From assembly GCA_026874595.1 (NCBI GenBank), contig CM049322.1, forward strand, positions 6,991,900 through 7,055,899: a stretch of 64,000 bases of DNA, read 5' to 3'. This DNA comes from Sipunculus nudus. Taxonomy: Eukaryota; Annelida; Sipuncula; Golfingiida; Sipunculidae. A program made the position numbers and the translations under genes. The notes under the pieces were generated by a model. That model did not search any database, was not told the DNA's origin, and saw nothing but the letters and a program-made list of their open reading frames with translations. Positions 1 to 64,000 of this stretch are shown piece after piece (the first letter of the stretch is position 1; each line of letters opens with the position of its first letter).

Positions 1-418
1 AACATTTGCTCCTGAAATTAAACTTGTTTTGTTATACTTGTAATATATCACACTCGCATTTTGCGGCATTTAAAATACACTAAATAAACCATAATTTATA
101 AAAAAATATATTTTATATCATTATCAGATAAAAAACAAGGTACTGACATCAATAGCTTTACCAATTGCTTATTCAATGTAAAAATACACCAGCGTTTAAA
201 GTGATTTATTTCTGATTACGATAAATACAAATCCGTTTATACAAGGGAACTTTCTTTTTTGTACAGTTGATTCAAATATATACGATATAATAACATAGAT
301 GTTGCAAATAGGATTTGTAAATCAATACTATTCTGGATCTTGGCTGATGAGGTTGCTTGGGTGCTGCTCTCCGTAGAATAACCATATAGATTATGGGTTG
401 TCCATCGCAAACTACTGT
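1..418 (-). other. Stalk exon (329-418) and start of TM exon (1-11) of copy 1
   Basis: The stalk exon is 90 nt, phase 1 on both sides, and encodes SSLRWTTHNLYGYSTESSTQ then ATSSAKIQN, rich in Ser/Thr as expected of an O-glycosylated stalk. The copy 2 equivalent (63059-63169) shares LYGY, TES, QATSS and QN. Bases 1-11 begin the next exon after TTTCAG and read A-N-V; this matches the start of the copy 2 transmembrane exon (V-N-L). The intron sequence between the two is also alignable to 62739-63058. Confidence 0.7.
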
Positions 419-2310
419 CTGTTAGGTCATATACATTTGATAAGAATAACATAGTATGATCCGTCAGGCACAGTTAACGTATAAATATCTATCATGTTTA
501 GTGGCTCCTATAAATCAATGCTTCTCATTTCCGACTTAAGGATTCGAAAAAACACAGAAAATATTCATTGCGATGGAAGATATCAACTGTCAGCTTTTCT
601 AAATTAAGAGATTCATACGTTTTATGTCGAACAAAATAATTTGTTAGCTTTATCGATTTAAATACTGTTGACATACGATATAGAGTAAGTAAAGAAAAAT
701 ATACTCACCTGGAATGCATTCAAACGGATGTAATGAATCACACGGAGCAACTTTCCATTGAAAGGTATGTTCTCCTACTTCCATTACCGAGCAGTTTCCA
801 GAGTTGGACGGCTCTCCCTCTCCCCAGAGTGATATTCCGTTGACCCCTAGGACTAGATACATATACTTAGATAAGACCTGCCCATGGTGTTTGTCCATGT
901 AAGTGGTCTACAATAATAACCTGGTGATGAAATAGTAAAGATGAATCATCAATGATGATACGCAATGCAATATGTTTTACAAATATATTCTTCGTATCAC
1001 CCTTACGATACGTACGTATATTTCCTCTTGAAAGCCAGTCCTCATTCCGTAACCCTAACCAAAATGTTGTACAGATAAAGGACACCGGAAAGTGTTTGTA
1101 TATATTTTTGTCCTCGATTACAGCCAGTGTCCCCCCTGACAACCTGCATTCCGACGCGGCATTGTACCAGTTTTTGTTGTCACAATGTAAACTATAACAG
1201 CTTCCACCCTTGACGAAACTTGACTTCTTTCCCCCAGGTATCAAGGAACATTCATCCTCTGCAAACAATTGTTAAGGTTATCTAAATAATACAATCATGA
1301 ACATAATTTTCTTGAACAGTTGAATATATTTTGACTCCCAGGTTTGCATTTTCAGCTTTTATTGATTAGTAACACGCGCAGATTAAGATGTATACTTATG
1401 AAGCTTAATGAGTTATTCACTATAAAATAACATTGGTATGACCTGTCGGCAATTTTAAGACTTTCAATTTTTACACATTTAAAAAAAATCAAAGGGTTAT
1501 AAGACCAGACATTTGGGGTCTTTGTAGATTTCACCTTTATTCTTGCATACGTGTCCGTGATTCAAAGAAGAGCAGCTTGTCATGGAGAGTCGGCCAGCCG
1601 ACGTATCATAAAACACACAACCATCAGTAATTATCAGCGATGCTAAATCTGTAACTGAGGAAACGTGTTCAGCATTCATTGATCTGATTATGATATATAA
1701 ATATGTATTATTTAATCGGAGAAAATCCATGATCCTTGGGAGAGTTTTAAACGTTAAACGTATAGTATTATTAAAATATGGTATTCCTTCCATGTGATAA
1801 AATTACTCACACGAGACGTTTGAGTCAATCCATTTCAGAGATTTTAATTTGTGACGTTTGAGATTCAGCCACGATGACGACATGTTATTCTTAAGTAGAT
1901 GCTTCCAAAACTTTTTATAGTCCTCCCTTGTATCCATGTAAGGGAGGAAAGAGTTGTTAGACAAACAGCATCTGTTTGCAGAACTATGTTTGGCTGGCTT
2001 GTGACAGTCCTCCGTACATGTAACAATACCTTGAAGGGAAATAAAAACGTGATACATCTATAAAACATGCCGAGGAAGGTGATGGTTATGATACGTGTCC
2101 CTAATCACTGTATTTAAAGTACTTACGCCAAAAAAAAAAATCATTTGGTTGTAAACATAATCTCAAGTGTTAAATATAATTTATTGTCATGAACCTGAAC
2201 GTGTCGTATGGGCTTCATGCTTTAACACTAGATCTGATATAAATCTTACCATATTTATGTAAAAGGAAAAAAACAAAAGAAAAAATAACTTGTCCCAAGC
2301 GTGGCTCCAT
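1..2310 (-). CDS. Two-domain C-type lectin receptor gene, 5' part (copy 1)
   Basis: Six coding exons and the start of a seventh read on the minus strand: 2250-2310, 1811-2029, 1535-1648, 1007-1258, 709-852, 329-418 and 1-11 (cut by the window edge). Each has AG/GT borders and an open frame, and every intron is phase 1, so exons join without a frame break. The start ATG (2308-2310) opens a hydrophobic leader; a CAG preceded by pyrimidines sits 3 bases upstream of it, so a 5'UTR intron is likely. The product begins signal peptide, degenerate CTLD, fuller CTLD, stalk. The last exon aligns with the transmembrane exon of copy 2 (62646-62738), so the gene probably continues off-window into a TM segment and GTPase. 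Likely role: cell-surface glycan or pathogen recognition (inference). The exon chain is well supported; the off-window remainder is inferred from copy 2. Confidence 0.8.
709..1258 (-). other. Second C-type lectin domain, two exons
   Basis: Exon 1007-1258 encodes CYSLHCDNKNWYNAASECR, then GGTLAVIEDKN and FWLGLRNEDW, the classical CTLD first half with the WxGL core. Exon 709-852 encodes LWGEGEPSNSGNCSVM, FQWKV and the closing cysteines (PCDSLHPFEC). EPS stands where mannose-type lectins have EPN; the WND site is replaced by W-K-V, so calcium-dependent sugar binding is uncertain. The donor after 1007 is GTAAGG and the acceptor before 852 is CTAG; joining them gives GNIRTYLLGVNG in frame. The domain has a close match at 63424-63995. 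Confidence 0.85.
1535..2029 (-). other. First (N-terminal) C-type lectin-like domain, two exons
   Basis: Exons 1811-2029 and 1535-1648 encode a Cys-rich start (CTEDC, CC), a helical stretch with DYKKFWKHLLKNN, the CTLD core pattern W-L-N-L ... L-K-W-I-D, and a C-terminal part with DGCVFYDTSAGRLSMTSC ending HVCK. The paired late cysteines and the W..L/W.D spacing fit a CTLD fold. No EPN, QPD or WND calcium/sugar motif is visible, so it may not bind sugar through calcium. The domain is more diverged than the second one. Confidence 0.65.
2250..2310 (-). other. Signal-peptide exon of copy 1
   Basis: The exon encodes M-E-P-R-L-G-Q followed by VIFSFVFFLL, a typical short n-region and hydrophobic core. 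It ends with one leftover base before a GTAAGA donor, and joins the 2-base start of the exon at 2029 to make a Gly codon. The mature protein then begins near IVTCTEDC. Confidence 0.75.
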
Positions 2311-2313
2311 AAC

Positions 2314-3231
2314 CTGGAATAAAAAGGTAATTGAGGTATATACATTGAACGCAGAGATATGCCTTATCGTTTTATTTGTTGGGCGAAGCGAATTTTATGT
2401 GATACATCTTTTAATTGTTTTTTGGGGCCAATAAAGCCTCGTTTCACATTAACTCACCTCTACGGAAGCTCCCTAGATTCAAGTCAAACACATCAGGAAT
2501 CAAACCAAATAATCATGGAAATACATTGCTTCGGTAGTGATATATACACCTTGTTTACTGTATGTATGGCAACCAGGTCAGTACCTTGTGTACTGTGTAC
2601 ATACACGATCAAGGCTTCTCAATCAGCTACGATATACCTGGACCTTAACCTGCAGGGGTATTTACGTTATGTAGAACATTTTTTTGCAGGTATATATTTA
2701 AATTATGTATGCATATGAATATATATTTTGGATATATTTTAATAAGAAGCTACTTGATAAAACTTATTTTAAATCAGGATTGTCTTTCAAATTGACATTT
2801 ACCTGCAAGTTCGAATGGTATCAGATCGAATGGTATCATTATCATTACCTATGCCACAGTGTCAACACAATTACTTTTGATGTCGGTTGTTATACACAAA
2901 CATACACACACACATATTTATATATATTAAAATATGTGTATAGCTAAATGTCACTAGGCCGTCAAAGATTAGAGCATTATCACATATTTTCACTGGGAAT
3001 TCACAAAACATTTTGGCATATTTTTTTCAATTTTCCTTATAGTTATTATTAGTCTAACTTCTAATTAACCACTAAAATAAAGGTATGAGGCTTCTGTATA
3101 ACAACACTTACTTAAACTGGCTTGAAAAAGATAATTCAGGGATTGATCCACCGAAAAACATTTCTTGCCTTTTATATTATCCAGTCATTAATAGATTATA
3201 TGTAATAGATTTATATAATTTTGGCAAAATA
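2314..3231. other. Upstream flank of copy 1, no gene seen
   Basis: This is the 5' side of the copy 1 gene. A 119-codon open frame on the plus strand (2359-2718) has no recognisable domain. The rest is AT-rich with a short CA/TA tract near 2893-2935. Confidence 0.4.
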
Positions 3232-3516
3232 CAGTGAAACCTCGTTGTGTCGAAGTCGAAGGGACTGGTGAATTTACTTCGACACAACCGGCGTTCGAGT
3301 CAACCGATGTTCATTATATTTTACCTTCTTGAGTCGTGATTATTATCGTTAATACTGCTCATGTATAGGGCCTATATTATATAGTTGTCATATATGTTTG
3401 CATGAATCCTTTAGATTGCTTATTTTTATATCTTTTGATTCATTTATTTTGTTGAGACGATATCTTTTAGCGTCATATTTTTTTTTAATTTGATACAGAA
3501 AAATAGTATTTGGAGA

Positions 3517-3550
<34 letters not shown>

Positions 3551-4315
3551 TTGAACGAGGTTTTATGGTCTTTACATCAAGCTTTCGCTAAGCAGACTGC
3601 GACGCCATAGCAAACAGGACACGAACAATATAAATGTGAAGCACTAATACAGTATATCGTACTGTATGGTAAATATGAGTCATTCTGATTTCATCTTCCT
3701 CCCTTTATATAGAGTCCTGTATGTTTATCCTAGACACATCAAAGGGAAGGACTGGATTATGTTTGGTTATCAATAACTTCTCATTAATGCTTTTTTCGGC
3801 GAGAGAAGAAAGGCATAATCATGAGGGACTTATTGGCCAAATAGGTAAACAACGGACTAGGTATGTAAGCCGTCGCGCTTGTTGAGTAAGATCCTTGCCG
3901 GTATCAATTTTGTAACTGGTTATCGCGGCCGCAGGTATGGTTGTTGGACCGTGCACAACTGTTGTCAAAACATTAAAAAACGGCATGATCTCGAGTCGAG
4001 CGACAGACCCATCGCGCTTGATAATTGAGAGCCTTGTCTGTATTTATTAATTATGATTGGTCATCACGGCCCAATCCTGATTGACGGGCCGTGCACAACT
4101 GTTATCCAAACATGACTTCGAGTTAAGCGATAGAAATATTGGCAAGGGACCAACAAATCACCTCGACACATCAGGGATTTCGACACATCCGACTTCGACA
4201 CAAGCGGAATTTAATTAGTAAGGTTTTAACTGTTTTTTGCAGGGACCCTTCATTCGACTTCGACATATGCGGGAATTCGACTTAACCGAGTTCGACCGAG
4301 TTCGAGGTTTCACTG
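3232..4315. mobile_element. Non-autonomous pogo/Tigger-like DNA transposon
   Basis: The segment starts CAGTGAAACCTCG and ends CGAGGTTTCACTG, a 13-bp terminal inverted repeat, flanked on both sides by TA (3230-3231 and 4316-4317), as in Tc1/mariner-pogo insertions. The ends are full of TTCGAC/GTCGAA motifs. It is 1,084 bp, holds no transposase frame, and contains a (GA)n tract near 3514-3550. A second, truncated copy begins at 36649. Confidence 0.75.
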
Positions 4316-4830
4316 TATATCTTACCCGGCCATTTCATTTATATCTTTAGATAAAGCTATTTGATTTTAAATCAAACTTCTTTGATATTTCAATTTATTA
4401 ATTCATTCTCTAATAAAAATATACACATTTAATTTGTTTTAGCAAATCTGGTATTTCCTTTTAAGTGACCCCAATAATGCCTACTATTACAAAAAAAAAA
4501 TCATCTGATTGATTGCGTATAAACCACTGGTAGTCAGATACCATTAAAGCCGATTGAATAGTGACAGCCCAGAAATTTAATGGGCTTTGCGCATATACAG
4601 ACAAAAAAGAAACATTTTATCATATAACATTTCCCCCAATAACTATATAGATTAATACTATAATCTTCTGATACCTACTAAAATATCTTCTACTACATAT
4701 TGTAAATTTATGCACCACTATTAATAATTTTAGATTTACTTCTAATGGATACTAAACGGTTTGCTTGTTTGTTTATTTTAACTCAATATGGTATATAACT
4801 AACCATTAAAGAAGAGTCTTTCTAATAATT

Positions 4831-4873
<43 letters not shown>

Positions 4874-5557
4874 TTGATTCTAAACAGCTGTCTCCTTCTT
4901 ACTCTCATTTCATAAGTGACAAAAACCTAAACCTGCGAAATAATAATCTAGTATGGAATTATGTTTCCTTGCTTTTCCATCTACGATAAAATATAATGAT
5001 ATGTCGGTTTACATCATTGTATTAAATATAAGCAAAAGCGATAAAATATTCGCAAGCCAATAATTTGTGCATGTGTTATCATCACTTGGTACCAAGTGTT
5101 CACTGCACGACAAGCCAGAGAGAAATGCTTGTCGAGGTTTACACCTAATCCGTTGATATGTCCCTAACACCAAAGGTCGTGTTTATAAACCATAACTCGA
5201 AAGGCCTACAGCTGAACGGGGTCAAACGTTGTCAAGACGACGACCTCTCTTACAATAGAAAGTCAACATTCTATCCATTGATCCTTTCTGTGCGAGCACT
5301 AACTGGGTATGTTGACAATCTGTTTTTATATGCGTGTGTCACACTTGAAGCCAGAGCCATTACTCCTTAGCAATATGATTGCCTTCATACACAGTGACTA
5401 TACGAATATTGGCCCGCATTAGGCCATGGCAATTATTTTTATTTAAATTATCCAATGATATCGACGAGCAACTGTACCTTTTCATTTCTTCCTCAATCTT
5501 TCTTTGCTTCATATAAACAATCACTTCCCTGATTCACTATTATTATTATTATTATTA

Positions 5558-5591
<34 letters not shown>

Positions 5592-5823
5592 CAATAGTAG
5601 AAGTAGTATTAGTAGTGATAGAAGTCAATTCATATTACACAATATAAATATTTTTTTTCTGAAAAAAATGGCCTGTAATATTCTTGAGACTCTTTATTGT
5701 AGCCGTGTATACATAGAGTGCATTATAAAACTGTATACAATTACATGATTCTACATCGTAATAAATAACAAACATTTTATGCTTAATGAATCATATGCGC
5801 CAACATTACCGTTGAAAAAAAAG
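4316..5823. other. AT-rich intergenic stretch with microsatellites
   Basis: It contains a (TA)n tract at about 4834-4871 and a (TTA)n/(ATT)n tract at about 5538-5591. The 70-codon plus frame at 5158-5370 shows no known domain. I see no gene. Confidence 0.45.
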
Positions 5824-6135
5824 TTATTTCCCGATCAAAATTTTCTTCAGCTGATATTGCCATTTCTTATTTGTTATCGGTTCACTGCATAACACCTCAA
5901 ACTCAAAAAGATAATTAAAGCCGCAGGTAACCATCCCTGCCGTAAATATGAACAAACATGAATGTATCAGCACAAGGAAAATTTCATTGCAGGAGCCTAT
6001 CATTAAATTTGCGGACCCTGTTTTTTCTGGTAACGAAGACAAGTCAATATTTGAAAGATAGAGGAGATGAGCGATAAAAAGAGTACCACCAGTATTATCT
6101 GAGCCAAAGTCACGTATAATGACTACGCTTACCAA
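5824..6135 (-). other. Possible membrane-protein exon or relic
   Basis: A 103-codon minus frame has two hydrophobic stretches, one around TLFIAHLLYLSNIDLSSL and one around FLVLIHSCLFIFTAGMV, separated by a polar segment. The density is higher than in chance frames nearby, and the pattern could be an exon of a multi-pass membrane protein. I recognise no family, and no clear flanking exons were found, so it may be chance. Confidence 0.2.
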
Positions 6136-6930
6136 GCCAACGACCTTTTAAAACCTAGCATTATAACCTACAAACATTATCGACTGCTAAGTTACACATA
6201 GCCGTGTGCTATCTCTGCCAAGAAGACGCCATGTAACACTAGATCGTTTATTGCTATCTCATATATTTCGGCAGAGATGATGTTAGTCGTATATAGCAAT
6301 TAAAAAAACTCTGATGATATGCTTCTCGATCATATCCCAAGATTATTGGTTCAAAATAAAATACAATCTGACACATACAGAAAATAAAATTAGAACGGTG
6401 TTTGCATGATGCCTATGTATAGAATATATATTTAATGTCGATACATATGGTTATGATATCGATGACACAAAATAAATATGGCATCTATTGGAAAAATAGT
6501 ATTAGATGTTTTTAGGTTTTATTTATCCACTTTGTTCCCTTTTTTGAGAGGATTTATGGAAATCTGAGAACCAGTTTCAATTATCTATGTGACCTCCGCA
6601 TGGCGTATTATGTGTTTTTTTTGTCTTATTATAAAATACCAATACGTAGTCATCACGTAAAGAGGATTTAGTTACTACTATTAATATATCATGTTATGAG
6701 TAAAAATGATCTTATCGACTATTTATATTGGAGGAAAGCCCCCGAGGACAATAGGATCAGTGTCAGTCTTTCATTTGCTCTCCCGACATGCACAATGCAT
6801 AATCTCATAATCTCGTAAAGTCTTTTCAAACCATACTGTTAGCTTCATTCTAGCAACATTCACCTCAGGATCGGGTCGCTTCCAATGAAACAGTATGTCA
6901 TGAATTTACACTGTTGTTTTTCTTCAGTGT

Positions 6931-6981
<51 letters not shown>

Positions 6982-7311
6982 ATGTATATATATATATATA
7001 TATAATGGAGAATAATATATAGATTTTTTCAAGACTAGCGTCCATATATACATGTATGAGTCAATATAATCATGATATGCATATAAATAAAAAATACATA
7101 AAAAATATAGATATACACATATACATTATATATACACACATACATACAAATATACACATATATACATACAAACATATATATACACACATAGACATATATA
7201 TATATACACACCCATACATATACGCACCCATACACATATGAATACATACATACAAACATGTACATATATATATGTATATATATATACCAACCTACACATA
7301 CTTGCTCAATA

Positions 7312-7359
<48 letters not shown>

Positions 7360-7405
7360 TTTACACACATGCATATGTACATCAATATATAAATATATAC
7401 ACACA
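6931..7405. repeat. Compound TA/CA microsatellite
   Basis: A long (TA)n block at 6931-7003 is followed by interrupted TACA/CATA/ACAC repeats and another (TA)n block near 7320-7356. Open frames over it (runs of Y-I-Y-I or V-C-V-C) are translation of the repeat, not genes. Confidence 0.9.
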
Positions 7406-7699
7406 TACATATATATAATATTCATACAAGGAAAAACCGCGACAACGGATATGTTATCCATTGCATTGACTAAACTAATTAGCTGATCTCTCACTTGCAC
7501 CAAATGACCCTTTGACTTTGACGTGACGTCATAATATAAATTGCATGTATTTATCCCGCAAAAAAATGCAGGTTGACTGTAAAAATTTCAAAAATTTACT
7601 TACATAGTACTTATCGATGATCTGTGTTATTTCGGTGTAACAATTACACCTGTTATACACACCTACTAATGTTCTTGTATACAAAACACACAAACATAT

Positions 7700-8290
7700 A
7701 CACACAGTTTTGCCAACTTCTTACACACCATGGACACAAAAACTTTGACAGGTTCTGAACAGTGTTTGAAATTTTGTTATATTGAGCATATTGAACCTTG
7801 TAAACAACAAGCAAATTAGTCGTTGCATATCATCAGAATCCTGTAAATTGTCATTCAAAATACAACCAAGATATATGTGCTTTTTAACGAAAGTCAGCTG
7901 TGTTTCACCCATTTTATGCTTAGGTACTGCCGAGGATCATACCTTACTTTTACCCATTATGTGCATACATACAGTTTTTGTTTTATTAAATTCCTTTTGA
8001 TGTGACAATCCGTACCCGTAACTTAAACCAATAAGTTTTTGTAACCCTTTTACAGAGGGTGCAAACAGTACTTTGTTATCTGTATCACATAAGATGACTA
8101 ATTTTTGTTCTATTAATGCAACATGCCATTACTTGTTTATTTAAAATACGACTGAGATTGTCAATGTAAATAGTAAAAAGATGTGGTGATAATACACCAC
8201 CCTGTCGAACACCATTAGTCACCTTAAAATAAGCTGATTCAAGAGATTTCCATCCTACAGATATTATTTGGTAAAGAAAACAAAAGTTTC
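7700..8290 (-). mobile_element. Decayed non-LTR retrotransposon (LINE) RT fragment
   Basis: On the minus strand, near 8160-8250, the translation gives YFKVTNGVRQGGVLSPHLF, the RT motif upstream of the catalytic YxDD region. Further on (7721-7912) it gives TFVKKHIYLGCILNDNLQDS, the usual thumb-region YLG motif. Several stops and shifts lie between. Related fragments occur at 10439-11200 (plus) and 21650-21890 (minus). The clade is not fixed; CR1/Jockey-like is possible. Confidence 0.65.
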
Positions 8291-8520
8291 CATCTCTTCA
8301 AAGAGGGGGTCCAGGCCGCAATGAAAATGGAAGGGGGGGGGGGGGTAACACACTTCATGCAACCCCATATGGATCCGCTACTGGCTCATCGAGTATGCTC
8401 AAACCGCTTCAGTTGAGTCTATCAACTTTAGCTGAGCCTTCAACTGGATCGTAGGCCTTACCATAGGCACTATAGAGAGACAAATTAAGATCTAAAAAAA
8501 ATTCACCTAGTACACCAAAT

Positions 8521-9110
8521 ACTCACCCCAGAATCATCGCGGTATGCCACTACGGACATTTGGCGGCTAACCACACTGCACACGCTTCAAAAGATCAATC
8601 GAATAGCCGCTAAATATGAAAAACCACGGGGTTATCTGGGTTTGCCTGCCGCTCTGACCGCCATTCAAAGGTCTTTCACAGCTTCGTTCCTCGATAACAA
8701 CACAATGGAAAACAGCGGATGCAACTGCCAGAACAAATCAAAATGCCCTCTTAAAGGAGCATTCCTAAAAGCCGGCATTGTCTATGCTGCCACGGTCACA
8801 AAGCAAATCACCGAGAAGACATATATAGGACTTGCCGGTAAATTTCAAATCCCGGTACAGAGACCACAAAAACTCATTTAATCACCTAAAATTTGAAAAA
8901 AAAAGATTCCGAGCTCTCAAAGTACATTTGGCTAAAGAAGGATCAAAACACCCCGTATTCAATCAGCTGGCGGGTCCTTAAAAGCGCACTCCCGAGAAAA
9001 CTCCACAATAGTACTTGTAATCTTTGCCTCGAAGAAAAAAAAGGTTCAAATAATAATTTCCCGAAGTCACAAAGGCTGAACAAAAGATCATTTCGAAAAT
9101 CCAGGCTTAA
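8521..9110 (+). mobile_element. Penelope-like element fragment with GIY-YIG endonuclease
   Basis: The frame at 8642-8881 gives CNCQNKSKCPLKGAFLKAG, IVYAATV and TYIGLAGKF. After a frameshift near 8850 the next frame gives FKSRYRDHKNSFNH, and then (8893-9147) LSKYIWLKKD and ISWRVLKSA, CNLCLEEK. This order, CPL..IVY..YIGL..F..R...H..SF..LS.YIW..K....I.W.., is the GIY-YIG-type nuclease tail of Penelope-like retroelements. The RT domain is not visible. It is a dead fragment. Confidence 0.7.
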
Positions 9111-9256
9111 TCCTGACCCCCGTACATTTCCACCTGGCCATGGCTGAGTGCGTCAATGCATAATTACATAACTGCATCAACCGTTGACAGATTACATCTG
9201 AAGATTGCAAATGCATGAAAACACGTGTTAATGTGTAACTGAACATTTTTGTAAAT

Positions 9257-9259
<3 letters not shown>

Positions 9260-9303
<44 letters not shown>

Positions 9304-10438
9304 AAATAGTTTTTTTTCTATTTTTTTGCAACTCTTTAACAGATAAGATACGTTATGCTTTTATTAAAATACATCTTGTTTTATAAAATCTCTCCAACTA
9401 AGTATAATGCTTAAATCAGTTAAGAGATTTTCTTTGCAATTGGACACAACGACATATGCTTTTGATATATGTTACTAAAGGGCAGGCTAGTCTTGGTCAT
9501 AGTAGTAATTTAGGGAACACATCCAATTAAGGTGTTTAGTAATAGATGCAATCCGTCGACATTTTTTACTCACAAATGAAAAGAATTCGCTATCTAGGGC
9601 TAATGTATATCTAGTAACTAAGCAGAAAATGATAAAAACAGTATCACCAAAAACTTAAAGCGCCTTTTTAAAATCAAAAATAGCAAAATACTGATGAAAA
9701 TTTGAATATATTTAATACAAGCATTTTAAAAATTTAAGGACTACGATGGTAAAGACAAAAAAGCCGGTGTCTCACAAAATGGGGTAGCATATAAGAAAAA
9801 CCTCCCTTTTGTAGGTACTTTCCATCAGGTTTAGTCTGGAGGATATCTATTATACATATATTGTTAAATTACATGAAAAAATGTCATGACGGGTAATAAT
9901 TGAAGAAGGACATTTTATTTAGGAATGGTTACGTTTATAGCAATATGCCTTGATGATTGGTATGTTTGGAATCTCTTAGATATAGACGAGGAAGTAGGCC
10001 GGGTAATTGTTTGCTATATAATAGCAAGCAATGTTTATATACGCAGTTGATGGGGAATGTGAGAAAATATATAAGGATAAAACATGTTCCCTCACATATT
10101 CATAGAGCTTATATGGCCGTATAATATTCAAGCAATTATTTTAATTATGTGAAATTACTTCAGATGAATGGTGTACTGTACATGTTTGGTCTTCCAGGAA
10201 ATGTATGCTTTAAATAAACTATTTAATACACCATCTACCATCGATAGCAGTTGTGGATACAGCGTAAAAGGACACCCTGTATTTGCTATATGTATCTTCA
10301 TTAGGTTATGTTAAAGCAAGAATCGAATATCCGCATTTTAGTGTATCATTAAGCATTTTCATGTAAAAACTCTTTATTCATTCCAAAGCCTCGTCAAATG
10401 TATCATTTTAAATATATTTCGTTGGAGACCTGTATTTT
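9260..10438. other. AT-rich stretch, no gene seen
   Basis: It begins with a (TA)n tract at about 9262-9303. No coding signal or recognised repeat was seen in the remainder up to the LINE fragment. Confidence 0.4.
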
Positions 10439-11200
10439 GACCTGAAGTTATGGAAGTTGTTTAAAATAGAAGGTTTCTATACAGAATGGAGTCAGGGAAG
10501 GGGAAATACTTACGCCTTTGTTATTCAAAGTTTGTATCGATGACTTGAGCGTTGGGTTTAATAATAAGGCAACTGGATGTTGTATAGGTAATGTAAAATA
10601 TAATCACTTAATGTACACGAATGGTTGTCCAGTTTTCACCCTCTGTGAAGGGATTACAGGCTTTGCTGGATGTCTGTTATGAATATATGGCATTGCAACA
10701 AATCTGAAAAAAAGTATGTATGAATTTTCTTTTACACAATATAAAATGGGAAGGGGACACTCCGTGCATCAAGTTAGGTCAAGCAGAACTGTCATTTGTC
10801 AAACAAATCACCTACCTTGGTCATATTATATATGAAGACATGTCCAATGAAAATGACAAACATAAGCATACACGATCTTTATAGTGTATAGCCAATACAT
10901 TAATAAGTAGATTTGCTGACTTTTCCGAAAACATCAGAGTGGTTTACTTTTTTAAATGTACTGTGGCACTATGTGTTGCCGCCTGTGTTGTCGTTAAAAG
11001 CGCAGTACTTATGACAAGCTAAGAATAGCATACAATAATGCTTTTAGTATTTTAATGTTTCTGCCTAAATGGCGTAGTGCATCCGAAATGTGGGTAACCA
11101 GGAGAGCCATTTCCATCGAGGCCATGTTACGAAAATTACGACATTCGCTGATAACAAGCATAAATAATGTTAACAATCTATTAGCCAATACCATGAGTAA
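10439..11200 (+). mobile_element. Decayed LINE RT fragment
   Basis: The plus-strand translation across several frames gives ESGxRxG-like sequence near 10490, then LGQAELSFVKQITYLGHIIY near 10770-10830 followed by NTLISRFADFSENIRVVYFF near 10895-10950. This is the post-catalytic RT/thumb region of a CR1/Jockey-like LINE. The YLG motif and spacing resemble the minus-strand fragment at 7700-8290. Stops and frameshifts make it non-functional. Confidence 0.6.
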
Positions 11201-12782
11201 TTTTGAATTATAGGGGGCGGGGGTAAACCATGTCTGTATAAATTGTATTTGTCTTCTACATTCAGATAATCACATATATTGCCACAAATTAGCAATATGA
11301 TACGGTAACCTTCATTTTTATGCATTTCTCTAGACTATTGCACTATTTATAATAGTCATCGATATATAGACCAACGTATATGTCTGAAATGAAAGCATTC
11401 ACTCATTTATTCATAGATTATTATGACTAAAATTTCACGGACGTTTTGAGGCTGATCCGTATGAATCAGTATAGGATTATAGAAAGTTGTAAACGCAATG
11501 TCTGAGAAAATATCAAACACGAAGATGAAATGTGTCGCTACACATCCACACACCACATTTGACTGAATGGCTTTCACTTATTTTTTAATTAGGTACAATT
11601 TCCTCAGAAGAACGTTATTTCTTCATAATTGGTCAGGTAAGTTTGAAAACACCACAATTAGCTAGGACAGATATGTGTATCCCGTCCCATAAATGATTGT
11701 TTTAGTGACTGTAATGAGGTAATGAGGTTGGTCTATGTGAAGGATAATGAATGAAGAAGTGAGTCAAGGCCAATAAGCAGCATGTCAGTGTAATTCTTGT
11801 CAGGTCCACTCGACAACAAATATAAACTCTTAACTCGTGGCAGTATCTATATGTGAACATAGCCTTCCTGCTTTTGTTTGATGTACAGTGCCAAAGATTA
11901 AAGGCCAAGGGCATATTCTTACAAACAAACGAGTCAGTCCCTCACACGTCAATGATATCTTAATACATACTTATTGGTCTTTTACATAACAGACTTTATA
12001 AAGACTGTGGGAAGTAAAGGGTTCCATGCATAATAATGAGAAGCAGAAAAAGAATTTTTTTATTTCATACTTAAGGAATTTTTACATTTTCTAAACAATT
12101 ATTTAATAAACATCCTGATAGGATATATATGTGTATATAAACACATATAATATAAATATATTTAATAATTTGCACTATGATCTCCATTCAAATGTTTTCC
12201 TTTTATTCAAGATTTTTCAATAGTAAGACAAAAAACATGATATAATAATTTGCTGGCGCTTGTTCCAGTAAAATTGAATACGATGGCCAAAAAATAGAAA
12301 AAAATAAACTAGAATACATCAAAGTTATAAGTTAAAAACGTTGCCATAAAGATTTGCTGATGCCCCGCTTATATGAATAATATTTCAGCTTATTTAACTT
12401 TAATAAATTAATTAATAGCACTCTAATGGAAATATAATCTATTTAATATCCATTAATATTAATATCTGACCAGTAACAAGACAATATACAAGGACCTTCA
12501 TGGAGCCGAATATTTCACAAATGCGACAGCATTTCTCAAATTTATCTCCAACCTCCTGTTTAATGTTTATTTAAATTATTATTATTTTAATTTTAATTTA
12601 TTATTTATAATTGTTATTGTTTTTGGTGATATTATTATTACTATTGAACTTTTTAATAGTATTTTATTTTTTTTATTGTTATTGTTATTATTTCTTTTTT
12701 TATGTAATACATTAACAATTATTTTTTGTTTCTTTTAGGCTCTGTTAGCTTTCCTTTCTGTTTATTTATTCATATTTGCATA
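11201..12782. other. AT-rich stretch, no gene seen
   Basis: It contains T-rich low-complexity DNA near 12560-12740 and a short TA-rich patch near 12120-12170. The 70-codon minus frame at 11702-11914 has no recognisable feature. Confidence 0.4.
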
Positions 12783-12969
12783 CAGAGTGGAACCTCTGCT
12801 TACCTCTCCTTACCTCTGTACTATGGGCACCTGATAGTTACGGCCTCTTGCGGAGGGCCCCTTTAAAATATTTTCCCGAAATCTGTAACCTCCCAGCTAT
12901 GGCCACCTCTCTTCTTTTCCGGGAAAAGCGTCCTCTTCCTTCAGTATCCGTAATTTATAGGTTCTACTG
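12783..12969. mobile_element. Small pogo/Tigger-like MITE
   Basis: The left end is CAGAGTGGAACCTCT and the right end, read inversely, is CAGTAGAACCTAT. TA flanks it on both sides (12781-12782, 12970-12971). The inside has CCTCT-rich imperfect repeats. At about 187 bp it is a miniature element without coding potential. The open frame 12776-13087 merely crosses it. Confidence 0.6.
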
Positions 12970-13179
12970 TAGTTTTTTTCCCAAAAGCGTACCCAAATTC
13001 ACGATTCTTTTTAACAATATACATACAACATTTCCCCTATTTTTGAAGAGGGTCAACATGTCCGGTAGGCAAAAGCTGATTCTGTAAAAGCATTCCTCGG
13101 CTTATTTAGCAATAAATTATCTGTAATCAGTTCATGGTGACAGATGGATAACTCAGGACACCACAACATGTTTCCGAAA

Positions 13180-13435
13180 AGAAGCAGTTGAAGACATCTG
13201 TCAAAACATAAGCCTGAAAAATCGGTTAGTATAAGTAAGAGCATTTGTAGACCATATTTCTTGTTACGCCGTCATTATGTGAATGGTAGATCGGCTTCAT
13301 AAAAAATACCATGATGATTTTTAGGACAACTTTATATATAGTGCCATTTCCTCCGTTACTATGAAAATTTCATTTAATAACCCATGTTAAAACCTCCAAA
13401 CATGCTTATTCGCTACATCTGTCAAAACTCTGCCC
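13180..13435. repeat. Dispersed repeat, copy A
   Basis: This segment (from AGTTGAAGACATCTGTCAAA to about CTGTCAAAACTCTGCCCC) is matched along its length, with substitutions and small indels, by 17664-17925. Shared landmarks include TTTCTTGTTA, GCCG and AATACCATGATGATT. The family is unidentified, and no open frame is conserved between the copies. Confidence 0.75.
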
Positions 13436-13629
13436 CAGGCATATCAACAGATACGTCCTGTAACTATTATTTAAAAAAAATTCTACTTAAGGCAGATAAT
13501 AACAGTATATAGTGAGATCAAAGTCTTGAGGATTGAGGTTCAAATAAATGCAATGTGACGAGTATTACAAGAACAGCTGAAACTTTATGTGGCGCCCCCT
13601 GGTAATTACATGTATAACAATCCAAGATT

Positions 13630-13945
13630 AATAACACATTCGCTGCAAATGACGTGTACACCCGTCATTTGTTATGATTCCCCCAGTGCCAAGCACGTGC
13701 ATACACGTCATTTATTTATAAGCCATTTTCAGCAGAAATTCTCATAAATTTATCAATAAAATCTTTGCAGATGAAAAGTATTATTTATTAAATAATCTCG
13801 CAATATGAAAATGAATTTGTTATTCAACAGTGCGCTGCATTATTCGAAAGCAGGAAAGATGTGTAGATGGTGACAAAATCAACAGCTCCGGTCCATTGCC
13901 GTGAAATAACTTTATCACGCGCTTAAGTTTGAAGTCGATTCCTTG
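13630..13945. mobile_element. piggyBac-like element end, inverted copy
   Basis: It begins (A)TAA-CACATTCGCTGC, then has GTACACCCGTCAT, GATTCCCCCAGTGCC and a second ACACGTCAT motif. These are the inverse complement of the right end of the element at 25852-26869, and the match continues to the region around 26560. Further similarity to the left part of that element (TAGGTGTGAAC...) appears near 14080-14130, so the copy may be rearranged. Confidence 0.55.
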
Positions 13946-14486
13946 TAAGAATACTAATTTAAATCAAACAAAAGCACGATCGTAAAAATATGTAGCTATT
14001 TTTATATTAGAGCATGTTTTGGCCACTTATTTATGACAGACCCGGTTGGGAGGCCGAGTTGTGATAGATCGCACCTTAGGTGTGAACTCAAGATAGCGAG
14101 GCGTGAGGTCGTTCAGGTTTATTGCCCAACGATGACAGGGTATTGCCCAATCAACAAGGGCGCGTGCCACATGATTGCCACACATATCGACAGTGTAATC
14201 AGAACGCGGCTGCAAATGATTCTGTCGGCTTATTTCTTGTTCCTTATTTACTTATATATAGATATATGCATGTATTAGTAACTACACAAACAAGTGCTAG
14301 TAAATTGCAAAACTGAAATAATCTCCGTGTTTCGTGTGACTGTTACAATGACGAAAAGAATTGCGTCAAGGCTCAAGCATGTCGGTATATATATATATAA
14401 ACAGTATATGACTATGTTTGTAATTAGCACCTAGTCTTGGTACAACTGCAGCTCTCGGGGCTGCTTGGTCCCTGGTGTATAGCCTG

Positions 14487-14530
14487 GCACTGGGGGTGGG
14501 GGTGGGGGGAGGTGGGGGTGGGGGTGAACA
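14487..14530 (+). other. G-rich tract able to form a G-quadruplex
   Basis: Six or more runs of three to six G separated by single T or A-G bases occur here (GGGGGTGGGGGTGGGGGG and so on). This far exceeds the four-run requirement for an intramolecular quadruplex. The proline-rich minus frame at 14366-14605 is a translation of this tract. Confidence 0.6.
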
Positions 14531-14904
14531 TGGGCTTGGGAGTGAATGTGTTAACACACTATTGTTGTATACAATGTTTCTAAACATTTTCGACGTATTT
14601 AGCATGTTGAATTGTCACACCACAGGGGATGTGAACTTCCAGGTTATTTTCAGTCAGTCAAAACAGCAGGCAGACCTGAGGTCACGCAAATGCAATGTAC
14701 CCTCCAAAATTGGTGTTCCTCATGGAAACAGGCATTTACGTAAGATAAAACATCATTTATAGAGAATTAAACATATTATCGAAACAACACAAACCGAAAT
14801 TCATACAAAAATATATGGTCAATTTGACCGGTAAATGCACCAATTACAGTGAAGGGATAAGACATCTGGCGGCAAATATGGAAACTTCTCTGACACAAGG
14901 CCTG

Positions 14905-15010
14905 TGAACAAGACCGGCGTCTATTTAAGGCCGACGTTTATTTTTCTTGGACATTCTTTTGCCCCGGCAACTAAATAAGGAGGCGACTATTTAAGGCCCG
15001 GCGCATGATC
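14905..15010. repeat. CCGGCGTCTATTTAAGG repeat, copy A
   Basis: It carries CCGGCGTCTATTTAAGGCCG and, inverted-like, GGCGACTATTTAAGGCCCGG. A related segment lies at 24165-24255. The short internal palindromic arrangement suggests a MITE-like or hairpin repeat. It is followed by a (TA)n tract at about 15038-15070. Confidence 0.45.
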
Positions 15011-15037
15011 AAGGAAATACGGTATATATGTATATAT

Positions 15038-15073
<36 letters not shown>

Positions 15074-15559
15074 TATGTATAATTTGATACGCAGGTTTTC
15101 TGCAATCAACAACGAATACAGTGCTCTATGGCATTTCACCAGAGCTTTATAATTGTGCAAAATGAAGACGAATCAAGTATTTTCAGACATTTTACTACTA
15201 CGTAGTTTCATGCAACATGTTGTTGCACTCATCAGGTAATGCTGTCTGGCTGAAATGGACTAGATCATACCGGTATATACGTGTTACAGATATGCGACCT
15301 TAATGTATATATGTTATTGGCCTGTTGTTTCATATGTTACCAAGACTGTTGAGTGTTAATGTGCGCCCTGGGGCAAAGATACAAGCATCAGATAGAGTTA
15401 GTCGGGATGCTGGAGGACTGGGGTCAAAGGTCGTTGTATGAGGGGAGCTGGTAAGAGGCTGTACTAAAAGTAGCTATTGACAGTGCTTAAAGAAGGCTAT
15501 ATGTGTATTAATACGGTGATCTCCATGTATTTGCTTGTGGCTGTAATAAAAGATAGAAG

Positions 15560-15560
15560 G

Positions 15561-15605
<45 letters not shown>

Positions 15606-15640
15606 AAACTATAAACTATAAATTATAAACTGTAATCTAT
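15560..15640. repeat. (TA)n tract followed by AAACTAT units
   Basis: A (TA)n run at about 15563-15598 is followed by four imperfect copies of a 10-bp unit (ATAAACTATA). It is a simple-sequence repeat. Confidence 0.85.
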
Positions 15641-15659
15641 GTTATGAAAGTCTTTAGGA

Positions 15660-16330
15660 GGAATTTGTTCGCATGCCTATTGGCGGTGTATAGTTCCTTC
15701 CGTTTATTTAGGTTGCCAAATGTGAGTTGCAAATGATATAGTATTTTCCCATAAGCTTAGGTTACATCTGTGAGTAGTTCTGATATAAGCCTTTGCCTGT
15801 TTCAGTATTTTCCATGTGATACTGTAGTCTACACCTTTGTTTTTCAGTTGCAATATATAATTGCTGAGTTTGTGATAAATTCTTTAGATTTGTTCATGAA
15901 AGATGATTTATGGTTAGCATAGCGTGACTTGAATGAGTTCTCTGTTAATCCTATGTAGCTTTGTTTCGGCTCACTTTCGGCTATTACGGTCGCTTGGTAT
16001 ACAATGGATTCTTTTAAGCAGTGGCCGGACAATAGACATTCCGTTGGTTTTCTGCAGTTCCACTCAGTAGAATTCGAGGCATTTGTCTTGTTGTGTCCAT
16101 CCAAGTATTGTTTCTTATTTGGCATGCAACTGTCACTCAATTTGAGGATATTTCTGTTGAAAATTTTGTGTAATTTATGTTCTTTAGGGAATTCTTTGTT
16201 CACAATTTTCTGGAAAGTTTTACCAATAGTTGTGGCTACGTTTTTGCTGTAAGGTTGGTGGTACCATATGGTATCTCGACGGCGTTTACTCTTTCGGTTG
16301 CAGGCTATGGGTGGGGATGTATATTTCAAT
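15660..16330 (-). mobile_element. Penelope-like element C-terminal fragment (RT end plus GIY-YIG)
   Basis: The minus frame 15844-16329 gives WYHQPYSKNVATTIGKTFQ, HKLHKIFNRNILKLSDSCMP, then NCRKPTECLLSGHCLKESIV, SYIGLTENSFKSRYANHKSS. Downstream, in another frame (15680-15840), it gives DYSITWKILKQAKAY. This is the region after the RT of a Penelope-like element, running into its GIY-YIG endonuclease (IVY...YIGL...F..R...H..SF). A stop after NSAI and frame changes show it is decayed. It belongs to the same class as 8521-9110 but is better preserved. Confidence 0.75.
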
Positions 16331-16479
16331 TGGAAGTTGTATCCACTTTTTATAGCGCTTCCTGGTATATGGGTGCTGCCTGGTTTAATGATTCGGTATC
16401 TGATTTTAGGGAGAGACTTTTATTGACCGAACAGGATATATTTTGGTTATTCCAGGGGGTGGTTATATAATTATATATA

Positions 16480-17663
16480 TTCTTTTACATTTTTTGCTTT
16501 CATAATCGGTTATAATATTCATATTATATAATATAAGTATACATTTGTCTTCTTCTAATCTTTTGTGCAATTCTGCAATTTCCTTATAGTACACCTCTGC
16601 TTTCGGAGATTCCTTGTCCAACCACATATTTTCTCTTGACATTTTAAAAAATTTGTCATTTTACTTTGCTGACGGACACTTTTCTTATATAAATGAACCG
16701 AGAAGAATATACTTCAATCGCTATCGTGCATAAGTATAATATATGGAAAAGAATTAGTAAGGTGACAAAATATATTTGATGAGTTTATACAACAGTGCAA
16801 AGATAATTTACATTAATTCGCAACAGATGGCGCGGTTTATCGGACATTACATATTTGTATCGCCAAATGTATTATTAGATAGGGTGTCAACTGATGGTTC
16901 AAGCTACTTGACATAATTTAAAGCCATTAGATCATGGATGCATTTTCCATTAATGTAAGATGTGGATATATTGACGATATTTTCCACGTGGTTAGGTTTA
17001 ATTGTTGGCTCAAGAAAGAACATGGCGTACAATATATAATATTTAGTAAGGGTGCTATTTGAATATCTCTATATCAACGTTCATTTTCTTAATCTGCATA
17101 TGAATTAGAAAATAGTCAAATTTAGTCTTGGCAAAATCTAGGTATATCAAGAGAATCCAACCCCAAAATTGGAATTAACATTTGACGTTCAAATTTCTGT
17201 CTGGCTCTTTTACTACTTAGTTACCAGATATGCACAACTAGTTTCTGCATTCGCACACGTTCATTGAACCAGCGAAATAAATATAAAAGTATATTATAAG
17301 AGTAATCTGACAAGTATCTGTAAAAAAAAGATAATGTTTTAATTATCAATTATTTGAAATCATAGTAATCAATTTTGTACTTACACTAAAGTTTCTTTAC
17401 TGAAAAGTATGATACATTATGAAACACACACAAATTACCCAGTTACAGTTACACGCGCATCCTTTCAATGTGTAAAGGAAGGGCTTACGCTCAGCGCAAA
17501 CTGTTTACAGTCTGATAACCGTATGCGCATGGCAATTCAAAGCTGGACTTTGCCCTGACTCGTGTATGTATTAACAACACGGTGAAGCGCATGAGGCAAG
17601 GAGGACGCGTGGGTGGTACACATGTTTTGGTGATGTGGCTCATAACAATTTCACAAACAATAG
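16480..17663. other. Intergenic stretch, no gene seen
   Basis: AT-rich sequence without recognised coding, RNA or repeat features. The 61-codon minus frame at 17491-17676 is not supported by any motif. Confidence 0.4.
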
Positions 17664-17925
17664 CAGTTGAAGACATATGTCAAAACATAAGCCAGAAAAA
17701 AAACTAGGTCAGTGCAAGTAACAGAATTTGCAGACCAAATTTCTTGTTATGCCGTTATTATCTGAATGATAGACCGGCTTTAAAAAAATACCATGATGAT
17801 TATCTAGGACAAAGTTACATTTTGTGACCCCTACCATTTCGAACCGTTACTAAGAAAACGACATTTAATAACCCAGGGTTAAAACCTCCAAACATAATCA
17901 TTTGCTAAGTCTGTCAAACTGGGTC
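17664..17925. repeat. Dispersed repeat, copy B
   Basis: It aligns with 13180-13435 in the same orientation: AGTTGAAGACAT, AACATAAGCC, TTTCTTGTTA, ATACCATGATGATT, AATAACCCA, TTAAAACCTCCAAACAT and others. It is a diverged paralogue of an unidentified interspersed repeat. Confidence 0.75.
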
Positions 17926-20415
17926 CCAGTTGCTGTACTTTAAAAAAAATATAATAACAAATAAAAGGATAATTACAAGTCACTGGGGGGGGGGGGAATG
18001 TCAACATAAAAAATATTATAACATAACACACAAAGAGTCACAATCCAAACTACACATAAGCAGAGTCCTCCGATCAGCTGGTTCACATCACGTGACTGCG
18101 CAGACAATTCCACGCTTCTACTGGGTATCCCTGTGTATACAGAACACCAATGTGTTGGTTCGCACTGTAGTTCACCTCTGGCGGCTAGCCTCTATCGCAG
18201 AACGTCTGTAGATAGAAATTCAGCGTAAAAAAAAAATCCTGTGACTACATAGCGGAGTAATAATTTTGTTTAGGAAAACTGTCTTGATAAGGGTATCTTC
18301 CTCCTGTTAATTAAAAATCACCTGCTCATCCAACAGGGGACGCCTGTAGGTAGCCCCCGTCTTGCAGGATCAAAGGCAGGGATGTGCTCAGAATAACTTG
18401 AGCGCTGTCATGGTTAATGTTGCAATTACCTGTCGTATGGGCGGAAGAAGAAACCTTTTTCAGTTTTACAGTTTATCTGAAGCCAAACATTATATTCAAC
18501 TGTTCTACAGCAATTTGACCCCATTATGAACTGTGAACTTTCAAATATATTCAAATATTCACGGGACCACTAGCCAATCAAACATCGTTTGGCGCGTCAT
18601 GATTTCGGTAGTCCTTTATACAGTTACAAGGTGGCGCTACCCTAGTGGCTATGTTCACTACTTTAGATGGCAATCTTATTCATTATTAATAACTAAATAC
18701 GGCACAATGTGAAAGAGTTCCTTTCTTTCTAAATATTCATTTTAAGCGGCACTGGATGTCATCTAGATCCGCCGATTACCAGCTCAATCCACTTGCTCCA
18801 CTGTCACAAGCATAAAAAGTACAGTAAACACGCCTCAAAGAGCAACATGTTGGAAAACACTATCCTGACTCGCACAGACCTAGTGGCGCCAGCTAAACAC
18901 CGTTGCTAAGCGACTATGTTACAGCTCGAAACAAAAACGAACACAAAAGGCGCCAGCGTTCTACACTGGCCACCAAATCCCTCAGTGACGTAACATCAAA
19001 TGGCCATAAAACTATAACTTCTTTTCTTCACAATTATTACCAATATGTTATTATATATATGTATATAAGACATATTTTTTTCTTTCCCTAATGAGAAAAA
19101 AAAGTTTGAAAACACTGTTCAGATATTTTAAATGCAATACCAGTAAAGTCATTTAGCTTTTATGTGATCGCGTTTCTTCTTAATCACCCTCGAAAACGTA
19201 TCATCACATTATTATTTTAAGCCATAGCTTACTTTTCTATGCTATCAAATACGTCACTAACAGACTCGTCTAATACAGACAAATGCTTTCAAAGTTTGCA
19301 TTGATCTCCCTTCTATTGTATGATAAAAATGAGATAACAAAAGCAAAACATTCCTGAGCTGATACGGCCAAAAGATATATCTTATCAGTTACTGGTGGCA
19401 TGGCAGAACATAATGCACAAAGATCACAGTTGGTAGCATACTGACCATCTAAAATTCATAAGAAATTTCCATATTTCAACTTTTTTTTCTTTGATCTTGC
19501 CTAACAAACATTTGTGGTTTCCATATGTTCTAGCAGATATATTATTTCGTCATGTTCGAGAAAATGGGGATCATGCCCAAATTCCTGACTAATTACTTAT
19601 CAGATTTTAATCATATAATTGTAAATAGTAATGTTATTCCAAGTTTGTTGAATAGAAATCTAGCACGTAATTTGGTTCTATACTCATATAAAATAACATA
19701 CTAATATTAATACTGGAACGTATAGAAGACTGGTACGTTATTTTAACATATTGTTAGATAAAACCCCAAACTGGCCAGTATCGGGATACACTTTTACCTA
19801 TGTTGGACCAACGACTTAATTTACGGAATGTTATTCCCATGGGATACAGGCATATCCACAACAAAACCCTGAAATCCCGTGTCCTAAATTTAGGACAGTG
19901 AACACTTCATGCATAGGAAAGATAAAGTGAATGACACTACATTCTCTGAAATGTCTTTTGATGTTGCATACTGTGGTAAATGAACAAAAAAACTATCTTC
20001 AGATCATACCTGCCGACTTTATATGATGGCAATAGGCGTTAAATATAGTCTCCAGGCCTTATTTAAATAATATATTACAGGTAAGGGTATATGTGTACAA
20101 TGACAAAGGCCTTGAGATAAACCGAGGTTATAACCAACAAACATTGCCGTTTACATACAAACCTGATAATATCTGTGTCAGCTCCTAATCCGTTGCGAAT
20201 CACTTCGGCGACCAGTAAATTAATGCAAAACGAAACCAAACGCAGCTAATATTAATCAACTGAGAGATTCAGTTAAACTCAGTTAAATAGGACAGCGGTA
20301 ACTTAAAGCGAAATCAAAACAAACGCAGCTAATATTAATCAGCACTGGGTTTTAAGACAATGAGCAGTCTGATGCATATCACAGTATAAAAAAGTAACAT
20401 ATCGATCCTTAACAA
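17926..20415. other. Intergenic stretch, no gene seen
   Basis: It contains a poly-G run near 17984-17997 and a short direct duplication of AACGCAGCTAATATTAATCA at about 20240 and 20320. The 93-codon plus frame at 17930-18211 and the other frames show no domain. Confidence 0.4.
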
Positions 20416-21050
20416 GTTTAACATCCATGATGTGCCTGAAATTCTCTCTGGCTAATAATTGTCTTGTGTCTCATCTTCATAACGTTGACACCGCTGATGA
20501 TGGGGGCCTGGACAGCCAAGCGGTAAAAGGCCCGGCCCTCTCCACTGAGGACCCGCGCTCGATACCAGGTGTTGACATGAGAGTAGGTTTAGTGGCCCGT
20601 CCAAGTTTGGTGGTTCTCTCCGGGTTCTCCGGCTTTCTTCACCTCTCCCATTACATTGGCGTAACATGTATCCACTGTCAACTCGCCTTCAAGCACGGAC
20701 CTTCCATTACCAAACCTCGAACTGTCAAACTTCTGGTCGATAGAGCGGTGCAGACATAGCTTTAGCTATGTAGTGTGACCAGCTCGAACGCATACTTCAC
20801 TTAATTACTAATAATGATAAAAAAACACCCTGATGAACCTCATCTTCACCATTTTGACAAACATGTTTTGATTCATCTTCATAACTTTGAACCCCGGGGT
20901 TTGCATCAACTTCACCAACTGTAACACTAAGGAGGGGCCTCATCTTCACCACTTTCGACATTCATGATTTGCCTCATCCATTCCATGTTTAGATTAGTAT
21001 ATATCTCATCTTCACCGCTTCTGACACTTAGAATGTGACTAATATGCATC
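20416..21050. repeat. Degenerate CTCATCTTCACC minisatellite, interrupted
   Basis: Imperfect units of the form CTCATCTTCACCACTTTGAC-ATTCATGATTTG occur before 20495 (GTCTCATCTTCATAACGTTGACACC) and again from about 20830 to 21050 (five or more units). The intervening 20500-20790 block is a SINE, so the array was split by the insertion. Confidence 0.6.
20500..20790 (+). mobile_element. tRNA-derived SINE
   Basis: The head resembles a tRNA gene: GCCTGGACAGCCAAGCGGT as A-box region, CGCGCTCGATACCAGG as B-box region about 45 bases later. The body carries GGTTCTCTCCGGGTTCTCCG-GCTTTC, a motif I associate with SINE families of aquatic animals. Both strands have an open frame here (20427-20759 plus, 20452-20667 minus), but these are by-products of GC-rich sequence. 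The 3' end is uncertain. Confidence 0.65.
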
Positions 21051-21649
21051 ATGTTTGACACTCAATATAATTTCATCCGTATAACATGGGCGTTTAAAGT
21101 GTGGAATTTGGTTTTCATTTTTGACAACAGATGGCAATGAAGCATATATCAAGTCTATATGTATATGTGCTTTTTTTAATGTGCACGATCTTTGACGTAT
21201 CCACAAATACCTGTCTAGGTCCACTGCGTCTTAGCTGAAACAGAACTTAATTCTTCAAAGACTGGTTCTGTGCAATTTGCTCATACGAATTCTATTTCTC
21301 AAGTGTTTCGTCTACAAAAATAATATAGAATCAGGCTGCGCACATAGTATGTCGGTGTCCAGAACGTGTTCATATCTCTCTTTTTCTCGTATCGCTTCAC
21401 TGGTTATCAGTCGTATATCACATACAGTATAAAATTGGGTTACTTATATACATGTGTCCCCAGGGATGGCCCCTTCTTCCTTGACTGAACTATTCCAGCT
21501 GTACAAGCCTACTTGTACTCTCAGGTCTAATAATAAATATCTTCATTTGCATGAACCTAGAACTAAAATTTCATCATATGGACACAGAACTATCAGCTTC
21601 CGGCATCCATAATGGTTGTTCTATTAAGACATCATTACATGTTTGTTTA

Positions 21650-21890
21650 AATTACTTCTTAGATCGCCCGTGTAAATATAAAAAGTTGTGATGATAATAC
21701 ACAACCCTGTCTAACAACATTGGTTTCTATAAAATGAGATGATAGAGGTTTTCATTTTACAGTTACTCTTTGGTGAAAGTACTAGAAATATAATACTCTT
21801 ACTAAATATTAAGGTATCCTTCTTTCATCATTTTTTTCGATAAAGTTTGTGTAACAGATTCTATCAAATTCTGACGAAGCATTCGGAAAG
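21650..21890 (-). mobile_element. Short LINE RT relic
   Basis: TGATGATAATACACAACCCTG and the following bases match the motif at 8180-8205 (GTGATAATACACCACCCTGT), where the minus translation is the RT segment V-R-Q-G-G-V-L-S-P. It is therefore a second, more decayed copy of that LINE family. Stops occur throughout. Confidence 0.4.
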
Positions 21891-24160
21891 TAAAGAGACA
21901 TGTATGAGACCGAAGAAAAAGCAAGCTCATAATTCACTGCCGTGGAAATTTCCATAACCAAATCTGGAGGAACAGTTGGAGTCAACAAAACAAGTACAAA
22001 TTCAATTAAGTTTGATATAACTGCAGAGAAAGAAATAGGTCCGATGTTCCCAACTGTCGTTGATAACTTTTGTTTTATCTTTTACGAGGGGTACCATTTC
22101 CTCGGGACATGCACGGATAGGTTTATGAACAAATTTCAGAGTTGCTACAGATGATGAACCCTTTGACTTTGTATTTATGAATATGAACAACAACTTTAAA
22201 TTCCAAGATTAAAGACAGGAAATACATTGGACGTAAAACATGTCTTTAACAGGAAAATGTTTATATATACTCTTACACTTCTTTCACTTTACACAATGTT
22301 TCATTTGTTATGTCGCATTCTCTTTGTTTTCCATTTGTAATCACCAGCTTGGAGTGAGTGACTTATCTTTCGAGGTTGCTTTGATTTTGCTAAATAGTGC
22401 CATTCTCTCTCTGCATTAATTGCGCAGGAAGAGTCGGTAGTTTATAGTTACAGGGCACCTGCATGACAAGGCTGGGTCACCAGAGAATTCATTTGCAAAA
22501 ACATAAACATTGTAAAGCCCGGAAACCCCCATCCACTCTTTTTCTTTAGCCACTTATAAAGGGTTTTATCTCAATTTTTCCGCCCTAGACGTTACCTTTT
22601 TGACCCAGGTATCCCTTTTTTAGTTTTGTTAACCAGCCTCATGGGTTAGTACCTTCCTTTTGCTAAATACCGGACTGCCGTTGTATATATTTAGGCGGGT
22701 CATTGCATCCTAAGCCGACAACTCGTTGCAGTCAAATGTCAATCAGTGACACTTCAAGTCCTTCTTCCTGAGAGCCGCTCCTTTCCCGGAATAAGATATT
22801 TAATAAAGACATACATGCATTATGATTTTTATACCTGATGACTTTTTTTCTAAATGAAATAAACGCGAATGTAATGAATATTTTAATATTTATATTTGAA
22901 ACAGTTTTTTTATATTTAAAACAAATATTATGATTAATTACTCATGAATAAGGAAAGCAACCGCAAGCAGAAAACGGACAAAAACAACATTACATATTTT
23001 ACCCATTCAAATTATATTTTGCAAGTTTTCAGATTCCATAAATTAACCAATCTTTGGCAGAGACGACGGATCACGGACTGGATGATAGAGCGGAAGAGGT
23101 TTTCGGGACGACGCCTTAAAATAGTTCAACTCTCTGTTCGACCCAATCTCGATAAATTCAAGTTACCTAATATAAGAATATGAGATACATTAATATCTAA
23201 AGGCAATATGTAATAACCCCACTGTACAAATACTATCTTAAATTCAAATGTACAAGTGTTGTGCGATATATAGATGGGTTTCAGGGCCACGTATATTTAG
23301 CTGCTCCTTCACCTTTGAAACTAGACACAGCAATAGTCACATATAATATGCATATTATCTATACTGCTGCAGGAGGTAGACAACCTGTTGGCGCTGATCA
23401 TTCCTAATTTAGTAATAAATAATGCACATACATTTTAATATGGATTCATAGACTGTTTTTACCTGATTGAAGATGTCTTCATGCTCAAATCTATATGCTC
23501 AAACCTCTAAACATGAGTAAAACGTATTTGATGTGGCACTATATATTACATAGGAGATATCTAATTCCTCAGAAGTAAGATAAGCAGCTACAAGCCGTAA
23601 ACTGACAATAAGGAAATAATAATATAACCAGATGTCGTAAATTCTAGTTCATTTATTTTTTACAAAATAAAAAAATCAGAATAGCATAGGGGTGAAAATG
23701 TGATGGCACATGTGGCATCACATAAAGGCAACATTTTTGTGCGGCTTTGTCGGTCAGAGTAACACACATACAAATGGTCAAGAACAGGTTGATTAGAACC
23801 ACGGCCTTTGGGGCGAGGACCTGATAATTGTTTTATAGGCAATCAATCTTGCTGATACCCTCCTGTTGCGCCCTATTAGCCTCTACAGTCATATCTGACA
23901 TATTTATTCTGTATTCGCTTGAACATTTCAAAGTAACACTGTGAGAGGTGGAATAATCATTGCACGTATTATTATATTGACCTTTACAGTATTTCAACTT
24001 GGTTTGATGCTCTAATTTGAATCATCACGTCACATTATATATGCCATATGTTTCAAACCTATTTTCTTGCGATGGGCACCGACTATTTGTCCAATGTGTT
24101 AGAAGCTTATAGCCATACCTTGTCAACAGCGGGGAACTATATACATATACCGTATCTCCT
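21891..24160. other. Intergenic stretch, no gene seen
   Basis: The overlapping frames at 21942-22154 (plus) and 22002-22193 (minus) read plausibly but match no family and have no clear splice partners. No RNA gene or structured repeat was recognised. Confidence 0.35.
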
Positions 24161-24164
24161 TGAA

Positions 24165-24255
24165 CAGACGTCCGGGCGTTTATTTTTTTCATACCCTGCT
24201 TTATCCGGGCGTCTAAACAAGGCCGGCTTCTATTTAAGGCCGGCGTTTATTAAAA
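24165..24255. repeat. CCGGCGTCTATTTAAGG repeat, copy B
   Basis: CCGGGCGTTTATTTTTTTCA and GGCCGGCTTCTATTTAAGGC, CGGCGTTTATTA match the arrangement at 14905-15010. It is a small interspersed or hairpin repeat of unknown class. Confidence 0.4.
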
Positions 24256-24529
24256 AATACATTGTCAGGCTCATCAAACGAACTAAAAATAGAATGAGCT
24301 GAAATAAGTAAACCCGCCCGTCCCTTCTTACGGACACAATTGAAAACATCGGCGGTACACGGATTGTGTTAACGAAATATCCTTAGATGCTTTAGGGATA
24401 TAGGACACGCGCAATTTCCACAACCACGCACCATATTAAGAATTAAGGGGGAATCACAGCGAGAGATTGCAGTTGTCCACAAGAATCTGTCCGCGCAGGC
24501 GTCTTGAAACCAGTTACCCATATGTTTCA

Positions 24530-24985
24530 TGAGGCTGTTCAATTTATTTTACACTACATGCAGTTGGTAACATTGGTTCCCTCTGAACACGGGGAAGCTT
24601 TTTCATTAATTGTTCTCCACGTACAACTGGTAACATCGGTTAAAAGAAATTTCCGGGGGGGGGGGGGGTTGGTACTTATAACGGTCCGTCATTCATTTTC
24701 ATGACACTTTTATCCCGTCAAATATTCAAATGATTCAGCTTAACACAGCGTACTCAAGCGATTTTCTCCTGGTACATACTGAACAAGGGTGGTTCTTCCA
24801 TTAACTGTGCACCCCATACAACTGGTAATATGGGTTCCATCGAAATATGGGGGTTCGGTACGTATAACTGCACTGTGTAATTCGTTTTCATGACATTTTC
24901 CGTCCGACTATTAATTTATTCAGCTTGACACAGCGTATTCAAGCGTTTCCGACCTGGTATATACTGGTATATGACATTTACTGCA
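24530..24985. repeat. Diverged tandem duplication, unit about 190 bp
   Basis: CAACTGGTAACAT..GGTT, GGTACTTATAAC, TTCATTTTCATGACA, TTCAGCTTAACACAGCGTA and CCTGGTACATACTG recur in the same order about 190 bases later (GGTACGTATAAC, TTCGTTTTCATGACA, TTCAGCTTGACACAGCGTA, CCTGGTATATACTG). A partial third unit begins near 24550. A poly-G run sits at 24655-24668. Confidence 0.65.
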
Positions 24986-25589
24986 GGTAACATTACGAAA
25001 TATATAGTTTTGGAAAAGAGTAAATACTATTTAAAACTTTTAAGATTATCTCAGAAGCGTGGTCTTGGTAACAGTGGGGATGCACTTAAAGCGCTTAAAA
25101 ATGAAAACAAGAAACGTAATTTGGCTTGACAGTAGCTACAAATTGTACCGCTCGAAATCATCATATGGTGTCTTCATACGGCAAAAGACTTTTGTGCTAA
25201 TACGTTTTTTTTAACAGTTCTGTTGAACCATCCGTGAGGTAGACTTTCAGACTTGACACAAATGGTACTTTTTTACCCAGCTTGACAGCAGTGATAGTGT
25301 TAGCTTACTCACTGCTGACGTATTTCTGTAGCGTTCATTAGAATCGTTGAATGGCTTTAATCATAATGGACGAATATGGAATAGTTGGTGTCCCTCATGG
25401 AAACAGACATTCACGTAAGATAATCAATGATATATAGGAGAAAAATATATTGTAAAATATATGTAAAACGTCCCACAGGTTATGGGCACGTGACCTTTGA
25501 CCCATGACCTCTTCCCATAAGGATATACATATATATATGAATAAACTGCCCACTAATTTTATTAATATATCTTCCCACAAGGTTGTAGC

Positions 25590-25640
<51 letters not shown>

Positions 25641-25664
25641 TATATATATATATTGTAACAAACT

Positions 25665-25851
25665 TTCCACTTAATCTACAAATATATAGTTCCCCAGAAG
25701 ATCTGACTACAAAAGTGTAATGTACCTCTTCCCAAAAGGAACTTCTATTGTAATAGCTGCATATATTTGTCAATTATTGCCCTGTCATCAAATATGAATT
25801 ATTAATTGTCATGAGGTATATTGGAGAGCTGTTGTTCAGTGTGTGGATTAA
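25665..25851. repeat. Dispersed repeat carrying the piggyBac-like insertion (left flank)
   Basis: From CCACTTAATCTACAAATATA to GGAGAGCTGTTGTTCAG it matches 26995-27179 with a few differences. It ends at TTAA (25848-25851), where the element at 25852-26869 begins. A long (TA)n tract lies just upstream (about 25590-25655). Confidence 0.8.
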
Positions 25852-26869
25852 CAGATTCGCTGCCCAGCCAAATATTCCCCCAGTGCCACAGCCTGCGACA
25901 GTCTCGGGAAGGTCCGGGTGAGTTAGTTCTAGGTGTGAACAGCTGATAACGAGGGTGTGAAGTCCTCCTGGTCCAAGGGCCATAAAACCTGCCCCATGTG
26001 TTATGCACAGAAGGATGTCATAACCCTGTTCGGCCTAATTAGCTAATAAGGGCTACAGCCAGTAAAGACTTCAAAGGAAACAAGCGCAAACAAACAAAGA
26101 TGCGCGTGCTCACATGCATATATATATTTATATGTATATAAATGTATATATATATATATATATATTTATTATCATCAAATTCCTAATATCACTTTATCGA
26201 TCTGGTTAACACATGAGGTTTTGTGTTTCATTCTGGTTAATGATTGCTATAAACAAATACAACGCATGTGCGCACAGATGGCACGGAGGTTATATTGGTA
26301 GGTCAACAGTGAATGATGGTTCGTTTCCACTTGTTGCCTTTCTTTTTTTCCCCTTCATTTTACCAAATTGTATTTTTACTGCAAAAAAAATACTTTTTTG
26401 CCTTTCCTTACGAACAAACTGATTCTACCAAACAATATAATTCTAAAAATTTTATTATCTTATATTACACACGGAACAGAGCTATTAACATACAGAGGTG
26501 ATTGCATGATACAATGGTCTTCGCTTTCGTTTTATTCTAAGGAATAATCCTACACGGAATCCATTTTATACTTCAGCGGGTCATGAACTTATTCAACGAC
26601 AAAGGACGGGAGCCGTAACTGTTTTCACGGTCCCCGACACCTTTCTTGCCTTCCAGTTATCAAGCGCACTGATGAATTTCAAATTATTCCATTTCATGAC
26701 ATGAAACCAATTTATAAATGAACTACTACTCATTTGTGAAGAGATTATTGATAAAATTAAGGGATTTTTTACTGAAAATTGCTGATAAATACATGACGAG
26801 TATACCCGTCATAGGCACTGGGGGAATCAGAAAATATGACGAGTATACTCGTCATAGGCAGCGAAAGTG
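25852..26869. mobile_element. Non-autonomous piggyBac-like element with TTAA target duplication
   Basis: The left end CAGATTCGCTGCC and the right end (inverse) CACTTTCGCTGCC form a 13-bp imperfect inverted repeat, flanked by TTAA at 25848-25851 and 26870-26873. Subterminal palindromes ATGACGAGTATACTCGTCAT and TCCCCCAGTGCC occur near the right end. No transposase frame exists in the 1,018 bp. Overlapping minus frames (25774-26008) are not genes. An empty version of the target lies at 26995-27190. Confidence 0.75.
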
Positions 26870-26994
26870 TTAAAGGCTATCATTCGCCTGAGTGTCAGTG
26901 GTGACAAAATTTATATCAATATATATAAACATATATGTATGTTTTCATCTTACCCGGTTTACCGGCAATTTAGTTATCCTGAGAATCTATAAAC

Positions 26995-27190
26995 TGCCCA
27001 CTAAATCTACAAACATATAGTTCCCTAGAAGATCTGACTACAGGTGTAATGGACCTCTTCCCAAAAGGATCTTAATTGTAATAGTTGTATATATTTGTCA
27101 ATTATTGCCCTGTCATCAAATATTAACTGTTAATTGTTATGAAGTATATTGGAGAGCTGTTGTTCAGAGTGTGGCTTAAAGGCTATCAAT
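26995..27190. repeat. Paralogous empty site of the piggyBac-like insertion
   Basis: The sequence matches 25665-25847 up to TTAA (27176-27179) and then continues AGGCTATCA, exactly as the sequence right of the element at 26874 does. It therefore represents the repeat family before insertion. Confidence 0.75.
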
Positions 27191-27399
27191 ATTTTTCGGT
27201 ATTGGTGCTGTAGCATGAACCGTCCATTGTCGTAGACGGAAGTTTGATGGTGGATCAATGCTTAGTTTAACAGACAACATATATCAAAATTTAGCACAGC
27301 GACAACGCTGTTTTTTATGGGGTGGGGGGGGGGGGTGGGGGTTCTAAGTCCAACTTCTACGACTTGTATCCTTTTGACTTATAGGTTTATCCCATCGTA

Positions 27400-29060
27400 T
27401 TATTTCATATACAGAAAATAAGCCACAGTGACCTTATGTTTTATGGCCAAGGAGACATTAAAATGATATGCCTTAACATTAAGAAAGATATTTCAAGACT
27501 CAACAGTTAAGTTGGTACCCTTTGTGACTTTCTGTGCACTCGAAAATAGGGATTCCCATCGAATTCACAGAATATAGGTCACAGTGACCTAATTTCAGGA
27601 ATCAAACGACCTTGCCCAAGATCCCCTTGGGTATTCAGTTAGAAGATCTTACGGCTAACAAATAAAATTTCTGTCAAGTCTCTTGTCAGGGTGCTTAAAT
27701 TATGTTATTCTTCTATATGTCACCAAATAAGTCATAGTGACATAATTTGATATTTCCAAAACCCTTTACCCAGGACCTTCCTGAATGTAAAATTATAAGA
27801 TACCAGGGCGAATAGATATGTCTGACTCTACGGGTACCAGGTTTCAGCTTTCCAATAAATTTGCCCAGAACCTCCCTGTTTGTACAGTCAGAGGTTTCGA
27901 GGTATAATGGTTACGGCTTGTGCCCTTATAACAGGTGGACCGCTTCATCTGAAGGTCTCAGAAGTATAAAAAAAATGCGTAAAAATTAGATAATAAATAA
28001 AGTTGGCACAACCAGTCCCTAGGAAATGATGAAACTCTCCATGATAAATACGCTTGGAGATAATCATGAAAATCAATGCCCTTGTTATTCAGATACTGGA
28101 GCTTTTGTATCAATTTTTTTTAAATATTCATGGGGCCACCTCTGAGCCCCATGGCTCGGACTATTTAGGTTGAAGTGACAAATTTTTTCCAAGGAGATTA
28201 TTTAATGGTATTCCATGGGTGACCAGTAAGAAAATTCCATGTCCAGCAGTTACGATTTGTGACCTGTTAATGTACTGACGGACAAAGAGTGATCGCTATA
28301 GCACAGCAATGTATATGTGAATGTATATACATGAGATATAATATAATTATCATACCAAAATTATACAGCATCCTTTTCAACCAAAGAGTGTTCAAAAGAG
28401 CTTTATAATGTACATTTTTTAATATAAAATGTTTGAGCAACATAAATGTGCTTTTATGATTAGATCCTGTTATTCTTCAAAAGATCACCAACTTGGTCAA
28501 GGTGACATAATTTGATGTTTCAAAACCATATACCCCGGAGCTTCCTGAATGAAAAATTATAAGATTCTAGGACGAATGGATATGTCTGATCCTACGGGTG
28601 ATCAAAAACGTGATTTCTGATCATAACATGATTCCTGCGACTAGTTAGAACATATTTCACCATTAATTAATTTCAGATTTCAGAGATTTGCCAAGGACCT
28701 ACCTTTTAAAAGTACAGTTTGAAGTCTCTAGGTCAAATGGATACAATTTGTGCATTGTCTGGCTTTCTGGGTGGTAAAAATCATTTTTTTGTCTAGTCAC
28801 TAACAGAAAATAGGTCATCTTGAAATTTTCATATAAGAAATTTGTCTAGAATCTCCTTGGATGTACAGTTAAAAGTTTTGAGGTATAATGGTTATGGTTT
28901 GTGCAGGCCGCTTCATCTAAAGATCTCAAAAGTAGCGAAAATGATGCGTAAAAATTGGTACACCCAGTCTTCAAATTTAATTACCAAATGTATAAAGCAC
29001 CCTTTAAACCAAGGAGTGCTCAAAAGAGCTATACAATGTACATTTCATATGAAATGTTAA
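27400..29060 (+). repeat. Diverged tandem array, unit about 155 bp, with AGGTCAnnnTGACCT palindromes
   Basis: Units are marked by sequences such as TAGGTCACAGTGACCTAATT, TTCAGG..TCCAAGG, TTGCCCAGGACCTCC and ACAGTTAGAAG. Recognisable boundaries fall near 27420, 27576, 27728 and, more diverged, 28498 and 28808. The 3' end of one segment (28260-28310) has GGACAAAGAGTGATCGCTAT like other members. The stretch 28380-28440 is duplicated near 28995-29055. The same family is at 45120-46118. Small frames here (28842-29060) are not genes. Confidence 0.7.
27576..27590. promoter_or_regulatory. Perfect palindromic AGGTCACAGTGACCT (estrogen-response-element type)
   Basis: The 15-mer is two inverted AGGTCA half-sites with a 3-base spacer, the consensus form for steroid/estrogen-receptor binding and identical to the classic vitellogenin-type site. 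It lies in a repeat unit; function is unproven. Confidence 0.45.
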
Positions 29061-30076
29061 CATAAAACATTTACAGCTGAATTTCCACATACACATTATC
29101 CAAGACTAAATCTTATGCAACATGTGCTTTCCTTATTAAAGTATATCTTGGAAGAACTCTTGGTTTTGTCAAGGATTACATTGTTTATTTTTGCTAGGAT
29201 ATTAGCAATTGTCCGAGCGGGTAATTTCTTTTTCTTTTAATTTCTAAAGCTATAGACTTCTTGGCATATTCTTGTTTTTAATACTGCATTCCAACTCTTT
29301 GAAGAAGACCTTGTTTTCTTATTTGGTTCATCTTTTTCTGTTGATCTTACCTGTACCTGCATAAGGCATAGCAAAATTATAAATTTGAATCTGTCTGATA
29401 TAAATATTTAAAACTGCTTGAGTTGTGTACAGATGTCTTGAAACCTCTCTAACATACTGTTAAAATATGATATGTCGCTATAAGTTAATCAGGTCTGCAG
29501 ACTATTTATATGAATTCTGAATTTAAATTCAGATTTCAAAGGGGCTGATATTTGATAGTCGGACATCTTTCACAGATGCCAATCTTCAAGAAAATTTTAC
29601 AGCATGGTTCATGATTCAGACAGAAAACCTGTTTTGCATAGCTGGTATGCCTAGTCAGGTCCTTAATTAAAGTGTAGGATTTACCTTCGATAAACTAAAG
29701 AAGACAATTTGATATACGTGCATTATACAGGTGTCTACTTTGGTGAGCTTAAATAACTAAAACCTTTCCTGCAGAAACCTCTACTTGTTAAATAAACATT
29801 AAATATAAACAAATAACAATTTGATTTCAAATGAAATCAGCTTAAAAAGTTCAATGTGAGCCCAGTTTTGCAAAGCACCATCATAAACACAATTTCAACT
29901 TTTTCATATTTAATTTAATAATTGAAATAAAATGCGGTAAAAAAATCAAAATTTTCCATTTTCAAATGGGCATAAACTAAGTGTGATAAGCAAGTTAAAA
30001 CAGGCCAATTAGGTATACACTGTATCCCCACTGGGTAATATATGAAACTTGTGAATTGAAACAAGGGAATAAATAA

Positions 30077-33000
30077 ACAAGGGACCCATGGGTCACTGTG
30101 CTCAGCTGAAGTTGACCTGGAAGGTAAAAATCTTAAAAATTGTATAAACTGGAGATAAAGTCTGAGAGGAAGAGGTAATATAGGCCATAGTTGGTTGAGA
30201 TCATTGAAGAAATTGTTGCAAATAATATTTTGTGATCTGACTATGTGTTTCGTAATGTTGGAACTGATACATAAAAGCAGTTTGAGAATATAACATTTAT
30301 ACTATTACCATGATCATTGCTTGGCGTTTTGATAAGCTGTTGAAAATTCAGCAGTTTATACATTTGTTCAATTAGATCCTATTTTTTTATTAAACCATTT
30401 TTTTTTCAATTTAATAAAATGTAAACAGTTGCAATAAAGTTCCCAGTCCATAGTTGGAAAAACTTGGTGGGTGCGGTTTGGTGATAATGACTGGAGTTAC
30501 AACACCTCTGTATATATTTTCTTTACTGAATAAATTTTATGCAGTTGCACTATAACTATTTCCCCCCTTTTTTCTATAAAATATATATTTTTTTTAAATT
30601 TGCAAAACAATGAATTACTTGTTTCAGATTTCACATTTCTAAAGTGCACCTTTAATTATCCATGATTTGGCTAATGCATTATCAAATTATGCCTACTGAT
30701 GGATTTAATTATATTTTAATTAAATGATTTAAATGGAAAATAATTTCTTTATTGCTACATTACCACAATATGGCATCTTCTGGATTACTTCATGAATTAC
30801 TTTTTCAAGAAAAGTTTTGTACATTGGGATGGAAACAGCTTTACAATTAATGAAATACAGTTCAAGCAATAACAATTATTGCAATACACTTTGGTGGAGG
30901 GGGGGGGGGGGGCATGAGAATAACTTTACATCTGTGACAGCAGGGGTGCTCGCCCAGTGTTGCATCACTAAAAAGGTTACCCGGGCAGGGCTGTAGTGAC
31001 CAGAATTGGGAGGCCTGGAGCATTCACAATGCAGATAAACACAAAGGAGCTTCTGAAAAAAAATAACTAGCCTACTTTTTAGGTTTTTCTTTAAATTTCA
31101 GAATATAACAGGTAAAATACTTTCCTGCTGTGAAAATTAAATAAATGTAATTACCGGTAAAAAAGTACCATGATCAAAGTTGGGAAAATAGTTGGTACTG
31201 ATTTTATATTGATGTTAATACCTTTAAATAAGGGACCTATGGGTCACGGCGCTCAGCTGTTATATAAGATCACAAAATACAATTTGGAAGAGAGGGTAGA
31301 CAAATGCTGGTTTTGTGTGGTAAAATAAGCTGTATTATGAGATGATGGTGTTTAGCTCAAGTTATGAATAATTTGGATAAAGAGAAGGAAGAGGATTGAT
31401 GTCATTTATATTATTTACATTTGGAAAATGGAAAGCTATTGTCACACAGGTTTTGACTTGGCCTATAACTTTATCTAAATTGCAGTACAAGTATTAAAAA
31501 AGTCCACTTTATTAGTTATCATGCTTTTTACAAACAATTAACTGTTATTCAATCATTACAGGTTATCCCTACGCCAGAGTAGCACAAGCACAAATGATAT
31601 GAGTATAGCTATTTATTAAAAATTAAATGCAATTATTGTGCCAAATCTAATTTTAATTAAGAAGATAACAATATCATCTGATTTTTTTAAATAATATAAT
31701 TTAAATAAATGATAATTAAAATAATTATATAAAATGTATTCATAAATGCATCCATGAATACATTTTGAAGTATTTGCATTTGTATCAAAATATTGTCTTT
31801 TAACATGTATTCATTGTATTTATATTCATTGAATTATTGAGTATTAGTATTCATATTTAGATAAATTTGTAAAGTATCCACCCAATGTCTTGTATTTATT
31901 CAGATTCAGTCAAACAAAATTGTTGAGAATCCAGGATGTAAATTTCACAAATTTAAATAACGATCAAAAGTACCTATATTTATGGTTTTATTTTTACATT
32001 AAAAAATAAAACATTTATATTCGCTTTTGAATACTTTTACATCAGTTTACACACTAAACATACCCTTATGATAATAATTTATATTATACACATCATAATG
32101 AGAACTTATCTAAGATATTTTTTTTATCACATCTGAATTTTTTTTTTAAACATGTATCAGAAAAAAAGCTATGAAACTAATACATGTGTAAAAATAACCC
32201 AAGGATCAGATCCAGAACACCCAATATCTTATACAAGGAGCAAACTGGAGATGGGAATGTTTAATTTTATTAACTGAAATAAACGATCCATACAACATAA
32301 GCACTTGCAAGGTAATTCCCTGTTATTCATTAACTATATCAAATTCCTTCTCCATTCATGTTCCTTAAAGTTGTTATTATAAACCAATACAAATTTATTC
32401 AATATTTGTTTATTTTTATTTATTTGGCAAAAACAACTACTAGAGGAGGGGAGTTGGACACCTTGAGCCTGTTGTAGCCAGCCAGTTCTTGGCTGCCCAG
32501 TATTCCCCGCTTCATTTGTGCATAATTAGCTTGAAAGGCCAACAAGAGTGACATTCAGGTGACTGAAGAGGGGCTTCTGATCCAGCCTAGGTGTGACATG
32601 GTCTTATAACACTTTACTAAAAGTTACAGTTTGTTGTCAATTCCTTTAAAATTTCAGAATTTAGAAGATGAAACCCTTATGCGTGCATGATATGAAAATT
32701 AAATCAACAGTGTTTACAGTGCCAAAACCTGATTCTATATTTATGCTAATACCACAAAATTTGCAAATTTCAGATCTAATTTTCGGTTTACAACTGAATC
32801 TTGATTAAATTGAGTTATATCCCTGAAAAAAGTCTCTAACTTCAACATTTCTCATGTTAAATGAGTAAATATATTTCCCGAATTTTTAGAAAGTGCATTA
32901 TGTTCGGGCCCATAACTTCAAGAAATTAAAAAATACTGTCATAATTTCCGGTATGTACATAGAAAATATATGGAGAATATCCATAATAAATATAATCAAA

Positions 33001-33578
33001 AACGGGCATGTGGTTTTAATATTAGGCAGTCTTGAAGTCTGACATTGGGTTTTTAATGGAAAATTGTTTTTTCCTTAATATCTCGAAAGAACAAAGTCAT
33101 AGTGACCCAATGTTCAGTATGGTTGGAGGTTTTGGGGATATCTAACTGTATGCCGACTTCAATACGTGCCGGTTTAACAGACGGAGGGACAGATGGACGG
33201 ACAGCCGACGGACAAAGGACCATCACTATATTTAAATTACGAAAATTATATAATTAAGATTTAATTTTGGGTATACAATCATGTTAACTGAGTACATATC
33301 TTTCCAGATTTTTTAATAATGTGCATTATGTTTGGGACCGTAACTTCTATAAATTACGTAAATCTGACCAAATTTATGGTACATAGGAACTATATAGGGA
33401 AATGTGTATGGTAAATATAAAGAAAAACAGATAAGTGGTTTTGATATTAGCAGTATGCCAAATTTTGGATTCGTGGGTCTAACAGTTTCAAAACGTGCCA
33501 GTCTAATGGACAGGCAGACAACGGACAATCCACCATAACGATAGCTCAGATGACCTATAGTCAGCTAAGCTGAAAATG
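30077..33578 (+). repeat. Long member(s) of the same repeat family
   Basis: The left edge is GGGACCCATGGGTCACTGTG-CTCAGCTGAAGTTGACC, and a second left-edge motif appears at about 31228. The right edge is GACGGACAAAGGACCATCAC and, at 33537-33578, a hairpin TAGCTCAGATGAC...GTCAGCTAAGCTGAAA. Segment 32700-32930 is matched in inverse orientation by 51100-51330. No coding frame is evident; minus frame 33313-33528 is translation of the repeat. A poly-G run is at 30896-30912. Confidence 0.55.
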
Positions 33579-34078
33579 GCCCAACACCCTGATCCTCATG
33601 TATCTGGGCTGAGGCCACAAGAGAACAATTACAATGATAATTTGCAAATTTTATATACCTTGAATATATCCTAAATACTTTCTCTATATCATCAGAGTTT
33701 GAGAATACTGTAGACTCGAGTGGACCCCTTTCCAAAAATTCAACAGTCCACTTCAGGTTCTTGGGCAGACGAGCGACTGAGACCCGACAAAACTATCAAC
33801 TAAATAAGACTGATACCACCATCGACATTAAAATATCAAGACATTGCTCGTATAAGACTGGTATGATTTATATATAAAGTTTATTTATTTAAAAAGTTGA
33901 TGAATGTAGGGCTCATTGAGTAGTAGTTGAGGAAAATAATACACATCTATCTTAACAATCTTAATATGCATTATGGTATCCTCAGTGGCATATGATTAAC
34001 TAAAACGGAAAAGGAGCCAGTATTTGCAGTAAAAGAACAGTGGGGATATTTCAGACAAGATACACCAAACCAATGTTG

Positions 34079-34127
<49 letters not shown>

Positions 34128-34142
34128 ATATATATTTATGTA

Positions 34143-34197
<55 letters not shown>

Positions 34198-34606
34198 CTC
34201 TGAAGAAAAACAACACTGTTAATTCACAACAGACTGTTTCACGGGATGCGACCCGATCATCAGGTGAATGTGGTTAGAATGAAGCTAACGTCGTGGTTTG
34301 AAAAGCCGAGACTATACGAGATTACGAGATTATGCTTTGTGCGATTCGGGTCGGGGGGGGGGGGGGCATGTGAAAGACTGACACTGATCCTATTGTTCTC
34401 GGGTGCACAATAGGAATGGTCGGGGTACACGTGCGATACTGGAACATATATATATATATATATATATTTATAATTTTAATAGAATGATATTGTTTTAATG
34501 CCATTATTGTCAAAATGTTATATAGAGTGTTCAACCAGAAAACCTTAGACAAACAAAATGACATGTCTATATAAATATATATATAACTATATGCAGATTA
34601 ACTTAC
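33579..34606. other. Gap after the PARP catalytic exon; microsatellite
   Basis: A (TA)n/(TG)n compound tract fills about 34080-34196 and a poly-G run is at 34352-34366. I searched the minus strand for the next PARP catalytic exon (H-G-T motif) here and did not find it. Confidence 0.45.
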
Positions 34607-37123
34607 ACACTGTAGAGCTGCCACAGTATTGGGTTTTGTGCTCGTAACAAGCGAGTAATCTGAGCCCTGGGGGTATACATTGTCTGATGAAACACTCCCT
34701 CTACCTCCTTGTATTCTGGGTGAGATTGTGGAATTTCCACCAACCTGAAGTTCTGCAAATACAGGTCACAAAAACAGGTGGTCAGACATTATTATTATTA
34801 AAAAAATAATAAAATTTATTAAATAAGAACATATTAAGATGAATATCTGAATGAAAGTTGATTACCTTTATACATAAAAGTCAGTATAATTATTGTTAAC
34901 ATTCTTATATGGGCATTATATATTCCACTCTATGTTTACCTACTGTTCAGAATAAAATCATTCTAATTCATCAGAATTATTTGACTAGCACTCATGCCTC
35001 TTTCCTACTTTGCAAGCAAGTCCTGATCTATGCAGTCCATCTGAGAGCATTTCCTCCTTCGTTGTCAATGATGTTTTATCAATTCTTATCCGTTAATGTC
35101 AGCTATTTCTCAAAATTAAAAATTAGTTTACAAAAGTATATTTTGTCAATCAGGAACATGGCTGATTCTTAGGACAATATTAGGACAACTGCAATTTGTC
35201 TTAAAGTGTTCATCATGGGCCCGATTGATGATAAAATTGCATACTTTCAGGAGCAAACACAGTGACCACTGCGACTTTCATAGGACGAGACGGTGGATGG
35301 ATTAAATTGGGGCACATAGGGATATAACAGAAAGTGCCATAACAGAAATCACCCCTCCCCAGCACCACCATTCCCTAATCAGCCTGAGAAGTGACAGCTG
35401 GAATGTCCATAACCCCTTTTTCTGAAAATTAGATACGATTTATTTTAATTAACAACTGGGATTCCTGTCAGAACTGTAATGGTAACTGTCAGAAGATTCA
35501 TACAAATGTACAAAGGTATTGAAAATAAGGTTTTGGTGACAGATAAGAATAAAATTCAGAGTAAAGGTTTATCTGCGGTTCTTTATTTTATATATCCTAC
35601 TCAATTTCTGTATCCTATCCAACTCAATTTTTTGTCAGACATCATGTGATTTATCCATTGCATGAGACTATATTTGGTATGATTACCTCATTTTTGTCCA
35701 TAAATTCCCAATGAGGAGGCAGCATAGGATCTAATGGCGGGGACAAGTCTTCGCCCTGATTGCAATCATTATAATCACCGTCTTCCTCATCGTCGTTTAC
35801 ATTGCCCATGCTCAGGTCCAGCACATCACCTCTGCCGGCCGGACCAGACCCAACAACATCAGCCAACAGCGCTGGCAACACCTTCTGTATCTCTCCTAAG
35901 ATATCACACAGAACTGGGTAGTTATTTCTTAATCCACACTAAAACCCTGTTATATGTGCATTTCCTAGTGATTATCAAAATGTCGTCACAGTCATTATCT
36001 GAAGCAACCCATGGTTGCAGACACCCTGCGTAAGCTATGCTGTATAAAGAAACATCCTATGGAGTGATATGCTCCGATTTCCTGTGAGTGTGATTGACGG
36101 TTGTAGGGAATTGTAGTGCAGGAAACCATTGGAAATGAACTTTGCTCTAGTGCGCAGTACATCCGTTTCTAAATCATGTGACCTCTGGCCTAATTATTTT
36201 TTTTGCAAAAATCAAACTGAGAAAAATATATGTAAATATTCATAATGAGTATCATAAAAGTCCAACACCATAATCACTTTTGATTAACTTTGACCCAATT
36301 ATTTGGAAATATTATTGGTGTGCGAAATAATCGATTTATCGATAATCAGTCTTTCATAATTGGTTAAGTTGGAGACATTCTTTTTGTATAATCAAACTCA
36401 AAAGATTATATTAAACACACAAGGAAGTCATGCTATCCTGATAATTTTTTTTATTCTGTCAGAGATATGTGGAAAATGGGACAAAAAACAAAAAACAGTA
36501 TTCAAATGTAACTTTGTATTACATAATGGATTTTCCAAACGAGGCGGGGAAATTGGCCTTGTGACGTCTGCCACTGATCAGGTTAGAACTACAAAGCATT
36601 TGTTTGTGTTCATGGGTCTGTGGATGACATAGTGAATGAATATATATACAGTGAAACCTTGTTGTGTCGAATTCAAAGGGACTGGTGAATTTACTTCGAT
36701 ACATCCGGAGTTCGAGACAACCGATGTTCATTATATTCAACCTTCTTCAGCCTCGATTATAATCGATAAATACTGCACATGTATAGGGCCTATATTATAT
36801 AGTTCTCACTAATGTTGTATATAAAATGTTTTATTAATAATAAAAACACAGTGGAGGAAGTGTAAATCACTGCATAGTATATAAAGGAGCTGCTGAAAGT
36901 TTATGTGTCAATATCTAGTTTCTATGTTCACCAGTGGACAGATACGAAAATATAAAGAGAGAGGGGCACACATCTACTTTGTTAAGATAATGCTTCGAAA
37001 GAAAGTTGAAGGCAAAGAACTGATACTAGTAACTGAATCGATTTAGGCCCCTCTCAGTTAAAAGGCCCAAAAATAAAACAGCTAGATATTTTTTTATTGA
37101 AAATATAAATTAGTGATTGAAAG

Positions 37124-37163
<40 letters not shown>

Positions 37164-38940
37164 AATCGGGTCAACCAAAAAACTGATTCACGGGGATGAC
37201 GGGAGTGATGGTCTATATCAGCAGATTTCTCTGTCAAAATGGTGCTTTACGCACAAATGTTTAAGTCAGCATATCTAGATAAATCTGTTAAAATGGATCA
37301 TTATCTACAGTTGGTTTAAGTAAATCGCCATGGGGAGACTTACAATAAGCCTTGCTAACACTGTTCTTAAACGAAAAGAGACATGTGGACAGACAAACTC
37401 GAATACGCATTGGAATAATTGAAAATTTGTATTCGAGTAATTCTTATCCTTATTCGGGCTTCTTTATTAAGTATTATGATAACCGCCCACTGAGGAGCAA
37501 AACGAAAGGAAATAAGGTAGCCTGTCTCAGTTAGATCAATGAAATAGTATCCATGCACAGAAAGTGAAACTGAAAACCTTACCTGATTTATCTTGGTCTT
37601 TGTTGGAGCTTGTGTTGCTATGCGTGACGTTGCTTTTGACATCATCGTAGGTATCTGGCTTTGTGTTATGCAGGGTCTTTGACCCAAATATTTGTTCCAA
37701 TCTACCTCTGATAAATGAACTAGAGTTAGAGTTGTCTAGCGAGCCGGACGTTTTTGTTATATCAGATACACATGTTCTCTCTCCAGATCCTGTGGTTATC
37801 TTGGCCGTAATCTTATTTTCTACCTCATTACACGTATATCTTTTATCGGATTCTGCCTCAGTCCTTATGGGTTTCCTCGGTAAAGTTGGACTGTCTATCT
37901 CATCCTTGCGATTTAATCTTCCGAATTGTTCAGTCTTGGTGTGTACTGTAGGTTTGGACACGATGCCTGGGGTTATCGTTTTAATTTGTGTGTGCTGTGA
38001 ATCGCGATCTTTCATCACAGGACCCTTTGTCTCAGTTTCCTGTTTAAGGATTTCGTTTGCTTTCCCGTCACTTAGTTTTTTTAATGCCAATTCCTTCGGT
38101 TTTACCGGAAGGGAAGGTTTAGTATTCCTTGCAAGACCGGATGGTTTTTCATCGGAAATTGGAAAACTACGAGGACTTCCGCACTGTTTCTGCGCTGGTC
38201 CCTTTTTCAGCGTCCCATATTTCTATGCTATTTTCTGTACACTCGGGACACGTTCATCAGGATCAGTCCATTTGTGATCTGCAGGTTTTGACACGTCGTC
38301 TGGAGTTACTATCTTATGTTTGGTGTTCGGTGATTCACGATCTTTCATCACTAAAAGATTGGCCTCGGTTTCATTTTTACGGATTTCTTTTGGTTTCCCA
38401 TCATTTGGGTTGTTTAATGGTAAATCCTCTGGTTTCACCGGAAGGGAAAATTTAGTAGTAGGTGGGAGACCAGAGGGTTTATGATCGGAAGTCAAAGAAC
38501 TACGAGGACTTCCACATTCTTCCTGCGCTGATCCCTTTTTCACCGACTCAAATATTTGTGCTAAATTCTTAACACTTTGGACACGTTCATCTGAATCAGG
38601 CCTTCGAGGCGGGGGATGTATCGTATCATCATCGCTCACTGACCTATCAAGGCTGCTTGTTTTTTCCGCAGCTACTGTTCTCCGGGCTGGCATACTGCAT
38701 CTTGAAGCTTCACTGGCACTTCGTATCAACTTATAACTACTAATAATATCATTTTCCAACACTTGCGCGTAATATTTTACTTTAGGTGAATTAATCTTCT
38801 CTGCCAGTGACACACTGGCCTCATCACCAGACCTTAAGGTACATTTCCTCGGTGATGAATCTTCAGACTCGCTTTTCTGATGTAATTGTTGTTTGATTGG
38901 GGCAATCTGACGTGTATGAGACAAATTTTGCATGGTGTAC
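34607..38940 (-). CDS. PARP-like mono-ADP-ribosyltransferase gene, partial and interrupted
   Basis: Three minus-strand exons join in frame: 37583-38940 (CAG-type acceptor after T8; ATG at 38931-38933), 35687-35895, and 34607-34752. The last two read PPLDPMLPPHWEFMDKNE then NFRLVEIPQSHPEYKEVEGV, FHQTM and RLLRAQNPILWQLYS. This is the start of the PARP catalytic domain of the PARP12/14/15/TIPARP type (HW..M..N..LVE...S.EY..V...F..TM...I....R.QNP.LW..Y). The first exon is Ser/Lys/Pro-rich and probably disordered; the second is acidic (DDEEDGDY). The His-Gly and later catalytic motifs should lie in exons nearer position 1 but were not found. An in-frame TAG at 38223-38225 breaks the first exon. 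It is likely a pseudogene, or a polymorphic or mis-assembled allele. Confidence 0.65.
36649..36806. mobile_element. Truncated copy of the pogo/Tigger-like element
   Basis: CAGTGAAACCTTGTTGTGTC and the following 150 bases match the left end of the element at 3232, including GGGACTGGTGAATTTACTTC and TATAGGGCCTATATTATATA. It lies in the first intron of the PARP-like gene. The right end is missing. Confidence 0.7.
37930..38597 (-). repeat. Two-unit coding repeat of 333 bp inside the PARP-like exon
   Basis: Unit 1 (38265-38597) and unit 2 (about 37932-38264) both begin D-S/P-D-E-R-V, continue K-K-G-x-A-Q, C-G-S-P-R-S, SD-K-P-S-G-L, SLPVKP, VMKDR and end near VSKP. The period is 111 codons. The TAG lies in unit 2 where unit 1 has a Gln codon (A-Q-I-F versus A-stop). 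Confidence 0.75.
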
Positions 38941-39104
38941 CTAAAAAAATAACGATTTCCTTGCTTACAATTATGTTTAACGATTAAATTCAATTATTTT
39001 TAGCGATTATATATCAGTGATATAGTAATGAACAACTTCCCTTCACTTTCACTGAACTTGAATTAAAACACCATTAGGGAAGCACACGTGAGCAAACAAA
39101 TATA

Positions 39105-39490
39105 TTGTAGATGAAGAATCAGAACTCCCTACATCTGAGACAATGATTACAACCACTCTCAGTGTATCTTATGCAGTGATAATAGCCACTGTCTCTGCAT
39201 TGGAGAAACTCAAAACAGGCGTTCTCGCTTTCTATATACCCGAGACATTTAAAAAATCCATTACCTTTACACCTGAGACACAGAAACAATTATTCGTTCT
39301 AGTGTGAACACTGATTACAGTTACTTTGTCTACAATTGAGTCACTTTCTCTACACCTGAAACATTAATAACAGCCACTATCTCTGTACCTGAGACACTGA
39401 CAACAGCCACTTTCTCTACACATGTGAATCTGATAAAATCCACTAACATCTACACAAATCACTATCTCTATACGTGAGACATTGAGTCAG
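39105..39490. repeat. Degenerate minisatellite, unit about 36 bp
   Basis: Repeated, imperfect units of the form CTCTACACCTGAGACATTGA-TAACAGCCACTAT fill the stretch. At least eight units can be traced. There is no coding potential. It lies just upstream of the PARP-like gene's large exon. Confidence 0.65.
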
Positions 39491-39974
39491 CCTGAAGGCT
39501 GAAAATCAGCTGAACTTAAAATCCGTTTTAACAATTTTGTTCAGTTAATACACTCACCTAACGAGACACGATATTTCAACGGGATTGATAAAAATCCCGC
39601 AGACAGAACTTATCATTGTATGACACAGATACTGTTCTCGCTATACCAACACAAATTTGGTCTCAGTATAACTTATTAAAAGTATTAATCCATACATGCA
39701 ATTTTGTCCATTCTTATATACATACATAAACACATACAAACAAACATATTTTCAGTACCTGATAACAAGCGTTATAATAGTTTTTGTGAAAAGGTCATGG
39801 CTCACCAGAGTTTTCTCTAAGAGTATTTTTTTTTTCGGATGTTCTTCCGTGATATTGCAGAACAACGGGCGATTACTAATCAAGGGCAGGTGCAGTAGTC
39901 AACGGGTCTGATAGACACCTCGATATAAAATGAGATGAAGCGTGTGCTAAGTCATACAACCCGAAACCACGATG

Positions 39975-40026
<52 letters not shown>

Positions 40027-41810
40027 TAAGTTGGGTTGACATTAAAATTCAAAAGATTACCTCAAACAACAAATATTACCAAAATTTGATACTCACTCAA
40101 TATCACAACAGTCCAAGAATCCCTTCCTGTTCTATATTCTGTGTGACACATGCATACAACGAAATAATGTCAACATATCTAAGTAGTGCCGAACAGAAGG
40201 GGTCTGTGTGAATGGTATATTGACTTCAAGTGTAACAGAGGTCGTCGCCGCGACGTGTGACCCCATTTGCAATAGGCCTTTGAGTAATGATATATAAACA
40301 TGACCTGTGGCATTTTGCTGACATCAACAGGTAAAGCGCAAAGCCTGACAGGCAAATCTCAGTAGCTTGCTCTGCAGGTAACAGTAGGTAAAAATGTGAA
40401 TAAGTATTGTTTTGTGAATGATTAATGTTTATGCTTTATATTTAATGCCAGGGATTGATATCCCATTCAACTTTACAGTATATGGGAAAACAGGAAATCA
40501 TTACTCCATTACACATTTCCCCTAATTGTTTGTGTTTATAACAGGTATATTTTATATGAAGGCAGCTACGTAGAAACTATAAAAATGTAGAGTCAATTAT
40601 TGAAAATACTCTAAGACTGAATGAGAATATATTTCATTCATGCTTGAATATTATTAAGATAAAGAATTAGCCTTATGGTCCACCCATTCCTGCATATTTT
40701 TCTACACGTAACATAAGTACTTTCAACACGAAAACCTACTTAACATTTCTTTTCTTAACAAATTACTTTTTACAGTAATAATAATAATAGTAATAAAAAG
40801 AGGAAGTAAAATTAACCAAAATGTTTACACTAAGGTAAGGACATTTCTCAGTCCACACACTGAAATCTCTTATCTACAATGATACAGTTATACCAAACAA
40901 TATATCATTCAAAGTTGTTGATTTATATAGAATTATCTGAGTCGTGGTATGAATTAGTGTGTATCAAGCAGTCTTTTTTTTAATGTCATCATAGTTTTGT
41001 TCTACATGCAATCATATAATGCATGCTTTAAATGTGTATGTATAACATGAACAGTCTTTAAAAAAACCTACAAGTTAAGTCCTACGTATAGTTTAGTTGA
41101 TTAAGTTAGTCATGAACATGTGTACACACACTATACAAAGTATGTATACACTATTCAAAGTTTGTACATACTATATATAGGTGATGTACACACTATACAG
41201 TTAACTTGCGTATAAGTAGTACCGGGATGCCATACGCACAGCAAACATAGTGTGATGAATTTGAATGCTTGTTTGCTTTGAGGCTTAAACGGGGTCGACT
41301 TGAGTCTATGACAGCTTCAATATGGTGAGTACATGAGGTGCCTGCTTGATTTCTAATAGTGCAACGAAAAAAAAAAGGATCAAGTGCAATCGTTAAGTAC
41401 AGTAAAATATATATCTTTGCTCTACTCGACATACCTACGTCGACTTCATTCCAAATGATAGAGCCACGCGTAGGACAAATTATTTTTTCAGGAGGGTTGT
41501 TTCCTTTATTACATATATGCTGAGGATCTGTTTTAGTGTTTAGACATAAAGCTTGTACGTTTCCTTTGATTCTTTTTTATTTGGTATATATACATATACA
41601 TAAACATAGACAAACATAGACAACATTCATGTACAGATATATATGTAGATACATCCATATAATATTAATATAGGCACGGACACAGTAAATGTTGCTAATA
41701 TGGTGAAAAAAGCCTTGCTTTATATAATTCATTTATTAAGTGCAGTCATATATATGATTTTTATATAAATATAAATATAAATATATACAAATATATTTAT
41801 ATATATATTA

Positions 41811-41874
<64 letters not shown>

Positions 41875-43640
41875 TCGTGTAATCATAACATTCTTGAAAA
41901 TAATATTACACAATCCATTTCCTTAAACGGTGCTCGAACTTGCGCCTTTTTTTTTTTTTGGCAATGATGTATTCCTCTTTTTGCAGTGATTTTACATTTA
42001 ATATAAAATTGCTGAACAGAACAGAGTAAGATGAGTAATATTTTCCTTTGTATACTTTTAGTTTATACAATACAATGATTGTATTTAACAAAATATTTTT
42101 TTCAGTAACTGGGATAATACCAAGTAATATATTATTTGGCAGACGTTTCCTTAAAATCCATGGTCATATTTATTATTTATTATATGACAAATTTAGGTTT
42201 ACAAGCAAAGTGAAAACAAAATGATTTGGCGTTGGTAATTTCAAATGCAAGCACTTAAAAAACGCGCCATAATAACCGTCATCGCCAGCAGGTTTTATAG
42301 TAGTACCACGTGTTTCTTTCTATCATGGTATTGTTACATGTAGAGAGGATTGTCACCAGTCAGCCACACATAGTTTTGTAAACAAATTTTGTTTGTCTGG
42401 GAAATCGTTCCTTCCTCAGAGGACTACAAATAGTTTTGGCACCCGATGCGAAAACCTGCACCGATAATTATTGTGCCGGTAATGAGCAGCACCCGGTTAA
42501 AAACTTTTGCAGGTCACCACATCCACACATGTGTGACGACTGCACACGATTACTATCGGTGCAGCTGGGGTCCTCCAGATGACCGTCATTTTTCCCCTTT
42601 TTTATCCGAGAGATTCATTTACATTACAAGCAATCTTTCTCCGCCAGAGGTCTCTATTGCTAGCCAACTGTCAGTGTAGGCATTACTTGCATTGACTAAA
42701 CGGAATGACTTTTGAAAGATATCTGTCTGATGCAACTTAGTTATGTTTCTATATGATCGTCATATGGACACTCTTTGTCCAAATTAAATATAATTGGGCA
42801 ATTGTTTAGACTTCAGTAACCCCCCCCCCCCCTCCCTTCAACCTCTCCTCGTAGGAAGGACGGCCTTAATATAAATGTATATCGACATAATTTAAATGCA
42901 ACTCTAATTATCCTGATTGGGGAGTCCTAATTTTTTTAAATTTTGAAAATTTTCTAATAAAAGCCTTTTTTCCTTTGTATATTGGCACGACCAAAAACAA
43001 CTATACTTCACGATTCATAGGAAACGCGCCTGTTATATTTTACTGGCCGATTCATATGAAGTTGGCTGTGATATTTTCGGAGGGTATAATTCGCTGATCA
43101 GGATGAAACCTTTAAGATGACCCCCTTCAGCATTAAAGTGAGTTGTATCAAAGTGAGGAGTATGACAGTATGAATGTTATGACAAGCCGATAATTAGTTC
43201 TCCCCAAGTACTTATTGCGAGGAATTGATTGAACACTCACGATCCAGGGACACCCCACATACCCCCACACAACGCCCACATGATTGTATAAGCACATTAA
43301 ATGGATAGCTGACCTGCACAATCATCTATAAGCAAGTCTGGGATTTGTTAACGTATTATTTTTTTGTGTTTTTGTGTGTGCGAATAATGTGTCGCTAGCA
43401 ATTCTTGAAAATTACGCGCTCGCTAAAGATAAGAACTTGCCAATTCGCTCTTCGTGACACAAATTTTGTCCTGTATATTTATAATTTATAAAATACTATT
43501 AATATTTTATTTATTGACTGGCCTTAATTTGTACCCCCCCCCCCGGGGATGGTATACTATGTAAGTGATACTTAGTATAGGAGAGCCTGCCCAATCCCTC
43601 CCCTGTGAAGGAATATATGTTAACACATATACACTGCTTA
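39491..43640. other. AT-rich stretch with microsatellites, no gene seen
   Basis: (TA)n tracts lie at about 39976-40020 and 41818-41872, and poly-C runs at 42820-42833 and 43535-43545. I looked on the minus strand for upstream exons of the PARP-like gene (macrodomain, zinc finger, WWE) and saw none. The minus frame 41193-41432 is unassigned. Confidence 0.4.
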
Positions 43641-43642
43641 TG

Positions 43643-43643
<1 letters not shown>

Positions 43644-43696
<53 letters not shown>
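43644..43696. repeat. (TA)n microsatellite
   Basis: An uninterrupted TA run of about 50 bases sits immediately upstream of the LINE at 43785. Confidence 0.9.
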
Positions 43697-43697
<1 letters not shown>

Positions 43698-43784
43698 AAC
43701 TGTTTCAGGAACATAGAAGTAACTCTTGGGGGATCCAGGTATCCTGTTGCAAGCTCCAGTTTAGACAGCCCTTAAGAATGAACA

Positions 43785-44078
43785 ATGTTTAGTAAAGACA
43801 CAGAAAAACAAATGAATCCACGGCCAATTCATGTTAAGTGCGTCAGCAGAGAGCACAGGGCCATAATCCTTGGAAAGGGACCTCAAATGTTACTACGGGA
43901 CCATAATAGGATCAAGGAAAAACAAGTATTTGTTTCTGATGACGTCCATGGGGAAAGCAGGGCAGAACCAAAGAGGTTACTAGAAAATCAGAAAGAATAT
44001 AGAAATAATGGATGGTTTGCGTACATTCCATGGTCAGTAATGAAAGTATTGAAATACAGAGAGGGGCCAAAAGGATAA
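43785..44078 (+). pseudogene. LINE ORF1 C-terminal fragment
   Basis: The 97-codon frame gives NPRPIHVKCVSREHRAIILG, FVSDDVHGES and RLLENQKEYRNNGWFAYIPW. This follows the L1/Tx1 ORF1 pattern RP..V.FVS..H...IL......I.V.ED....R..L...K..R..G..A. The N-terminal coiled coil is missing or lies beyond the microsatellite. Confidence 0.5.
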
Positions 44079-45202
44079 AAGAAACCACGAAAGATACTTA
44101 GGATTGGTGATATGACATTGTAAAGACTGGCTTCAAAGGCTGGGTATTGAACTGTTTAATTATCACCTAAGATATGGATTAAATTTAGTCTGTGTGCACA
44201 TAGGACTATACGGCCATATGAATTGTGTTTTAAGCTTGTTGTAATCAGGATGTAAGTATATTCATGTATTTTTGTTATTTTCAAAAGATTGGACATACGG
44301 GAACCTTTGTTTATCATGTGAATTTTGCCGATGTACAAAAACTATCTAATATAGTTTACTAAATATCGTCTGTTTTTATATAATAAAAATGCAGTTAGGT
44401 AATAAGAGAACGTAAATGGACAAAAATAAATATCATTAAATGTGAAGCGTATACGGAATTATAAAAGAAACGCCGAAAAAATATTAAACTGGATGGTTAA
44501 ACACGGGGGATACAATAGTGTAACATTAATGTAAGAAGTAAATTGTACTGATGATGTGTTGAATATGTGGCGATCGCAGTGGTGAAGTGATAGTTATTAT
44601 TCATGTGGGTCTAGTAGCAGTCGTGGTTGAGGCCACACTCATAGGGAAGGACGTAGAATTTAAAGCTCAGAAGGTAACAAAAGATATCGATCGAAGGTTT
44701 ATTATTATGTATTGTATAATACAGGACGTCTCACAGATTTTCTTGATATATACGCACCTAATATAGAAACTGAACAAATGGATTTCGTCTTAAATTTAGA
44801 ATACATACTAAATGATTAATACAAAGATGTTATATCCAATGCTTAAGTGATAAGGTGCGGTGATTTCAACTGTCCACTATCGTTAATGGGTAGACACCAT
44901 GACAAAGTGAAACTTAAAGTTAGGTTAATTAAACAAGTGGCCCATGGGCAACGATGCTCAGCTAATTTTGACTGGGTTCTCATATTTTTATTAAAGTTAT
45001 ATATTGTATGTGAGAATAGCATGTGGCTAAAGTTACTGAATTGCAAAATGGAAAAATAAAAATAAAAACCGGGTTCATAGGAGACTGCCCAGGACGCCAC
45101 TGGATTTCACAACAGAGGTTTCCAAGGTAAATGGATACAATTTGTAGCCTGTCTGTCTGGGTGTTCAAAATCTGTTTTTACGGCCTGTAGGTCATAAAAT
45201 GT

Positions 45203-45217
45203 AGGTCACGATGACCT
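45203..45217. promoter_or_regulatory. Palindromic AGGTCACGATGACCT site
   Basis: Perfect inverted AGGTCA half-sites with a 3-base spacer (CGA), in a unit of the 155-bp array. One-mismatch relatives follow at 45361-45375 and 45517-45531. Confidence 0.4.
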
Positions 45218-45830
45218 AATTTCAGGTTTCCAAGGATATTTGCCTAGGACCTTCTTTAATGTTACATTGGCGGATTCTAGGCCTAATTGATACAATTTGT
45301 GCCCCTTCTGCCTGTGTGGGTGCTCAAAATTTTGTTTTTGGTCCATAGGTCACAAAATATAGGTCACAATGATCTAATTCCAGGTTTACAAGGGGATTAC
45401 GTAGAAACTCCCAGGATATTGTGTTAGAAGATTTTAGAGCTCCCTTATACTATTTGTCTCCATCTGACATTCAGGGCGCCTGAAATCATGTTTTTGGCCT
45501 TTAGGTCACAAAATATAAGTCACCATGACCTTATCTCGGGTTTCCAAGGAGATTTGCTTCGGACCCCCTAAATGTCACGTTGGAGGATTCTAGGCCTTAT
45601 CGATATACACTTGATACCCCGTCTGACTGTCTGGTTGCTCAAAATCGTGTTTTCGGCCAGTAGGTCATGAAATATAGGTAACATGACCTAAGTTTAGGTT
45701 TCCAAAGAGATTTGTCAAGAAACTCCCAGGATATTGTGTGAGAAGATTCTAGGCCTGACGGATACGGTTTTGGAGCCATCTAATTTCAGGGTGATCATAT
45801 GAAATCTTTTCTAAATAGGTCGCAGAATAT

Positions 45831-45845
45831 AGGTCACAGTGACCT
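45831..45845. promoter_or_regulatory. Palindromic AGGTCACAGTGACCT site
   Basis: Identical 15-mer to the one at 27576-27590, in a separate array of the same repeat family. Possible nuclear-receptor binding site; not tested. Confidence 0.4.
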
Positions 45846-48800
45846 AATTTCAGGTGTCCAAGGACATTTGTCTGGGATGTTTCAAAATGTCAGGTTTGAG
45901 GTTTCTAGGCCCAATGGATAAAATTTTTGCCCTGTCTGACCTAATTTCGGGATTCCAAGGAGATTTGCCCAGGACCTCCCTGGATGTACAGTTAGAAGTT
46001 TTTAGGTCTAACGGTTACGATTTGTACCCTGTTAATGGACGGACTGCCAGACGGCCGGACCGACGCCGGACAAAGGATGATCGCTATAGCTCAGATAACT
46101 CACAGCAAGCTGAGCTAAAGAAACTGGAAAGCTTAATGGAGAAATTCAATTTAGTGGATATATGGAGAGCTCTGAATCGGTTTATAAAGCAATTCACTTG
46201 TCGTACATTGAATCCATTGATTCAAAGATGATTAGATTATTTCCTTGTCTCTGTCGAATCGCAATCGACTGTGAAAAAAAGTTAAAATAAAAGCAGCGGT
46301 ACCAACAGATCATTCAGCAATAACTTTAGAATTAAACGATCTTAAGTATTCAGGCTCCGGTCCGTCTCATTGGAAGTCGCATACATCCTTATTAGAAGAT
46401 AATCTAATTCAGAGCAAGAACTCGCAAGAAAGATGAGAATACATAACATATAAGGTCAGAGAACAGTCGATTAGGTATTCAAAAGGAAAAGCAAAAGAAT
46501 TTCGGAGTGAATTGATAAGTTTAGAAATCCGTGTTTCTGAAAGGGAAACTGCTTGAAAGAAGATGTTTTAGGAACCGAAAAATACAAAAATGCTAAAGCT
46601 AAACTTGAAGAACATTATAACAAAACGACCGATGGAATTAAGATAAGGTCTCGGGCTCAGTGGTACTCATATGGAGTAAAATGAAATTAATAATTTTTAA
46701 ATTTGAAGAAAAGAAATTAAACTAAAACATGCATTCGTAGATTGCTGCTCGCAAATGGAAGGGAAATATTACGGGACCAGAAAATCTTGACAGGAATAAA
46801 GAAATGTTATAAGATAAAATATCAGCGAAAAATTAAGAAATCGGAAAATGGATGTGATAATTTCTTGAAAAATATTAACCTTGACAAAGGTACCGGATGA
46901 AGAAAAACTGATGTTGAATGAGTCCATGTCAATGCAAGAAATGAAACAAACTTTATTGTCAATGTCTAAACATAAAACGCCTGGTAACGATGGACTTTCA
47001 GCTGAGTTTTGCCTAAAATGATTCGTTCAAAATTTGGGCAAACATTTAATTAATTGTTTACGGGATAGCTATGCCAGAGGTTACTTATCATGTTCTCAAC
47101 GGAAAGCTTTAATATCACTGTTAAAAAAAAACTGGTACAGATAGCCATCTGATGAAATCATGGAGACCGATAAGCCTCATTAATACAGATGCAAAATAAT
47201 CAGTAAACTATTAGCAGTGAGATTAAGACGTGTTTTACCAAGGATTATAAGTACGAATCAGTTGCATTTGTTGAAGGGAGAACCATAGAGGAGCCTTTAT
47301 GATATAACAGCCGATTATGAAGCTGCTTTTGATTCTTTGGATTTTTGCTTCATAAACTCTGTGTTAAAAAAGTTCGGTTTCCAGCATTATTTTTAAGATG
47401 GAATCACATATTACACAACCAACTGGAGAATTGTGTCGTTAACAATGGATTCTCCACGGATTACTTCCCTGGCGAACGAGAATGTCGACAAGGGGACCCT
47501 TTATCTCCATATATATATTTATTATCAATGGAAGTTTTGTCTAAGATGGTCTAAGATAACACGCCTTGAGAGGGGTTAGATATCTATGGACACCAAATAA
47601 AATATGTGCTTTTCGCTGATGACTCTGCATTTTTATAAAAAAAAACGCAAACCATTTAAAACATTTAGAGAAGACATTATATCTATTTGAGAAGTATACT
47701 TCGCTTAAACTAAATCGGGCGAAAACTGAGACAGCGTGGACAGGAGAATCTAGGAAGCAAACGAAGCTAGATCCAGCTAATAAATGGGTGGATTTTAACG
47801 TAGAATACATACGGATTTTAGGAATAGACATATCTATAACAAAGAACTAATTTATACAAGAAATTTCAATAAGATAATTGATAGTATCAGGTCTCCCCTA
47901 AGAATGTGGAAGTCTCGCAACTTGACATTATACGGAAAGACATCCATTTTTTAAATTTCTGATATTACCAAAAGCTATGTATGTGTGTAATGTGTTAATT
48001 CCGACAAAGAATTTTATCAGTAAAGGATAATGTGGCCGATTTTATATAGGACGGCGGCGTCCCAAAAATTCAATACAAGGTTATTATTCAAGAAAAAAAT
48101 ATTAATGGATTTGGCCAGTACGGTCAAGGCACGGAGAATACTCTGGATGAAAAAATACTTTGAAAAGGAAGAAAAATTATGGAAGCTGATACCTCGTTTT
48201 ATCTGACAAAAAAGCGGGTTCAAGGTGCCAGGTACAAACCTGTATAAAGCAAGAATTAAATCAGCTGTGCCTTCATTTCTATAAACTATGTTTACCTGAA
48301 TGGTGTGGTATGTATGAGAGTGACCCATGTGATAAGGTCGGTGGTCTAGAACAACACTCGTTGAATAACAAGTAAATAAAAATTAACAGAAAATCGATAT
48401 ATTTTGAGGATTTTTCAGAAAAAGGATTGAACTACATAAATGATCTAATTGATAATACTGGCAAATTTAAAGTTCTAAGTGATCTTAAAGTACCCAAGTC
48501 AAAGGTGTTCATTTGGCGCATGTTAAAACATGCAATCAAAACAGCGTGGCTACAAATACTTAGAGAGTCGCGTGATATACTGACAGCTTCGGAACATACA
48601 TGTAGACCACTTGAAGATTGTAAGGTGAATATAGATAAGATTAGCACCAAAGGTATGTATAGTAGACTAATATTGAATATACAGGTCATTCCGACTGGGA
48701 GGTGTTATCTGAAGAAATGTGTTAACGCTGACGTTAACTGGAAAAAATGTATACAAAACTGTTTACAGTAGAACTATTGATACGAGGTTACGTGCTTTTC

Positions 48801-49749
48801 AATATAAAATTTTACACAATATATTTCCTCTTAATATCGTACTAAAAAGATGGAAAATTGTTAACTCGAATAAATGTAGTTATTGTTGTTCTATACAAAG
48901 AAAGTATTGACCACATATTTTGTGAATGCAAAGTTCCGTTTTAATTATATCTACAAATTAAAAATAAATTAGGGACATTGGAGGTGGACCGGCCAAGTTG
49001 TACAAACTTGAATATACTCACATAGAATCCACATACTGGGCCGCGGAGTAGTCTGACAATCATATTATATTGTTGTATCAATACATGGTGTTCTCATACA
49101 GAAACAAGGCAGACGTATGCCACTTGGATGCATTTTGTGTGATGTTCAATCAATATGAGATGATCGAAAAGGTTATTGCAAAGAAAGGTAATAAATACAC
49201 GTACAATATGGAGAAATGGGAACCCATTTTGATAAACCCAGTATGGAATAAATTATAGAATAGGAATAATGAAAGAAATATTGTGTACCGGATGTGTGTA
49301 CATGCATGCAAATATGTATATATGTAGGTTTGTGCATCTGACATTGGTAGTTGTACCAGTATATATGTTAAAGTCCGTATGGTTTAGTTTTTTTTTAACG
49401 CTCACTGTCTGTCCTGTGATCGTTTATGGGAATATTTTTGTTTACACGTAATGTTTGGTCATTATGTATTGTATACTACTTCTGTTTTGTATTGTATATG
49501 TGTATTTCCTGTAATATTTTGTTGAATAAACAATTAAATAAAATGGACTCCCTAGTTGCTTTTTTAGTGCCTGGCGTTATGTGGAGTAAATTGACTGTCC
49601 CTGCATTTATCTATCATGCATATTAATTAAAACACTAACTATACGACTGTGAGATTTATTATATTTCAATTGATTAAGCTAAGGTTCAGTACACCTGTGT
49701 ATTCAATGTATATCATTGAGAAACATAACTGTCCTAACCACGGCACTAT

Positions 49750-49768
49750 TTTTAAGACACACTCACAT

Positions 49769-49831
<63 letters not shown>

Positions 49832-49942
49832 CAGTAAGACCTCGTTTAACGACCACCTCAGTAAATTGACCACCTCAATATAACAACAACTATTTCGAGG
49901 TCCCTAATATTTATGTATATATATATAATATATATATATGTG

Positions 49943-49973
<31 letters not shown>

Positions 49974-49990
49974 AAAGCTTAGGGAACAAA
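49750..49990. repeat. CA/TA microsatellite with an embedded transposon-end motif
   Basis: (CA)n at about 49758-49812, (TA)n at 49813-49831, then CAGTAAGACCTCGTTTAACG-ACCACC (49832-), resembling the end of a pogo/Tigger-like element, then more TA/TG repeats to about 49972. The opposite end of that element was not found. Confidence 0.6.
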
Positions 49991-50649
49991 CATTTAAGCA
50001 TATGATTATGGCTTTAGGAATAAGGATGTGTTTAAATCTTCATAATAATAATTTAAGTCACCCGCCATGAAAGATATCAATAAAGGATAAAGAGGGAGGA
50101 GCAGTCAGTGCGTTTAAGAGAACCACAGGTACTCGTGTTTGTTCAAATGCATTTATATTTAAATCTGTGAGGCTGCAGAAGAAACATTCAGATTTTAAAT
50201 GATTTTATTTGTTATGAGCGGGGACACGGGACTTGTTGGACACCAAAAACGGTCAGTTGAAATTATTTTTTTATCTTTTCCTGCCATCAAAATGTGTTCT
50301 TTATGAAATATTATGTTTATTTTATTAATTTTGGCACAAGTTGTTCTGATGTTACAAATAAAATTAAAACTTGAAATGACTTATGACCTTATGCTGACAC
50401 AGATATGAACTTTCAAAACTTATATATTTTTAGGTTAAACTTGCTGCTATTTTGTGTGAAAATCTGACATATCTTATTCATCTAAGTTACAAGTATAATA
50501 GCTTGTTGCACCCCCACGTACATATCATGCTAATATATAGGGGTCCATGCTATTTTATCTAATTTTCATCTAAGGATGTACATCTGCAGAGTTTCTCTTT
50601 GATTTGCTGATTTTTACTTAGTAACAGGAAGGTAACACTAGCTTGAAAT

Positions 50650-50930
50650 CATTTTATTTGTGTCCTGGGTCACTCAGGCCCAGTGTCTGCTGCTCCTGGA
50701 TGTGGGATTTCCCGCACTGCTGGGTCACAATTCCAAGGAACCAACCAAAGATGCACTTGTTTGTGAGTGATAAACTGAGGGCCCAGCCTCCACATTAAGC
50801 CTGCAGAGCACACACCTTGGATGGAGCTGATCATGAAAAACTGCTCCTCAGCTGATATTTGAACTCGTGACCTCCAAACTGAGTCAGTCATGTGGTCAAT
50901 CCCTACACAACGGAAGATTTATATTATGTG
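50650..50930 (-). mobile_element. Possible tRNA-related SINE
   Basis: On the minus strand the head reads TAGGGATTGACCACATGACT...GGAGGTCACGAGTTCAAATA, with a B-box-like GAGTTCAAAT. A GC-richer body follows, ending in AAATAAAATGATTTCAAG. The A box is weak. It could instead be another interspersed repeat. Confidence 0.4.
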
Positions 50931-50938
50931 ATTAACTT

Positions 50939-51460
50939 TTTTAGCTCAGCAGACTACAAGTCATCTGAGCTGTAATCGTAGTCCTTGTTCCGTCTGGCCG
51001 TCCGTTAACAGGGCACATTTCAAATCGTTAGACCTACGAAACTGTAATTCATTTTTCCTGTATTACATTTGCCATTTACATGCCAGAAATTAAGCCAGTA
51101 TTGGTTAAACTTTTGAAGTTAGGGGCCAATCATAATGCACTTTGTAAAAAAAAAAACAGGACATATATTTACTCATTAAACAATAAAATAGCTGAAGCTA
51201 GATACTTTTTTTCAGGGATATGACTTTATTTAATCAAGATTCAATTGTAAACCCAAAATTAGATCTGAATTTTGAAAATTTGTTTAAGTTATTAGCATAA
51301 ATATAAAATCAGTACCTTAAATTTTGCCAAAATATGATCATGTCACTTTTTTTTCTTGTAAGGGCTGTAGATTTAATTTTCACAGTATGTTCACATAAGC
51401 ATTTTGTATTTTAAGATCTGAAATTTGAAACAACTGATAAAAAACTGTAAATTTTATTCA
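50939..51460 (-). repeat. Inverse-oriented member of the long repeat family
   Basis: Read on the minus strand it ends in the hairpin AGCTCAGATGAC...CTGCTGAGCT then AAAA, preceded by ACGGACGGCCAGACGGAA. The stretch 51100-51330 matches 32700-32930 inversely (CAGATCTAATTTT-GGTTTACAA, ATATCCCTGAAAAAA, AAAGTGCATTATG). C-rich simple DNA follows at 51610-51670. Confidence 0.65.
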
Positions 51461-52459
51461 AATTTCAAACACCAGGCCTAGTATTGTCTGCAAAAGCCAT
51501 TGGCATGCAGTGAACTCTAGCCAGCTCTCAGCTCCCCTGGGTATAATGTGATCTCTTCACTCCTGGTCAGCTCTGCCTATGTGATCTGAGTCAGGCTCTC
51601 TCTCCCCCTAACGCAACCCCCACCCCCTCCCCCCCCCCCCACCCACCCATACCCTCCCCCCCCCCCTTTCTCTCGCCACACAATTCTGTTGAGAGGCCTG
51701 TACAATAAACAAGATGAATCGTATAATTTCAAGGTTAATTTCATTTTTATTTTGTTGTTTTTTTTTTGGAGGCAACCGCCTTCATCTATTAATGCTGACT
51801 TATCTAATTCTTAACCTAAGTATGTACATGCGCAGAGTTTCCATTTCATTTTTGTTGAAACTTGAACAATTTTGATTTTTTTAAACAAAATAATTTTCAG
51901 GATTTGAATCCTCATATTCTAATGTGATAAAATATTAGAATCTTATGTAACCGCTCATCGACATGATTTAATTTCTTAAAACTGATAAAAGTGAAAAAAG
52001 AAATAAAAATTCATATGCAAGAGCATCTCCAGGCAAGCACAGCTCTTATATTACAGTATATAGAATGAATCCTTGTTTGATATTTATGCAATATATATAT
52101 ATCATAACATCAACCTCAGACTAAACAGACCCATTTGCTATGGCCCTGAAAAAGTCTGATTCCTGAGAAACTAATCCATAAAAATATGCCGACTTTGACA
52201 CTTGGTGTACAGCTCGCTCCTGCGGCTTTTCTTCCAGCGAATACATGTCATACCACAAGTCATGTTAGCCGCGTTCACGCAAACAGTTTTTATACATTCC
52301 TGAAGGTATTCATCTATGTGCGCGCATATAATTAACGGCAGACCTCATAAAAGTTATAAAATCATGATGCAAATATTCCAGGTCTGGTGTGATCATCCGT
52401 AAAAACATTTTGATCTATGCCTGCAAAGTGGTCGAATAATTAAGGTTCAGACAAAAATA

Positions 52460-53656
52460 AGTTGTCATAAAACGGGAAAAAATGAAGTGCATTGAATTAC
52501 ATGAATCACTTGCTACTAATAGAGCAGTAAATACGATATTGTATGTTATGTTTTGGTATTCAGCAGATATTTCAAAAGGAAAACTTGCCCCGTCCCATCG
52601 TGATATGTAAAATTATCGAAACAACAATAGGCTACAACATGCAAATGAAGAGACAAACTTTCTTAAAAGAAAAAAAATAATTGTGTGGCCAACTTGTGTG
52701 GTTTCTTTAAAAAAATGAATATAATAACTAGTAAGGGAGCTTTTATCTTTCTGCAAAGCTGTTCATTTTGAAAATGCATACTTTTGTGTTACAGCCCTTT
52801 TTCCAAAGCTGAAATTTCCAAACTTAACACGTATCAAGTAAGAGTTCATTACAGGGGTATAAACGTGTAGATATGGATAATGAAGATCTGATCGACCTAA
52901 CAATGTCATTGTTCCCTGTGATTCGGAGGAAGAAAGGAAGGAGAATACATTCATATTGCAGATTGAATGAGAAAAGTCACGTATAAGTTGTCATAAAACG
53001 GGAAAAAATGAAGTGCATTGAGGTTTAAATATATGATATAAAGAGCGAAAAAAAAATCGGTACTATGAAAAATTGGTTGTAATTCCAAGGTGGTATATTT
53101 TTTTTCCAATAGACTTTCTGGTATCATTTTCATTTTATCTTTTTTTATCATGTTTCAGTGCCTCATCTCACATGAATCACTTGATACTAATAGAGCGGTA
53201 AATACGATATTGTATGTTATGTTTTGTTATTCAGCAGATATCTCAAAAGGAAAACTTGCCCCGTCCCATCGTGATATGTAAAATGCTCGAATCAACAATA
53301 GGCTACAACATGCAAATGAAGAGACAAACTTTCTTAACAGAAAAAAATAATTGTGTGGCCAACTTGTGTGGTTTCATTAAAAAAATGAATATAATAACTA
53401 GTAAGGGAGCTTTTATCTTTCTGCAAAGCTATTCATTTTGAAAATGCATACTTTTGTGTTACAGCCCTTTTTCCAAAGCTGAAATTTCCAAACTTAACAC
53501 GTATCAAGTAAGAGTTCATTACAGGGGTATAGACGTGTAGATATGGATAATGAAGATCTGATCGACCTAACAATGTCATTGTTCCCTGTGATTCGGAGGA
53601 AGAAAGGAAGGAGAATACATTCATATTGCAGATTGAATGAGAAAAGTCACGTATAT
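52460..53656. repeat. Recent tandem duplication
   Basis: Unit A (52460-52984) and unit B (52985-53656) share AGTTGTCATAAAACGGGAAA at the left and GAGAAAAGTCACGTATA at the right, and are nearly identical in between. Unit B holds about 145 extra bases (53021-53167), most simply a deletion in unit A. A 63-codon minus frame is repeated unchanged (52763-52954 and 53433-53624), and the plus strand has MDNEDLIDLTMSLFPVIRRK at 53543. Neither matches a family I know. Confidence 0.85.
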
Positions 53657-53779
53657 GCTATTACCAAAATCCAAATGCCACAAATGTCTGTTAAGTGCAA
53701 GTTTTATTTCTGTAACTTTAGTATGAGGCTTATTATTGCCATATTGGCGAATATATTTAATTGAAATTTAGCTTAGTGA

Positions 53780-54470
53780 TAAACTGTGACAACACCTGGA
53801 TACTTAACGTGGAGAATGTTGTTTTCATTGCTTTATATCTATGCTTGTAAATAGCACCCAATAAATGCTGTTCGAGATTTTACCATGAATTTAAAATTTA
53901 TTGTATAAGTTAGTATTAGGACTGTCTGTTTAGAAGAAAATCATGGATCTCTTGTTTATTTTTTATATGTTTATTTATCATTTAACAAACATAGCTTTAT
54001 TACCAGGGCTGGCAACTTGTTAAGACGGTATATACACCAATCCAGTACAAGACCGTTTGTTTGTGTTAAATTTTCGGTGGGAAAATTGACTGTAAAAAGG
54101 TCCGGTTTCCTTTCTGGATTGTAAAAAAATTGCTACTTGCAATCCTTAACTCATACAGAGATCTTGTGCTACATACCAATTCATTATCATTTTTAATTTT
54201 ACAAAACAGGCCTTGTTCCGTTTGAAACAGTTTTAAGAATATCCGATTTCTGAGCAGGTGCTACAAACTGAAGTAATTTATCATATTATCTAAAATTTTA
54301 TGCACTAAACAATGTGACGGTCTGTTAAAAAATAATTACATATATAAAATCTATTTCATAATCAACTACCCCACAAGATGTTCGCGCAATAAATATGCAT
54401 TGTTCAATACAATTTTCGAATCTAAAAAGACCCACACACTTTCTGGCACAGCACGCCACTGTAGTTCTAT
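53780..54470. other. AT-rich stretch, no gene seen
   Basis: No coding motif or repeat was recognised. The integrase and 3' LTR of the BEL/Pao element would be expected here and are absent. Confidence 0.4.
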
Positions 54471-55850
54471 TTACTTATACTTCCATGCATTGTTCTCAAA
54501 TCTAAATACATGGCAGCACAGTTCCCTATTTATTTTAGGGACTCTGTTTCTAACAAAGACCTTCCAGCTATGGGGTTTTGCCCTGATCCATGCTAATGCT
54601 ACCATTGAATCTGTCAAACATCGGTAACTCACATGGACAGGGAGATGTAACGCCTCTCTAACAAACACGAGTAGTCTACAACAGAGCAAAGATCCAAGAA
54701 GTTCAAGCCTGGACAAAGAAATTTGTTTCAGAGGTGCAACTTTAGCCTTTGATAGGAATAAACTGGACTTCAAAATCCCATCCTTGCAGTTGACAACAAT
54801 GTACACACATGCCCCATAAGCCTTCTCACTCGCATCCCCAAAAGCATGAAGAGTGATATCATCACTGTCTTTCCAACCCTCATATGAGTATGTTCTAGGA
54901 ACATACCAGGACTTTAGCTCTTCTAGGTCCTTAATCCATTGATTGAATTGTCTCTTCAAGTTATATGGAAGCTCATCATCCCAGAGACATCCACTTCTTC
55001 AGATATCTTGGAACAAACATTTCCCTTGCATAACAAATGGAGCAATGAGCCCCAAAGGGTCAAATACCCTTGACACAAAACTCAAGACCACTCTCTTTGT
55101 AACTAGAGTATATTCAAGAATTTTGATTCCGTCAAAAGAAAAGCTATCTTTTCCTGCTATCCACTGAAGTCCCAAGACCTTAAGAGAACCAGTATCTAGG
55201 CTTTTGCCCTTAAAATTTGTGTTCAACATTTCAGACAATACTTCACTGTTAGAACACCATTTTGAAAATGACATACCAGCTTTTTCCATGATGTTGGATG
55301 CTTCCACAACCATGCTACAGGCTTCAAAATCATCATCGGCCCCTGACAGCCAGTCATCAACATACATGTTATCTTTTAGCTCCTGTACAACACATGTATC
55401 TGGAACAGTCTTTAGGTGATATATGATAGTTGCATTTAAGAGGAAAGGACTGGCACGATTACCGAATGGGACTCTCACAAATCTCATGATTCTCTCCGAA
55501 TTATCACCTTTTAACAGGAATCTATGCACATCTTGGTCACATTTCTTAACCTGGATCTGGAGAAAAGCCTTTGTAATATCTGCAGCAATTGCTACTTTCC
55601 ACCTCCTAAAACGGATTAGAATGCTCACCAAGTTAGGTATCAAGCTAGGTCCTGTTTCCATACAATCGTTACCAGATATGCCATTATATCCCTCTGCAGA
55701 TGCGTCAAAGACAGGTCTCACTTTAGCGGTTAAACTATCTTCTCCTACGACAGGTCTGTGGGGTAAGTACAATGTAGGATTAGTAGGATGACGTACACAA
55801 AGGGAAATTAATTTCACAATTGAGTCTCTGGCCGAATAAGTAGCATCCGC
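54471..55850 (-). pseudogene. BEL/Pao reverse transcriptase and RNase H, one in-frame stop
   Basis: The RT shows VRPVFDASAEG, AADITKAFLQIQV, VRVPFGNRASPFLLNATI and the catalytic YVDDWLSGADDD. After VSRVFDPLGLIAPF and a TGA at 54999-55001, the same frame continues WDDELP, then HAFGDASEKAYGACVYI, KVAPLKQISLSRLELLGSLL and TDSMVALAWI, the Pao-type RNase H. The TGA stands where Trp is usual (F-Q-D-I-W). It is non-functional in this copy; no restored sequence is given. Confidence 0.85.
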
Positions 55851-56000
55851 CTATTACAACAAGGTGCACGGACGACTACAGTCTCAACTTAAACATGTAG
55901 CCTTCACCGATCACAACAAGGCGCACGGACGACTACAGTCTCAAACCAAATATGTAGCCTCCACCTATCACAACAAGGCGCACGGACGACTACAAACGTT
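55842..56000. repeat. 57-bp tandem repeat in the BEL/Pao leader
   Basis: GCACGGACGACTACA recurs at 55866, 55923 and 55980, within units CACAACAAGGCGCACGGACG...ATGTAGCC. Nearly three units are present. They lie between the RT and the primer-binding site, where gag should be. Confidence 0.85.
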
Positions 56001-56249
56001 ATAACACTCATATGAACAGTCCATTGTTGACTACAACGCCACTTTTATTACACATAATACCCTCGCCTTCTAAAGTTCTCTTCAATGACACACAAGCCAC
56101 TGTCCGACGGGTTACACATGTGTGTTGAGGGACGACTAAACTCACACATTATCGCCCACTACCACGAGGCAATGGAGGAGCTGGTTTTACAAAAAAGGCA
56201 ATTTGACTAAATAAACCAATATTCTTGCTTTTCCCGGGTCTGGGCACCA

Positions 56250-56617
56250 TGTAGCGGGGTCTCGTTCTTTTCCACTACTAGATAGCTCGTCCTCCATTTA
56301 TTCTGCCTCAAAACAGATTCACAAACACACAAGTTCCTCAAAACGACTTCAACGGCTCTCAGACATTTCCGGAAGTGATTTATTAGGTGCAAAGATGCGC
56401 CAATAGAACACATAGCGTGACAAAAAAAAAAAAACTTGCATTTGAACATGGATAAATTTACTGGTGCACATTGACATGATAATAATTGACACTTATTAAT
56501 GAATAAATAAATCTGGTTCACATGGGAGTCCGAAACACCTTGCGTCGTTCCTTTTGCCACAAATACGGATAAAAATTATCTTATTGGAATTTTCTGTTCA
56601 AAACTCCCCCCTTAACA
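56250..56617 (-). repeat. 5' LTR of the BEL/Pao element
   Basis: On the minus strand it begins TGTTAAGGGGGGAG and ends CCCCGCTACA, the usual TG...CA limits. Directly next to its end is TGGTGCCCAGACCCGGG (56233-56249), a tRNA-type primer-binding site starting with TGG. No matching second LTR was found in the window. Confidence 0.65.
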
Positions 56618-56998
56618 ATATAATAATACCACTATGTGCTCATAATCGCAGTCACATTGAAAGGTGTCTTATATATATAAATTAAAACTTGCGTTTTTCC
56701 ATTTGCCATTAAATTCTTTCAAAGTCACTGTTTTTGACAAAATATGCGTCGGCTCATCAAAATCACTTGGTCACTGTTTTTTTTTTTGGATAGCATTGAT
56801 CGCCTTAAGGGGAATTCCCAAGCAAAGTCATGTAGGATACCACTATTTACAATTAATCTCTGCTTTTTGCAGACTGTGTACAATTGATAATGTGAACAGA
56901 AAATGTGACAAGCAACCTGTCAAATGACAAAGTAGTGGTTAACTTCTTCTCTTGAAAACACTTGTGGACACAAAATAATGTATTAATTAAATAACTGA

Positions 56999-59080
56999 TT
57001 ATTGGCAGGGGTTAAACAAAAGCGTATCTTCAAATAATTCTAGATCATCCTGTGTTCTTGTCCTTAGCCTCTCCTCAACAGCTGCTCGTTCCGGGAGTGA
57101 CAACGAATTTCCTGAGTGGACCATCTGGACAGATTGTGCTAGAAACTCTTTATGCTTCTGCCTTAGCTCATCTGTTGTGCGAATCCTTCCTTCTCGGACA
57201 ATCTGCAAACAAAATTCTCATAAATGAATATCTTTACAAGGAAGTAAAGAGAAAAATTTCTCAGCCATGTTCACACAAACATTAATATAAAGAAGCATTT
57301 ATGTTTAAGTATTCTTATTTCATTGGTATTGATGAGAATTGTTTTAAAGTACTTTATACTTACAGTTTTCATGTTAGTCCTGTAGTCGTAGTATGCTCTT
57401 AGAAATGCTTCGTTTCCCTTGGAGAAAATGTAATGAGGCTTTATGTATACTTGTGTTATACGTGAACGAAATTCAATTTCATGTGTGTGGATAACAAATG
57501 TATTTTTGTTTAAAGATGGAACGTCACTCACCTTTGGGTTTTCTTCGTTAAATAACATTTTGAGATTTTTTTCCAGTTTTGTTTTGTAAATATTTGAGTC
57601 ATCCCCTTTGAATTCGTCACTCCAATCTCGGATAGTGTTTTCCACTAGCATCTGTATATTTTGGGGAGATAACTCCTTCTCCTAACAAAAGCAACATACT
57701 AATCATGAAGTCATTTCAAAATAATTTACTTACAATAAATGATTACTTCGCCCAACTGTAATGTCTTAACAAATTGCGAAATGTAAGAAAATATTCCTAT
57801 ACCTACCTTGTTTATCTGAATGAAGAAATGGTCGAGTGCGGACTTTAATTTTAACTTATTGGACTCCAGTAGCATCGCCTAATTAAATATGTTCAACAGT
57901 TTTTTTTCACAATATCCCTTAAAAATAACTTCAATTTTTCAAGGCTATCTTATTTCATCAACATATCGTTTTGATTTGTAAGATTTATTGTAAAGCCTAA
58001 TCAAAGAATTGATGTTTTTGTCAATATATCTACACTATTATTGGTTTTCTACTAATAATAGTTTAGATTAGTTTAATGTTTATATAATATAGAATTCTGT
58101 GATTCAAAATTATGCCGCTGGATGGAAATTACATTTTTCTGCGAAAAACCGCTTGCTTTATTAATAACTAATCATTAGTTTTCTTTAGTTTTTAAGCACA
58201 AGCTGTATAACATTTAAAAGCCTACGATATATTAGTAATTTACTTGACTGTGATTTTATCGCGTACATTGGTCTCTATTTAAGAACTTACGGTAAAGGTT
58301 GTTTCTGGTCTTGCAAAGTTAGGATCATTACACATTGAAGGGAATCTCTAAAGGAGATAATGATAGAAAACATTTACCGTGTACATTAAAAATTATTTGA
58401 TCATTTACAAAATAAAAAAAAATGTTGTAATGTTTGCATGTATTCACAATACTCTTAACCTTTTGAATAATGATCACACTTGGGAAAGTAATACCGAAAA
58501 TAGAACTTTCAATAAAAGACAAAAGGAAAATTTAAGAGGCTGGGACACTCTTTGCCAATATATTGGATGGTCTCATCAACGTTTTTCAGGTTCCAAGCTG
58601 ATATTATCTGTATCAAATTCTGATTGGGTAAAATATTATCTTTGTTTCTATGTTGTGTCGCTGTCGTATCATTACATGACTGGCAATGATCTCAACGTAT
58701 GATCATCTGATTGGGGTAGGCCTATGCTGTAAGCGGTTTAAAAACTGGTTTGTTCGAGGTACCGACTATAGTCAGTGACCGTTAGAATGGTAATCAAAGA
58801 CCATCTCGGTCCTACAGCCACAAATTCACTCGCCCCATTACAAGCTTGGAAAGATTTTTCAAAGCTGAAAGCATCATTCATTAAAGCCCTATATTTGAAT
58901 AATAATAAATATTGGAATGGGTTAGGAAATTTTTGTAAAGTGAAATGATTACAATACATTTTTCGTATAACTCCTCTCCGCCAGTCCAATTGATGTACTT
59001 TTTCATTTGGGCGGCGACGTATGGCTTAAAAAGGATCCTTGGGAATTCGCAGAGTCCTTCCTGGAATGCCTTACTTAAAC
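56999..59080 (-). other. Helical middle and C-terminal region of the GTPase
   Basis: Exons 58953-59080 (GLSKAFQEGLCEFPRILFKP, KYINWTGGEELYEKCI), 58291-58347, 57807-57878 (AMLLESNKLKLKSALDHFF), 57532-57681 (ELSPQNIQMLVENTIRDWSD), 57364-57417 and 56999-57202 follow the atlastin order of post-GTPase helices (L.P..., GEELP, ML.A....N, APNDLQ). The tail has IVREGRIRTTDELRQKHKEF and ends LLFNPCQ. There is no C-terminal membrane hairpin and no CaaX box, consistent with anchoring by the N-terminal TM helix. The intron at 59081-59295 holds a (TA)n tract. Confidence 0.8.
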
Positions 59081-59211
59081 CTGCAAGGGGTATGTCCACT
59101 TTTATTTTAAAGATGAACTTTAGCATTCATGTAATTTATGTTTCTTGTTAACATTATTACGGAAGTTATCGAGGTTAAGTGTGATATAAGAAGTAACACT
59201 ACAGCGTTTAT

Positions 59212-59268
<57 letters not shown>

Positions 59269-62200
59269 ACGAATGGAAAAATTCACGATACTTACCACTC
59301 AGTACTCCTTTATACGTATCACTTGTATGCGCAGACAACGGATGATACGGCTTTGCCATTAGAAAACATTCCGTTGCGCTCCCGCTTAGATGCTTAAAAT
59401 CTGCAGGCTTAAAGTAAACAATATGTTTTAACAAAAATAACCAACGGACCGGGCCTTTCGTCCCAACCGCCATTACGGCTAACATTTGCTGATGCTCATA
59501 TATTTGAAAGATATTTCAATCAAGTAAAAATTGCTAACACCCGTTGATTCAGTATCATGGGCATACTTTTTTTAAGCTAAGAGCTCGCGTCGTCCAGCAA
59601 ATGCGATCCCATAGTATTGTATAACAGTTGTTCCGGTTTACTAACACTGCCGAGTGGTACTGCCTCGCAAACGATCAAAGGGGATAATGCTGCCATTTAA
59701 TTAACTCCAAGGTTTACCATCCGGGAGGGTATGAGTATCCAATAAGAACCTATCAATATCCTTGCCCAACAGCAACCATTTGTGTCATAATTGCTTAATG
59801 GGCGTGTTTTTGCCCTCCGGTCCGTGGTACAGTTTTCTCGATCATTTGTACAACTGATGATATGGTTAATTCTAAATATCTAAATACTTTCATACCCAAC
59901 TACTTTGAACTTTGAGGAGTAAGCAAAGTGTATTTACGCTTCCGTGAAACAACATACTTTGTGCACAAAATAATCGCGTTTGAATAAAATGAGGTGGTCA
60001 TCATTGAGCGCTTTAAAATCAGTTTGTTCAATTAAACTACAAACTATATATACATGGACAATTGTGGCTGCTTTATAATATATTCAAAATTATTAACAAT
60101 ACTCAAATAATAAAGCACGTCAAAACTTATATTTGGATCAATATAAGAATTTAACCAATATGATCCCCGTCAAATTATAACCACCTGTATCAATTACCTT
60201 GGTGGTTCTAATTATTGGGTGCCAAACTACAGTTGTTAGTACTAATAACTGACAGGTTTAAGTAAATTATACAAAGAGCAAAACATTTTTGCTATGGCAA
60301 AATTGATACAAATTTTTCCTTTGTTATCTCATTCAAATATGTTTTTCCTCCCTCTGATCCCAGAGGGAATCTATCGCTGGGAGTTCTATCCCGTACGAGG
60401 AATATAAGTCGCTGAAATATATGATGCCCTTATTATTTATCAACCCATAACGGGCCATAAGGCTTCGCATCAAAAGTGTTGTATTGGCTAAAAGAAGGTA
60501 CCATTAGTTTTAAGAGGCACTTCATTTTTGGGTCACAATTTACAAATATATACTTAATGGTATCTCTTCCAGTTCGGAAATATTCCCATAAAATACCAGA
60601 CAAAAGTTCCACGACAGCAAAGCGTGCTAATTGAGGAAACTGACCAGGCTTTTAGAAAATCTTACTTCTTATAGGGTTTAGATAAAAAGAAATACAGAAG
60701 AACAGAAGTAATGCATCTTAAGAGGATATAAAATGAAAGGATGATTTTGCCAATGTATCGGTACCAGTTTATAAATTAACTTCTTACACTACAACATTCA
60801 TAAAAGATAAATCCTATAATTACACTGTTGAAGAATTGTAACAGACCTTGATTATTTGTCTGGCCGTTCCACATGTGCTTTTATTCAAGATCCCTGCAGT
60901 TTTGAGAAGCAGCTTCAATAGAAAAACAAATAAACAACCATTAAAGCACAAAGTCATCCATACGTTTCCAGATGGATCTGAAAAAAGCAGCTATATTTAC
61001 CTCATAGTGGGTCAAATCTTGTTCACTTATCTTTTCCATTGTGTTGTAAATCTGTAAAAAAATATCGCACAATATCTGATTAATTTTAAACATTTTACTA
61101 CATTTAGTTAACAACATGTTATCTATTTAAAGTAGAAGTATATGTACCTGAACATCGCTGAGCAGAGCACTCAATGTCACCAAGGTATTGGCTTCAGGAT
61201 TGTGCTCGCTGTCGAAAAGTCCTTGAGTATCCATTAATAAAACTGCAATCTGGAAAACACTGATAGCTCTTACATCTGAATAAGTCTACATTGTTCATTA
61301 TAAAGAAAGAATGGACAAACTGAAATGCAAACTATTTTTTAGTAGTATATAAGTCAATATTTTTAAGTGATGTACTTAACCTCCTTGCCATTATCAGTTC
61401 TTATATAGATGGGTCTGCTCCACATCCATACACCATAAGTCGCGACTGAAGTTCCATGTGTCCATGCGAATCCTGTAAGTTCCTTGGTTTTATCTTCCAT
61501 CCAGACATCCTCCTCTCTTTTTTCCTTCGAAACAAAAGAAATAAGGATAAAATAGGTAAAATATGAAAATTGCTAATTTTTTTTATGTCCTTGTGTTATT
61601 ATTACTGTGGAAGACAAAAACGATACGAAAAGCCTGGATAAGATAGGCATGTATTTTTAAGACAAGACTTTTCCACCACATTTCCCAAGAATCACTTAAT
61701 TATTAGAATAATTTGCTTACATATGCCAACAGGTAACGTAATATATAATTCATCAGAAATGATTTCCCAGTTCTGAATGGCCCAGCAATTGACACTACAA
61801 GTAGTGGAACGGACGGCTTATATGCTTCCCTATGTAATAGGATTCGTCTGAGGTTATGCCCACAAGGGAAAAAATGTCCTGTTTCTTGATTGTAGGACAC
61901 AACTTGCAAAGCTTCCCCTTGTTCACCTGCAACAAATATTTGAAAACATCATAGATCATGTTAACACAGATGACTGTTAAAGGATACAAAGTGCGATTAA
62001 GCTCAGTTTGGTTTAAAAATATGAAAAAAATATACATATATTATGTTATATCTCATTTCTTACATAATCTTATACCTCCGACTTACTAATAAATATTAAA
62101 ATATTAAAATTACGTATACCACCAATGTGTATCACCCACAAAGAGGTAGGTAATCACCTTCCGGTAATTCTACTCCCTTTTCCTGTTTCACTGGTGAATA

Positions 62201-63995
62201 TGCTAGAATTCACAATTATATAATTATCTATATTCGTGTATATGCAATAAATTCATATGTACTAAAACCAATAAGAGACAATGTGAATTTAACAAAGCAA
62301 AAGTTTAGATATATCCATTAACGTCAATTTGCATTTACGAAATTGCCTTGAACAGTTCCTGCAAATGTGAAGAAGTATTGTAATCTCACATCTATCGTTT
62401 CTTCTCCGCTTCTGATTCTGCATACATCAATATATAAAACAGAATTGCATTTAAATGGAATTCAACAAAATGAATATGATTCTTTTTGTCAAATTGACTG
62501 AATCAATATGCTAATTGTTAATTTCTGAACAGATTATAACATATATTAATTATTTATCAAAATAAACGTAATTTATTTATAATAATAATAAATAAAATTG
62601 TATTAGTAATTATTCGCTAATATATGGAAGGATCATATTTTTTACATACATGTTTGATGAATACCGCAAGAAGAATAACAAACAAAGCTACTACAGCTAT
62701 AATCACCAAGATGATCGCATATGGTGGAAGATTTACTTCTGAAATTAAAAGTGTTGTTATACCTGTAATATTTCACACCGGCATTTTGCGTTATTTAAAA
62801 TACATTCAATGCATCATACTGTTTTATAATTAATCTTTAATATGATAATCGGATAAAAAACAAGTAATGACATCAATATCTGTGCCAATCGTTCATTTTT
62901 AGAATCGTAATGTTACACGGACACCATCGTTTTAATTTGTTCAATGCTAATTTAGAGAACACAAATCCGTTTATTCAAGGAAACTGGATCTCTTTGTACA
63001 GTTGTTCCCAATTTAAATTATAACGTTGATTTTGTTAAGAAGTATTGTAAATAAATACTGTTCTGAAGCTTGGGTGATGAGGTTGCTTGGGGATAGCTCT
63101 CCGTATAATAACCATACAGAGTATGGTTTGTGGGTTGCAAACTACTATCAGGGAGGTCATTTTCAGTTCCTAAGAAAATCATGTATGATCACTCTGGCAC
63201 AGTATACCCACTCATTTCATTTATATCTTTATTATTTTAATACCCCTATGAAATAGAAATAAGTCCAAATATCTTCTTTATTCGATGAAATATCCATACT
63301 GGTAGCTGTCCTGAATTACCAATTGAAACGTTTTGAGGCGAGTGAAAGTTGTAAGTTGTTAGTTGTATCGATTGATATACTGTATCCATATGGTATATAG
63401 TAAATAATGATACATATATTCACCTGAAATACATTCAAATGGTTGTAATGAATTACACGAGACAACTTTCCATTGAAAGGTATGTTCTTCTACTTCCATT
63501 ACCGCGCAGTTTCCAGAGTTGGATGGCTCTCCCTCTCCCCACAGTGATATTCAGTCGACCCCTAGGACTAGATGAATGAACTTGGAATACACCTAACTAT
63601 GTTATTTCACGTGTGTCAATAGTTGTTAATTTTAGTAGTCTACAATTAAATCCTGAGGACGTCATAGTAAAGATGAACCATACACCATTTATGATTGGCA
63701 ATGTAATAAGTTTACCAATATGGTATTTTACTTGGTACAACCTTAAAATACGTACAATTTCCTCTTGATAGCCAGTCCTGATTTCGTAAACCGACCCAAA
63801 ATGTTGTACAGATAACTGAAATCGGAAACTGTCTGTATATATTTTTGTCCTCGATCACTGCGAGTGTTCCCCCTGACAACCTGCATTCCGCTGCAGCATT
63901 GTACCAGTTTTTGTTATCACAATGTAAACTATAACAGGTCCCTACCACAATGAAACTGGACTTCTCTCCTCCAGGTATCAAGGAACAAACATCCT
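56999..63995 (-). CDS. Lectin-receptor/atlastin-GBP-type GTPase fusion gene (copy 2), 5' end off-window
   Basis: Minus-strand exons: 63740-63995 and 63424-63567 (second CTLD, damaged), 63059-63169 (stalk), 62646-62738 (TM), 62158-62202 (juxtamembrane), then GTPase exons 61721-61926, 61381-61524, 61148-61249, 61001-61051, 60597-60639, 60310-60428, 59296-59407, 58953-59080, 58291-58347, 57807-57878, 57532-57681, 57364-57417 and 56999-57202 (TAA). From the stalk to the stop, all phases fit and no frame breaks, giving about 560 codons. The predicted product is a type I membrane protein with outside lectin part and a cytosolic GTPase of about 480 residues. Likely role: coupling surface recognition to membrane remodelling or pathogen-compartment attack (inference). 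The fusion rests on splice-phase agreement and the absence of a start codon before the GTPase; a transcript would be decisive. Confidence 0.7.
59296..61926 (-). other. GB1/RHD3-type GTPase domain
   Basis: Motifs in order: G1 LVVSIAGPFRTGKSFLMN (exon 61721-61926); switch I region FAWTHGTSVATYGVWMWSRP (61381-61524); G3 AVLLMDTQGLFDSEHNP (61148-61249); IYNTMEKISEQDLTHYE (61001-61051); FPQLARFAVVE (60597-60639); G4 FQRLIFLVRDRTPSDRF (60310-60428); and ECFLMAKP with YKGVLS (59296-59407). The arrangement follows atlastin (VAGAFRKGKS, DTQG, LVRD), with a GBP-like RTGKS P-loop. All GTP-binding residues expected in G1, G3 and G4 are present. The segment between the G4 exon and ECFLMAKP is shorter than in atlastins, so one small exon may be missed there (59408-60309 holds nothing else recognised). 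Confidence 0.85.
62158..62202 (-). other. Juxtamembrane linker exon of copy 2
   Basis: A 45-nt exon between ATTCTAG and GTGATT encodes YSPVKQEKGVELPE. It takes 2 bases at its start and leaves 1, so it joins the TM exon and the P-loop exon exactly. A second AG 12 bases in (after CACCAG) also keeps the frame and would shorten the linker by four residues. The polypyrimidine tract is weak. Confidence 0.55.
62646..62738 (-). other. Transmembrane exon of copy 2
   Basis: After AATTTCAG the exon reads V-N-L-P-P-Y then AIILVIIAVVALFVILLAVF and I-K-H-V. This is a single 20-residue hydrophobic helix followed by basic residues, as for a type I membrane protein. A GTAAAA donor at 62644-62645 leaves one base and matches the next exon. 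A GTATGT four bases earlier is a stronger-looking donor but gives the wrong phase. If unspliced, the frame adds CKKYDPSIY and stops at 62624. Confidence 0.75.
63059..63169 (-). other. Stalk exon of copy 2
   Basis: The 111-nt exon follows TTTTCTTAG and ends at GTATTT. It encodes TENDLPDSSLQPTNHTLYGY then YTESYPQATSSPKLQN. It is 21 nt longer at its 5' side than copy 1 because a different acceptor is used; both keep phase 1. It contains one N-glycosylation sequon (N-H-T) and Ser/Thr/Pro residues typical of a stalk. Confidence 0.65.
63424..63995 (-). pseudogene. Second C-type lectin domain of copy 2, disrupted
   Basis: Exon 1 (from 63995) encodes CYSLHCDNKNWYNAAAECRL, GGTLAVIEDKN and FWVGLRNQDW, very close to copy 1. 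Exon 2 (63424-63567) encodes WGEGEPSNSGNCAVM and FQWKVVSC. Two lesions are visible: a TGA at 63551-63553, where copy 1 has GGA, and loss of the GTAAGG donor at the end of exon 1 (copy 1 TATCGTAAGG, here TATTTTAAGG). No alternative donor seen keeps the frame. Because flanking introns are phase 1, skipping both exons would leave the gene in frame. Confidence 0.75.
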
Positions 63996-64000
63996 CTGGA

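What the first reader, a model, noticed from the sequence alone, without database searches (positions are those of the whole stretch)
56999..63169. Predicted transmembrane lectin receptor fused to an atlastin/GBP-type GTPase
Stalk, TM, linker and all GTPase exons on the minus strand join with matching phases and no internal stop. The GTPase has G1 GPFRTGKS, G3 DTQG and G4 LVRD. The P-loop exon begins inside a codon and has no start ATG, so it needs an upstream exon, and the 45-nt linker exon fits both sides. A surface lectin directly linked to a dynamin-superfamily GTPase would let ligand binding act on membrane fusion, fission or vacuole attack. I know of no described receptor of this design; that is a statement from memory, not a search.
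Basis: partly seen in the sequence, partly recalled or inferred. Interest (0 to 1): 0.92.

Follow-up and report, generated by a model that had tools for sequence, protein, structure and literature searches.

The report
Lectin-like receptor fused to atlastin-type GTPase
This animal genome carries a small gene family that appears to encode a cell-surface lectin-like receptor joined through the membrane to an atlastin-type membrane-shaping GTPase; the copy in this window looks damaged, but three sister copies keep the same exon plan and read open as far as they were followed.

Summary
The parts are real: Lectin_C-like domain, stalk, transmembrane (TM) helix, atlastin/GBP GTPase. From the window alone I judged two neighbouring genes likelier: the TM exon has its own stop, a start exon can be drawn, and the lectin exon holds an in-frame TGA. 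The whole genome reversed that. The cassette CTLD-CTLD-stalk-TM-GTPase recurs at three further loci (B, C on the same contig, D on another), plus a decayed fifth. In A-D the TM exon ends in phase 0, the next exon enters in phase 0, is lysine/arginine-rich and leaves in phase 1, which the P-loop exon needs. A scan found this pair at A-D, at 0 of 10 other GTPase loci and 0 of 15 antisense stretches (thresholds set after seeing A-D). B reads open from a start Met through CTLDs and TM into the GTPase. The CTLDs lack the usual sugar-binding motifs. There is no transcript evidence, and other species are untested.

The parts
63756..63995 (-). Copy A, CTLD2 exon a
   Evidence: Pfam Lectin_C on joined CTLD pieces; start set by analogy with B
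63424..63561 (-). Copy A, CTLD2 exon b, with in-frame TGA at 63553-63551
   Evidence: B reads Gly at that place
63059..63169 (-). Stalk exon, phase 1 to 1
62650..62738 (-). TM exon, phase 1 to 0 (89 nt; also 89 nt in B and D)
62390..62411 (-). 22-nt basic juxtamembrane exon KRRRNDR, phase 0 to 1; conserved connector
   Evidence: 20 of 22 bases and both splice sites kept in B; equivalents in C and D
62158..62202 (-).
   Evidence: 69% identical in B, both splice sites lost there; D has a different 1-1 exon here
61721..61926 (-). GTPase exon G1 with P-loop GPFRTGKS
61381..61524 (-). GTPase exon G2
61148..61249 (-). GTPase exon G3 with DTQG
61001..61051 (-). GTPase exon G4
60847..60912 (-). GTPase exon G5
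60310..60411 (-). GTPase exon G6 with LVRD; its end is uncertain, donor 3/9
59296..59392 (-). GTPase exon G7, start uncertain
58959..59080 (-). Exon after G7 (helical region), end uncertain
56999..57878 (-). Provisional C-terminal exons (57878-57807, 57681-57532, 57417-57364, 57202-56999)
   Evidence: not joined to the upstream exons in one frame
1..2310 (-). Sister copy B, lectin half (signal peptide, CTLD1, CTLD2, stalk, first bases of TM exon); its GTPase half lies outside the window

Best explanation
One gene, member of a small family in this genome, encodes a type I membrane protein: signal peptide, two C-type-lectin-like domains, short stalk, one TM helix, basic juxtamembrane segment, then a cytosolic atlastin-type dynamin-superfamily GTPase. 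Shown from sequence: module order, exon phases, recurrence at four loci, intact G motifs. Inferred: transcription as one mRNA; topology; and that clustering of the ectodomain brings GTPase heads together so that GTP-dependent pairing, as in atlastin, tethers or remodels the membrane holding the receptor (for example a phagocytic cup or phagosome) or builds a signalling scaffold. Copy A in this window is probably non-functional as assembled.
For: Same order CTLD1-CTLD2-GTPase at A, B, C, D, D on another contig, with P-loop exon identity to A of 81, 55 and 52%. TM exon (1 to 0) plus basic exon (0 to 1) upstream of the P-loop exon at A-D, not at 10 other GTPase loci and not at 15 antisense stretches. 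Spliced with GT-AG at each joint, B reads open from Met through G3, and C and D from CTLD2 through G3. B has no Met in the frame of its basic or P-loop exon and no ATG-to-phase-1-donor exon (donor 6/9 or better) between TM and P-loop exons. Net charge +4 to +6 after the helix against -1 to +1 before it. A/B dN/dS 0.20 and 0.34 for CTLD2 exons, 0.23 for G1+G2+G3+G6.
Against: No transcript. Copy A has an in-frame TGA and an altered G6 donor. A, C and D each have an ATG from which a separate GTPase could start (A MQNQKRRRNDR; C several in the basic exon and one in G1; D at the first codon of the basic exon). Scan thresholds were set after A-D were seen. The scan reaches 4.7 kb upstream only; L023, counted among the 10, has CTLDs about 7 kb upstream. 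0 of 60 homologues from other organisms carry PF00059. A phase-1 P-loop exon without Met also occurs at L013, L014 and L023, so it proves nothing by itself.
Confidence: 0.83

Rival explanations
1. Two adjacent head-to-tail genes that were duplicated together: a membrane lectin ending in or just after the TM exon, and a soluble atlastin-like GTPase with its own short first exon.
For: In A the TM exon read through ends at 62619-62617 with AATAAA at 62577; an ATG at 62423 gives MQNQKRRRNDR in phase with G1; 54 of 60 homologues (those starting with Met and showing the P-loop pattern) begin a median of 5 residues before the homologous exon start; C and D also have possible start ATGs; several homologues without a TM exist.
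Against: The A start exon is expected by chance (68% of shuffles) and its ATG is absent from B; B has no comparable start. The read-through tail of A is shifted by a 1-base gap in B. In D the TM exon ends on the hydrophobic helix and only the next exon supplies basic residues. The same order at ~50% divergence on another contig.
Confidence: 0.12
2. Both products exist: a fused receptor and a short lectin or short GTPase made by alternative ends or optional exons.
For: AATAAA at 62577; the 45-nt exon is open 1-1 with an 8/9 donor, a feature of 16 of 354 same-size tiles at those thresholds; D has an extra 1-1 exon there.
Against: Tail and 45-nt exon are not kept in B; at looser thresholds such mini-exons occur in 37-45% of shuffles.
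Confidence: 0.05

Closest known systems
Atlastins (e.g. PDB 6b9g, 6xjn, 6xjo)
   Same: GTPase domain with G1, G3, G4 motifs and the Arg of the P-loop; sequence match 5.3e-36
   Different: N-terminal ectodomain and single TM before the GTPase; no hydrophobic hairpin found in the provisional C-terminal tail (best 19-residue mean 0.37)
Guanylate-binding proteins (PF02263)
   Same: Pfam GBP domain
   Different: Solved GBPs score far lower (6e-9 at best) than atlastins; tail ends NPCQ, no prenylation box by eye; ectodomain and TM
Transmembrane C-type lectin receptors, expanded in bivalves (PMC10140915, passages seen)
   Same: CTLDs, stalk, single TM, phase-1 introns between extracellular exons
   Different: Cytosolic part is a large GTPase; that paper's main text has no 'GTPase', 'GBP', 'guanylate' or 'atlastin'

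Membership tests
Atlastin family | GTPase domain with P-loop Arg, DTQG, RD motif | tested here: met
   role of the Arg is recalled
Atlastin family | C-terminal TM hairpin | tested here: not met
   no hydrophobic stretch in the provisional tail of A; tail exons not joined in one frame, so a missed exon is possible
Atlastin family | Three-helix middle domain | not tested
   no structure prediction was made
GBP family | Closer to GBP than to atlastin GTPase; prenylation box | tested here: not met
   tail end read
C-type lectin-like domain proteins | Lectin_C domain | tested here: met
   B 8.6e-15, C 1.3e-10, D 3.8e-8
Sugar-binding C-type lectins | EPN/QPD and WND motifs (recalled) | tested here: not met
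   CTLD2 of B and C reads EPS and lacks WND, D lacks both (by eye)
Type I membrane receptor | Signal peptide, one TM, positive charge on the inner side | tested here: inconclusive
   TM and charge pattern met in A-D; signal-peptide-like start in B, by hydropathy only (1.68), SP-like exon in A outside the window, none assigned in C or D

The most novel reading that the evidence does not exclude
A first 'receptor GTPase': a conserved class of surface receptors whose cytosolic effector is a dynamin-superfamily GTPase, so that recognition outside acts directly on membrane tethering, fusion or scission without an adaptor.
Probability: 0.5. Interest if true: 0.92.

Novelty: new variant of a known kind. 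Interest (0 to 1): 0.8.

Why it matters
If made as one protein, it puts a membrane-remodelling GTPase on the inner end of a recognition receptor, joining recognition to membrane fusion or scission in one molecule, and both halves can be assayed directly. Four loci and a decayed fifth suggest an evolving, perhaps immune, gene family.

Tried and rejected
Two-gene reading: preferred until the genome could be searched, then demoted, because the start ATG at 62423 and the read-through tail are not kept in B and B has no comparable start; possible start ATGs remain in A, C and D. The 45-nt linker as the essential connector: rejected, B lost both splice sites. 'No start ATG in the P-loop exon' as proof of fusion: rejected, other GTPase loci share it. 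Tree placement: unresolved, long branch. L023: CTLD ORFs about 7 kb upstream of another GTPase and a hydrophobic stretch at 3169; outside the range of the scan, left open. Joining the C-terminal exons: failed. Published precedent: searches (listings and abstract starts) and passages of PMC10140915 showed none; subscription papers and preprints are not covered. Protein searches listed 60 distinct proteins; no source name among them names a mollusc, none carries PF00059; these searches are limited by shared words and protein length, so absence in other species is not shown.

Full report
What is in the window. On the minus strand, 63995-56999 holds CTLD2 exons, a stalk exon, a TM exon and a run of GTPase exons. 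Joined GTPase exons match Pfam GBP at 4.6e-35. Among solved structures atlastin-1 comes first (5.3e-36), then other atlastins and one unnamed-family entry (9jju, 5.5e-26), GBPs far behind (6e-9 at best). The provisional tail shows no TM hairpin. The GTPase is a divergent, long-branched row in a 55-row tree, unresolved within an open group of 30.

The window alone was ambiguous, and I first leaned against fusion. The TM exon read through ends at 62619-62617 with AATAAA at 62577. An ATG at 62423 could start a GTPase in phase with the P-loop exon, though such an exon appears in 68% of shuffles. Fifty-four of 60 homologues (6 dropped for lacking Met or the P-loop pattern) start a median of 5 residues before the homologous exon start. 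The CTLD exon has an in-frame TGA at 63553-63551 where a sister copy at 1262-1 reads Gly.

The genome settles most of it. The assembly (1.43 Gb, 153 contigs) gave 28 matches to the P-loop exon, a lower bound; 15 of the 28 were fetched. Copy B, about 63 kb away in the same orientation, has lectin and GTPase at the same spacing. C (C17:6.759 Mb) and D (C12:35.331 Mb) have CTLD1, CTLD2 and GTPase in the same order; E (C17:6.842 Mb) keeps stalk, TM and a broken P-loop exon. Identity of the P-loop exon to A is 81% (B), 55% (C) and 52% (D).

The junction. In A and B the TM exon ends at the same GTATGT donor in phase 0 (A: 62650). The next conserved block is a 22-nt exon (A: 62411-62390, KRRRNDR; B: KRRRNDK) with acceptor and donor kept and 20 of 22 bases identical, entering in phase 0 and leaving in phase 1, as the P-loop exon needs. 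C has KRRAKKDHN... and D MNRKRRHRATFKKD in that place with the same phases. A scan for such a pair within 4.7 kb upstream found it at A, B, C and D; at E only a TM exon; at none of the 10 other fetched GTPase loci; at none of 15 antisense stretches. Its thresholds were chosen after A-D had been seen. A CTLD profile built from B, C and D found CTLDs at A-D and at L023 among the 15 loci; L013-L017 reach only about 5 kb upstream. L023's CTLDs lie about 7 kb upstream, beyond the range of the scan. The 45-nt linker is 69% identical in B and has lost both splice sites there; D has a different 1-1 exon at that place.

Open frames. Spliced with GT-AG at each joint, B is open from its Met through CTLD1, CTLD2, stalk, TM, basic exon, G1, G2 and G3, and C and D from CTLD2 through G3; A has one stop, the TGA. 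B has no Met in the frame of its basic or P-loop exon and no ATG exon with a phase-1 donor of 6/9 or better between TM and P-loop exon; A has one, D one, and C eight combinations, so the separate-start reading is excluded by this test only in B. The copies were not followed in one frame beyond G3; a joint of the tail exons of A failed.

Constraint. A/B dN/dS is 0.20 and 0.34 for the CTLD2 exons, 0.47 for the stalk, 0.50 for the TM exon, 0.19 for the basic exon (two changes in all) and 0.23 for G1+G2+G3+G6, which suggests purifying selection on both halves. Copy A nevertheless has the TGA, and its G6 donor differs from B's good one; it is probably non-functional as assembled or spliced unusually.

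Function. B starts with a signal-peptide-like stretch. Net charge after the helix is +4 to +6 against -1 to +1 before it, so CTLDs should lie outside and the GTPase inside. The CTLDs lack the recalled EPN/QPD and WND motifs, so the ligand may not be a sugar. The likeliest mechanism, inferred from atlastin, is that clustering promotes GTP-dependent pairing of the GTPase heads and thereby membrane tethering or remodelling, or a signalling scaffold. None of this is tested.

Novelty. 0 of 60 distinct homologues listed by three searches carry PF00059. One of 60 has a hydrophobic stretch before its P-loop by my scan (P0040, overlapping the GTPase's own first strand); the signal-peptide-like start of P0035 was not flagged. 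Six literature searches (listings and abstract starts) and passages of PMC10140915 show no such protein. Presence in other species is untested.

Noticed in passing
L023 (C17:35258760-35268660): CTLD ORFs 1476-2377, hydrophobic stretch 3169, GTPase about 9420 (minus-strand orientation): A further GTPase locus with CTLD exons about 7 kb upstream; possibly another, more distant fusion.
   Followed up: partly
window 63553-63551 and near 60318: Two differences of copy A from B that would disrupt it: TGA in the CTLD exon and a changed donor after G6.
   Followed up: partly
proteins P0031 (Diamesa tonsa) and P0035 (Clunio marinus): P0031 has three P-loops in one atlastin-like protein; P0035 begins with a signal-peptide-like stretch.
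   Followed up: no
window 54471-55850 (-): Pao-type retrotransposon remnant (RVT_1 and Peptidase_A17) just downstream of the GTPase gene.
   Followed up: partly
window 37536-38993 (-): Two consecutive open frames with repeated motifs and no Pfam match.
   Followed up: partly
window about 52460-53660 and 45100-46040 (+): A direct repeat of about 0.5 kb, and an array of diverged repeats around 'aggtcac..gacctaatttcaggtttccaagg' (seen).
   Followed up: no
genome G000: Many CTLD matches are similar 360-380 aa open frames spread over many contigs, as if carried by a mobile element.
   Followed up: no
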